This document shows, piece after piece, positions 1 through 33,418 of a stretch of DNA of 33,418 nt. The notes beneath the pieces were generated by a model, which saw only the letters and a list, made by a program, of their open reading frames with translations, did not search any database and was not told the DNA's origin. Location of the stretch: positions 1 through 33,418 of the IMG/VR virus record IMGVR_UViG_3300039412_000579; one strand, written 5' to 3'. The stretch's first letter is position 1, and every line of letters starts with the position of its first letter. The position numbers and the translations under genes are program-made. This DNA comes from a virus.

Positions 1-1
1 A

Positions 2-205
2 GTCATCCCTGCATTATCCGAGTTTGGTTTATTTGTTAAACAAGACGTTGGTTATGACAATGAAATTGATTGGTTATACACAACTGTTTGCCATAAATAA
101 GGAAGATTAATGCATACCTGTTCACTTAATACGATCTTGATAATAATAAACAATTTCATGGTGCTTTATATGTTACTTACAATAAGTAGAAGAATTGATA
201 TTCTC
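2..205 (+). pseudogene. Decayed remnant of a second ERF-type recombinase gene
   Basis: The frame starting at base 2 is open to the left edge and reads 32 codons to a TAA at 98-100. It contains the segment LSEFGLFVKQDVGYDN...LYTTVCHK, which aligns with LEDYGLTVKQDPGEYK...LYSTLTHSSG in the intact ERF gene just downstream. After the stop, another frame from base 160 reads GALYVTY, matching the ERF GGAITY motif, followed by further stops. The distance between the two blocks (56 nt after the glycine codon at 101-103) is one base short of the 57 nt in the intact gene. That fits a nonsense change plus a single-base deletion. It could instead be the C-terminus of a truncated but functional protein; the start lies outside the window. 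Confidence 0.55.
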
Positions 206-238
206 AGCAAAATTATTCGTATTCAAAAAGGATAACTA

Positions 239-883
239 ATGGAAGAGCGACAATATCCCTATTATACCCCTGAAGTTAATGAATTGTTTAAGGCACTTGT
301 ACAAGCAAAAAGTAAATTCAAAAAAGCAGTACTCGATTCAAAGGGTAATTATGGTAGATATGCTAGTTATGAATCACTTGTAGAAGCAACTGGCAAAGCA
401 TTAGAAGATTATGGATTGACTGTTAAACAAGATCCTGGTGAATATAAAGACAAGGATGCCTTATATTCAACATTAACGCATTCATCTGGACAGTATTCAA
501 TAAGCTGTATGATATTGCGTACTCCTGGACCTGACATGCAAAAACTAGGTGGTGCTATTACATACGGCCAACGTTATGCCTATGCTGCAATATTAGGTAT
601 AGCGGTACAAGAAGATGATGATGGTGAATCAAATGCACAAGCATTCCAAAAACAGGAAAATACGTCTGAACCAATACAATATGATGCTTATAGTCCAAAG
701 CAAGAAAATATGATTAGAGCGAAAGCGAAATTTTCACCGCAGTTTTTAAGACAAACATGCGAAGAGCTTGGGATTATAGCAAATGATGTAGGTGAGTTGC
801 TTCCACAATTAACCAAGCAGACAACAAGACAATTACTTAACCGTATCTGTGAACTAGAAGAGCAAGCAAAGGCAGGTAAATAA
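239..883 (+). CDS. erf: ERF-family single-strand annealing recombinase
   Basis: A 214-aa protein of the ERF superfamily, phage proteins that bind single-stranded DNA and promote annealing for recombination and genome circularisation. The N-terminal domain (about residues 10-130) has the family's features: a charged region with YASYESLVEA, then YGLTVKQDP, LYSTLTHSSGQ, the GGAITYGQRYAYAAILGI core and the acidic EDDDGES tail of that core. The C-terminal part (about 150-214) is helical and variable, as in other ERF proteins. An AAAGGA site lies just before the ATG. It opens the rightward block at the left end and is preceded by what looks like a degraded paralogue. With the RusA-type resolvase at the other end of the window it suggests the phage has its own recombination system. 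Confidence 0.85.
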   Translation: MEERQYPYYTPEVNELFKALVQAKSKFKKAVLDSKGNYGRYASYESLVEATGKALEDYGLTVKQDPGEYKDKDALYSTLTHSSGQYSISCMILRTPGPDMQKLGGAITYGQRYAYAAILGIAVQEDDDGESNAQAFQKQENTSEPIQYDAYSPKQENMIRAKAKFSPQFLRQTCEELGIIANDVGELLPQLTKQTTRQLLNRICELEEQAKAGK

Positions 884-939
884 TGAAAGAAAAAGAACTG
901 TATGAAAAATATGTCAAAGAATCAAACGAAGAAAAGTGA
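883..939 (+). CDS. Possible 18-aa translationally coupled mini-ORF
   Basis: The ERF stop codon overlaps an ATG (TAATG), opening an 18-codon frame (MKEKELYEKYVKESNEEK) that ends at 939. It is highly charged and probably one helix. The TAATG junction would allow re-initiation, but the length gives almost no statistical support. It may be the truncated start of a lost gene. Confidence 0.25.
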   Translation: MKEKELYEKYVKESNEEK

Positions 940-1022
940 CAAAGTTGCTTCAACAAAACAATTTGTCTAGAATGACAGTGCATAATCTCTCCTTTTTGAG
1001 GTTAACGCACTATACACACTCA

Positions 1023-1046
1023 TGAGGACGGATTATGCCGTCCTCA
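1023..1046 (+). terminator. Strong 9-bp hairpin ahead of the small-gene run
   Basis: TGAGGACGG - ATTATG - CCGTCCTCA is a perfect 9-bp stem with a 6-nt loop. It is not followed by a T-run, so it is either a weak or processed terminator after the ERF gene or a 5' stabilising structure. It ends 7 nt before the AAGGAG that serves the TTG start at 1066. Confidence 0.45.
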
Positions 1047-1065
1047 ATTATAAGAAGGAGTTCTT

Positions 1066-1254
1066 TTGAATAAGCTAACCGCTCTACTATCATTCGTTAT
1101 CATTAGCCAAACAATTTATTATATCGATGAGAAAACTGGTATCGTTCTTGAAGAATATCATTTCGAAAACAAGTTTGAAGATAGTGTTGATTTAGTTACC
1201 ACTACTGGAGCTGAATTCGATGATGAAATTACTTTTGAAGAAATAAAGGATTAG
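1066..1254 (+). CDS. Small acidic protein with a hydrophobic N-terminus
   Basis: A 62-aa ORF starting with TTG. The start is supported by a good AAGGAG five bases upstream. Residues 4-19 are hydrophobic (LTALLSFVIISQTIYY) and the rest is strongly acidic (EEYHFENKFEDS...DDEITFEEIKD). It could be an export signal or membrane anchor with an acidic outer tail. I do not recognise a family. It is followed 2 nt later by the next ORF, so the two are probably co-translated. Confidence 0.55.
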   Translation: MNKLTALLSFVIISQTIYYIDEKTGIVLEEYHFENKFEDSVDLVTTTGAEFDDEITFEEIKD

Positions 1255-1256
1255 CC

Positions 1257-1547
1257 ATGGCAAAGATGGAAAACTCCATCAGAAAAATAGGCAAAGATAT
1301 AAATGAACGCTGCGAGAAATATACTGCTCTTTTAAAAGAATTTGATACCTACAGAGGCAGACAATTAACTGAAGAAGATGTTGCCCAAGTAAATATTATC
1401 CTGATGGATATCCAAGAACTCTATAACAAAGAAATATTCCCTTTATTCAGCTTCATAAAAGTAAACTATGCAACTGCTGATACAGCCATGATCGCTCATG
1501 AACAGTTTATTAACGATATAAATGCCCTACAAACTCCAAAAAGCTAG
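1257..1547 (+). CDS. Unknown 96-aa helical protein
   Basis: A 96-aa soluble, largely helical protein with no membrane segment and no motif I can name. The ATG has an AAAGGA 7 bases upstream, inside the end of the preceding gene, which argues for an operon. The composition is mixed charged and hydrophobic with heptad-like spacing (IRKIGKDINERCEKY; INIILMDIQELY-type stretches), compatible with a helical bundle or dimer. The position, directly after ERF and away from the virion genes, suggests an early or accessory role, but nothing more specific can be said. Confidence 0.6.
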   Translation: MAKMENSIRKIGKDINERCEKYTALLKEFDTYRGRQLTEEDVAQVNIILMDIQELYNKEIFPLFSFIKVNYATADTAMIAHEQFINDINALQTPKS

Positions 1548-1553
1548 GAAGCC

Positions 1554-1814
1554 ATGGAACACAATAGCAATGTTCTTACGCGCCATTGTGCCCCAAGTAG
1601 ATTCGATTCTGAACCACGTGGTACTATCATAGAAGTACTTGGCGATGAGCATCGATCTCTCTATGTTCAAGTAGGTAAAGATTCAACTGAATGGATTCGT
1701 GTCGGTGAATGGCTAGAAAAAGCCCTAGAAACCAATATATATAATGAGAACTTTATTGAAAATACTATGCGCAGTTATGATAAGAATAGCGCATTAACCT
1801 TCAAGAAAGATTGA
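1554..1814 (+). CDS. Unknown 86-aa protein, last gene of the rightward block
   Basis: An 86-aa ORF with a GGAAG site before its ATG, 6 nt after the previous stop. The middle (RGTIIEVLGDEHRSLYVQVG...WIRVGEWLEKAL) looks like a small beta-rich domain followed by a helix. I do not recognise a family. It is the last rightward gene before the convergent late operon and is followed by two hairpins (1834-1851 and 1856-1883). Confidence 0.6.
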   Translation: MEHNSNVLTRHCAPSRFDSEPRGTIIEVLGDEHRSLYVQVGKDSTEWIRVGEWLEKALETNIYNENFIENTMRSYDKNSALTFKKD

Positions 1815-1833
1815 AAATCCTTGTATATGCTCT

Positions 1834-1883
1834 TGCTGGATAACACCAGCAGAAGAATACCCTCCTTTTTACGGGAGGGTATT
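1834..1883. terminator. Double hairpin between convergent operons
   Basis: Two stem-loops in tandem: TGCTGG-ATAACA-CCAGCA (1834-1851), then AATACCCTCC - TTTTTACG - GGAGGGTATT (1856-1883, 10-bp stem). They fill the 76-nt gap between the last rightward gene and the stop of the leftward fibre gene. The second stem is followed by TATATTGATT on the + strand. Position and symmetry fit a bidirectional terminator. Confidence 0.7.
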
Positions 1884-1890
1884 ATATTGA

Positions 1891-4293
1891 TTAACTTATT
1901 TTAAATATACTAATCATTGTTCCTTGCTCTAACCATACCGGATTAGAACTTGTAGTAGTAGATGTCTTTACTTCAAATTCTACAATATCGCCAGCATTTA
2001 AATATATCATAGAAGTAAGCTCTAAAAAAACACTGTATTCAGTACCTGGTCCAGGATGCCATAATAATGGATAAAGATTAGCACGAATATAGGGACTATA
2101 AAAAAATAAAGGACTACCAGCTTTAACTACCGATGCAATAATATTTTTAAAATAATTACTTACATCATATTGAGAACTAAAAGGAAGCATAATATTAAAA
2201 AAATAAAAACCAGTAGATGAAGCAGTATAATTCGCTGGTGTACTTGTTGCTGGATCACCAGGGAAAAAACCAGTTGAATCACCATCAATCATATTATATG
2301 CAACTTTTGTTCCTAATAAATAATATGAAGAAGGTGCTGTAAGAGCCAATTCCCATCCTCCTGTATATGCTCTAAATGCACCAGTTCCAGTTCCACCAGT
2401 AGAAGAAATAGTACAAGAATTATTTCCATTAAAAATATTTATACCAGAACCAGCAGTTAAATTAGCCCAAGCAGGAGCTAAGCCTGTTGCGCCAATAAGA
2501 ACTTGGCCATCAGTTCCTTTGTTGCTCGTTACCAATCCTGTATTGGTAGTTTGCATTACTCCTTCAGTAAAACCATCAATAGCAAGAGAACCACCAACTG
2601 GAATAAGAACATTATCATCAAGCGATATAATAACATTCTGACCCGCATTAGGTATCGATTCAGTATGAATATTGTCGCCACCATTGATGTTAATCTGCTG
2701 CCCAACAGAGGTTGATGAGTTACCATCATTTGTGTTGAATGTTATTTCAGTCGATGTGCCACCACTGCCAATACGAAAACCAGAGATTCTCGTCCATTTA
2801 TCAATAGCATTACCAACAACATTCCCATTAGGAGCTGATGCTGCTGGATACGTAGAAGTAATCTGGAAAGTAACAATTTGACCAGCAGTTAAGGCAACAA
2901 TAGCAGCATGACTTGTCGTAATAATAGTTGTTGGTCCTGTACCATATGGCCTTGTTTCATTCTTATTTGTAGCAACACCGCCTACAATAATATTAAGTAT
3001 TATTGGATAGAGGAAAGATCCTGGTGCATTTGTTTCAACAGCAGCATCAATCTGGAAATAGTATTTTGCTGTCGTTGGTGCTGTATAGGTACAGGAAGCA
3101 CCTACACCATTACCAGGATAAAAAGCACTTAAATCATCAAAATCTTCTACCAACGCATCTTGAGTACCAAATACATAGGTATCAATTGGATTACCATAAA
3201 AACAAGCAGTTACGGTATTCGGTTGATAAGCACTAAAGGCACCACTTCCTGAAGTAATACCAACTGCTTTAAGATCTATTTCATAATCATGACTTGTATC
3301 AATAACAATAGATCCATCAGATGAAGTAAAAGTTCCCCAATCAGGTACACCAGACCCTGTCATCATCACTTCACCAGGAGTACCAGAATCAGTAGATGAT
3401 AAAAGGCCTGCACCAGAAGACATAACAACACCAGCGCCAATTGCAGATATTGTTAAAGTATTATCTACAACAACATCAGCTGTAAGATCTAAGGTTATTG
3501 TATTAGTAAGAACTCTATCAGTAACAATATTCTTAACGCCTGTTATTGGCCTTGTTAATCCTTGGATGTTAATATTATAGGCGGTCTCTGTTGCAATACC
3601 ACCTTCAGTCGTCATTTTCAGCGGAATAAAAGGTCCACCTGCATTGATAGTAAGAGTATCGCCAGCTGCATCAACAGAACAGCCTCCAGCACCGAAAACA
3701 TTGAGTACGCCATTGAGTGGTAAAGCGGGGCCAGTACTATTACCCATAAATTGACTTGCTACCCCAAGAGCATTAATAGTGACTGTATCACCAACACCAG
3801 ACGTCGTGATTCCTGAACCTGCAGCACCAATTATGTTTATATTACTACCAACTTGCGTTGCTGTTCCAGAATCAGTTTTAAAGTCATCGGTACCCATACC
3901 ACCAAGAGCAGTAACAGTTAATGTATGAGTAGCAGGATCACCGGTAACCGTCGTCGTAATACCACCATCGCCAACAATATTAATATTGCGAACAATGTCA
4001 CCAGATACAGGACCTAATCCGCCAGCATCTCCTGTCAACGTAAGAATGCCACCACCGCCAGCACCAAGTTGCATCCATTTAGCAAGTTGACCTTTAGATG
4101 TCGATGAACCTTGTAGTGAAACAAGAACATAAACGGTCTCAGTGCCCGCAGATTTATTGGTATAAAGCCATAGGTCTCCCAAGGAATAACCAGTGTCGTA
4201 GATCGTTGGTGCTCGTGTTTCGAATGCCCAGTTAGGAGGTTGAAAGGCTCTCGTACCCATATAGTCAATATTTTTGCCATATCTGTTACTCAT
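1891..4293 (-). CDS. Tail fibre with anchor-like N-terminus and two C1q-like domains
   Basis: An 800-aa structural fibre and the last gene of the leftward operon. The N-terminal segment (about 30-75, SLGDLWLYTNKSAGTETVYVLVS...KWMQLG) resembles the N-terminus of the 775-aa fibre at 11296-13623 (IGQLWINTRTNVAYILVS...), so this is probably the virion-attachment module. The middle is Gly/Thr/Ile-rich with repeated NINI or LTI strands (GDIVRNINIVG, GSNINIIGAAG, NINIQG), typical of trimeric beta-structured shafts. Two copies of a module opening with GAF-x-AY (about 349-506 and 637-800) have the layout of phage C1q/TNF-like jelly-roll heads, with a YTA(P/S)-T-x-YxF-type strand in each. The C-terminal one is probably the receptor-binding tip. 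The domain call rests on pattern only. Confidence 0.75.
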   Translation of the reverse strand: MSNRYGKNIDYMGTRAFQPPNWAFETRAPTIYDTGYSLGDLWLYTNKSAGTETVYVLVSLQGSSTSKGQLAKWMQLGAGGGGILTLTGDAGGLGPVSGDIVRNINIVGDGGITTTVTGDPATHTLTVTALGGMGTDDFKTDSGTATQVGSNINIIGAAGSGITTSGVGDTVTINALGVASQFMGNSTGPALPLNGVLNVFGAGGCSVDAAGDTLTINAGGPFIPLKMTTEGGIATETAYNINIQGLTRPITGVKNIVTDRVLTNTITLDLTADVVVDNTLTISAIGAGVVMSSGAGLLSSTDSGTPGEVMMTGSGVPDWGTFTSSDGSIVIDTSHDYEIDLKAVGITSGSGAFSAYQPNTVTACFYGNPIDTYVFGTQDALVEDFDDLSAFYPGNGVGASCTYTAPTTAKYYFQIDAAVETNAPGSFLYPIILNIIVGGVATNKNETRPYGTGPTTIITTSHAAIVALTAGQIVTFQITSTYPAASAPNGNVVGNAIDKWTRISGFRIGSGGTSTEITFNTNDGNSSTSVGQQININGGDNIHTESIPNAGQNVIISLDDNVLIPVGGSLAIDGFTEGVMQTTNTGLVTSNKGTDGQVLIGATGLAPAWANLTAGSGINIFNGNNSCTISSTGGTGTGAFRAYTGGWELALTAPSSYYLLGTKVAYNMIDGDSTGFFPGDPATSTPANYTASSTGFYFFNIMLPFSSQYDVSNYFKNIIASVVKAGSPLFFYSPYIRANLYPLLWHPGPGTEYSVFLELTSMIYLNAGDIVEFEVKTSTTTSSNPVWLEQGTMISIFKIS

Positions 4294-4477
4294 CTTTCTC
4301 CTTTTCTGGTGTCTTTGGTGTTAAATCAATAGCAATGCCGGTCTCTTTTTTAATAACTTCTTCGCATTTTTCTTCAATGGGATTATCTTCTTTGATACCA
4401 GGAATATAGTGAATACTGTATCCCAATGCTGCCGCTAATCCTGCTATTAATAATGCTGTCAAAAATGAACTGAACAT
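4286..4477 (-). CDS. Small single-TM protein
   Basis: A 63-aa protein starting at the ATG at 4477; a TTG 15 nt upstream is possible, but the AGGGG next to the ATG favours the shorter form. Residues 4-24 form one hydrophobic segment (FLTALLIAGLAAALGYSIHY). A charged, Pro-rich tail follows (NPIEEKCEEVIKKETGIAIDLTP). Small one-TM phage proteins with an 'EE..I..ETGI.IDLTP' tail occur among phage structural genes, but I know no function for them. Holin or spanin are alternatives without positive evidence. It overlaps the next gene start by 8 nt, so the two are probably coupled. Confidence 0.6.
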   Translation of the reverse strand: MFSSFLTALLIAGLAAALGYSIHYIPGIKEDNPIEEKCEEVIKKETGIAIDLTPKTPEKEKDE

Positions 4478-4484
4478 ACATCCC

Positions 4485-5426
4485 CTAACCAACTAAATAA
4501 CCAGAGAAGTGACTAAACCAATTAGTAGGAGCAGATCCAGCAGCTGGAATCGATACTGTTTTTGTACTACCGTATACATATATTTGGACATACGCAGTGT
4601 TACCTTCTGCCATATCAGCTAAACAGGAAAAACCTAATGATCCTTGGTGGTTAAATGTTGCTTGCACATAAAGAGGACCGAAATCATATTCATATTGCCG
4701 AGCTGTTGTAACAAGCCATAGATTGCCTAAAGTAAATAAAGTACCTAAACCACCTAAAGTTACTTTAATATTAAATTGATAGCTGCCGGTGACGGGCGCT
4801 GTAAAAGTATAGGTACCTGTGTTATAACAATTTCCAACATTTATTGATGTTGTATTAAATGCTATTGGACCATATATAGTTCCATCTCCAGTGACATTGG
4901 TCAATGCTAGAGAATTAGTAGCAGAAAAAGCCGGTTGTAATGGGTAATTAATAATGCCGCCGGTCGATATAGACATTGCATTATTAGTACCCAATGCAGT
5001 ACCTTGTGCAATAACAAAGGGATCCGCAGTAGGAGACGTTACTGAATTATCTATACCCCAACTCCATGTTGTGGTCGTTGTACTTGCTTGGTGTACGGCA
5101 TCACCCGAAGAAGCACCACCTGTTTGCGCTAGAATAACTGCAGATGATGCTGTATTGCTGTTATCGGTATTAGAGACTGTTAACGTACGCGTCGCACCTG
5201 CCGTTGCATCCGTAAAGCTGAAATCTCCTGCAGCAGAAGTGGCGAATGCAGGATTAGCACTTGTAGTTGCTACCAGAAGTTCTCCAGTAGATCCCGCTGT
5301 TATTCCTGAAACTGCAGAGGTAGAATCACCGACAAGAACTCCGTATTGTGTTAATGTAGAAGCACCAGTTCCACCATTTGATACTTCTATTGGTTTACCG
5401 GTGTTGATTGCATTATTAGTTGCCAT
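4485..5426 (-). CDS. Short tail fibre with C1q-like C-terminal domain
   Basis: A 313-aa fibre protein. The N-terminus has the phage-fibre signature VSNGGTGASTLTQYGVLVGD followed by a Ser/Thr/Ala-rich shaft. From about residue 170 (PAFSATNSLALTNVTGDG, then FNTTSINVGNCYNTGTYTF, then TAPVTGSYQFNIKV) it reads like a phage C1q-like jelly roll ending SHFSGYLVG. The ribosome-binding site (AAGGAG) lies inside the 3' end of the upstream homing-endonuclease gene, and the two ORFs overlap by 11 nt. The insertion therefore either kept or supplied the translation signal of this fibre. Confidence 0.75.
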   Translation of the reverse strand: MATNNAINTGKPIEVSNGGTGASTLTQYGVLVGDSTSAVSGITAGSTGELLVATTSANPAFATSAAGDFSFTDATAGATRTLTVSNTDNSNTASSAVILAQTGGASSGDAVHQASTTTTTWSWGIDNSVTSPTADPFVIAQGTALGTNNAMSISTGGIINYPLQPAFSATNSLALTNVTGDGTIYGPIAFNTTSINVGNCYNTGTYTFTAPVTGSYQFNIKVTLGGLGTLFTLGNLWLVTTARQYEYDFGPLYVQATFNHQGSLGFSCLADMAEGNTAYVQIYVYGSTKTVSIPAAGSAPTNWFSHFSGYLVG

Positions 5427-6123
5427 AATTCTCCTTTACTTTATTTTTTAATTTCTTACTGTCACTAATTTTCTTTCTGATATCATCCGGCAATACCTTG
5501 CCTTTGTTCCAAGGAATTCTACCTTTTGCTTTATCACTCATTTTTTTTCTTGCTTCTTCGGTATGTTTCTTACCTTGCATCCAAGGCGTAAATCCTTTTT
5601 TAAAAATCTTTTTGTTTTTAAGATAACATTTAATTTTACCATGCAAGCGATGATGACATGATTTACACAAAACAATACCATTATCAACATCAAGAACTAA
5701 TTCAGGAAAATCGCGAACAAATTTAATATGATGTACATGTAAATTTTGATTTGATAGGCACTCTTTACATTTATATCCATCTCTTATAAGAACACTTTCA
5801 TGCCATTTTTTCCAATTAAGACAATTTCGAGTTTTTCCATCTAATATTTTTGATGATTGTCTTTCTCGTAAAATAGTCTTCAGCCATAATGGCATTTGCA
5901 CGCCTAAATTCCATGGCTTATTACCTTTTTTAAATGGATTTTCTGGGAAATGACCAGGTTTAAAACGACCTAAATTAGGTTTTCCTGTTGCCGGTTGATA
6001 TTTTTTGTTATGACATATCTTACATCGCGATCTATACCATTTTTTATTAGTTTTTTTCGATTTACCACTGGAATGAAAACAATCAAGCGATTTTGCTATA
6101 TTACAATCTATACATATTTTCAT
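5416..6123 (-). CDS. Free-standing HNH homing endonuclease with NUMOD3 motifs
   Basis: A 235-aa protein starting at the ATG at 6123 (AAAGGA 5-6 nt upstream; a TTG 15 nt further up is less likely). It opens with a zinc-ribbon-like pair (CIDC and CKIC). The central HNH nuclease has a CKEC knuckle, the HVHHI catalytic strand, DNGIVLCKSCHHRLH with the second Cys pair and the closing His. The basic C-terminus contains two NUMOD3-type repeats (GKKHTEEARKKMSDKAKGR and a second copy ending in DIRKKISDSKK), a DNA-binding module of homing endonucleases. Such genes are selfish and cut alleles that lack them. It lies between two fibre genes and is not part of an intron or intein that I can see. Confidence 0.88.
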   Translation of the reverse strand: MKICIDCNIAKSLDCFHSSGKSKKTNKKWYRSRCKICHNKKYQPATGKPNLGRFKPGHFPENPFKKGNKPWNLGVQMPLWLKTILRERQSSKILDGKTRNCLNWKKWHESVLIRDGYKCKECLSNQNLHVHHIKFVRDFPELVLDVDNGIVLCKSCHHRLHGKIKCYLKNKKIFKKGFTPWMQGKKHTEEARKKMSDKAKGRIPWNKGKVLPDDIRKKISDSKKLKNKVKENYGN

Positions 6124-6163
6124 TGAATATCCTTTCAATTTTAATATAGCAAAACCACAGTTA

Positions 6164-7942
6164 TTACACCACGGTCAAGTTCCCTATCGAACTTATCACA
6201 TTAAATTCAAGATTTGCTGTTACACAAACAAGTGTTATCGAATCATGTGCATTGGTGAATTCAAGATAACCACCAACACCAATCGTTGTAGATGATGCCC
6301 CAAAGAATATCTGCTGATTAGCAAGCTGTGCTAGTCGCCAACCACCTGCTGTATAACCAGTTATAACAATGGTATCACCAACAGCATAAGTAGCATCAAG
6401 GGTAAGAGTAACTTTATTTGCTGGTGTCGCATGCTTAATAACATAACCAGTATTAGCAGCAACCGGATTCACATTGGCAATAGCAGTTGTCCAATTAATA
6501 ACATGCGTAGTTGTAGAAGAACCAAGTTGTCCATTACTATCAATAACAACAGGATAAGTTGCTCCTGCCGGCGTTGTATTATAAATAGCTGCTATATAGG
6601 TAGCATTGACTTCAAATGCTCCATTACCCGTAGTTCCCAGTCTCATTTTATGGTTATCACCGATGGTACCAGGATTTCCGATGATAATATTATCACTTTC
6701 AGCAGCAGCATAAGCACTTGCTGCTTGATAACCAAGTGCTATATTATTAGATCCATCACCACCGTCTAATGCGCCATCACCAAATCCACAATTCAAACCT
6801 CCTGCAATGATGCCGCTACCAGTTGAATAACCATATAAACAATTATCAGATCCTGTTTCTATAGAGGTTCCAGAACCAAAACCATAGCAAGAATTGTTTT
6901 GACCGGTATCTAAATTGTTGCAACATTGGGCACCGAATGTACAATTTCCAGCTGCAGTCGTTAAACCAAGAGATCCAGAATCAATACCTACAAAAGTATT
7001 ATTAGTACCAAAATTAGAAAGAAATGGATCACCATTCATTCTCAATGTACCATTTTCTGTATTATCAGTATTAGGTAAATCAATAATTCCTGTTTGTACA
7101 CCAGAATTATACGATTGTGTAATAGTTACAGGAATAAAAAGTGGTTTCAAAAAAGTAACTTCACCAAATACAACAGTACCAGTACCATCAATATTAGGAT
7201 TCGCTGATGAATCGATAACGACATTCGACAAAGTAACTGCTGAACTTGATGTGGTCACAATAGCAGGATCAGCACCAGAAAATAAACTAGAATTATTGAT
7301 AGAGGTAGTAACTGAATCAGAAACAGTCAATGTACGATAGAGTACACTACCACTGTCAATGTTAATAGCTAAGGTTCCTGATTTAGTTATAGGACAATAA
7401 ATATGTGAATAAAAAATATTACAAAGACCGTTTATAAGAGAAGTTGTTGTACTATAACCAAAGAAACTATCCTTGATTAAAACAGTAGCATTTCCAGTAT
7501 TATTAATACCATGATTATCAGCAGAAATATCAGCACAATTAAAAATATTGATAGTACCAGTCCAATTAACAACATCAAAAGCATAGCCATTGGTTAAATG
7601 GAATCTACAATCACGTACAGTAAGTGTTGTACTTCCTGCAGCAGCAGAAGAAAATGCATGGGTAGCAGAGGTTAAATCTACTGAAGTAATTTGACAAGTA
7701 CCTGCAACAGGAGGTGTATGGATACCAACAATAGATACTGATAAGTTAGCACTTCCTTCTAAGAAAACAGAATCATAGAGAACCAAGTTTTCTGTGTAAG
7801 TACCTGGCCGAATATAAACGATTCCACCGCCAGCAGCTTGAGCATCGTTAATGGCAGCCTGTATAGTTGTATACGGTGTACCACTGGGAGAAACGATATA
7901 TTTGCTTATGGCAAACAAATTATCGCCTGTTTGATAAGGCAT
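6164..7942 (-). CDS. Tail spike: beta-helix N-terminus, Gly/Asn repeats, shared C-terminal module
   Basis: A 592-aa virion protein. Residues about 1-260 are a right-handed beta-helix of the pectate-lyase/pectinesterase type (PYTTIQAAINDAQAAGGGIV, then RPGTYTENLVLYD). Residues about 310-420 contain repeats of a C-x-(F/Y)-G-x-G-x-G pattern (NCTFGAQCCNN, NSCYGFGSG, NCLYGYSTG, NCGFGDGAL, NIALGYQAA). The last ~110 residues (GDTIVITGYTAGGWRLAQ, then STTIGVGG) match a module found at the end of the 770-aa spike and, alone, in the 123-aa gene at 10312-10683. It is a clear paralogue of the 770-aa neighbour. No polysaccharide-cleaving active site can be assigned from sequence alone. Confidence 0.8.
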   Translation of the reverse strand: MPYQTGDNLFAISKYIVSPSGTPYTTIQAAINDAQAAGGGIVYIRPGTYTENLVLYDSVFLEGSANLSVSIVGIHTPPVAGTCQITSVDLTSATHAFSSAAAGSTTLTVRDCRFHLTNGYAFDVVNWTGTINIFNCADISADNHGINNTGNATVLIKDSFFGYSTTTSLINGLCNIFYSHIYCPITKSGTLAINIDSGSVLYRTLTVSDSVTTSINNSSLFSGADPAIVTTSSSAVTLSNVVIDSSANPNIDGTGTVVFGEVTFLKPLFIPVTITQSYNSGVQTGIIDLPNTDNTENGTLRMNGDPFLSNFGTNNTFVGIDSGSLGLTTAAGNCTFGAQCCNNLDTGQNNSCYGFGSGTSIETGSDNCLYGYSTGSGIIAGGLNCGFGDGALDGGDGSNNIALGYQAASAYAAAESDNIIIGNPGTIGDNHKMRLGTTGNGAFEVNATYIAAIYNTTPAGATYPVVIDSNGQLGSSTTTHVINWTTAIANVNPVAANTGYVIKHATPANKVTLTLDATYAVGDTIVITGYTAGGWRLAQLANQQIFFGASSTTIGVGGYLEFTNAHDSITLVCVTANLEFNVISSIGNLTVV

Positions 7943-7950
7943 ATTATCTC

Positions 7951-10263
7951 CTAAACATAGGCTAAAGGACCACCAACAATACCAGTAACTGACCAGGTAG
8001 TATTAGCAACACGACAACGAATAGTTATACAGTCATAGCGATTAAGTGAAGAAACAGATCCGCCAACACCAATCGTCGTAGATACATTACCAATCTGAAT
8101 ATTCTGACCCGCATTTTGTGCAATAGTCCAACCTGCTGCACTTTCACCCATAATCTGAATCTCGTCACCAATGTTTGCTAATAAAGGTAATGTAAAGGTA
8201 GTAAGACCAACATTTGTATTGATATACCCATGTGAATTTACCATAGGTACGGCAGCATTTACTTCACGAGTCCAGAATAAACCACCAAGAGGCATAGAAC
8301 CTAATTTGCCTGTATTATCAACAATAACGGCTTCGACAACAGCACCAACTGTTTCAGAATATATACCAGCAACATAGCAAGCTGTTTGAGTACCAACTTG
8401 ACCAATACGAACAACATCGCTTTCACCGACAACACCAGTATTGCTGCCAAGAATGACATTATTGCTTTCAGCACCGACATAATTACTACCAGCACTGGTA
8501 CCAATAAGGCAATTGTTCTGACCAGTTAAAAGTTGATATGCTGCTGAACTTCCTATTATGCAATTATCTACAGAAGTGCTTAAAAATTGGCCAGCATAAC
8601 TACCAATTATAACATTTCTTATAGAAGGACCAATATTGCAATTAGCTAAAGCGGAAGCACCAATGACTACAGAAGCTGAAATATTATCAGTAAGAATACC
8701 AGCACTGTTACCAACAAAGGTAAGATGGCCATTTGCTGAAGTAGCAAGGGAAGCTAATGATTGATAACCAATTGCTACCAATCCATTAATAGTCTGATTA
8801 TCATGCAAAGAACCATCACCAACGGCGACGCAAGTACCTGCTGTAGTCATTAAAGTTCCAGCTGTATAACCAATCAAAGTATTGGCAGAGCCTGATGTTA
8901 ATGATGCTCCGGTTCCATCACCAAAACAACATGAATTATTAGATGTTAACGTAAAGTTACCAGCACCATTGCCAACAAAAATATTAGTTCGTGGCATTGG
9001 CCCATAATTATGAATATAAGGATCATAATTAAATGTTATAACACCAACATGGCTACTATTATCAGTATCAGGAAGATTAATGTTACCATGTAGTGCATCA
9101 TAACCAATACCAGAAACTGAATTACCAACTCGTTCTTGTGTTGCATTATTTATAGTAAGTAATGGATCAATAGTATTACTTACATCAAATACAATTTGCC
9201 CAACATCCCATACACCATTACCAATTAAAGCATTGCCGCCAGCAACTGTTATTACTGCATTAAAAAGACCTGAACTTAATGAAGAATTATTATTGATTCC
9301 CGTAGTATGAATATAAGAACTATTAAAAAGTGCACAACTTGCTGTATCGCTTATATTAAGTTCAATATTCTCTAAAGAACAATTCTCAAAATAGGTAATA
9401 CTATTATCAATAAGATCAATGGTTGGTACTACAAAAGCAGCAGGCGTTATAACAGTATCATTCAATTTAACAAAAGCATTATTCTTAACATAGAGACTGC
9501 CAATAGCACAAGAAGCTATAGTAGCCGTTGTATCATTTTGAATGATAACTCTATTACCAACTTCACAGTTAATTAAAGAAAAAGTAGTAGTACCAATAGC
9601 ATTCAGTTTTTTACCAAATGATGAATTAGTAGCTGAAAAAGTAGCATTATTAATAGTTATCATGCCATTAAAAGAACTATTAATACACTGCATATCATTA
9701 TTAAGATAGGTCGTTAATAGATCATCAACATTATTGGCTACCGTGCTATTTACAATATCTACTTTTACAGAGCCTGAAATATTATAAATACCACGATTTG
9801 TACCAGTAGAAATATCACCACAATTGATTATTGTTATCTGTGAAGGAGTTAACCAATTAAGTATATTAAACAGAAAACCATCAAGAACAACATTCACTAA
9901 ACAACTATCAAGATAAAAGGAAGCAGTACCTGCTGCATTGCTATCAATAATCTCTGTATCAGATTGGAGAGTAACATTTGTTATTTTACAAAGACCGGTT
10001 AATGGTGGTGTATGAGTACCAACAATAACCACTAAACTTGCATCAGTACCTGTTAAAACAATATTATCATAAAGAACTAGATCTTCAGTGTAGGTACCAG
10101 GCCTTACTTCTACTATGGCAGGCAACGTGCCAGCATGTGCTATATTAACTGCATTAGCGGCATCGAGCGCCATTTGTATTGTAGTATAAGGCGTACCAGG
10201 TATCATTTGGTCAACAATATATCTGCTTATCGCATAGACATTTGTTGCATCCTGTAATATCAT
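7951..10263 (-). CDS. Large tail spike, paralogue of the 592-aa spike
   Basis: A 770-aa protein with the same architecture as the neighbour at 6164-7942: N-terminal VYAISRYIV and TPYTTIQMALDAANA, RPGTYTEDLVLYDNIVLTG and a beta-helix to about residue 330; a Gly/Asn repeat zone about 440-620 (NSCCFGDGTG, NTLIGYTAG, VAVGDGSLHDN, NCIIGSSAAY, NVILGSNTG); and the terminal IGDEIQIMGESAAGWTIAQ, then STTIGVGG module. The beta-helix is longer than in its neighbour. The two genes are 8 nt apart and look like a tandem duplication followed by divergence. It is probably a receptor-binding or capsule-interacting spike. Confidence 0.8.
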   Translation of the reverse strand: MILQDATNVYAISRYIVDQMIPGTPYTTIQMALDAANAVNIAHAGTLPAIVEVRPGTYTEDLVLYDNIVLTGTDASLVVIVGTHTPPLTGLCKITNVTLQSDTEIIDSNAAGTASFYLDSCLVNVVLDGFLFNILNWLTPSQITIINCGDISTGTNRGIYNISGSVKVDIVNSTVANNVDDLLTTYLNNDMQCINSSFNGMITINNATFSATNSSFGKKLNAIGTTTFSLINCEVGNRVIIQNDTTATIASCAIGSLYVKNNAFVKLNDTVITPAAFVVPTIDLIDNSITYFENCSLENIELNISDTASCALFNSSYIHTTGINNNSSLSSGLFNAVITVAGGNALIGNGVWDVGQIVFDVSNTIDPLLTINNATQERVGNSVSGIGYDALHGNINLPDTDNSSHVGVITFNYDPYIHNYGPMPRTNIFVGNGAGNFTLTSNNSCCFGDGTGASLTSGSANTLIGYTAGTLMTTAGTCVAVGDGSLHDNQTINGLVAIGYQSLASLATSANGHLTFVGNSAGILTDNISASVVIGASALANCNIGPSIRNVIIGSYAGQFLSTSVDNCIIGSSAAYQLLTGQNNCLIGTSAGSNYVGAESNNVILGSNTGVVGESDVVRIGQVGTQTACYVAGIYSETVGAVVEAVIVDNTGKLGSMPLGGLFWTREVNAAVPMVNSHGYINTNVGLTTFTLPLLANIGDEIQIMGESAAGWTIAQNAGQNIQIGNVSTTIGVGGSVSSLNRYDCITIRCRVANTTWSVTGIVGGPLAYV

Positions 10264-10311
10264 TCTTCTCCTTTAAACGCCATAGTAGAAGAAGGCGCAA
10301 AGTTATATCAA

Positions 10312-10683
10312 TTATACGGGAGCAGGCATTCCAATAAGAGAAACAGCCTTCCAGGTTAAATTCGCCGTAATACAGACGAAAATAACGGTATCAGTAGGGT
10401 TTGTTGAACTCCAACTACCACCAACACCAACCGACGACGATAGATTGCCTATATGAACTGATTGTCCAATCCCTTGTGTTAATCGCCATGAAGATTCACC
10501 AGCAATAGCAAAAGCATCACCAATATTAGAGGCAACGGGAAGAACAAAGGTCTGTAAAGGAAGTCCACTATCAGGAATATAACCATAACCGACTACAACA
10601 TTGGTATTAAGGGCAGCAGTACGTATCCAGTTTAATCCAAGGCCACCACCGCCATTGCCACCTAATCTTATTACTTGTGACAT
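10312..10683 (-). CDS. Stand-alone copy of the spike C-terminal module
   Basis: A 123-aa protein that aligns over most of its length with the last ~110 residues of the two beta-helix spikes (GGLGLNWIRTAALN; FVLPVASNIGDAFAIAGES; WRLTQGIGQSVHIGN; SSSVGVGGSWSS; DTVIFVCITANLTWKAVSLIG). It carries a glycine-rich leader (RLGGNGGGGLGL) but no beta-helix. It could be an independent capping or trimerisation unit or an adaptor for the spikes. An alternative is the surviving 3' end of a once longer spike gene, though the good start and spacing argue for a working gene. Confidence 0.75.
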   Translation of the reverse strand: MSQVIRLGGNGGGGLGLNWIRTAALNTNVVVGYGYIPDSGLPLQTFVLPVASNIGDAFAIAGESSWRLTQGIGQSVHIGNLSSSVGVGGSWSSTNPTDTVIFVCITANLTWKAVSLIGMPAPV

Positions 10684-10692
10684 TATTATCCT

Positions 10693-11046
10693 TTAATGCT
10701 GGGAAGCATAGATGACGGTAACTGATACCTTACCAATAATGGCAGCAGTTATATCATCTTGTTTAACATAAATTGCTTCCATTTTTGGCTGCTCTAACGA
10801 TTCAGCATAATCAGACTTATTGGTTCCATAATCGTAAATAAACGCAGAATTAGCGGAGATATAATCTTGATCATTCACGCCATCATAAGAAATTCTAAGC
10901 GCAGTATTTGTATCATTAACTACTTTTAGCATACGAACTGGATTAGAAAAAGGTGCTCCAATTATTGCATAGTTAACACCAATACCACCAAAAGCTAATT
11001 GGCGTAAATTCTCAAAAGCTATCCTACGCGCACTTAGATGAGCCAT
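10693..11046 (-). CDS. Small phage structural protein near the fibres
   Basis: A 117-aa beta-rich protein (ARRIAFENLRQLAFGGIGVN, then YAIIGAPFSNPVRMLKVVND, DGVNDQDYISANSAFIYDYG, IYVKQDD, VSVTVIYASQ). It resembles small podovirus virion proteins that have the pattern 'PVR...N.TD......DG..D...I.A.S...D' and are found among tail genes. Its exact role is unknown. Its ATG overlaps the stop of the preceding 59-aa gene (TAATG), so translation is coupled. Confidence 0.65.
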   Translation of the reverse strand: MAHLSARRIAFENLRQLAFGGIGVNYAIIGAPFSNPVRMLKVVNDTNTALRISYDGVNDQDYISANSAFIYDYGTNKSDYAESLEQPKMEAIYVKQDDITAAIIGKVSVTVIYASQH

Positions 11047-11225
11047 TATTCCACCTCTTTAGGTTTCATATTCTCTGCTGATTTTGCAGCTAATTTATGG
11101 GCTTCTTGTAAGAATTCAAAGGCAGCATCAATAGCCTGTCCCCAAGTAGCCCCTAATGGCATATGAAAGCTGAACAAGCAGTCGTCTTTTTTGATTTCGA
11201 AAGTAACATATTGTTTCGTTTCCAT
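11046..11225 (-). CDS. Small 59-aa protein
   Basis: A 59-codon ORF: METKQYVTFEIKKDDCLFSF, then HMPLGATWGQAIDAAFEFLQ, then EAHKLAAKSAENMKPKEVE. AAGGA lies 7 nt before the ATG. A beta-hairpin-like start followed by a long amphipathic helix is likely. The stop codon overlaps the start of the next gene (TAATG), and a strong hairpin lies just upstream, both supporting a real gene. I do not recognise a family. Confidence 0.7.
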   Translation of the reverse strand: METKQYVTFEIKKDDCLFSFHMPLGATWGQAIDAAFEFLQEAHKLAAKSAENMKPKEVE

Positions 11226-11243
11226 ATTTATCCTTATTTAAAG

Positions 11244-11282
11244 CAGAGCTTCCTGGAAAAAATTGGAAACCAAGAAGCTCTG
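11244..11282 (-). terminator. Hairpin between large fibre and small genes
   Basis: On the - strand: CAGAGCTTC-TTGG, a 13-nt loop containing a T6 tract, then CCAG-GAAGCTCTG, followed by CTTTAAAT. The 9-bp base plus 3-4 more pairs makes it one of the strongest hairpins in the window. It lies between the stop of the 775-aa fibre and the 59-aa gene. It may be a terminator or an attenuator lowering expression of the distal fibre genes. Confidence 0.6.
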
Positions 11283-11295
11283 TCACATAGCCGAA

Positions 11296-13623
11296 TTAAT
11301 TCAATAACCAGAATGAAATGTAAACGGTATCACCAGCAGCAAAGTTGTTACCAGTACTATTTCTGAGGTTGACCACAAACGATCCACCACCAGCAACAAT
11401 ATAAGAACCATCAACACTAAATGCTGCATGGTTTCCGCTTGTATCAAGAACAACTGCACTAATAAGAAGTCCCGTTGCAGGTACAGCAATTGAGTTCGTT
11501 ACCGTCAATTGGGCAAGACCGGCTCCTGCAATTGCATCATTCGTTATTGCTATTCTTGCAACACGATGATTAGATGTTGCTGTCCAAACACCAGCACCAG
11601 CAACAACACCATTAACTGTATTAGGAATTGGTCGTACGTCACCATTAGAAGTGAAAGTTATACCACCACTCGCTGCAACAATATCAACACTTGTTGTACC
11701 AACAGCATTACCAAGAGTAATAGGACGAGCTGCAGCACCAGTACCAATATTGATTTGTTGAGCATTGGCATCATTCCCGATACTAATTGTACTTACGGAG
11801 TTAATAGCAAGAGGACCTGTTGCATCAAGAGTAAGTTCATCAAGACTGGTTAAAATAAGATCTCCGGTACCAGCTTGAATGAGAGTAGAAGAAGCAGCAG
11901 CAACAGAACCAACGGTAACGGTACTTGTCGCAAGAGAAACACCAAGATCAATCGTGTTCGTTCCTGCTGTTGAACCAATAGTTATGGTTGCATCAACAGC
12001 ACCAGCACCTATTTCAACAGAATTAATAGCTGCGTCATTGGCAATATTAACTATTTTATTGGAAGCACCACCAGCAAGATTAAGTACTTGAACACCAGCA
12101 GTTGCTATACCAGAAAGAATATTAACGGTAGAATTGGCTGCAGAAGCACCATTAGCTATAGAAACTGTCTGTGCTGCAACATTAATACCATTACCAACAG
12201 CGATATCATTACCAGTAACACCATTACCAATATTGATTGTCTTCTTACCATTGGTATTAGCAATATTGAGTATCATTGCAGCAGTAGAAGGTGCTATATT
12301 AATCGTTCCAACCTGCGCTCCCGTACCACCTATCGAAATTGTACCAGCAATCATTCCAGAACCAATGGAAACTGATCCGGCTGCTTGGGTATTACCGATA
12401 GCAATAACGTTCGCTCCTGTGCCACCTACGTTGATAGTTTCTACAACAGCTGCACCACCACCTATATTTATGGTCTTAACGGTAGCGGTAGTACCAACAT
12501 CAATAAGTCCAGTGCCAGAATCAAGCGCAATAGGACCATTAACGGCAGTAAGAGCAATACCAGCAGTTCCTGCTAATACGCGTACACCACCAGCTGCATT
12601 AGTTGCCTGTAAGTCAAGAGCAGTTGCCGAAGCAAGTCCTGCTTGTAGACGAACACCACCAAGTGTTGAAACCATACCAAGAGAATTGGCAGCAGTTCCA
12701 AGGGTATTAGAATAAAGTTGTGTCGCAGCAGCACCACCATTAGTTAATAAGGTGATTGCACCAGCAGCATTATTAGATGAAGTAAGACCAATAGAAGCAG
12801 CATCATTAATATCAAAATCACCAGTTACGGTAAAATCACCAACAACAGCAGTTGTTCCCGTAAGAGTAATAGTACCAGCGCCAGTTGCTTCTAAATCTAT
12901 GTCACCATTGGTAGCAGTCAGCGTAAATCCAGCAGTTCCTGCATCAACAGTAATACCACCAGCTACATTGGTAGAATCTAAATGAATTGCATTAGCAGTC
13001 GCAAGACCACCTTGAATAAGAACACCGCCAGCAGTTGCATCAATTTCTATAGCAGCTGCATTAGTACCAAGGGTATTTTGATAAAGCTGCTGAGCTAATA
13101 CACCACCGGTTGATTGTATAACAATAGAGTCTGCAGCATTATTAGTAGATCTAATTAAGGTAGATGCTGCATTGGTTAAATCAAAATCACCCGTAATAGC
13201 AACATTACCACCAACGGTAAAATCACCAGTTAAGTCAAAATTACCATTAAGAGTAGAATTACCAACGATAGTAGCAGCACCAGATGTTAAAGTGCCATTA
13301 ATATTAGCATTACCCGTTACAACATTAAGATCACCAAGTGCTATATTTATATCACCTGCTGTAACATCAATATCACCTGGATTTACCGTAAGATTAGCTA
13401 CTGGACCCAAAGCAGTAGGCGCTGTAGCCCAGGTAGAAACCCCCGCAACAACAGAAACCAAAATATAGGCTACATTTGTCCTTGTGTTAATCCATAATTG
13501 GCCAATTTCAGCCTGATCAGTACCAGCAGGATTACGTACTTGAATAATAGGATTAGCAGACTGTGTAGTCGTTGGCGCAGGATAGCCATAATTGGCATTT
13601 AGATGCGTCCGTTTCGTAGGCAT
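11296..13623 (-). CDS. Long tail fibre with NIG-type beta repeats
   Basis: 775 aa from the ATG at 13623, chosen because AAGGAG stands 5 nt upstream; the longer reading frame has no such site. The N-terminal anchor-like segment (AEIGQLWINTRTNVAYILVS) is shared with the 800-aa fibre. Residues about 95-150 are a ladder of short strands (GDIDVTAGDINIALGDLNVV). About 160-430 contains two long repeats, each with an NNAA(D/G)..-tract, Q-L-Y-x-NTLGT and a GTAG(F/I)xLTAxNG tract. About 440-640 is a dense run of TINIG / TISIGG / VSIANGA / VEIGAGA motifs. These patterns suggest a long trimeric beta-structured shaft. The C-terminus (about 690-775) is a globular beta domain (SFVVNLRNSTGNNFAAGDTV). Confidence 0.78.
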   Translation of the reverse strand: MPTKRTHLNANYGYPAPTTTQSANPIIQVRNPAGTDQAEIGQLWINTRTNVAYILVSVVAGVSTWATAPTALGPVANLTVNPGDIDVTAGDINIALGDLNVVTGNANINGTLTSGAATIVGNSTLNGNFDLTGDFTVGGNVAITGDFDLTNAASTLIRSTNNAADSIVIQSTGGVLAQQLYQNTLGTNAAAIEIDATAGGVLIQGGLATANAIHLDSTNVAGGITVDAGTAGFTLTATNGDIDLEATGAGTITLTGTTAVVGDFTVTGDFDINDAASIGLTSSNNAAGAITLLTNGGAAATQLYSNTLGTAANSLGMVSTLGGVRLQAGLASATALDLQATNAAGGVRVLAGTAGIALTAVNGPIALDSGTGLIDVGTTATVKTINIGGGAAVVETINVGGTGANVIAIGNTQAAGSVSIGSGMIAGTISIGGTGAQVGTINIAPSTAAMILNIANTNGKKTINIGNGVTGNDIAVGNGINVAAQTVSIANGASAANSTVNILSGIATAGVQVLNLAGGASNKIVNIANDAAINSVEIGAGAVDATITIGSTAGTNTIDLGVSLATSTVTVGSVAAASSTLIQAGTGDLILTSLDELTLDATGPLAINSVSTISIGNDANAQQINIGTGAAARPITLGNAVGTTSVDIVAASGGITFTSNGDVRPIPNTVNGVVAGAGVWTATSNHRVARIAITNDAIAGAGLAQLTVTNSIAVPATGLLISAVVLDTSGNHAAFSVDGSYIVAGGGSFVVNLRNSTGNNFAAGDTVYISFWLLN

Positions 13624-13773
13624 AACAACTCCTTCAATAAAATATAAGTAAATTTCGAATCCCCCAATCGTGCTAATACAAGTACAAAAAAACGAATAAT
13701 AACTAGGGACTTGTAATAAATCAGCTGTCATGTTAACATAGAGACAAGAAAAGAATTGATACAGGGAGAAATA
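13624..13773. promoter_or_regulatory. Divergent intergenic region with possible promoter and operator
   Basis: 150 nt separate the leftward fibre genes from the rightward two-gene island. On the + strand TTGTAA (13711-13716), a 17-nt spacer and TAACAT (13734-13739) make a plausible sigma-70 promoter (4/6 matches each). The perfect palindrome ATGTTAACAT (13730-13739) covers the -10. Since the first gene encodes a ribbon-helix-helix protein, autorepression at this palindrome is a reasonable guess. No convincing - strand promoter is visible. Confidence 0.35.
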
Positions 13774-13953
13774 ATGGTAGTTAAAAAGCGTAAACAAATG
13801 TGTTTTGATATAGATCCACAGATACTTATAGAAATAAAAGTAATAGCAGCAAGAAGAAATATCTCTAAAAACCTATGGGTTCATAGAGCTCTAGTTGCTG
13901 CACTGAAAAAAGAACGGGAATACAATAAAAATGGCGATTTACTGCCAATGTAG
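13774..13953 (+). CDS. Ribbon-helix-helix DNA-binding protein
   Basis: A 59-aa protein starting at the ATG at 13774, with AGGGAGA upstream. It has the Arc/CopG-type layout: a short N-terminal beta strand (KQMCFDID), helix A (PQILIEIKVIAARR), a turn (NIS), and helix B (KNLWVHRALVAALKKERE), then a short tail. Such proteins dimerise through the strand, which contacts the DNA major groove, and usually repress their own operon. It is transcribed against the surrounding late genes, with a palindrome over the candidate promoter. It could be an antitoxin-like or phage regulatory protein. Confidence 0.75.
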   Translation: MVVKKRKQMCFDIDPQILIEIKVIAARRNISKNLWVHRALVAALKKEREYNKNGDLLPM

Positions 13954-13961
13954 GAATTACT

Positions 13962-14201
13962 ATGAGAATGAGTGAGGAAGAATTTTCCAGAGATGTCTGG
14001 TTATTAATAAAAATTGTATTTTGGATCAGTATCTTTTCATGGTTTTGGTCTGAAGTTTTCTACCCGCTCGCAACCTGCAATATCTATTTTCAAATATTCT
14101 TGGGTATAACGATCTGCGCAATAATATTTACCCTTGAAAGCTGGTTATTAGATCAAGCAATCAAAGGTATACGAAAATCATGGGATGATAAAGATAATTA
14201 A
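13962..14201 (+). CDS. Two-TM membrane protein paired with the RHH gene
   Basis: A 79-aa protein with two hydrophobic segments, about 12-34 (VWLLIKIVFWISIFSWFWSE) and about 42-63 (YFQIFLGITICAIIFTLESW), and a charged C-terminus (GIRKSWDDKDN). The ATG has AGGAA upstream and lies 8 nt after the RHH gene, so the two form a transcription unit. Its last 4 nt overlap the end of the convergent ejection-protein gene. Holin, superinfection-exclusion protein or membrane toxin are all possible; the sequence does not decide. Confidence 0.65.
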   Translation: MRMSEEEFSRDVWLLIKIVFWISIFSWFWSEVFYPLATCNIYFQIFLGITICAIIFTLESWLLDQAIKGIRKSWDDKDN

Positions 14202-15601
14202 ATCCTATCTAAGATTTCATATTTTCCCTGCTGTAATTCTTGTTTCTGAGCTTTGTTAAATTCTGCCACTTCTTCTGGATATTCCTTGTTTAAATAATCA
14301 TTCATCTGTTTTATTATTTTATTAGCTGCATTAACATTATTTGCCGCTGCGGCATTACCTAGTTCTCCATATAATTTCATCAATGTAGGACTCTTCACTG
14401 CTGTGGCTATCGATTTTATAACTGGTTTAGCGACCAATGCTGCACCACCGCCTACCAATGCCATAGGCAAATTAGCAACCGATGAACGTCCAAGTATAGT
14501 ATTCAATAGGTTACTTCCCATACGCTGCAAATTTATATTTTTGTCGAGCCATTCTATAAATGGTGTTGATTGTTTAACCGCTCGATAAATCTCGTTACCC
14601 TTTAAAAGATCGCCTAAACCAGGTTCAACATCTTTAGCAGCTGTTCCAATATCCTCATAGATTGATTTTACCATTTCAGAAACAGCATGTTGACCTTGAG
14701 AAGATAACTTACCATTTTGATACCAAGCATTGAGTTGTTCTTTCATGTTCCATAATTTAGCGGCATTAACTTTGCCTTTGAATGGCTGAACAACTCCTCG
14801 AACCAAATCAATAATTTCTTGTAATACCTTTCTATCCGGACCAACGGATTCGCCAAGCATTTTCTCTAAATTATCTAAATGTTCAGTGAGTTTTGGTACT
14901 CCAATATCAACAGTTTCAGCAATCTTCTTTCCAGAATTAAGAAATTGAGAAGCAGCAGTCTCAGCTATTGGTCCTAACATCGATGCTGCCATAACACCAC
15001 TCAATCCTGCTACCTCTTGAACAATCGGACTAAAATTCATTTTCTTGGCGCCAATTTTTAAAGATGCTCCTATTCCGGATGCAACTGCTTTTCTTGCTAA
15101 TGAAGCACCTTTAATGCCAGGAATCGGGAATAATTGGCCACCAAGATAATCTGCAAATGTATTAGCTAATTCTTGAACAGTATTTGTTGGTTCAAGATAT
15201 TTTTTACCTATTGCAGGTTCAATCATTTCTTTTTTTATCTTTTCGGATGATGGAAATGATTGAGCTGCTTGTAATTCTTTCTCACTTGGTTGTTCCATCC
15301 CAAATACACCACGAATACCGGTACCAATATATTGCGCTAAATTTTCTAAAGAATGTGGTACGCCTAAAGCTGATGCCACTCCTGTCGTAGCTATTTGTGC
15401 CGCTGTTTGACCAACTTTACTTAATCCTGTTGGTTCAACATAGTTTGCTTCGCGTTCTTCTATTCTTTTTTCGCGTTCAGATATTCGTTTAGCAGCACCT
15501 TTATTAATTCTCGTTTTTCTTTCGAAAATCGGTGATGTTTCTATAGGAGGTACTGGATTTATTTCTTCTCCTGGAAGTTTATCTAATATTTCATATGGCA
15601 T
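14198..15601 (-). CDS. Putative ejection (internal virion) protein
   Basis: 467 aa. Charged N-terminal helix region (KRISEREKRIEEREANY), then several hydrophobic or glycine/alanine-rich segments (about 65-85, 150-180, 195-215 and 375-400), e.g. VAGLSGVMAASMLGPIAETA. This is the composition of podovirus internal virion or ejection proteins that enter the host envelope during DNA injection. It follows two other proteins of similar type and comes after the tail-hub genes, the usual location. The protein begins MPYEILD and ends KYEILDRI. The assignment rests on composition and order; no family motif is recognised. Confidence 0.6.
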   Translation of the reverse strand: MPYEILDKLPGEEINPVPPIETSPIFERKTRINKGAAKRISEREKRIEEREANYVEPTGLSKVGQTAAQIATTGVASALGVPHSLENLAQYIGTGIRGVFGMEQPSEKELQAAQSFPSSEKIKKEMIEPAIGKKYLEPTNTVQELANTFADYLGGQLFPIPGIKGASLARKAVASGIGASLKIGAKKMNFSPIVQEVAGLSGVMAASMLGPIAETAASQFLNSGKKIAETVDIGVPKLTEHLDNLEKMLGESVGPDRKVLQEIIDLVRGVVQPFKGKVNAAKLWNMKEQLNAWYQNGKLSSQGQHAVSEMVKSIYEDIGTAAKDVEPGLGDLLKGNEIYRAVKQSTPFIEWLDKNINLQRMGSNLLNTILGRSSVANLPMALVGGGAALVAKPVIKSIATAVKSPTLMKLYGELGNAAAANNVNAANKIIKQMNDYLNKEYPEEVAEFNKAQKQELQQGKYEILDRI

Positions 15602-16874
15602 TTTTGCTTACCTCCTTCCAATTTATTCCATCACTTTCGAATAGTTTTCCACTAGAAGGATCTCGAAAATATTTTCCTTTGTAATCTGCTGCCTTTGGCT
15701 TTTCATCGACGCGTGAAATAACTTTATAATTACTATTTCCGTATTTTATTTTATCGGTAGATCCAAATGCTTCGGCCTCTTTAAAGATCTTATTTTTCAT
15801 ATCAGCGTAGATTTGGTCTTTTTTCTTGTCTGCAAGGGCTATAACTTGATCTTTTATATCATTAGGCCAAACATTTTTATTCTTTTTCAGAACTTCATCT
15901 AATGCCTCTTTTGAAGCCAATTTTGCCTTACCTAACTCTTTATACCATGTTCCAAGTATTTGTCGTCCTTCCTTGGAATTGATTAGCGTAGGCCATTTGT
16001 CGAGGAAGACCATAGCTTCCTGTTGAGTAACTCTGCCACCAAAAACCTGCCGCATATTCTCAAAAGCAGCAACTTTAGAAGCATTAGTAAACTGACTTTC
16101 TGGAGTCAGATAACCACTAAGATCTAAACCAACCTTATCCTTGAGGAATTGAACTGCTGAGGCAACATAAGGACTATTTAATTTATTTTGTTTATCAAAA
16201 TTCTCTATGATATTTAGTTGTTCATTCACTCTTTTTGCTGATTCTGCTTCTGTATTTATCTTTTCAACAAATGCATCATTCTGTTTTCTTATTTCATTTT
16301 GGTTTTTTACATTAAATTGATGTTCTTTCTGAGCCATAGCCCTATTTTTCATCAATATATCAATCGCGCCCTTTGATGCCTGTGGCGATATACCACCCGG
16401 CAATTTAAATGGTTTCTGAGGTATATTTATTTGTGTTTGTGGCTGTCCTGTTAATTCTGGAGCATTAAGCATATCTGCATAGGGAGCAACATCTGATTGC
16501 GGAACCGTTTGTTGAGTTCCTAATAGTTGTTCACGCGGTGTTGGTTGCTGTTGGCCAAGATTCGCAGCATTTTCATATGCCATAGCTTCCCGTGCATGTC
16601 GTGGTCCTGCTGCAATCTCTTTCCCAAAAGGAGAAGTAATAGCGTCAGGAAGACCTGCTAAAGCAGAAGCATATTGTTGTTGTTCCGGCGGTAATATTTT
16701 TTTCCATGCTTCTTCTCTTCGCCCTTGTTCTTGTCTTCTTAATAATTCTCTCATCTTAGCTTGAGTAAGCTGTTCCATTCCTTGTGCTACACCAGCACCC
16801 AATTCTGCAGCGCCAGTACCAATAGCTTCACCAATAGTTTGCCCTGCTGAACGTCCTTGATATATTTGAGGCAT
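15591..16874 (-). CDS. Putative ejection (internal virion) protein
   Basis: 427 aa, mostly helical. The N-terminus is Gly/Ala-rich (AGQTIGEAIGTGAAELGAGV), followed by a Gln-rich, low-complexity region (about 40-165) and a helical body (about 170-380) with long charged helices. The C-terminus has KGKYFRDPSSGKLFESDGINWKEVS. It overlaps the next gene by 11 nt, indicating translational coupling. Size, composition and place between the Q-rich virion protein and the 467-aa protein fit an internal head protein delivered with the genome. The family is not recognised. Confidence 0.6.
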   Translation of the reverse strand: MPQIYQGRSAGQTIGEAIGTGAAELGAGVAQGMEQLTQAKMRELLRRQEQGRREEAWKKILPPEQQQYASALAGLPDAITSPFGKEIAAGPRHAREAMAYENAANLGQQQPTPREQLLGTQQTVPQSDVAPYADMLNAPELTGQPQTQINIPQKPFKLPGGISPQASKGAIDILMKNRAMAQKEHQFNVKNQNEIRKQNDAFVEKINTEAESAKRVNEQLNIIENFDKQNKLNSPYVASAVQFLKDKVGLDLSGYLTPESQFTNASKVAAFENMRQVFGGRVTQQEAMVFLDKWPTLINSKEGRQILGTWYKELGKAKLASKEALDEVLKKNKNVWPNDIKDQVIALADKKKDQIYADMKNKIFKEAEAFGSTDKIKYGNSNYKVISRVDEKPKAADYKGKYFRDPSSGKLFESDGINWKEVSKNAI

Positions 16875-16884
16875 TATATCTCCT

Positions 16885-17463
16885 TTAGATCATTGTTGCG
16901 CCAAGAGCGGCACCACCAATTTTACCAGCAGCCTGTAAAGCACCTGGAATACTTGATTCAACTAAACCTGGTTGCCGCGGCATAAACATATTTTCAAACT
17001 GTCTTGATCCACCCATTTGCATTGCTTGCAATGCTTGCTGTCTATTTTGTTGCCCATATTGTGATTCCATGCCGGCAAGACCTTGACTCAATTGTTGACC
17101 GGCCGCACCTAATTGCGAAGCAAAAGCAGGAGAACTCATTGCACCACCTGTCATTGCACCAAAACGCTCAGCAAGACCCGGTACTACTTGCTGATTAAAA
17201 GTATTCAGCGCATTTTGCCTAATAGGCTCAAATCCTTCATAAGGATTCTGCCACATGTTTTGACCGCTTTGTAGCATTTGCTGAAACATCTGTTGCTGTT
17301 CAGGATTGTAGTAACCAAACTGCATATTCTGTGGACCTTGTCCCCAAAAGAAGTTACTCCATGAATTATCGTAAGGAACTTGTTGTTGATTAAATTGATT
17401 CATATTCCATGGTGCTTGTTGTTGAGATTGCCGCGGATTCTGTAATTGCATTGGTAATGCCAT
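16885..17463 (-). CDS. Gln/Met-rich internal virion protein
   Basis: 192 aa starting at the ATG at 17463 (AGGAAG a few nt upstream; a longer in-frame extension overlaps the previous gene and lacks a site). The first 60 residues are Gln/Asn/Pro-rich. The body FEPIRQNALNTFNQQVVPGL, then AERFGAMTGGAMSSPAFASQ, then LGAAGQQLSQGLA matches a pattern seen in phage proteins encoded beside ejection proteins (helix, 'iaErF', small-residue loop, then A-x-x-L-x-x-x-L-A helix). The C-terminus is Gly/Ala-rich (AAGKIGGAALGATMI). It is probably a virion component. Confidence 0.62.
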   Translation of the reverse strand: MALPMQLQNPRQSQQQAPWNMNQFNQQQVPYDNSWSNFFWGQGPQNMQFGYYNPEQQQMFQQMLQSGQNMWQNPYEGFEPIRQNALNTFNQQVVPGLAERFGAMTGGAMSSPAFASQLGAAGQQLSQGLAGMESQYGQQNRQQALQAMQMGGSRQFENMFMPRQPGLVESSIPGALQAAGKIGGAALGATMI

Positions 17464-17470
17464 AATCTTC

Positions 17471-18007
17471 CTAACTCTTAAGATATTCAATAACAATAAT
17501 ACATCGTGTATAGGTAGACCAATTAGCAGCAACCCTTATATTAACATTCGTAGCATCAATCCATACTTCGATATTGTCACCTGCTACAGTGCTACTATAT
17601 GGCAATGGTATTAATTCAGTTGTAGTTGGATTGGTCGCTGCACCATAGATATGTGTTGCTGTCGTATATGCATTCAATGTAAGACCATGAGGAATTGGTT
17701 GAATTCCTGCTGCTGGTAATGCACCAAAGTTAACTACCTGCCGATAACCTGGTCTTTGTTTCTCAGGTTCATTAGTATCAGGATTAAAGAATACCTGTCC
17801 GGTAAGAAACTCTTTGGTCATATAATAAGCAGATTCTTTAAGGTTAAGAGCAACAGCAATATTGTTCAGATTCTGATACAGCCTCACTAATAATTCCTTA
17901 AACTGAGGACTATTAACATCCATATCATAGAATTGCTGAACATCCCATACTTGTGTCGTTGGTACGTAAAGACCCGTATTCTCTAGTTCTGATTGTAAGT
18001 AAGGCAT
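17471..18007 (-). CDS. Tail-associated beta-rich protein
   Basis: 178 aa. The N-terminal ~65 residues (VPTTQVWDVQQFYDMDVNSP, then FKELLVRLYQNLNNIAVALN) form a helical anchor-like part. The C-terminal ~110 (RQVVNFGALPAAGIQPIPHG, then IYGAATNPTTTELIPLPYSS, then VEVWIDATNVNIRVA-like strands, RCIIVIEYLKS) look like a small beta-sandwich of the kind found in podovirus fibre or adaptor proteins. It lies directly downstream of the large tail-hub protein and is probably part of the tail tip or a short fibre. Confidence 0.62.
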   Translation of the reverse strand: MPYLQSELENTGLYVPTTQVWDVQQFYDMDVNSPQFKELLVRLYQNLNNIAVALNLKESAYYMTKEFLTGQVFFNPDTNEPEKQRPGYRQVVNFGALPAAGIQPIPHGLTLNAYTTATHIYGAATNPTTTELIPLPYSSTVAGDNIEVWIDATNVNIRVAANWSTYTRCIIVIEYLKS

Positions 18008-18010
18008 ATT

Positions 18011-20323
18011 CTACTCCAACCGTGCACTGGTTCTATTTGCATAAAATACCATAGCATGTAATTCAAAATCACACTCACGAATATCTGGATCTCTCATTTG
18101 TTCATCAGACATTGTTAGATATAGCTGAATACATTCACCATTTGCCATAATATATAAAGGATGCCAAAGTCTATCCTGAAACTGTTCAAAGGGTATTGTT
18201 GCCGTATACGGATACGTATCAAGATTGCCAGTACCTAAAAGACAACCATTACCAACAGGCGAAGGACTACTTTGTTCAAGAAGATTATCCTGTGAAGTAG
18301 AAGCATAATACTGCACTTGCATCTCACCAGCTGCCGTACTGGTAACCATGAAATCAATCTTATTAATAGCGGCATTACGGCCTTCTTGTGCATAGAAATT
18401 GTATTGCTTCGTTGCTATATTAATAGAGCTAACACGAGACATAAGACCGCCACCAGAATAAACACCAGCCAATACCGTAGGAGGAGTAAGATTATCACTA
18501 TAATTGATGGTGAATTGATCAGCGAAAACGGGATAAGCATTATTAACAGCAAATATCTTACCATTAAGCAGATTGAGATTACCAGTACCAGTGACACCTT
18601 CAAAATAAATATAATCGCCTACCCGAAGATTATGATTAATTGCCCAAATCGTTACTACATTATTCAAAACAGAAAGATCAGTAATCTGTAAAGCAGATGC
18701 ATTAACCATACAATTTGAATCACAGATAAAGGTAAATCCTTGCTGATTTCCTGCTATTACATCACGGAATTTAGATTGTGTTGTTGTTGCATCCCATGAT
18801 GTATCACTATCCCATGTTATTTGGGTAGAATCCCAGTTTGCTCCTGGTGCTGCCTGGAAATAACCAAAGCAGGTAATACTATCATCAAAGAATGCCCAAC
18901 AACCTGTCTTATAATTGAATACCAATACTTTGTTAGGATATGGTTGATCAGTTGATGTTGTTGTTGAAGGAAATGCCCAATAAGTCATCTCAGTAGTAAA
19001 GTCACGAATACCATACACCCTGTCAACACCACCATCAACATTATGAATATTAAATACAGCTTGAGGTATTTTTTCATCTATCCTTTCTACATTGCTTCCA
19101 TTACAGGCATGAATGCCCACATTGCCAACGCCAATAGCAACCTTATCAAAAGGAATAACCGAGAAGGTAGATTCTGCACCAAGTTCTGTATTAATCTTGT
19201 TCCACATAAAAGGATAAACTTGGTTGCCGGTATAGGCAACTTCCCAGGTAGAACGTTCAAAGAAGACAATCAAACGATCTTTGATAAATTCTACAGTCAC
19301 AATTGCTTCTGTTGTTGGTGCATCAATAGCATTCCCTTTACCCGGAATATCCTGACGCCATGCATCAGTAGCAAGAGGAGATCCAACCTGAGAATAGCGT
19401 AAACGATTAGTGTAATTTACTTGGGTAAAAACACCGGCGGTTCGTTCTTCATTCTCCCAGGTATTAAGCGCAAGCAATCTATTCTTAAAAGGAACAAGAA
19501 TACGACAAGAATCAAGATAACTACCAATGACTATAGGCGGTCCTTCAACAAACTGACTAATCTGTGGATTGAAGACTTCTAATATATAGAGATTGCTTAA
19601 AGTACGCATAAACCGTGGATCTGTTTCATCAAAATTAGTAATGAATAATACTTTGTTTTCTGGCTGTAATCCACTCCAGGTACATGTCCAGAAAAATTGA
19701 GTATCATCACCAGTCCACATATCAGCTAATACTGTTGCCGTAAAAGGAGGATTTTCTATTCGTTGCCAACCATCAGTAATATATTGATAAGCAAAACGTG
19801 TATCAAAAGCTATGGTAGGTTCATCATTAACAGCATAAGATTCAAAACTTTGAAGTCCCATTACGGGCAAACCAGGATAAAAATACACATCCTGCAAAGC
19901 AAGAGTAATATCCGCAATAAGAGTAAAAATACCTGCATTACTATATTCTGCTGGTAATAGTAATCCATCTGAACGTAAAAGAAATACTAATGGCGCTACT
20001 GTATTAACAGTAAATACAACAGTTCCTACAGAAAACATTTGTCCTAATGCCATTGGAACTATTGGTGTATTAGGTGCTGACCATGGTGTATTGCCACCAA
20101 AATTACCAGCGCCATCTACCGTACCTATTTTAACCCTTAAACGAGATGAGAATTGTGTATTCACCGGAAATCGAGAACCAAATCGTTTGCGTATTCTACC
20201 ACGAAATTGATAAGCATTATCAAGTGTGCTAAAAGCTTGATCTGCTATCAACCAAGGTTTGAGATCAGTGCGCAATCCTGATTTCTCATCCATTGGCGCT
20301 ATAAGAAATCTATCGCTTGGCAT
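18011..20323 (-). CDS. Large tail hub / DNA-stabilisation-type protein
   Basis: 770 aa from the ATG at 20323 (MPSDRFLIAPMDEKSGLRTD); a longer in-frame extension overlaps the upstream gene and lacks support. Repeated beta-strand blocks rich in W, F and N (FWTCTWSGLQPENKVLFITN, LVPFKNRLLALNTWENEERT, VEFIKDRLIVFFERSTWEVA, VFNYKTGCWAFFDDSITCFG) suggest a beta-propeller-like body, as in P22-type tail accessory or stabilisation proteins. Around residues 545-620 a short beta module (VTIWAINHNLRVGDYIYFEG...LNGKIFAV) resembles the domain in the two neck proteins upstream. It is probably the main tail or nozzle component; the exact family is uncertain. Confidence 0.65.
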   Translation of the reverse strand: MPSDRFLIAPMDEKSGLRTDLKPWLIADQAFSTLDNAYQFRGRIRKRFGSRFPVNTQFSSRLRVKIGTVDGAGNFGGNTPWSAPNTPIVPMALGQMFSVGTVVFTVNTVAPLVFLLRSDGLLLPAEYSNAGIFTLIADITLALQDVYFYPGLPVMGLQSFESYAVNDEPTIAFDTRFAYQYITDGWQRIENPPFTATVLADMWTGDDTQFFWTCTWSGLQPENKVLFITNFDETDPRFMRTLSNLYILEVFNPQISQFVEGPPIVIGSYLDSCRILVPFKNRLLALNTWENEERTAGVFTQVNYTNRLRYSQVGSPLATDAWRQDIPGKGNAIDAPTTEAIVTVEFIKDRLIVFFERSTWEVAYTGNQVYPFMWNKINTELGAESTFSVIPFDKVAIGVGNVGIHACNGSNVERIDEKIPQAVFNIHNVDGGVDRVYGIRDFTTEMTYWAFPSTTTSTDQPYPNKVLVFNYKTGCWAFFDDSITCFGYFQAAPGANWDSTQITWDSDTSWDATTTQSKFRDVIAGNQQGFTFICDSNCMVNASALQITDLSVLNNVVTIWAINHNLRVGDYIYFEGVTGTGNLNLLNGKIFAVNNAYPVFADQFTINYSDNLTPPTVLAGVYSGGGLMSRVSSINIATKQYNFYAQEGRNAAINKIDFMVTSTAAGEMQVQYYASTSQDNLLEQSSPSPVGNGCLLGTGNLDTYPYTATIPFEQFQDRLWHPLYIMANGECIQLYLTMSDEQMRDPDIRECDFELHAMVFYANRTSARLE

Positions 20324-20324
20324 G

Positions 20325-20921
20325 TTACAATTCCCCAATCGCAATATAGGTAACATCAATACCAACCGTCGTTGGATGCATACCTGTTCCATCAACTTGA
20401 ATTGGGCGTACTACCATACTATTCACTGTAGTATTATGTATTTCAACAAAATAATAGGTTCCAGGAACAGTTCCTGCTGTTGGTACTGCATTACAAGTTA
20501 CCGATCTACAAACAGTATAAGGAGGATTGCCAAAATTTACTGTTGTATCGGTACCTGCAGGTATAGTTGCTCTACCGAATTTAACAACATAACCACTTGG
20601 TATATAAGTCCATCCAATAGTGCCAGCAAAACCCCAAGCAGTCATAGGATAAGAAAGATTATTTGCTTGTACTGCATAAATTTCATTGCGACCTGTTGAA
20701 GCATTTACATGATTAAAGAATCCAGTCTGTGTTGCTGTATATCCTGCTGTTACATCAGCACCATCTGGCATTGTTATCTTGTTATGTAAACCTGCACCAG
20801 GTAAAGCATAAGTACCATGATCTACCGTAAAGGCAGTATCAATATCAATAAAGTTCTGACGAATAGGATCTCGTGTTTGCTGTAGATTTTGCCCTGGATT
20901 TGGGATAAATGTTAATGCCAT
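20325..20921 (-). CDS. Short tail fibre-like protein
   Basis: 198 aa. The N-terminal motif PNPGQNLQQTRDPIRQNFID, then IDTAFTVDHGTY, is found at the start of several phage tail proteins ('P..GQ.L..TRD.IR.NF..I..AF..DH') and probably docks to the virion. The remainder is a beta-rich receptor-type domain (WGFAGTIGWTYIPSGYVVKF, then CRSVTCNAVPTAGTVPGTYY) ending ITYIAIGEL-like (DVTYIAIGEL). Its stop is 1 nt from the start of the hub protein. Probably a short fibre or tail tip subunit. Confidence 0.68.
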   Translation of the reverse strand: MALTFIPNPGQNLQQTRDPIRQNFIDIDTAFTVDHGTYALPGAGLHNKITMPDGADVTAGYTATQTGFFNHVNASTGRNEIYAVQANNLSYPMTAWGFAGTIGWTYIPSGYVVKFGRATIPAGTDTTVNFGNPPYTVCRSVTCNAVPTAGTVPGTYYFVEIHNTTVNSMVVRPIQVDGTGMHPTTVGIDVTYIAIGEL

Positions 20922-20930
20922 GATCTCTCC

Positions 20931-21941
20931 TTAATAAGGCCAATTGGTGTTATCAAATGACCAAACAACATTATTACGACCAGAACTATAGATTGTTTGT
21001 GTACGTTCATTACATTGTTGGGCAAGTGTTGTTCTTAATGCCATTGCTTCTTGTTCTTTAAACTCTGGTATTATCATTTGTACACTATCCATATCCATAC
21101 GGTCTTCGAATATTTTTTTAGCAGCACCATAAGCAATATATTGTGACCATTCAGCAAGTTTAGGTACTGCACCACTACTAAGAAGTTCTAATGGCTGTAC
21201 ATCAACTTCCATCTGTACTGAATAGGCTTTATCAGGAACAGGCCTTAATGTCATAATGTTGTCATAATAAAGCATAGCTAATGGTTTACCAGGCAAATAA
21301 GGTACTGTCTCACTATAAATGACTGCACCAACAGCAGTTACATTAAGAAAATTAAGCGTATAAGCACCAGTAACATAATTGATAGTTCCCATAGGTAAAG
21401 CAGTACCTACTGTATAAAGAAGGCCTGTTGTATTAGTATTAGGAATATCAGTAAGAACCATTGATCTACCATTGGTATCAACACAGGTAAAAGCTACATT
21501 ATTTTGTAAGACTGGCAGACTGCTTAAGTTTCCTGTAAAAGCACCCGTTGTCCCATCACCACGTAATGCAGTATCAGCGACTAAATTTACTTTAGGCCAA
21601 CCTACAAAGAATTTTGTTCTATCTTGTGTGTAATAACCAAGATTACCTGAAAGATAAATAGGCGGATGAACAGCAATAACTTTATTATTAAAATCATAAA
21701 GAGGATCAGTAACTGGTCTTACTGCACCAAATTCTAATGTTTGATAGGTATCAACATAGGGTTGTGTATAAAAAGAGAGCGTACTTCTTAACGAAAAAAG
21801 CCTTAATTGGCTTGGAAAATCATAAAGAATAAATGTATTAACATAGTTATCTATTTCTGTATCGGATATTTGTGCATTACCAGGACTTCTTGTTAATTTA
21901 CGTACTTTTGTTCGAATATCACTCAATGTAGAAAGCGCCAT
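20931..21941 (-). CDS. Putative head-tail adaptor / neck protein
   Basis: 336 aa. The N-terminus (LSDIRTKVRKLTRSPGNAQI, then SDTEIDNYVNTFILYDFPSQ) is a helical module of the kind found in podovirus head-to-tail adaptors, with an 'I..Yin.f...dfP..' pattern. A central beta-rich insertion (about 130-215; TGAFTGNLSSLPVLQNNVAF, then INYVTGAYTLNFLN) is followed by a helical C-terminus (AEWSQYIAYGAAKKIFEDRM...EQEAMALRTTLAQQCNERTQ). It lies downstream of capsid and decoration-type genes and upstream of the tail hub, the usual connector position. Confidence 0.62.
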   Translation of the reverse strand: MALSTLSDIRTKVRKLTRSPGNAQISDTEIDNYVNTFILYDFPSQLRLFSLRSTLSFYTQPYVDTYQTLEFGAVRPVTDPLYDFNNKVIAVHPPIYLSGNLGYYTQDRTKFFVGWPKVNLVADTALRGDGTTGAFTGNLSSLPVLQNNVAFTCVDTNGRSMVLTDIPNTNTTGLLYTVGTALPMGTINYVTGAYTLNFLNVTAVGAVIYSETVPYLPGKPLAMLYYDNIMTLRPVPDKAYSVQMEVDVQPLELLSSGAVPKLAEWSQYIAYGAAKKIFEDRMDMDSVQMIIPEFKEQEAMALRTTLAQQCNERTQTIYSSGRNNVVWSFDNTNWPY

Positions 21942-21950
21942 ACAATCTCC

Positions 21951-22328
21951 TTAAGGATAAGGTAAAACATTTTGTGTACTTGCTGCTAAAAGAGAATTAA
22001 TTTCCCCAATAGGAATAACCTGGGCATACTGCAATTCAGCACCAGGAGGCAGATGTCCTATTGGGGCCGGAGGAACTATGAATTGATCGAAATCAGTGGT
22101 ATCGATATCTACAGAAAATGTTGTAGGACTTAGTACGGTAATTGATGAAGTTAATTCATCTATCTGCATCATGCCAAAATCAACCGGTATGCGAAATCTA
22201 ACGATAGTACCCGTAACATATTGATGATCAAATGAGGTGGTTACGACTGCATTGATAGCATTAGTAATCGAAGTTACAATACGCATAGCAGGTTGAAATG
22301 CCGGAAATTGTATGGCTTCTATAGACAT
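21951..22328 (-). CDS. Small structural protein with FCCH-like beta module
   Basis: 125 aa. Residues about 15-110 (RIVTSITNAINAVVTTSFDH, QYVTGTIVRFRIP, MMQIDELTSSITVL, TFSVDIDTTDFDQF, AQVIPIGE) align segment by segment with residues about 190-285 of the 333-aa protein encoded just upstream. The pattern 'V....H.y..G..v.f.ip....M.ElN...v.v....tf.vDidTt.f' is the phage module often labelled ubiquitin-activating E1 FCCH-like. It is probably a decoration or neck component. The label comes from fold similarity and implies no ubiquitin chemistry. Confidence 0.68.
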   Translation of the reverse strand: MSIEAIQFPAFQPAMRIVTSITNAINAVVTTSFDHQYVTGTIVRFRIPVDFGMMQIDELTSSITVLSPTTFSVDIDTTDFDQFIVPPAPIGHLPPGAELQYAQVIPIGEINSLLAASTQNVLPYP

Positions 22329-22337
22329 CGAATTCCT

Positions 22338-22838
22338 TTATACTGCCAAAGGTTTATTGGTTACTTCAATGATCTGACTTGGCATGAAATCATCATAATC
22401 ATTGTCATAATCAATAGGAGTAAAGCTAAAACGAGGGATTCTTCTACAAGATTGCATTGTCGCTGCATGCATATGTCCATCATTTACCCCCGCTTTTGTT
22501 CCTTCACTGGCAAATGGTGACTGTAAATCTTGATATTCAAGAGAACAACAGCCTTTATTGAGATGACGAACTACTGCACGTGGCAATTGATAGATCTCGT
22601 TATGAAGTAGTTCATACATTTTGTATTCGCCTTTATAAGCCTTAAAACCAAAGCGAAGCTTTTCATTATTAAAACAATGTTGTTTTTCCATGATTCTAAA
22701 TCTTCCGGTAATCATTTCAGAATCACGAGCAATAATGTCAGGCAAAATGCGAGCAAGTTCCTCTTTTGTCATTCTTTGCCCTGGCTTTGATGGCTTCTGC
22801 ACTTCACCAGTACTTATTTGTTCCAATTTCTTAACCAT
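22338..22838 (-). CDS. Unknown 166-aa protein between head and neck genes
   Basis: 166 aa. A charged helical start (MTKEELARILPDIIARDSEM, then ITGRFRIMEKQHCFNNEKLR), a Cys pair (NKGCCSLEYQDL), then an acidic, Tyr/Asp-rich end (TPIDYDNDYDDFMPSQIIEV). I see no enzymatic motif. AAGGAG precedes the ATG. The position between two homologous virion proteins suggests a structural or assembly role. I do not recognise the family with certainty. Confidence 0.6.
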   Translation of the reverse strand: MVKKLEQISTGEVQKPSKPGQRMTKEELARILPDIIARDSEMITGRFRIMEKQHCFNNEKLRFGFKAYKGEYKMYELLHNEIYQLPRAVVRHLNKGCCSLEYQDLQSPFASEGTKAGVNDGHMHAATMQSCRRIPRFSFTPIDYDNDYDDFMPSQIIEVTNKPLAV

Positions 22839-22846
22839 TGTTCTCC

Positions 22847-22879
22847 TTAGATTTCACTGCTATATTCAAAATGCTTCAT
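22847..22879 (-). other. Possible 10-aa leader ORF
   Basis: ATG at 22879 opens MKHFEYSSEI and stops at 22847-22849. It has its own good AGGAG four nt upstream. Its stop codon is part of the TAAGGAG that serves the next gene (start 22838). The arrangement resembles a coupled leader peptide, but ten codons can arise by chance. Confidence 0.25.
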
Positions 22880-22894
22880 TTAACTCCTATCTAT

Positions 22895-22919
22895 GGCTGG
22901 TCCTATCCAGCCTTTTTTT
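22895..22919 (+). terminator. Hairpin followed by T7 on the + strand
   Basis: GGCTGG-TCCTAT-CCAGCC (22895-22912) followed by TTTTTTT (22913-22919). As read on the + strand it is a textbook intrinsic terminator, although all neighbours are leftward genes. Read leftward it is only a hairpin just after the 333-aa gene. It could block antisense transcription or simply stabilise the leftward mRNA end. Confidence 0.45.
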
Positions 22920-23919
22920 ATAAGTTTCCTGACTTATAAGCACGCCAATAAATGACGTTCGTAATAACACCAGCAGGACTATTAGCACCAGCCATCAAGG
23001 TGATACCAAATTGAGCGGTATTAAACGTTGCATCATTAAATGGATTAACGCCTAATGCAATAGCTGTTGCGGTATTTTCCCCAACAGGAATTACTTGAGC
23101 TGGCGTAAATGTTGGATCAGCAGTTAGTGGCCATGCGAATGCAGTCATACCAGTTGTATCAACATCTACCGTAATAGTATTTGTTACTGTATTAACTGCT
23201 ACGATGGTTGCTTCAACACCATTTAACTCTGTCATGCCATAAGCAAGAGCGGTGACGGTAGGAATAACAAAGAGAATCTTTTGCCCTACAAGATACCCAT
23301 GGGTAACACTGAGTGTTACGACTGCTTGAGCAGCTTGTGTAATATTCGTGATTATTCGTCGTCGAGGGTAAAAAATAGGATCGTAAGGAATTCTACGAAC
23401 AGAACCAGCAACGGCACCAGTCGCTGCAATTGTAGGACCATAAGGCAACTCAATGCTTGCACCAGCAATAATTGTACCAACAGTAAAATCAATACCACCA
23501 AATTGCAAAGCACCTGGAGTATTGATAACACGGATAATATCACCAGTATTAAACTGTGAAGTCGTACCAGCAACAGCAGTAATTACTGGAGGAGTTGCTG
23601 CGGTGATTCCGGTTGTTGCCAATAAAGGACCCGGAACTTGTACTGATGTATCAGTTAGATAAAATCCTGCCCCAGCTGCAATTTGAGCGGGAACTAATGC
23701 ATTAGTAGCAACTGTCTTTGTATAAATAAGACCACGACCATTGGCCATGCCACGTTGCCAATAGAATTGTGCACCGGTTCCTGCACCAGCACCATAAAGA
23801 AGTGTTTCATTATACACTTCAATACTATCAACATCGGTTGGTAATGGTATGAAGGTGGCTGTTTCATCAGAAACAAACCTGCCCTGATACATATCAGGAC
23901 CAGAAAAAATTATAGCCAT
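22918..23919 (-). CDS. Virion structural protein with FCCH-like beta module
   Basis: 333 aa, directly downstream of the capsid gene. The N-terminal ~90 residues (MAIIFSGPDMYQGRFVSDET, IPLPTDVDSIEVYNET, FYWQRGMANGRGLIYTKT) and a beta-rich middle (about 105-185) precede a module at about 190-285 (RRRIITNITQAAQAVVTLSV, THGYLVGQKILFVIP, YGMTELNGVEATIVAV, TITVDVDTTGMTAFAW) that is homologous to the 125-aa protein at 21951-22328. Probably an abundant decoration, spike-anchor or neck protein; its exact role is unknown. Confidence 0.65.
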   Translation of the reverse strand: MAIIFSGPDMYQGRFVSDETATFIPLPTDVDSIEVYNETLLYGAGAGTGAQFYWQRGMANGRGLIYTKTVATNALVPAQIAAGAGFYLTDTSVQVPGPLLATTGITAATPPVITAVAGTTSQFNTGDIIRVINTPGALQFGGIDFTVGTIIAGASIELPYGPTIAATGAVAGSVRRIPYDPIFYPRRRIITNITQAAQAVVTLSVTHGYLVGQKILFVIPTVTALAYGMTELNGVEATIVAVNTVTNTITVDVDTTGMTAFAWPLTADPTFTPAQVIPVGENTATAIALGVNPFNDATFNTAQFGITLMAGANSPAGVITNVIYWRAYKSGNL

Positions 23920-23931
23920 TATATATCCTTC

Positions 23932-24621
23932 TTATCGTAACGTACAACGGGTATTGGTGATCCAGAGGTCTTGCAATATTTTTGGCACCTCAGCCATAAC
24001 CCACGATACAGTAACGTTTTGTGCTAATGGACCACTGTAGATAGCTGGACGGAAGATAATTCTACTTGAATAATTATCTTGCTCAACTTTCGCATATGAT
24101 TCCATACCACAAAGGAAGCAATTATAGACATCATTTCCTAACGCAGAAGCATTCGGAGTGATGCTGCCGGCGCTCGATACAAGCCATCTGGTGTTATTGT
24201 AGCTACCCCATTCTGATTGCATTACTTTATTGTCATTTGGATAGTTCCACTTCGCAATAAAGTTAGGTAATGTATTAAGGTCTTTAATTAAATTTGAGTG
24301 ACAAAGAGCAATAAAGGAATCACGAACAGGCGCTGTACCAAACTTATTTTCCCCGCCCTGACGTTGGAGAATCATCCAGGCATCATTCGATATTAATGCA
24401 GCAGTAACTTCATCAATATCTCCCCCTGAAAGATCAGAAGGTACGTCACCATTTGTTCCACCAGTACAGTTGTACATAGTAGCTGTAGAAGCTAACATAT
24501 CACGAGTCAACTGATCTTCGGTAAGCCTCATCGACAATCCGAGAAGTTCAGCTGTCTCAGCTAGCACTGCATGCTGATTTTGCAATACAACCTGTTGGTT
24601 AATTGCTACATATTGCACTTT
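23932..24621 (-). CDS. Major capsid protein (N4-gp56 type), exon 2
   Basis: Encodes the C-terminal 229 residues of the capsid protein. It begins AAA-GTG-CAA-TAT right after the intron's terminal G at 24622. An in-frame TAA lies 6 nt before the AAA, so the frame cannot extend upstream without splicing. The text KVQYVAINQQVVLQNQ, AETAELLGLSMRLTEDQLTR, NCTGGTNGDVPSDLSGGDID and RQGGENKFGTAPVRDSFIAL is typical of the N4-gp56 family. A GTG at 24618 could be mistaken for a start but has no ribosome-binding site. Joined with 25044-25304 it gives a 316-aa protein in one frame, about the family's usual length. Confidence 0.88.
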   Translation of the reverse strand, partial: KVQYVAINQQVVLQNQHAVLAETAELLGLSMRLTEDQLTRDMLASTATMYNCTGGTNGDVPSDLSGGDIDEVTAALISNDAWMILQRQGGENKFGTAPVRDSFIALCHSNLIKDLNTLPNFIAKWNYPNDNKVMQSEWGSYNNTRWLVSSAGSITPNASALGNDVYNCFLCGMESYAKVEQDNYSSRIIFRPAIYSGPLAQNVTVSWVMAEVPKILQDLWITNTRCTLR

Positions 24622-25043
24622 CTGTTACTTTTATGACCTATTTCTAGGCGGGCGAACCTCTTCGGATTCACCTCTCTGCCTTATCGCGCAGAGTTCAGAC
24701 TATCGCATCACCTTTCGGTGTCTTCTCACTTAGTCGTTCAGGCTGATCAATTTCACAGTAATAATGGAAAAATACAAAATCTTCCACATCAAGCATGCCA
24801 TGCATATTGCACCATCCCTCTAGTTGATCTTTTGAAATAAATCGTATTATTTCATAGTATTCATCACGATAGCAATCCTTAGCATGTGCCAATATGTACC
24901 ATTTTGACTTATCTAGGTTCTCGATATCTGAATATTTTGTGAATTTATTCCAATTCATTGATCTTGCCCCTTGTTACCGGTTAGCTTAATGCCACTTCGG
25001 CTTCCAAGTCAATCAGAGAAGATTTTACTACGGCCAATCTATA
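24622..25043 (-). mobile_element. Group I intron in the major capsid gene
   Basis: A 422-nt group I intron. P1: exon UACGGU pairs with UAUAGAUUG-GCCGUA, giving the expected U-G wobble at the splice site (exon ends at 25044). P3: CUUCUC (25016-25021) with GAGAAG (24722-24727). P6: GAUCAAU (24957-24963) with AUUGAUC (24745-24751). P7: GACUA (24731-24735) with UAGUC (24698-24702). P8: CACC-GAAA-GGUG (24709-24720). P9: CUCUGC...GCAGAG (24674-24693). A further CCUA-GAAA-UAGG hairpin lies at 24637-24648. It ends in G at 24622. The order P3-P6-P7-P3'-P8-P7'-P9 is the canonical core. P4 and P5 are not resolved. Removal joins ...FYG to KVQYVAI in frame. Confidence 0.85.
24695..24958 (-). CDS. Intron-borne 87-aa ORF of unknown function
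   Basis: The ATG (24958) lies in the P6 loop, with AGGGG 8 nt upstream. The protein (MNWNKFTKYSDIENLDKSKW, then YILAHAKDCYRDEYYEIIRF, then ISKDQLEGWCNMHGMLDVED, then FVFFHYYCEIDQPE) has the aromatic-rich, acidic look of small phage proteins. It has none of the homing-endonuclease signatures (LAGLIDADG, HNH, GIY-YIG, Vsr). Its last ~20 codons run through P6', P7, P3', P8 and P7', and the TGA stop directly follows the UAGUC of P7'. Those codons are therefore constrained by RNA folding. It may be a cargo gene captured by the intron or the replacement of a lost endonuclease. Confidence 0.55.
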   Translation of the reverse strand: MNWNKFTKYSDIENLDKSKWYILAHAKDCYRDEYYEIIRFISKDQLEGWCNMHGMLDVEDFVFFHYYCEIDQPERLSEKTPKGDAIV

Positions 25044-25304
25044 ACCGTAAAATGAAACGGTTGCATCAATATCAACACGGTTCAATGGAGTTGCTGGCGG
25101 CGTGGAGCCCGACGGTCCGAGTGGCACTGGCGCCGTTGGCAATCTATCGAAACGACTCATACGAATGGTTGTACCGCCTTTATCCTTCAATCGTTTTGGT
25201 AAGGCAGCAACATTGTGAATAGCATGCGGTGTTCTAACCGCAAGCAATACGTCATCGACCGAAGCCTGAACTTCTGGTGGTAACGTGGTAATAGTTGTTA
25301 ACAT
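25044..25304 (-). CDS. Major capsid protein (N4-gp56 type), exon 1
   Basis: Encodes residues 1-87 of the capsid protein. ATG at 25304 with GGGAG upstream. The sequence (TLPPEVQASVDDVLLAVRTP, GTTIRMSRFDRLPTAPVPLG, TPPATPLNRVDIDATVSFYG) matches the start of N4-gp56-type capsid proteins, including the conserved G-x-T-I-x-x-x-R-x-x-x-L-P-x-A region. Without splicing the frame runs 20 more codons into the intron and stops at 24981; those residues (YRLAVVKSSLIDLEAEVALS) are intron-derived. The capsid shell would be non-functional unless the intron is removed. Confidence 0.86.
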
Positions 25305-25348
25305 GAATTCTCCCAGAAAGGGAATAGAACTATGACAATACTAATGGT

Positions 25349-25436
25349 GGCGAAACCATGTACAGCCATTGGGTAGGCGAATCCCGTACAGCCTAAAAAG
25401 ATAGAGGCGCGACTCTCCGTACAGCGCCTCTATCTT
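25349..25436 (-). terminator. Three related stem-loops between scaffold and capsid genes
   Basis: The 158-nt gap before the capsid gene holds a 13-bp perfect stem AAGATAGAGGCGC...GCGCCTCTATCTT (25398-25436) followed, leftward, by TTT, a strong intrinsic terminator or attenuator for leftward transcription. Its loop and the next 60 nt repeat one motif three times (+ strand): GGCGCGACTCTCCGTACAGC (then GCC), GGCGAATCCCGTACAGCC (25376-25393) and GGCGAAACCATGTACAGCC (25349-25367). Each is a GGC...GCC hairpin around a conserved GTACAG. An A10/T10 run (25445-25454) sits next to the scaffold stop. Confidence 0.65.
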
Positions 25437-25462
25437 AGCAATGTAAAAAAAAAATCAGCAAG

Positions 25463-26173
25463 TTATCGTTGTTTTTTTAGTTCTTCAAGTTGAGCAAGTA
25501 CTTGTGTTCTTCGTTCTTCAGACATAACACGACGATCATAATCGCCAACTCTTGCAAGGGGAGTATTGCTTGCCTGAGGTGCAGCATTAGCGCTCGACCG
25601 TGGTTTAGTTTTATTCTCTGATATCTTTTGATCTACGGCCTTATATTTATCATCAATGCCATAGTTTTTAATCATGTTATAGGCAGTCTTGCCACGAGCA
25701 TAGATATCAGGATTTGCCATCGCTGAGGCATAATCTTCTGGATGAAGCTTTGCTAACTTTTCTAGATTAGCATCAGTAACAAGATCTCTAAAACCTTCAA
25801 GAGAATTGAGCCTGATTTCTGCTGTTGTTAAAGCGTTTTTTGCATTGAATTCAGCTATTTGTTTCTTGGTTTCTTTGAGTTCTTTGGATAGTTTACTGAT
25901 GTATTTCTTAACATGTTTACCCTCAACAAGATTCTCATCATCAAAATCATATTGCTCATCAGGTTCTTGTTGTGGTGGTTTTTGTTGAGATTCTAAGGCT
26001 TTTTGTAATTCGAAGTTCTTTCTCTCTGTTTGTTCAATGCGCTCACGTATTTGTCGCCAATTAATCTTTTCCTCTGGTTCTGGAGTTTTTTCTGTAGTCT
26101 CCGGCTGTGGTGCTTGTTCCTGAACTTTAGTTTCTACTGTTTCTTCTACGGGTGTATTCGTATCGTCTAACAT
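25463..26173 (-). CDS. Capsid assembly scaffold protein
   Basis: 236 aa, immediately upstream of the capsid gene. Acidic, Pro/Glu/Gln-rich N-terminus (about 1-35 and 60-80), a long coiled-coil region (about 35-60 INWRQIRERIEQTERKNFEL and about 85-120 VKKYISKLSKELKETKKQIA), then a helical C-terminus and a basic end (QVLAQLEELKKQR). This low-complexity, helical, charged profile and the position right before the major capsid gene are typical of podovirus scaffolding proteins. The start overlaps the previous gene by 7 nt. Confidence 0.75.
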   Translation of the reverse strand: MLDDTNTPVEETVETKVQEQAPQPETTEKTPEPEEKINWRQIRERIEQTERKNFELQKALESQQKPPQQEPDEQYDFDDENLVEGKHVKKYISKLSKELKETKKQIAEFNAKNALTTAEIRLNSLEGFRDLVTDANLEKLAKLHPEDYASAMANPDIYARGKTAYNMIKNYGIDDKYKAVDQKISENKTKPRSSANAAPQASNTPLARVGDYDRRVMSEERRTQVLAQLEELKKQR

Positions 26174-26673
26174 ACTGCCTCTTTTATGGTTATAATTGCA
26201 TCTGGCTTCTCGCCATTTTCCTTCTTAACCCACGTTAGTAATTCACCTGATTCATGTAAATAAACAAATTTAGCTAAATTAGCATATTCTTTGTCTTGCA
26301 GATAATAGGGAAGATTAGCCAATATCGCACGCGCAAATTCTTCATCCGGTAATGAAAAGAGAAACTCTAGTTTTCCTGTTCTATTTACATATTTCCAACA
26401 AGACGAACGAAATTGGGGCGTAGGGCACGATTTACGTGCGAATATATAATTACGCGGTGCATTACCAAATCGTTCAATCTTGGTCATTAATACTATATAA
26501 AAGTCTTTATCTTTGTAGCCATCTTCAAGCAATGCAGCTTCAAGGGTACTATGAATCTTTTTTACAATGTCACGTTCCATAACTTTACGATATTCACGGA
26601 CATCATCTTCAGGTCCAAGGTTTTTTTGTGCATGTTCTACGAGTTGTTCACCATATGTCTTCTTTTTTGTCAT
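26167..26673 (-). CDS. Conserved-type phage protein upstream of scaffold
   Basis: 168 aa. Helical, charged N-terminus (about 1-55), then SCPTPQFRSSCWKYVNRTGK, then LEFLFSLPDEEFARAILANL, then a helical end. The 'CPTP....v.+Y....G.leFLwslPd.e' pattern is familiar from proteins encoded between portal and scaffold in podovirus-like genomes, but the function is unknown to me. A GGAT site precedes the ATG, and the gene overlaps the scaffold start. Likely an assembly or virion factor. Confidence 0.62.
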   Translation of the reverse strand: MTKKKTYGEQLVEHAQKNLGPEDDVREYRKVMERDIVKKIHSTLEAALLEDGYKDKDFYIVLMTKIERFGNAPRNYIFARKSCPTPQFRSSCWKYVNRTGKLEFLFSLPDEEFARAILANLPYYLQDKEYANLAKFVYLHESGELLTWVKKENGEKPDAIITIKEAVC

Positions 26674-26690
26674 GTAATCCTTAATGAAAT

Positions 26691-26721
26691 GCCTCCAAAG
26701 GGGAGGAAGGTCTCTGGAGGC
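26691..26721. terminator. Hairpin between accessory genes
   Basis: GCCTCCA (26691-26697) pairs with TGGAGGC (26715-26721), with an inner GAG/CTC pairing. It lies in the 66-nt gap between the DUF6496-like and 168-aa genes. No strong T-run follows in either direction, so it may be a processing or stability hairpin rather than a full terminator. Confidence 0.4.
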
Positions 26722-26739
26722 AACAAGGAGAAATAAGAA

Positions 26740-27000
26740 CTACTTCGTACCTTTGTACTTAGATTTTATCTTACGAGCTTCACTCAGAGCAATCGCTATG
26801 CCTTGTGCTTTATTAGTTACTTTAGGCCCTTTTTTAGAACCTGAATGCAACTCGCCCTCTTTGAATTCGTGCATTACTTTCTCAATCTTTCCCTTAGATT
26901 TTTTCCCCTTAGGATAAGACTTCTTCGACTTTTCTTTCTTCCAATCTTTATGTGCAGGCTCACGCATTTCTTCTTCCATAAACTTCTTAGATACTTTCAT
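26740..27000 (-). CDS. DUF6496-like small basic protein
   Basis: 86 aa, very basic and Lys-rich in the first half (KKEKSKKSYPKGKKSKGKIE). The second half VMHEFKEGELHSGSKKGPKV, then TNKAQGIAIALSEARKI, matches the short family named DUF6496 ('V.HEFK.G.L.SGS....V.n..QAIAIALSEA'). The function is unknown; size and charge suggest nucleic-acid binding. AAAGGAAGAG stands directly before the ATG. It belongs to a run of four small genes between portal and scaffold. Confidence 0.7.
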   Translation of the reverse strand: MKVSKKFMEEEMREPAHKDWKKEKSKKSYPKGKKSKGKIEKVMHEFKEGELHSGSKKGPKVTNKAQGIAIALSEARKIKSKYKGTK

Positions 27001-27014
27001 CTCTTCCTTTAAGA

Positions 27015-27034
27015 AAGGGGGGAATTCCCCCCTT
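27015..27034. terminator. Perfect G6/C6 palindrome
   Basis: AAGGGGGGAATTCCCCCCTT is a perfect 20-nt palindrome. Leftward, the TAA of the 48-aa gene overlaps it and TTTCTTAAAGGAAGAG follows, so the hairpin is followed by a weak T-tract and then the ribosome-binding site of the next gene. It is likely an attenuator between small genes. The EcoRI site in its centre is incidental. Confidence 0.5.
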
Positions 27035-27179
27035 ATTGCGCATTTGCTAAATCAGAGTACCACTCTTTTTTTATCTTATCCGAAGGAGGCTTATTAGCTT
27101 GTTGTCTATCCTTGGGGACTTTCAACAACTTATAAGCTATCTTCATAGCCTTGCGATTAGGCCTGGTAGCAGCGGGCAT
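27033..27179 (-). CDS. 48-aa basic protein
   Basis: A short ORF between the 67-aa and DUF6496-like genes: MPAATRPNRKAMKIAYKLLK, then VPKDRQQANKPPSDKIKKEW, then YSDLANAQ. Basic and helical at the N-terminus. Its start lies one base after the preceding stop codon, and its stop lies in the G6/C6 hairpin. Coupling and coding-like composition support a real gene. No family recognised. Confidence 0.6.
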   Translation of the reverse strand: MPAATRPNRKAMKIAYKLLKVPKDRQQANKPPSDKIKKEWYSDLANAQ

Positions 27180-27180
27180 A

Positions 27181-27384
27181 TTAGTACTTTCTATCAGTTT
27201 TCAACTTACCAAGATCTTTGTTGTCAGCATTAATCTGTTCCTGAACTGCAGAATAAAGATCATTAACACCCGTCATAGACGAATGATTATGTCCTAGATT
27301 CTGAACAATAACTTCAGTAGGTAGGTTGCTATCTGCACCCATATTCTCGCGAACTCTCATCTCGCCATGAAATCTTTTTGCCAT
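27181..27384 (-). CDS. Unknown 67-aa protein
   Basis: 67 aa from the ATG at 27384 (GAAAGG 6 nt upstream; a longer reading frame runs through a hairpin and lacks a site). MAKRFHGEMRVRENMGADSN, then LPTEVIVQNLGHNHSSMTGV, then NDLYSAVQEQINADNKDLGK. It looks like a small soluble protein with a central His/Asn-rich loop and a helical end. Position between portal and scaffold suggests a minor virion or assembly factor. Not recognised. Confidence 0.58.
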   Translation of the reverse strand: MAKRFHGEMRVRENMGADSNLPTEVIVQNLGHNHSSMTGVNDLYSAVQEQINADNKDLGKLKTDRKY

Positions 27385-27404
27385 TTTTAGGCCTTTCAAG
27401 TAAC

Positions 27405-27434
27405 TGCGGAAATACCTCCGCAAGGGTTAACCCT
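27405..27434. terminator. Hairpin and palindrome upstream of the 67-aa gene
   Basis: TGCGGA-AATACC-TCCGCA (27405-27422), directly followed on the + strand by the palindrome AGGGTTAACCCT (27423-27434). They occupy the short gap between the DUF5661-like and 67-aa genes. Possibly an intercistronic attenuator or processing signal. Confidence 0.4.
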
Positions 27435-27445
27435 CTAACTTGGGG

Positions 27446-27709
27446 CTAATTCTTTAGTGTCTTTGACTCAACTTTTTTTAATTGTGTATAATAATCTTCG
27501 CGCTCTTTTAAATGCGCCAAGACTATCTTTGCCGTCTTTATAGGATCATCATGAGTAACATCAGTCTTTTTATCATGACTGCCATGTTCTAACTCAACAT
27601 TAAGCCCCTTAATAAACTGTGAGAGTTTGCACTTCTTCCAGTCTATTTTTAGTTTATCGCCTATTTCTTTAGCTTCATTGGGCCGTATTGGCTTGGTTAG
27701 TTTCTTCAT
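27446..27709 (-). CDS. DUF5661-like phage protein
   Basis: 87 aa: RPNEAKEIGDKLKIDWKKCK, then LSQFIKGLNVELEHGSHDKK, then TDVTHDDPIKTAKIVLAHLK, then EREDYYTQLKKVE. It matches the small DUF5661 family ('A..IG..lgIdW.....eqf..Gl.vELEHG......TnVT.dDp..tgkIalAHL.E..dYYt.L'). The conserved ELEHG and HDDP residues are intact. Function unknown; the family occurs in phage and prophage structural regions. The start overlaps the portal gene by 35 nt. Confidence 0.78.
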   Translation of the reverse strand: MKKLTKPIRPNEAKEIGDKLKIDWKKCKLSQFIKGLNVELEHGSHDKKTDVTHDDPIKTAKIVLAHLKEREDYYTQLKKVESKTLKN

Positions 27710-29738
27710 TTTTAGGTGATTCCTTCTCTACTTGTTGTTCAGATGTGGCTATTTCACGCTCTTTTAATGAGTTCGCTAGATTAATAAGCCTCTCTAAATG
27801 ACCAAGATCTATATCATCTATCTCTTTAAGGAGCTTAACTTTATTAAGTAAGGCCAATTCATCTTCTTTGTTTGCTTCTGCTCGTCTTTCAACAGCGAGG
27901 GCTTCGTTTTCTTTGACACGAGATGCACGTTCAAGACCAAGACCACGATCGGCGATCGCTCGCGCTTTCGATAGTTCTGCTTGTGATTGTTGTAATTGTA
28001 TTTGTGCTTGTGTTTGAGCCTGCTGAATTTGCTGAGATTGCTGCTGATTATCTTGTATCTTCTTAATAAGTTCGGTCTTGTTCTGCAAGGTAGCAGCTTC
28101 AATAAGAGATTCAGTAGGAATCTCAACACCCATCTCACGCAATTGCATAAGCTGAGCAAATTGCATCTGTTTCTGAGTCTCGGTATCAAAGCCCGCTTCA
28201 ACAGAACAATGATATTTACCAAATGCTTTATTATAAAACAATGGCGCAGGCTCTTTGCCTTCAAGAAGAAGTTTTATCTTGCCCGGCGTATAGTTATTCT
28301 GAACTATTTGCATGATTCTTTCGCTTAAAAGCTTCTGTGAATAATCAAGACGATCAAAGATAGGCTGCAAGGTAACAAGACCTGCACGTTGTCGCAAGAA
28401 TGATTGATATCCAGAAGAATCACGTGAATCAACAATCTGCCCCATCAGTTCTTCAGTAATACCGGTCACTGAATAATCAAGTTTACCAAGCGTTTCAAGC
28501 ACCTGGAAGTGCGATGGGGGTACTTGTGGCGGCTGAATCTGTATCACATCGGAGACTTCATAGCCTTTCTTGATCGGAATAACGCGCCCTTGCCCTGTTT
28601 GGAATAGATGCTTAACATCAATAACGGCATTCTCTTTAAATATGAAGCCTGAATTTAGCTGAGACTCGAGTAGATCCATCGATAAGACTAGCCGTCTATT
28701 GAAAAGAAGCTGTGGATCGCGCAATGAACGACATAGGCCTTGGATCCGGCTATAAAAATAAGGGAGCATTTCATTGTAATAACCGACAACAGGAACAAAG
28801 GGAAAGCAATCAAGTCCTGTCGGCTGTGGTCCACAATAAAGGCATTTGTCTTGTACGAGGATGGCTAGATCTACCGTTGGTATTTCTTGATCAATGAGCG
28901 TTACTTGTGGATTCTCTTCAAGGAAACGATCGATATCAATATTATCTTGCTTAGTTATATCAAGTATCTCACCTGTTTGCTTATCAACAAGAAGCTTCTG
29001 TTTGCGATAGGAACGATAGTAAAATTCGTCGTAGGCTAAACGATTCTGTTGGGATTGACCAAGAGCTTCAGGCATATATTGAAAACGCCCTGAGCGGCCA
29101 ATTCCTGCTGGATTTGAGTTCATTCCCATAATCTCGGCATAATGATCGGGAAGTAAATTAGCAACAGCAGCATGAGATAGATAAGAACGACGCCATACAA
29201 ACGAACAGTCTGAGAGATCAAGTTTACGGAAGTACGGATCTATAAAGAAAGCATTAAAGGGTAAGTTGTCGACTTTAATATCGCCTGATACTGGATCTTT
29301 TGAGAAGTCTAAATAGATATGAAGAAGATTCATACCGGTTACACAAGCGCCCTGGTGAAATGCATCAGAGATTGTTTCATAGACACCTTCACGCTTAAAG
29401 ATGCCCATCAGGATCTTAGTCCATTGATCAGCAGTCTCTTGATCGCCGTTCTCCAAAGGAATAATAGTGCTTGTCTTTCTATTCTTTCGTTGGTAGCCCG
29501 AGACGGTATTACAAAGGGGTCTTACTTTATTGAAGTAGAACTGTGAGCCTTTGTTTAACTGGAGATTAGGATTAAGTTCACCTGCAAGAGAGACATCACC
29601 TGCTTCAAGCCTACAATCGATCATCGCTTCAGACCAGTAGATCTGCCATAATGATTGATTAGCAAGATAAACTGAATCAACAAACTTCTTAACAGCAGTA
29701 AAATCTTGTGGCAGTTCTTCAGGCGGTCTCATTAACAT
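27675..29738 (-). CDS. P22-type portal protein
   Basis: 687 aa, the dodecameric portal through which DNA is packaged and ejected. The N-terminal to central part has the family's landmarks (QFYFNKVRPLCNTVSGYQRK near 85, HQGACVTGMNLLHIYLDF, DNLPFNAFFIDPYFRKLDLS), then the crown-region helices VTGITEELMGQIVDSRDSSG and YQSFLRQRAGLVTLQPIFDR. The C-terminal ~130 residues are a long Gln/Glu/Lys-rich helix and coiled coil (QQQSQQIQQAQTQAQIQLQQ), which probably extends as a barrel. Downstream of terminase and upstream of scaffold, the standard order. Confidence 0.88.
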   Translation of the reverse strand: MLMRPPEELPQDFTAVKKFVDSVYLANQSLWQIYWSEAMIDCRLEAGDVSLAGELNPNLQLNKGSQFYFNKVRPLCNTVSGYQRKNRKTSTIIPLENGDQETADQWTKILMGIFKREGVYETISDAFHQGACVTGMNLLHIYLDFSKDPVSGDIKVDNLPFNAFFIDPYFRKLDLSDCSFVWRRSYLSHAAVANLLPDHYAEIMGMNSNPAGIGRSGRFQYMPEALGQSQQNRLAYDEFYYRSYRKQKLLVDKQTGEILDITKQDNIDIDRFLEENPQVTLIDQEIPTVDLAILVQDKCLYCGPQPTGLDCFPFVPVVGYYNEMLPYFYSRIQGLCRSLRDPQLLFNRRLVLSMDLLESQLNSGFIFKENAVIDVKHLFQTGQGRVIPIKKGYEVSDVIQIQPPQVPPSHFQVLETLGKLDYSVTGITEELMGQIVDSRDSSGYQSFLRQRAGLVTLQPIFDRLDYSQKLLSERIMQIVQNNYTPGKIKLLLEGKEPAPLFYNKAFGKYHCSVEAGFDTETQKQMQFAQLMQLREMGVEIPTESLIEAATLQNKTELIKKIQDNQQQSQQIQQAQTQAQIQLQQSQAELSKARAIADRGLGLERASRVKENEALAVERRAEANKEDELALLNKVKLLKEIDDIDLGHLERLINLANSLKEREIATSEQQVEKESPKNEETNQANTAQ

Positions 29739-29777
29739 AGTTAATCCCTTTTCTTAACACGTAGCATGTTTGAGCCG

Positions 29778-29807
29778 ATTCTAGTGCAAAAAAAAGAATT
29801 TCAACAA
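29778..29807 (-). promoter_or_regulatory. Possible promoter before the portal gene
   Basis: In the 72-nt gap after the terminase gene, leftward TTGTTG (29802-29807), an 18-nt spacer and TAGAAT (29778-29783) form a weak sigma-70-like promoter. A T8 run lies in the spacer. No stronger candidate is visible; the gap may be read through instead. Confidence 0.28.
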
Positions 29808-29810
29808 GTT

Positions 29811-31994
29811 CTATCGTACAAATCTATCCCATGGATTTGATTCAACAAAAAGAGGATTGAGCATAGTTCTTCCTCCATAGAGTGCTTCTTTCTTTATCTG
29901 ATCGAACTTCTCTGCAGTTAATCCTTGCTTACAAAGTGGAATTGCCTGACAAAGATATTTGACGGAATCGCAGTTATGGACAATAGCACCATTTGCTAAT
30001 GAGAAATGACCAACACCTGGTACCGAAATATCCCAAACATCTTCATGATCCGGCAGAGTTTTTACGCTTTCTATAATGCATTGCTTTACAATTGGGATGA
30101 CAGTATTTCTGGGTATGCCCATTTTTTCTAATAAGGCAGCTGAACTCTTTATTGCAATACAAACAATTTCTCGGTTCTCTTCTCCATATTGTCCAATTAG
30201 CTGTCCGTTGAGCATGTCTCGAATGCCATATTTTTCCTGCCTCTGATCCATGCCACTCTGCTGCTCTATCTCTAGCTTTTTGGCTAAAAACTCTATTAAT
30301 TGGTTTGTGATATGTTTTGCGATGGTCTGCTCTTGGTAAGCATTCAATATTGTATAAGCAGTTGTTAATGGAACAATGATCTCGGTGGTGTATTTCACAA
30401 TCTTTTGGTATTTCTCCAAAAGCGAATCTCCATACGTCTCTATGCAAGAGAGATCCACCTTTTGAAAAGTATTTTTCATTTGGATAAATTCTGTACAGAT
30501 ACCCATTAAAATATTGAGTCCCTGCATCAAGCTCGATTGGATCTTGATATAATTCGTTAGGCTTTCTGATGACTTCCACCCGTTCTCCGTTAAGAATAAA
30601 TGATCCGGCGTGCATTTCACTGTTGTACCGTCTACAAATACAACTTCCACAATATTCGCATTTATTCTTGTTTTCTGTGCTTTCCGACATTTATACCATC
30701 CTTGTAATGTTAATACTTCATCATTATCTTCTATTAACATTATCTGACGCATTCCGTTACGCGTCAAGACTAAAGTATCTCCAGTAAAACAAAAATTACT
30801 GCTCCAATCGTGAACGGGCTTATCTGAGTAACACTGCTTATCATCATTCCACTCTCGGTGGTAAAATTCCATTGCCTCTACTAATCTCTTACATCTTCTT
30901 TCATCAATAACAAAGCGAGGGAAGTGAGTCATGACGTTTTCGATAGCATTCTCTATACGAACCTGCGGAAGTACTTCAAAGTCTAAACCTAGTTGTGCTG
31001 CTTTCTCGAATCGAGATATAGCACCATCACCAAACTCTCTAACGGCAAGATCATGAGGACCAAAGTGAGTTCCATAAAGGTAAGGCTTTTCTCGTATTGT
31101 CTTCACATAATGATCAAGTCCCATACCACTTGAAGCATAGCAATCTATAATGCGTATTGAATTACCTTCTGAGGAGATCTGAAAGAAGAGAATAACACAA
31201 AGATCACGAACACCAATATCCCATGCTGTGTAGGTAAGCATGGAAGGGTCCCAGGGAACATGGGATATTTGGTTGTTCTCACGTATTTGATCTACAAGAC
31301 GACCATATATAGATCCTTCGATACCACGTGAGAAACTGCATTCATACTCTTGAGCATAAAGCTCTGCAGACATCTGTGCCTTTTCAAGCTCAAGTATCTC
31401 TGCAGGAATATGTTTTATATCTGAGGTTTTTTTGATATAAACAAACCAATCTTTGAGATTAGAAGCTACATTAAAAAGCTGATAACAATGATTACGGCTA
31501 TAAGGAGTCGTTATCATCAATATCCAACCACCATTATTTGCTAAGATAGGTCGTGCAAAGTCATAAGCTTTTGGATTGCAACGACTCCATTCTGAAAAGA
31601 TAATTGCATAAGGATTACGACCAACAATAGAAGTATCATAAGAATCTGCACCAATGATCTGTATTTGAGAATCATTCTTGAAACAGATCTTCATCTCAGA
31701 GTGATTAATGTTCTTGATGACTTCTTTAGGGATATAATCAAGAAGTTTTTTACCATCTGTTGTAATACAATCCCAGATAACACGGCGCCCTTGCTGAAAG
31801 GTTGGCAGAGCATACAGGATAGAACAAGTCTTAGCCATTGCTTGATGTATACAGAGATTGAAAGCGCAGATATCTTTCCCTGAACGGCGCGGAAGAATTG
31901 CTAATACTTTTCGATAGCCTTGCTTAGCAATAGCATCCCATATTGGTATTTGATAATCACGTAGTTTGAAGTCATTGATATCAATCGCATCCAT
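29811..31994 (-). CDS. terL: Terminase large subunit, interrupted by an in-frame intein
   Basis: 727-aa precursor; after intein removal (273 aa) the mature packaging motor is 454 aa, a normal TerL size. The ATPase has Walker A LPRRSGKD (34-41), Walker B AIIFSE (130-135) and coupling motif ITTP (161-164). The RNase H-like nuclease has AWDIG (Asp259), IIDCYASSG (Asp284) and, after splicing, HDWSSNF-CDSVKYL with the third acidic residue (Asp676). The intein lies between F401 and C675, in the most conserved nuclease motif, so an unspliced protein cannot complete the active site. The start overlaps the previous gene by 14 nt. Confidence 0.93.
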   Translation of the reverse strand: MDAIDINDFKLRDYQIPIWDAIAKQGYRKVLAILPRRSGKDICAFNLCIHQAMAKTCSILYALPTFQQGRRVIWDCITTDGKKLLDYIPKEVIKNINHSEMKICFKNDSQIQIIGADSYDTSIVGRNPYAIIFSEWSRCNPKAYDFARPILANNGGWILMITTPYSRNHCYQLFNVASNLKDWFVYIKKTSDIKHIPAEILELEKAQMSAELYAQEYECSFSRGIEGSIYGRLVDQIRENNQISHVPWDPSMLTYTAWDIGVRDLCVILFFQISSEGNSIRIIDCYASSGMGLDHYVKTIREKPYLYGTHFGPHDLAVREFGDGAISRFEKAAQLGLDFEVLPQVRIENAIENVMTHFPRFVIDERRCKRLVEAMEFYHREWNDDKQCYSDKPVHDWSSNFCFTGDTLVLTRNGMRQIMLIEDNDEVLTLQGWYKCRKAQKTRINANIVEVVFVDGTTVKCTPDHLFLTENGWKSSESLTNYIKIQSSLMQGLNILMGICTEFIQMKNTFQKVDLSCIETYGDSLLEKYQKIVKYTTEIIVPLTTAYTILNAYQEQTIAKHITNQLIEFLAKKLEIEQQSGMDQRQEKYGIRDMLNGQLIGQYGEENREIVCIAIKSSAALLEKMGIPRNTVIPIVKQCIIESVKTLPDHEDVWDISVPGVGHFSLANGAIVHNCDSVKYLCQAIPLCKQGLTAEKFDQIKKEALYGGRTMLNPLFVESNPWDRFVR
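29973..30791 (-). mobile_element. TerL intein, splicing-competent, 273 aa
   Basis: In-frame intein at residues 402-674. Block A is CFTGDTLVLT with catalytic Cys402. Block B is GTTVKCTPDHLFLT with the T-x-x-H pair (T462, H465). Block F is VWDISVPGVGHFSLANG. Block G is AIVHN with penultimate His673 and terminal Asn674. The +1 residue is Cys675. All residues needed for class 1 splicing are present. Between blocks B and F the intein frame carries about 170 residues with no homing-endonuclease motif. In a different frame the same DNA encodes a complete HNH endonuclease (30043-30690). Confidence 0.92.
30043..30690 (-). CDS. HNH homing endonuclease nested out-of-frame in the TerL intein
   Basis: 215 aa, entirely inside the intein DNA but in another frame on the same strand. 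It has its own start: AAGGA at 30699-30703, 8 nt before ATG at 30690. Residues 63-128 form an HNH_3-type nuclease: NGYLYRIYPNEKYF, LLHRDVWRFAFGEIPKD, CEIHHRDHCSINNCLYNIEC (His101/102, Asn110 and nearby), and ADHRKTYH. The N-terminus has CEYCGSCIC. The C-terminus (176-201) is a zinc knuckle, NCLYCNKEFSC...KYCHPNCK, with a basic tail. It starts 101 nt inside the intein and ends 70 nt before the end of the intein. It would cut intein-less terL alleles and spread the intein. Confidence 0.88.
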   Translation of the reverse strand: MSESTENKNKCEYCGSCICRRYNSEMHAGSFILNGERVEVIRKPNELYQDPIELDAGTQYFNGYLYRIYPNEKYFSKGGSLLHRDVWRFAFGEIPKDCEIHHRDHCSINNCLYNIECLPRADHRKTYHKPINRVFSQKARDRAAEWHGSEAGKIWHSRHAQRTANWTIWRREPRNCLYCNKEFSCLIRKNGHTQKYCHPNCKAMHYRKRKNSAGS

Positions 31995-32178
31995 TACGTG
32001 ATCTCTCGATCAAAGATTTAAGATGCTTAACTTCTTCTACAAGAGACTGGTTTCTTATCTCAACCTCTTGCAAATGCAACAAGGTTGACCGTAGTTGAAT
32101 AATTTCGTCTAAAGCTTCATCATACATCTTCTGTAGATCTTCTATGTCTTTAGAGCCTTTTTTGAATATATCAAACAT
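31981..32178 (-). CDS. Small coiled-coil protein between terminase genes
   Basis: 65 aa: MFDIFKKGSKDIEDLQKMYD, then EALDEIIQLRSTLLHLQEVE, then IRNQSLVEEVKHLKSLIERS. From residue 10 to the end it is a predicted coiled coil with a clear Leu/Ile heptad. It overlaps both neighbours (8 nt with TerS, 14 nt with TerL), so the three are translated together. A packaging accessory or oligomerisation partner of the terminase is plausible; no family recognised. Confidence 0.65.
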   Translation of the reverse strand: MFDIFKKGSKDIEDLQKMYDEALDEIIQLRSTLLHLQEVEIRNQSLVEEVKHLKSLIERSRNGCD

Positions 32179-32680
32179 CTTTCTTCTCGGTTGGTAATGG
32201 TGAATTAAATATGTTAGGAAATTGTTTGCTTTCTATTGGATTCTCTTCGAAGTTTTTGAGCATAGCCTTACGTTCTTCTGCTTCTTTCCAATCATTTGAT
32301 ATCTTATAAAGAAGTGACATAGCAGCATCAATTCCTTTATTAGCTAATGCATTTGCTTCTAATTGAACTTTTGCTTTTTTATAGGCAGATGCCAATTCTT
32401 GATGTCTATTAAGCATATCATTCCATTCATCATGATCTAAACACTGGAAAGCAAGAAATTGCGCTATTGTTGTTGAATAAGGAAGCTGAGCATAAACCAT
32501 AAGCTCACGAATCAGCTCTTCTAATCTATGACCTTCAAAATAAGCGCTTCCAAAGCTTTGTCTCAGTTTATATTTATCATAAAAGGAGGAATCAAGGTTC
32601 TTTTTGAGGCCCCAGGTTACGGACAATTTGGGTACTCTTTTACTATATCTGCTATTATTTGATTTTTTATTAGCAACCAT
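32171..32680 (-). CDS. Putative terminase small subunit
   Basis: 169 aa directly upstream of TerL. Basic N-terminus (MVANKKSNNSRYSKRVPKLS), then a helical DNA-recognition-like part (HRLEELIRELMVYAQLPYST), then TIAQFLAFQCLDHDEWNDML, NRHQELASAYKKAKVQLEAN and ALANKGIDAAMSLLYKISND. The 'AQFLA...L....W..........L..AY+.AK.......A' layout is that of small terminases that recognise phage DNA and hand it to TerL. The call is supported by position; the sequence family is not certain. Confidence 0.68.
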   Translation of the reverse strand: MVANKKSNNSRYSKRVPKLSVTWGLKKNLDSSFYDKYKLRQSFGSAYFEGHRLEELIRELMVYAQLPYSTTIAQFLAFQCLDHDEWNDMLNRHQELASAYKKAKVQLEANALANKGIDAAMSLLYKISNDWKEAEERKAMLKNFEENPIESKQFPNIFNSPLPTEKKDV

Positions 32681-33083
32681 TGTAGTCTTCTTTCAATGGC
32701 AATTCTGATAGAGTTAATTCCACGCGAGGATTTTTATCATATTGTTTTATAGCACAGACTTTACAGATTAGCGAGTCATCTGCAATGATGTGTACTTCAG
32801 TCATTACATCAAAATAATACTTCAGAAGATTATCAATATCTGGTTTTACAAATGGATAGGTATGTCTATCTTTTTTATAGATAGGGATTCTCATATAAAA
32901 GATAATATCGCAATAAAGAGGTTTAGAGAATTCTGGTTCATTGTTCATTTGAGAAACGAAATGAATACCAGAAGCAAGTTTCTCATTGCGTTGCATATCA
33001 TAAATATGTTTTCTTTTAAAGCTGACGCCCGTTCTCTTCCAAGCTATTGGTTCGAGCGGAATAACAAAATGCTTTTCTCTCAT
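32670..33083 (-). CDS. rusA: RusA-family Holliday-junction resolvase
   Basis: 137 aa. RusA-type endodeoxyribonuclease that cleaves Holliday junctions or branched DNA and can prepare concatemers for packaging. The signature PDIDNLLKYYFDVM (Asp82, Asp84) followed by a second acidic patch ADD (Asp102/103) holds the catalytic carboxylates. The N-terminal IPLEPIAWKRTGVSFKRKHI matches the family's start ('P.pK.R.R......yt'). AAGGAG before the ATG lies in a 5-bp hairpin TCTCC-TTGAA-GGAGA. The 3' end overlaps the small terminase start. Confidence 0.85.
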   Translation of the reverse strand: MREKHFVIPLEPIAWKRTGVSFKRKHIYDMQRNEKLASGIHFVSQMNNEPEFSKPLYCDIIFYMRIPIYKKDRHTYPFVKPDIDNLLKYYFDVMTEVHIIADDSLICKVCAIKQYDKNPRVELTLSELPLKEDYNGC

Positions 33084-33112
33084 AGTTCTCCTTCAAGGAG
33101 ATACTAGTAAAA

Positions 33113-33418
33113 TTAAGATCTTTCTTCAAGCCAACAATTGGAACAACGAGGTTGATAGGTATCAGATCCACCTACTTTAATAAGTTCTTGGTCTAAGGGA
33201 GCTGGTTTATTACGATAAAATCGTTGTGTATATAAAGCAACACCGTTGCAAGGTTGTCCATCAATCATACGACTACATTTAGCAGCAAAAGCAACGACGG
33301 TATTCGCAGTAGCAAAAAGTTCTCTACTTACTGGCCAATGATCACAACGATAATCACAATCAAGGCCTGAAACATAGATACGTTTACCCATAGAGCGTAA
33401 TCGTTCTAAAATGGCAAC
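33113..33418 (-). CDS. tdk: Thymidine kinase, C-terminal part (cut by window edge)
   Basis: The frame is open to the right edge: VAILERLRSMGKRIYVSGLD, then CDYRCDHWPVSRELFATANT, then a zinc region and VGGSDTYQPRCSNCWLEERS. The GLD-x-D-(F/Y)-R lasso motif, (Y/T)QR and VGG-x-x-x-Y-x-P-R-C are those of type II thymidine kinases, which phosphorylate thymidine to dTMP. Of the usual four zinc cysteines the first pair is spread out: CSRMIDGQPC (8 residues between the Cys) instead of C-x2-C. The second pair is CSNC. The start codon and P-loop lie outside the window; the internal ATG at 33391 is not the real start. Confidence 0.85.
   Translation of the reverse strand, partial: VAILERLRSMGKRIYVSGLDCDYRCDHWPVSRELFATANTVVAFAAKCSRMIDGQPCNGVALYTQRFYRNKPAPLDQELIKVGGSDTYQPRCSNCWLEERS

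Follow-up and report, generated by a model that had tools for sequence, protein, structure and literature searches.

The N4-gp56-type major capsid gene of the phage studied here is, on the sequence evidence, almost certainly interrupted after codon 87 by a functional group I intron. We analyzed IMG/VR record IMGVR_UViG_3300039412_000579 over its whole stretch of 33,418 nucleotides, called the window below. The assignment to group I follows from the RNA structure and its covariation, the fit of the P1 and P10 pairings to the exons, the intron-less homologues, and the match to the capsid family TIGR04387. It upholds the central claim of an earlier, sequence-only reading of the same DNA.

Exons, junction, and intron-less homologues

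The capsid gene lies on the minus strand (Table 1). The ORF containing exon 1 (25304-24981) continues past codon 87 into the insert and stops at 24983-24981. The frame of exon 2, ending at 23932, differs from that of the exon-1 ORF, and the insert lies between the two. The NCBIfam profile TIGR04387 (N4-gp56 major capsid protein) matched residues 3-87 of exon 1 with its positions 1-84, and exon 2 with its positions 85-319. Since exon 1 ends at profile position 84 and exon 2 starts at 85, the two pieces abut. Exon 2 alone scored 92.8 bits, above the curated cut-off of 60 bits, and the intron-less gene of contig L003 scored 130.3 bits. With the Pfam family Phage_capsid_4, the capsid scored just under the cut-off. 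Pfam alone therefore falls short, and the family assignment is settled by TIGR04387, which supports, at the level of sequence profiles, the N4-gp56 type that had been proposed from the sequence. An AlphaFold model of the intron-less capsid, computed from a shallow alignment, had a mean pLDDT of 28 and was discarded.

By protein similarity, 41 capsid homologues were collected, of which 20 contain introns, 18 do not, and three are fragments. In the 18 intron-less homologues (L003-L016, L018-L020, and L034), the capsid frame runs uninterrupted through the site. Joining ...UUUUACGGU (to 25044) with CAAUAUGUAGC... (from 24615) results in FYG-Q-YVAINQQ, which is equally long as, and aligns without gaps to, the FYG-L-YVAINQQ of the intron-less genes. 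The sequence-only reading had located the 5' end of the insert correctly at 25043, but had set its 3' end at 24622 with the join FYG-K. With that join, the protein reads FYG-K-V-Q-YVA and exceeds every intron-less homologue by two residues. We rejected position 24622 because of these two additional residues; with G24616 as the last nucleotide, the junction is gap-free and the exon bases CAAU pair with AUUG in P10. The comparison with intron-less homologues, which the same reading had recommended, thus yielded the correct junction. Its expectation that contiguous homologues would speak against an intron was the wrong way round, as such homologues reveal the insertion.

Table 1. Coordinates of the capsid exons, the intron, and its elements in the window
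Feature	Positions	Strand	Basis
Capsid exon 1, codons 1-87, up to ...SFYG (3' terminal bases ACGGU)	25044-25304	-	TIGR04387
Capsid exon 2, begins CAA UAU GUA (Q-Y-V), through the stop codon	23932-24615	-	TIGR04387
Group I intron, 428 nt, U25043 to omega-G24616	24616-25043	-	intron-less homologues, window-free model, P1
P1, 7 bp; exon 25050-25044 with internal guide 25034-25028; at the 5' splice site, wobble pair U25044.G25034	25028-25050	-	sequence, swapped-exon control
P10 guide AUUG, directly upstream of the P1 guide; partner 3' exon CAAU 24615-24612	25035-25038	-	sequence
P3 5' strand UCUUCUC; partner GAGAAGA 24727-24721	25016-25022	-	alignment, covariation
P4 5' strand CUUG; partner CAAG 24973-24970	25005-25008	-	alignment, covariation
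P5 GCCG/CGGU and P5a	24976-25001	-	alignment, covariation
AAGGGG, Shine-Dalgarno-like, made of P4 and P6 strands, 8 nt before the ATG of the ORF	24967-24972	-	position kept in family
P6 5' strand GGGC; partner GCCU 24743-24740; P6a GAUC/GAUC flanks the ORF loop	24966-24969	-	alignment, covariation
ORF P0002, 87 aa, in the P6 loop; stop UGA directly 3' of P7'	24695-24958	-	family layout
P7 5' strand GACUA	24731-24735	-	covariation
P8 CACC-GAAA-GGUG	24709-24720	-	alignment, covariation
P7 3' strand UAGUC, guanosine-binding helix	24698-24702	-	covariation outside the model
P9 hairpin	24674-24693	-	alignment, covariation
P9.1 hairpin GGUGAAUC/GGUUCGCC	24651-24672	-	alignment, covariation
P9.2 hairpin CCUA-GAAA-UAGG	24637-24648	-	alignment, covariation

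Structure and covariation of the ribozyme

The fold was derived by hand and from alignments of related inserts. Peripheral helices P9.1 and P9.2 are present, and no P2 or P7.1/P7.2 was seen in the window intron by these means. A covariance model made without the window (R2) detected the 3' half of the intron with 105 bits (E 3.6e-26) and the 5' half with 32 bits (E 2.6e-7). The model found nothing further in the window under E 1 and gave zero matches across the 18 contiguous capsid loci. Helices P1, P3, P6, P7, P8, and P9 and the terminal G, which had been read by eye, are hence present at a level far above chance.

In an alignment of 101 matches, which was fitted to the structure of the model and leans towards it, 42 of 44 pairs showed double-sided changes, and 95.2% of the cells paired, versus 41-46% when the partner strand was slid. 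P7 forms a pseudoknot and lies outside the model. Even so, three of the five P7 pairs show covariation (C-G with G-C; U-A with C-G; A-U with U-A and G-C). In the introns of L031, L037, and L038, a P7 variant, G-U-AGCA with UGCUC, replaces GACUA/UAGUC; it differs by a bulged base and two compensatory changes.

A sister model that includes the window (R1) detected, each time as the best match in the stretch, the intron of mycobacteriophage BAKA (E 4e-6), the capsid intron of mycobacteriophage LittleE (E 4e-4), and P7-P9 of T4 nrdB (E 8e-4). For BAKA and LittleE, RT-PCR has proven that the introns are spliced (PMC3706429). The search with Rfam 15 RF00028 that had been suggested as a check gave no match in the window at gathering or permissive thresholds. 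Because RF00028 also misses the proven phage introns of T4 td, T4 nrdB, LittleE, and BAKA, its silence on the window is uninformative.

Alternatives to a spliced capsid mRNA

Splicing of the window intron is deduced from its sequence, and the insert's ORF does not encode a homing endonuclease. Both points would fit a dead element, that is, an RNA that no longer splices in the broken capsid gene of a pseudogene or decaying prophage. We regard this as very improbable, because every core helix and the pairings at the two splice sites are intact, the exons are open and match their family from end to end, and the terminase and portal genes are likewise open and match theirs. Furthermore, the contigs L001 and L002 have identical alleles; they bear identifiers of two other metagenomes and carry the same insertion, identical base for base at both junctions.

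It is hardly credible that the two ORFs yield separate capsid polypeptides, or that ribosomes hop over the insert, with no RNA splicing involved. Both ORFs have a possible start codon, and ribosome hopping exists in gene 60 of phage T4. However, the insert is a covarying ribozyme fold with exon-specific P1 and P10 pairings, and dozens of other positions in the same gene are interrupted by the same fold, which such a scheme would leave unexplained. An assembly chimera or strain mixture, conceivable for an assembled metagenome contig, is implausible in the extreme, as the insertion is a complete structured element whose presence on L001 and L002 shows that it is not the assembly accident of one contig.

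The reading frame inside the intron

The last 16 codons of ORF P0002 are at the same time the ribozyme core (P6', P7, P3', P8, and P7'). The protein had no Pfam match and no convincing PHROG match, and it did not qualify as a homing endonuclease. A search for relatives returned almost exclusively matches to the ribozyme-encoded tail alone; beyond the tail, there was one weak match. The case for P0002 as a real gene therefore rests on the pattern seen across the intron family.

Antisense LAGLIDADG ORFs were present in 32 of 180 introns among the matches listed, and some introns at codon 11 carry sense LAGLIDADG ORFs. ORF starts were compared in those long introns among the matches listed that have no antisense LAGLIDADG ORF and a readable P6 motif (n = 61). 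An ATG within 9 nt of the P6 strand, right after the Shine-Dalgarno-like AAGGGGCAAG, was found in 54 of these 61 introns. At that place, among the matches listed, ATG occurred in three of 21 introns with antisense endonucleases and in one of 39 short introns. The ORF stayed open into the 3' core in 52 of the 54 cases listed, compared with 4.1% for shuffled bodies, and almost all of these ORFs run into the core in the frame reading QPER. The ORF bodies differ. Among the matches listed, three match DUF551 (best E 1.7e-8) and two DUF6980; others belong to small phage families of unknown function, and one matches a Lar-like family weakly. In the open-licence literature, we found no paper combining 'group I intron' and 'DUF551'. 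An apparent second coding insert is located near P8 in L037 (site 180) and L060 (sites 51, 78, and 168), where the ORF goes on past the P7/P3' segment and has tails like CEMRCSEHCGNTVRDK.

Sites and spread of the intron family

Two conserved intron motifs were each detected on at least 120 viral contigs in a scan of such contigs. A spliced-alignment script, which by construction requires U before the intron and G at its end, identified at least 216 distinct introns in at least 169 loci with an N4-gp56-type capsid gene. Among the matches listed, 180 of 216 introns (83%) form a P1 of at least 6 bp with their own exon, versus 10.5% with swapped exons, and the mean P10 was 3.5 versus 2.0 in the control. 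The 36 introns with a shorter P1 probably have, in part, misplaced boundaries and do not enter the site counts. Loci from the motif scan were picked for having introns; prevalence must therefore be taken from the homologues fetched by similarity.

The 180 introns among the matches listed fall into approximately 53 site clusters in the capsid gene family (neighbors within 3 nt merged), 25 of which hold at least two distinct introns; as the alignment decides where a site falls in divergent homologues, 53 is an estimate and the 25 repeated clusters are firmer. Codons 103, 180, 95, 143, and 78 were the commonest sites among the matches listed, in which one capsid gene (L059) has five introns and three genes have four. 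Crowded genes are those of L049 (8223-9843), L059 (2279-4844), and L119 (1-2608), the last with several intron matches within 2.2 kb. Sites lie at residues more conserved than average (p 0.001 for repeated sites among the matches listed). In an intron tree, related introns tended to share a site, with 76 changes versus 100 for shuffled labels; the resolution of the tree is poor (178 columns), and we therefore claim no direction of movement between sites.

Among the matches listed, 119 of 148 places with the 3' motif and 58 of 125 places with the 5' motif were inside or adjoining an N4-gp56-type capsid gene, and many of the other 5'-motif places listed adjoin other head genes, a preference that is partly built in, as the motifs were derived from capsid introns. 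The 78 ORFs flanking these other 5'-motif places, again among the matches listed, included 19 matches to PHROG 283 and 12 to PHROG 9953 (both major head proteins), and 17 matches to the Pfam P22 coat and seven to the P22 portal families; several of the flanking ORFs listed match ribonucleotide reductases.

Two public genomes carry relatives. In the podovirus genome MW202674 (L300, 3000-3195), a relative of the window intron splits a P22-type coat gene, and the record shows two CDSs named 'P22 coat protein' separated by a 'hypothetical protein', the kind of fragmented annotation that the sequence-only reading had predicted. Desulfovibrio phage 7757 (L301, 2002-2220), whose laboratory host is named, has a family intron (E 4.6e-33) followed by an HNH-like ORF; it is located at the end of a frame that by eye resembles an anaerobic ribonucleotide reductase with an intein.

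Elsewhere in the window, the TerL ORF (31994-29811, minus strand) carries an intein at 29964-30791; the NCBIfam models of the N-terminal and C-terminal intein splicing regions match residues 402-469 and 653-675, respectively, above the cut-off. A capsid intron and a TerL intein in one phage recall the crAss-like phages. An intron-less capsid gene, 91% identical to that of L003, lies on L303 (1394-2332), a contig of 3 kb that was assigned to a Candidatus Saccharibacteria bin. It is a possible lead to the host, but one such contig is too weak a basis for naming it. A tRNA gene is located near the capsid locus of another relative (L035, 349-421, minus strand).

Comparison with known phage introns

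The capsid gene had been singled out as a notable host for a self-splicing RNA, which holds in part, as capsid introns are already known from LittleE, Tuc2009, and crAss-like phages. The Tuc2009 intron, in a lactococcal phage, is cited in PMC3706429. The Cluster J mycobacteriophage LittleE has a group I intron in its major capsid gene, as here, and BAKA has one in a tail gene (PMC3706429). Both introns, which R1 detects, have U before and G at the end, as in the window. LittleE also resembles the introns at capsid sites 95 and 103 of the present family in its antisense LAGLIDADG-type ORF (PMC3706429). It differs in having one intron at one site of an HK97-like capsid gene in a 109-kb phage, whereas the present family occupies many sites in N4-gp56-type genes, and in having no accessory-gene ORF (PMC3706429).

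The Zeta and Delta crAss-like phages have a major capsid gene with several group I introns, the Zeta gene being in five pieces, and TerL inteins, of which the window also has one, are typical of a related group; these are large gut phages, however, and the available part of the source describes neither family-wide occupancy of many sites nor accessory-gene cargo (PMC7886860). The capsid gene of Faustovirus E12 has 12 introns, five of them group I, with splicing seen in RNA-seq, but this is a giant amoeba virus with GIY-YIG endonucleases whose other introns are spliceosome-like (PMC6247863). The T4 introns in td, nrdB, and sunY share the group I core and a loop ORF reaching into it (PMC3073962). 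Their ORFs are homing endonucleases, whereas the window intron and most long introns lacking an antisense endonuclease carry small non-endonuclease ORFs preceded by the Shine-Dalgarno-like sequence that the ribozyme strands form. In Jug phages, with 18.5 introns per genome, many short group I introns (about 206 nt), partly proven by metatranscriptomes, fragment genes; these are jumbo gut phages, and the host genes named are terL, nrdD, and DNA polymerase, not capsid (PMC12363816).

Proposed pathway and broader meaning

According to the proposed pathway, P1 forms in the transcript between the internal guide and the end of exon 1, with its U.G pair at the splice site. Guanosine held by P7 would then attack the 5' site, as is standard for group I introns, and the freed end of exon 1, aligned by P10, would attack after G24616. 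Joining of GGU to CAA would result in a capsid protein of 314 amino acids. We infer splicing in the cell and its two-step chemistry from these sequence features. In unspliced RNA, ribosomes coming from exon 1 would halt at the UAA at 24983-24981, 22 nt before the ATG of the ORF, and the 87-aa protein could start behind the Shine-Dalgarno-like sequence built by the ribozyme; its expression and a role for it are predicted on this basis. Because ribosomes translating the ORF would cross P7, P3', and P8, any one RNA should serve either for this translation or for splicing, but not for both. Such exclusion was shown for I-TevI in T4 td, where the overlap is termed 'core creep' (reviewed in PMC3073962).

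More tentatively, and with doubts of our own that outweigh our confidence, we propose a broader reading. The intron family may favor phage head genes, chiefly capsid genes of unrelated types, and may serve as a vehicle for interchangeable accessory genes, to which the ribozyme contributes the Shine-Dalgarno sequence and a fixed-frame C-terminal tail (QPERSKRE/QPERLSEK). Cargo would be made from unspliced and capsid protein from spliced RNA, and new sites might be reached through a change of the guide.

As capsid introns in phages are known, the window intron alone would be one more and no surprise to a specialist. The family of multi-site capsid introns with swappable small genes looks like a new variation on this known kind: in the open-licence literature, we found no description of such a number of sites in one capsid family of small phages, nor of non-endonuclease genes in a fixed cassette position of an intron. 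With approximately 53 site clusters and up to five introns per gene among the matches listed, and with accessory genes in a ribozyme loop, it should surprise. Since Rfam misses the family and annotation splits the gene, many metagenomic phages would seem to have no intact capsid gene. In this family, competition between translation and splicing on a single late mRNA that is highly expressed becomes tractable, and the ways in which introns get to new sites can be followed as a natural experiment.

Follow-up and report, generated by a model that had tools for sequence, protein, structure and literature searches.

An HNH endonuclease gene in a second reading frame of a predicted intein within a phage terminase gene

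HNH endonucleases borne by introns are common in phages, and HNH proteins are also said, by Kala in 2014, to figure in phage packaging. For inteins, Dassa et al. in 2009 reportedly described fractured genes, in which split inteins carry a free-standing endonuclease gene between the two halves. Actinobacteriophage inteins of non-canonical architecture are said to be the subject of a 2025 preprint by Gosselin, Arsenault and Gogarten, in which overlapping frames may be described and which may overlap with the present findings. The single published analogue returned by our literature search is the ShiLan domain, which together with the Pacc40 insertion represents out-of-frame HNH genes within phage methylase genes (Arsenault, Gosselin and Gogarten 2025, PMC11855218).

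The stretch of DNA analysed here (33,418 nucleotides, IMG/VR virus record IMGVR_UViG_3300039412_000579; hereafter the window) carries a terminase gene (terL) with a predicted intein and, on the same DNA, an HNH endonuclease gene (Table 1). The TerL frame is uninterrupted by stop codons throughout, insert included, TerL being a single ORF and not the two ORFs of a fractured gene. The intein splits the TerL nuclease motif, with HDWSSNF on one side and CDSVKYL on the other. The neighbouring genes encode a portal protein (27675-29738), a RusA-like resolvase (32670-33083) and a thymidine-kinase-like protein (33113-33391), and PHROG comparison of several further ORFs of the window gave no match.

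Table 1. Positions of the features in the window and in related layouts.
Feature	Record	Position	Strand	Remarks
TerL ORF, 727 aa	window	29811..31994	-	PHROG TerL matches, joined flanks
Intein, 273 aa	window	29973..30791	-	PF14890, TIGR01445/TIGR01443, Foldseek
Intein block A (CFTGDTLVLTRNG)	window	30753..30791	-	
Intein block B (DGTTVKCTPDHLFLTENG)	window	30579..30632	-	HNH N-terminal region on same DNA; constraint in both frames
Intein linker, intein frame, residues ~90-235	window	30085..30524	-	disordered by-product of the HNH gene (pLDDT, dN/dS, resampling)
Intein block F (DVWDISVPGVGHFSL)	window	29997..30041	-	begins right past the HNH stop codon
Intein block G (NGAIVHN)	window	29973..29993	-	
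HNH endonuclease gene, 215 aa, ATG start	window	30043..30690	-	+2 relative to intein frame; PF13392, phrog_15471
Shine-Dalgarno AAGGA	window	30699..30703	-	8 nt 5' of the HNH ATG, within the intein coding frame
HNH N-terminal CxxC (CEYC)	window	30649..30660	-	overlaps an intein beta-strand
HNH catalytic motif region (H..HH..N..H)	window	30322..30447	-	
C-terminal zinc knuckle, first half CLYC	window	30154..30165	-	both Cys invariant, 41 sequences
C-terminal zinc knuckle, second half CHPNC	window	30088..30102	-	both Cys invariant, 41 sequences
Fractured terL	L017	1645-3982		N-intein half and stop, HNH ORF, C-intein half with TerL C-terminus
Fractured terL	L318	161-3889		same arrangement
DnaX/RFC-like clamp loader, host ORF	L016	2662-4743		contains the intein
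DUF559/Vsr-like zinc-knuckle nuclease	L016	3263-4075		+1 frame, out of frame in the intein

In the intein frame, the Pfam model Intein_splicing (PF14890) was matched with E = 6.5e-10, and the NCBI intein terminal models TIGR01445 and TIGR01443 were matched as well. The residues C1, T61-P-D-H64, H272-N273 and the +1 Cys make up a complete class-1-type splicing set. In the AlphaFold model both Hint halves reached a pLDDT of about 97 while the linker stayed at 30-46 over most of its length, and Foldseek grouped the model with the DnaB and gp41-1 mini-inteins; by all three approaches the Hint fold is contributed by both ends of the insert. The insert of the window would accordingly be classed as a class-1-type intein, and its splicing is predicted.

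The HNH frame matched the Pfam family HNH_3 (PF13392) above the cutoff (E = 3.1e-8) and the PHROG HNH family phrog_15471 (E = 6.9e-19). The residues H83, H101, H102, N114 and H123 are invariant in 41 sequences and the core was modelled by AlphaFold with pLDDT above 90, both the motif residues and the fold being those of an HNH endonuclease; the N-terminal 40 residues gave a low-confidence model despite their conservation. A sequence search of the PDB with the HNH profile gave one marginal unrelated match and nothing else. A sequence-only reading of this DNA had proposed a complete 215-aa HNH enzyme in a second frame inside the intein, all splicing residues being kept without an in-frame endonuclease domain, and had assigned to the HNH gene its own ribosome-binding site and a C-terminal zinc knuckle. 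All of this was borne out: the coordinates were exact with Pfam and PHROG matches, Intein_splicing being found in one translation and HNH_3 in the other; C1, TPDH, HN and the +1 Cys were confirmed; AAGGA precedes the ATG by 8 nt, with the Shine-Dalgarno sequence conserved among the members; and the Cys residues of CLYC and CHPNC do not vary in the 41 sequences.

The lone Foldseek match of the HNH model was the intron-encoded I-HmuI, at the weak value of E = 0.21. This structural resemblance would favour a self-splicing RNA intron as the carrier of the HNH gene, the intein-like frame being a coincidence, but such an origin is extremely improbable, as no Rfam match was detected between 29500 and 31200 even at the relaxed threshold of E <= 0.1, and in each member the host frame runs through the complete insert without a stop and encodes a Hint domain.

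Scanning IMG/VR with profiles of the HNH and intein alignments yielded a collection of 88 distinct full-length inteins, the window included, and this homologue set consists mostly of metagenomic contigs. For all 88, the intein frame is stop-free and the HNH frame is open at the identical offset, +2 in every case rather than in frame as for a canonical nested endonuclease. The overlap, noted beforehand for the window alone, is thus carried by 88 distinct inteins, and none of the homologues found combines a disrupted HNH frame with a persisting intein. A sequencing or assembly indel, by which an ordinary in-frame endonuclease domain was detached from the intein, could give the frame offset in one contig, and nothing further speaks in its favour; it is refuted by the recurrence of the offset, since 88 distinct sequences, drawn from separate assemblies and from isolate genomes, cannot all have acquired the same indel, and its probability is practically nil. 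The identical layout is present in TerL of Tetrasphaera phage TJE1, Acinetobacter phage Highwayman and Rhodobacteraceae phage LS06-2018-MD07, in the records of which a single terL CDS is annotated.

Since searches with HNH and intein profiles could favour elements that retain HNH, a search with the TerL exteins only was added. Of the 160 relatives obtained, 148 lack the insert; each of the 12 invaded ones carries both intein and HNH, likewise out of frame in those checked for frame. Alignments replaced the single-sequence extein query, because the latter retrieved near-copies of the window alone. The HNH-profile search of genome contigs gave no relative.

The splicing residues are conserved throughout this collection, with C1 in 88/88, the terminal N in 88/88 (81 as HN), and C, S or T at the +1 position in 54, 33 and 1 members, respectively. 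We consider it very improbable that the insert is a tolerated in-frame loop that does not splice, the Hint domain being a relic. The ShiLan domain is a precedent, being an insertion that does not splice and yet holds an HNH gene out of frame (PMC11855218), and splicing of the window intein is itself a prediction. Against this, C1, the terminal N and a +1 C/S/T are retained in every member, the Hint residues are under purifying selection even where overprinted, both Hint halves are modelled at pLDDT ~97, and an unspliced insert of about 270 aa within the TerL nuclease motif should disrupt the enzyme.

Selection was then measured for each frame. Under a null model in which synonymous codons were permuted within each HNH gene, the protein and the codon usage being held, 208.8 stop codons were expected in the intein frame of 87 genes (about 2.4 per gene) and none was observed, in agreement with the proposal that the by-product linker must stay stop-free; in the third frame the number was as expected (1684 observed versus 1621 expected). 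By counting substitutions according to their effect in each frame for 13 independent pairs, dN/dS in the block B zone was 0.56 (0.40-0.73) for HNH and 0.42 (0.32-0.55) for the intein, and in the linker zone 0.29 (0.22-0.35) for HNH and 0.94 (0.79-1.11) for the intein. Synonymous resampling, in which the null for HNH holds the intein protein alone and the null for the intein holds HNH alone, gave the same pattern: identity in the block B zone was 0.537 versus 0.238 in the null for HNH and 0.616 versus 0.256 for the intein, while the intein-frame identity of the linker was 0.267 versus 0.254. In the block B overlap both frames, and not the intein alone, are under purifying selection, and downstream thereof HNH alone is constrained.

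From the dN/dS values and the resampling, about 46-52 codons are truly dual-constrained. The figure of 79% dual-coding put forward earlier therefore stands by length, the overlap being 648 of the 819 nt of the intein, but not as dual constraint. For the remaining ~160 codons, HNH constraint together with avoidance of stops accounts for the pattern, and the linker is a by-product. Block B does lie within the overlap as claimed, but its TxxH codons do not encode the Cys-rich HNH N-terminus: they encode HNH residues about 27-31 (HAGSF), and the HNH Cys cluster (residues 11-19) corresponds to the preceding intein strand (residues 45-53).

A start codon with a Shine-Dalgarno sequence of at least 4 nt was found for 80% of the members, compared with 25% (maximum 37%) after intein-preserving resampling, supporting internal initiation. 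The same strand and the overlapping frames would also fit the synthesis of HNH as a fusion to the intein N-half by programmed ribosomal frameshift without internal initiation. This is again very improbable, in view of the start codons and Shine-Dalgarno sequences that are under selection inside the intein frame and of the stop codon often present in the HNH frame directly upstream of the HNH start region.

The free-standing relatives of HNH align from residue ~40 onward, most of them from 48-61, and a consensus of the N-terminal ~57 residues gave no convincing match in phage records. The lack of a counterpart for the first ~50 residues in the free-standing relatives fits overprinting of the block B DNA, and such an origin of the HNH N-terminus is suggested but not proven by these alignments.

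Several lines of evidence indicate that the element is mobile. The TerL N-extein of L156 is 94% identical to that of the invaded L037 yet uninterrupted (HDWSSHWADAMRYLC versus HDWSSHW and CDAMRYLC flanking the insert). Between L037 and L073 the exteins are 78% identical and HNH 44%, and between L066 and L108 the exteins are 20% identical and HNH 67%. Such insert-free close relatives of TerL, together with HNH and intein identities discordant with those of TerL, point to a mobile element. The insertion point shifts by up to four codons between relatives, within a single TerL nuclease motif and wherever a C, S or T is available as the +1 residue. Its four adjacent registers lie directly behind W (28), one residue further (11), directly behind H (15) and one residue past that position (33). 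The HNH tree needs up to 26 register changes, with moderate support and many weak branches. The attributes of a homing endonuclease, namely a self-removing type of element, intein-free alleles and horizontal spread, are all found here. In the intein-free TerL of L161 and L166 the +1 residue is Cys, most uninvaded relatives having Ala; intein loss or a pre-adapted target is possible.

The HNH family also occurs free-standing beside terminase genes, in several phages directly adjoining them, and such positions would suit a terminase-associated packaging nuclease with the intein as its passenger, rather than a homing enzyme; a packaging role of this kind has been proposed for HNH proteins encoded beside terminase genes in other phages. 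We regard this as unlikely, for HNH is absent from 148 of the 160 related TerL genes, its identities are discordant with those of TerL, and within this TerL-intein family it lies invariably inside the intein, as homing predicts. The earlier view of HNH as a selfish gene that could be expressed separately is supported by the start signals, the per-frame selection, the empty sites and the discordant identities.

We therefore propose, with considerable confidence, a two-product element of the phage terminase gene, composed of a splicing intein and a separate homing HNH endonuclease in the +2 frame. One mRNA would be read in two frames. Initiation at the TerL start would give a TerL-intein-TerL precursor, from which the Hint domain (intein residues ~1-88 and ~236-273) would excise itself to restore TerL, and initiation at the internal Shine-Dalgarno/ATG within the intein would give the free HNH endonuclease. 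This enzyme would most likely cut intein-free terL at or near the motif HDW(S/A)SHxADAFRY, and repair templated by the invaded copy would spread the element (homing). Over the HNH core the intein frame would be kept free of stops and otherwise unconstrained, and the HNH N-terminus would be overprinted on the region of block B, in which conservation extends to both proteins. The sequences themselves show the two open frames, the selection in each of them, the conserved start signals, the empty sites and the discordant identities; we infer the splicing, the separate translation, the cleavage site and the homing.

Related layouts were found in other terminase genes. In L017 and L318 the host is divided into two ORFs, as in a fractured gene, and in L017 the ORF of the C-half overlaps HNH out of frame. 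TerL of podovirus ctRVW222 (L027 3001-3400) is interrupted at the equivalent motif by a mini-intein of 133 aa, which belongs to the same Hint family and lacks HNH. These layouts show that the intein and HNH are separable modules.

A second class involves an unrelated nuclease. The out-of-frame nuclease in the clamp loader intein of L016 matches PF04480 with E = 1.5e-14, and relatives occur in 37 Vibrio phages and three further phages (40 records); in 3/3 records examined, including that of Vibrio phage K391, the nuclease lies out of frame inside a helicase intein. A scan of IMG/VR gave 80 DUF559 loci. A long ORF, always in one particular other frame, extends across 75 of them, with Hint signatures in 73 of the 75. 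Stop codons in the host frame numbered 0 versus 784 expected for 67 distinct genes. The hosts among ten loci examined are helicases of the ResIII and SNF2 types and a DnaX-like clamp loader. K391 and Rostov M3 have 57% identity in the nuclease frame, compared with 32% in the intein linker. DUF559 nucleases in the +1 frame of Hint-bearing inteins were observed in the Vibrio phage helicases L312, L313 and L314 and in loci L321-L400 (about 70 metaviral contigs). The Vibrio dual-frame genes are annotated merely as helicase or coil-containing protein. The helicase ORFs of L327 (1748-5383) and L361 (1280-5245) carry an apparent in-frame LAGLIDADG endonuclease (Hom_end/LAGLIDADG_3 matches) in addition to the dual-frame DUF559 intein.

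Altogether, counting both unrelated kinds of nuclease, dual-frame inteins occur in several named phages and in no fewer than 150 phage contigs besides the window. Independent origins are indicated, since the two nucleases are unrelated and occupy different frames relative to the intein. It is on balance likely that dual-frame inteins form a general, so far undescribed class in phages, adopted independently by at least two nuclease families, the TerL HNH N-terminus being overprinted.

Inteins carry the mobility enzyme as an in-frame domain or, when split, as a gene separating the two halves; the present arrangement would be a third way, in which writing in two frames avoids the fusion of two proteins. 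In the TerL class, if the proposal is true, the selfish gene and the splicing domain are tied together in shared codons. The collection is also a large natural resource for the study of gene overlap, in which constraint can be measured frame by frame. In public records, including those of TJE1, Highwayman, LS06 and the Vibrio phages, the annotation of such terminases, helicases and clamp loaders as one long protein leaves the nested endonuclease genes unnoticed. With the cultured carriers, direct tests of splicing, internal translation and homing are possible.

Compared with known systems, the TerL element shares with the ShiLan domain an HNH gene in another frame of an insertion kept open in the host frame and a sporadic distribution suggesting homing (PMC11855218). 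ShiLan has no splicing domain and no detectable ribosome-binding site, and resides in a methylase of few phages (PMC11855218), whereas the TerL element has a complete Hint domain, a conserved Shine-Dalgarno sequence and an HNH gene overlapping a splicing motif; the window insert is not of the ShiLan type, in which the host frame is without a splicing domain. With canonical inteins, such as those of mycobacteriophage TerL (PMC5050341), it shares the Hint domain, the TerL host, the usual site of the endonuclease between blocks B and F and, as proposed here, homing. In canonical inteins, however, the endonuclease is an in-frame domain and not a separate gene in another frame, and the mycobacteriophage TerL inteins are inserted in the ATPase domain (PMC5050341) instead of the TerL nuclease motif. 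Fractured genes likewise have a separate endonuclease gene in the intein locus, of the same HNH family in L017 and L318, but there the halves are separated by the endonuclease, while here one continuous intein polypeptide is overlapped by it. The HNH enzymes of phage group I introns (I-HmuI type), the nearest structural match though a weak one, are also encoded by a separate ORF in a self-removing insert; in the present case the host is an intein, and its DNA must therefore code in two frames.

What the first reader, a model, noticed from the sequence alone, without database searches (positions are those of the whole stretch)
30435..30600. Intein linker may be evolutionarily 'nonsense' held open by the nested gene
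Intein residues about 479-650 lack known motifs, and the DNA there carries the HNH active site in the other frame. If an HNH gene invaded a mini-intein out of frame, the linker would be a frame-shifted reading of the nuclease that merely has to avoid stops and not block folding. An alternative is a programmed frameshift producing an intein-HNH fusion.
Basis: inference. Interest (0 to 1): 0.7.

Follow-up and report, generated by a model that had tools for sequence, protein, structure and literature searches.

The report
Nuclease gene hidden inside intein linker
In this virus the DNA-packaging motor gene carries a self-splicing intein, and the intein's middle section is meaningless as intein protein because the same DNA is really a separate DNA-cutting enzyme gene read in another frame, an arrangement that about 80 related virus sequences share and that probably lets the pair spread together.

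Summary
The core idea is right; the coordinates are slightly off. The terminase large-subunit gene (29811-31994, minus) holds a 273-aa intein (29973-30791). A 215-aa HNH nuclease ORF (30043-30690) lies wholly inside it in another frame (intein frame = HNH+1). All 78 related IMG/VR loci, plus phages TJE1, Highwayman, MD07 and a gut-phage record, show the same nesting in the same relative frame. In the linker (HNH aa 61-196) substitutions follow HNH codons, and intein-frame identity between distant relatives barely exceeds what HNH constraint alone gives (0.21-0.32 vs 0.20-0.29). AlphaFold leaves intein residues 91-203 unfolded. A mini-intein at the same site lacks the segment. So the linker is 'nonsense' held open by the nested gene. 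The first ~60 HNH codons differ: they overlap the intein's catalytic block B, both frames are constrained, and this extension (CxxC, predicted beta hairpin) is absent from the free-standing relatives found, so it was probably overprinted. A conserved ATG and Shine-Dalgarno support separate translation; a programmed frameshift is not supported. Two phages with 88%-identical flanks differ by exactly 816 nt (272 codons) here, indicating mobility as a unit. Splicing, cleavage and homing remain untested.

The parts
29811..31994 (-). terminase large subunit (TerL) ORF, 727 aa, interrupted in frame by the intein
   Evidence: phrog_2 terminase large subunit 4e-26
29973..30791 (-). intein, 273 aa (TerL aa 402-674): Cys1 at 30789-30791, block B TPDH 30600-30611, C-terminal HN 29973-29978, +1 Cys 29970-29972; inserted at the conserved HDW(S/A)S(N/H)x|ADxxRY motif of the TerL C-terminal domain
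   Evidence: Hint fold by AlphaFold/Foldseek
30522..30791 (-). intein N-terminal splicing half (residues 1-90)
   Evidence: pLDDT 87-98; intein codon position 3 is the most variable or all positions are constrained
30081..30521 (-). intein 'linker' (residues 91-237): nonsense in the intein frame, coding in the HNH frame
   Evidence: pLDDT mostly below 60; substitution tests
29973..30080 (-). intein C-terminal splicing half (residues 238-273)
   Evidence: pLDDT 71-98; intein position 3 variable
30043..30690 (-). nested HNH nuclease ORF, 215 aa, wholly inside the intein; HNH codon position 1 = intein codon position 3
30699..30703 (-). Shine-Dalgarno AAGGA, 8 nt before the HNH ATG
   Evidence: sequence; duplex energy -9.0 with anti-SD
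30511..30690 (-). doubly coding stretch: HNH N-terminal extension (aa 1-60, CxxC at aa 11-14 and predicted beta hairpin) over intein block B
30319..30450 (-). HNH_3 catalytic core (HNH aa 81-124)
   Evidence: alignment A3
30088..30165 (-). C-terminal CxxC...CHPNC zinc-ribbon-like motif of the nuclease (aa 176-201)
   Evidence: invariant cysteines in A3

Best explanation
A mobile intein in the terminase gene whose endonuclease is not an in-frame domain but a separate gene nested out of frame. An HNH nuclease gene of a family that otherwise sits free-standing beside terL probably entered the loop of a mini-intein in the permissive +1 frame. The ribosome reads TerL-intein straight through; the intein half-domains (residues 1-90 and 238-273) fold into a Hint domain and splice, and the intervening ~147 residues are an unselected, disordered loop whose only duty is to contain no stop and not to hinder folding. 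The nuclease is made from its own start codon and Shine-Dalgarno inside the intein, would cut intein-less terL alleles, and the whole 819-nt element would be copied in. Later (or at entry) the nuclease recruited about 50 upstream codons that overlap the catalytic block B, so that stretch now carries two selected proteins. Shown: both ORFs, frame relation, selection in each frame, start site conservation, precise presence/absence polymorphism. Inferred: splicing, DNA cleavage, homing, order of events.
For: Architecture in 78/78 relatives with 0 stops in the intein frame. Codon-position diversity flips from intein position 3 (N-extein 0.66) to all-low in the overlap (position 3 0.26-0.38 at intein 45-94) to intein position 2 (0.59-0.68) in the linker and back to position 3 (0.59-0.69) in the C half. 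Linker identity in the intein frame 0.21-0.32 vs null 0.20-0.29, against 0.55-0.68 vs 0.19-0.34 over HNH aa 1-60. Substitution classes in 8 independent pairs. AlphaFold intein: termini above 95, residues 91-203 below 50. Own start: in-frame ATG 8-20 codons before the CxxC in 57/60, SD median -7.7 vs -2.9 kcal/mol for control ATGs; the ATG would survive in 19% of intein-synonymous nulls. Mini-intein without HNH at the same site. Free-standing relatives beside terL: PAE1, FBPa53, SN1, Poludnitsa, EauM-23, PhiSTP1, and BP10 upstream of terS. Mobility: L119 vs L167 flanks 88% identical, net insertion 816 nt = 272 codons; 5 of 105 related TerLs carry the intein, all 5 with the HNH.
Against: No biochemical evidence. 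SD strength is largely a by-product of the conserved intein motif GEV (null -7.0 vs -8.3). Intein-frame linker identity is slightly above the null over HNH aa 61-108 (0.31-0.32 vs 0.27-0.29), so weak constraint near the junction is possible. Sequences are related, so z-scores overstate significance. The 8-pair substitution test rests on 370 linker changes. The tree does not settle how many times nesting arose.
Confidence: 0.85

Rival explanations
1. Programmed -1 frameshifting within the intein makes a TerL-intein-HNH fusion, and the nuclease is not initiated separately.
For: The geometry would need a -1 shift, and the ORFs overlap extensively.
Against: No X-XXY-YYZ heptamer in the window and only 7 of 60 relatives have one with an open downstream HNH frame, at varying positions; in the window the HNH frame is closed by a stop immediately before the ATG; conserved ATG with SD.
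Confidence: 0.04
2. The nested HNH is a terminase accessory nuclease for packaging (HK97 gp74-like) rather than a homing endonuclease.
For: The free-standing relatives are all next to terminase genes; terminase-associated HNH nucleases for cos cleavage exist (discussed in PMC10448857).
Against: Sporadic occurrence (5 of 105 related TerLs) and a precise presence/absence polymorphism between 88%-identical phages; location inside an intein; zinc-finger HNH_3 architecture with I-HmuI as top, though weak, structural match (E 0.4). The two roles are not exclusive.
Confidence: 0.12
3. The linker is a selected intein-frame domain (for instance a DNA-binding or folding module) that happens to overlap HNH.
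For: Small excess of intein-frame identity over the null near the N-terminal junction.
Against: HNH-nonsynonymous changes are equally rare whether or not they alter the intein (0.54 vs 0.51); variation is concentrated at intein codon position 2; predicted disorder.
Confidence: 0.04
4. The HNH is a decaying relic that is no longer expressed; the intein persists by inertia.
For: Expression has not been shown.
Against: Strong purifying selection in the HNH frame (synonymous 2.35-2.88x vs nonsynonymous about 0.5x), invariant catalytic and zinc residues, complete ORFs in the relatives.
Confidence: 0.05

Closest known systems
[quoted passage not shown]
   Same: An HNH gene with zinc-finger motifs inserted out of frame in a phage gene; the host frame stays open and reads as a poorly structured insert; sporadic distribution suggests homing; Pacc40 relatives are free-standing beside the same gene.
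   Different: No intein: no splicing domain, the insert stays in the host protein, the host gene is a methylase, no RBS was detected and leaderless initiation was proposed. Here the host is an intein in an essential gene, the insert would be spliced out, and an SD and ATG are conserved.
Canonical intein with in-frame homing endonuclease (e.g. the LAGLIDADG-like portal inteins of Mycobacterium phages Cane17/Gizmo, L094, L097)
   Same: Splicing domain plus nuclease at the usual insertion point; mobility as a unit.
   Different: There the nuclease is part of the intein polypeptide; here it is a separate protein in another frame.
Fractured-gene / split-intein arrangement (Dassa et al. 2009, cited in PMC3229294; Lactobacillus phage CL2 here)
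   Same: A related HNH gene (CL2 HNH matches the window HNH at 1e-8) lies between N- and C-intein halves in the same terminase context.
   Different: In CL2 the intein ORF is broken by a stop and would splice in trans; here the intein stays one polypeptide because the frame through HNH is kept open.
Free-standing homing nucleases and collaborative homing (Zeng, Bonocora & Shub 2009, cited in PMC3229294; PMC10448857)
   Same: A nuclease gene adjacent to its presumed target gene, a plausible ancestor stage.
   Different: Described for introns; here the partner is an intein and the nuclease is already inside it.
Out-of-frame HNH in the DNA polymerase intein of EBPR siphovirus 2 (L095, found here)
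   Same: Nested nuclease (phrog_374, 2.5e-31) with the same +1 relation, unannotated.
   Different: Unrelated nuclease family and host gene, so an independent case.

Membership tests
Intein (Hint splicing domain) | Hint-fold splicing domain recognised by profile and structure | tested here: met
   PF14890 8.2e-9; Foldseek to Ssp DnaB and gp41-1 inteins at 5e-7
Intein (Hint splicing domain) | Catalytic residues Cys1, block B TxxH, terminal His-Asn, +1 Cys/Ser/Thr | tested here: met
   C1, T61-P-D-H64, H272-N273, +1 Cys in the window; invariant or nearly so in A4
Intein (Hint splicing domain) | Protein splicing | not testable with these tools
   needs expression
Intein with in-frame homing endonuclease | Endonuclease domain in the intein reading frame | tested here: not met
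   linker has no domain and is predicted unfolded; the nuclease is in another frame
HNH homing endonuclease (HNH_3 type) | HNH_3 catalytic motif and zinc-binding cysteines | tested here: met
   PF13392 3.1e-8; invariant H102, N110, C176, C179, C197, C201
HNH homing endonuclease (HNH_3 type) | Presence/absence polymorphism at a fixed target site | tested here: met
   L119 vs L167, net 816 nt at the same site; 5 of 105 related TerLs occupied
HNH homing endonuclease (HNH_3 type) | Cleaves the intein-less allele and promotes its own copying | not testable with these tools
   needs cleavage and co-infection assays
ShiLan-type out-of-frame HNH insertion | HNH ORF out of frame in an uninterrupted host ORF | tested here: met
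ShiLan-type out-of-frame HNH insertion | No splicing element present | tested here: not met
   a full intein surrounds the HNH gene
Fractured-gene split intein with nuclease between halves | Intein halves on separate ORFs | tested here: not met
   one uninterrupted 727-aa ORF

The most novel reading that the evidence does not exclude
Overprinting has given birth to a working nuclease domain on top of an intein's catalytic block: the ~50-residue N-terminal extension of the nested HNH protein (CxxC plus beta hairpin) arose de novo in the alternative frame of intein block B, is needed by the nuclease, and therefore locks intein and nuclease together so that neither can be lost or swapped alone.
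Probability: 0.5. Interest if true: 0.78.

Novelty: new variant of a known kind. Interest (0 to 1): 0.62.

Why it matters
It shows how a mini-intein can acquire a nuclease without needing an in-frame domain fusion: any nuclease gene that can be kept stop-free in the host frame can be carried as a loop that is spliced away. It offers a testable series (free-standing beside terL, mini-intein, split intein with nuclease, nested nuclease) for the open question of how inteins gain endonucleases. The overlap with block B gives a natural case of two proteins selected from one stretch, with an estimable boundary between double coding and nonsense. It also warns that intein 'linkers' may hide genes: nested nucleases in TJE1, Highwayman, MD07 and EBPR siphovirus 2 are unannotated in the records seen here.

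Tried and rejected
Programmed frameshift: no conserved slippery site. Genome-collection scan with the HNH alignment found no confirmed relative among bacteria and archaea, although its short peptide patterns may miss divergent ones. PDB relatives of the HNH by sequence: only one hit, judged chance; the structural match to I-HmuI is weak (E 0.4), so homing function rests on genomics. Literature: no held paper found that describes an HNH gene out of frame inside an intein; Gosselin et al. 2025 (bioRxiv 2025.01.02.630785), Dassa 2009 and Gorbalenya 1998 could not be read, and the first is cited in PMC11855218 for overlapping reading frames in actinobacteriophages, so prior description is possible. 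Tree of HNH relatives separates the N-extended nested group from a clade of free-standing and other nested ones but has open forks and one mis-framed row (BP10), so the count of independent nesting events was not claimed. The SD signal was considered as independent proof of initiation and discounted, because intein-synonymous nulls give nearly the same strength; the conserved ATG is the better evidence.

Full report
What is there. The window is an IMG/VR virus record of 33,418 bases. On the minus strand, 29811-31994 encodes the terminase large subunit (phrog_2, 4e-26), interrupted by a 273-residue intein (TerL aa 402-674, window 29973-30791) with Cys1, block B TPDH, terminal His-Asn and a +1 Cys. 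A second ORF, 30043-30690, encodes a 215-aa HNH_3 nuclease (3e-8) and lies wholly inside the intein; its codon position 1 is intein codon position 3.

The flagged coordinates. 30435-30600 covers HNH residues 31-86 and intein residues about 65-119. The HNH catalytic stretch is downstream of that (about 30319-30399). More than half of the flagged interval (30511-30600) belongs to the conserved splicing half. The region that behaves as nonsense is about 30081-30521.

Is it chance? One alignment-based scan of IMG/VR returned 78 loci, a set that includes two loci identical to the window. In all 78 the frame HNH+1 is free of stops through the nuclease and runs on as a TerL ORF, whereas the other same-strand frame holds 6-34 stops. 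Phages TJE1, Highwayman and MD07 and gut-phage record MT838676 show the same relation, as does an unrelated nuclease in a DNA polymerase intein of EBPR siphovirus 2. The +1 frame appears to be the permissive one, since few stops arise there (a mean of 2.5 under synonymous permutation), which can explain the constancy; that explanation is an inference.

Which frame is selected where. Per-position diversity over 61 non-redundant loci, in intein codon positions 1/2/3, is 0.48/0.40/0.66 in the N-extein; 0.14-0.21/0.18-0.29/0.26-0.33 at intein 45-74; 0.20-0.46/0.59-0.68/0.24-0.53 in the linker; and 0.20-0.31/0.15-0.22/0.61-0.69 in the conserved C half. The high value at intein position 2 (HNH position 3) means that the linker DNA is selected as HNH. 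With HNH proteins fixed and synonymous codons permuted under a no-stop rule, the null gives intein-frame linker identity of 0.20-0.29; observed is 0.21-0.32, with a small excess mainly near the two junctions. Over HNH aa 1-60 observed is 0.55-0.68 against 0.19-0.34. The reverse null (intein fixed) predicts HNH identity of 0.14-0.27; observed is 0.35-0.68, and Cys11 and Cys14 are invariant (60/60 and 61/61) where the null gives 0.39 and 0.17. These tests use related sequences, so z-scores are inflated. An independent test on 8 separate close pairs counts 370 linker substitutions: HNH-synonymous/intein-nonsynonymous 2.35x neutral, HNH-nonsynonymous/intein-synonymous 0.54x, both nonsynonymous 0.51x. 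In the N-terminal overlap (81 substitutions), changes that are nonsynonymous in both frames are at 0.45x and those altering HNH only at 1.12x, so both frames matter there.

Structure. AlphaFold with 39 inteins gives confidence 87-98 for residues 1-90, above 95 for the C-terminal end, and below 50 for 91-203; Foldseek matches mini-inteins. The HNH model with 56 sequences has mean pLDDT 81, with strands 26-33 and 36-42 in the doubly coded part.

The doubly coded extension. HNH aa 1-49 are conserved in the nested family. None of the 18 matching phage records aligns to HNH aa 1-39; the free-standing PAE1 protein begins 'MDPIII..', at the equivalent of aa 50. Since block B is shared by inteins generally, the HNH frame is the likely newcomer: overprinting. 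Absence from the searched collections is not proof of de novo origin.

Expression. 57 of 60 relatives have an in-frame ATG 8-20 codons before the CxxC, usually at -15, with a Shine-Dalgarno (median -7.7 vs -2.9 kcal/mol for other out-of-frame ATGs). Much of the SD strength follows from the intein motif GEV (null -7.0), but the ATG would survive in only 19% of intein-synonymous nulls. No slippery heptamer occurs in the window; 7 of 60 relatives have one with an open frame, at differing positions. Separate initiation is the better explanation.

Origin and mobility. Free-standing relatives lie next to terminase genes in PAE1, FBPa53, SN1, Poludnitsa, EauM-23, PhiSTP1, and upstream of terS in BP10. 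A 133-aa mini-intein without nested ORF (13 and 11 stops in the other frames) sits at the same terminase site in ctRVW222. Lactobacillus phage CL2 has N-intein, HNH gene and C-intein in separate frames or ORFs. Among 105 related TerLs, five have the intein and all five have the HNH. L119 and L167 are 88% identical on both sides and differ by 816 nt, exactly 272 codons. This supports invasion of a mini-intein by a terL-associated nuclease and spread as a unit; the order of events is inferred.

Known context. Out-of-frame HNH insertions are known from phage methylases without an intein (PMC11855218), nucleases between split intein halves from Dassa et al. 2009 (cited in PMC3229294; not read, content from memory), and collaborative homing from introns (PMC10448857). 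The intein-nested, single-polypeptide version with a doubly coded N-terminus was not found in the held literature, but a preprint on actinobacteriophage inteins could not be read. I file it as a new variant of a known kind.

Noticed in passing
L079 (Tetrasphaera phage TJE1), L080 (Acinetobacter phage Highwayman), L081 (Rhodobacteraceae phage LS06-2018-MD07), HNH at about 2500-2980: Unannotated HNH genes nested out of frame in terminase inteins, without the N-terminal CxxC extension.
   Followed up: partly
L095 (EBPR siphovirus 2) about 2503-3260: Intein in DNA polymerase gp51 hides an out-of-frame HNH-like nuclease of another family (phrog_374, 2.5e-31), unannotated.
   Followed up: partly
L092 (Lactobacillus phage CL2) 506-2590 and beyond: Terminase split by an HNH gene between N- and C-intein halves, probably a trans-splicing split intein annotated as a complete terminase plus HNH.
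   Followed up: partly
L093 (Brochothrix phage BL3) 727-2607: Terminase ORF ends shortly after an intein N-half; gp3 may carry the C-half: a possible split intein without a nuclease.
   Followed up: no
L059, L071, L075: The intein-bearing terminase ORF is open for 930-1180 codons, longer than in the other relatives; possible fusion with an upstream gene or a long open frame.
   Followed up: no
window 30555-30707 (TerL aa 430-480): PHROG family 15127 'head protein' matches the intein N-half, suggesting that an intein is embedded in that profile.
   Followed up: no
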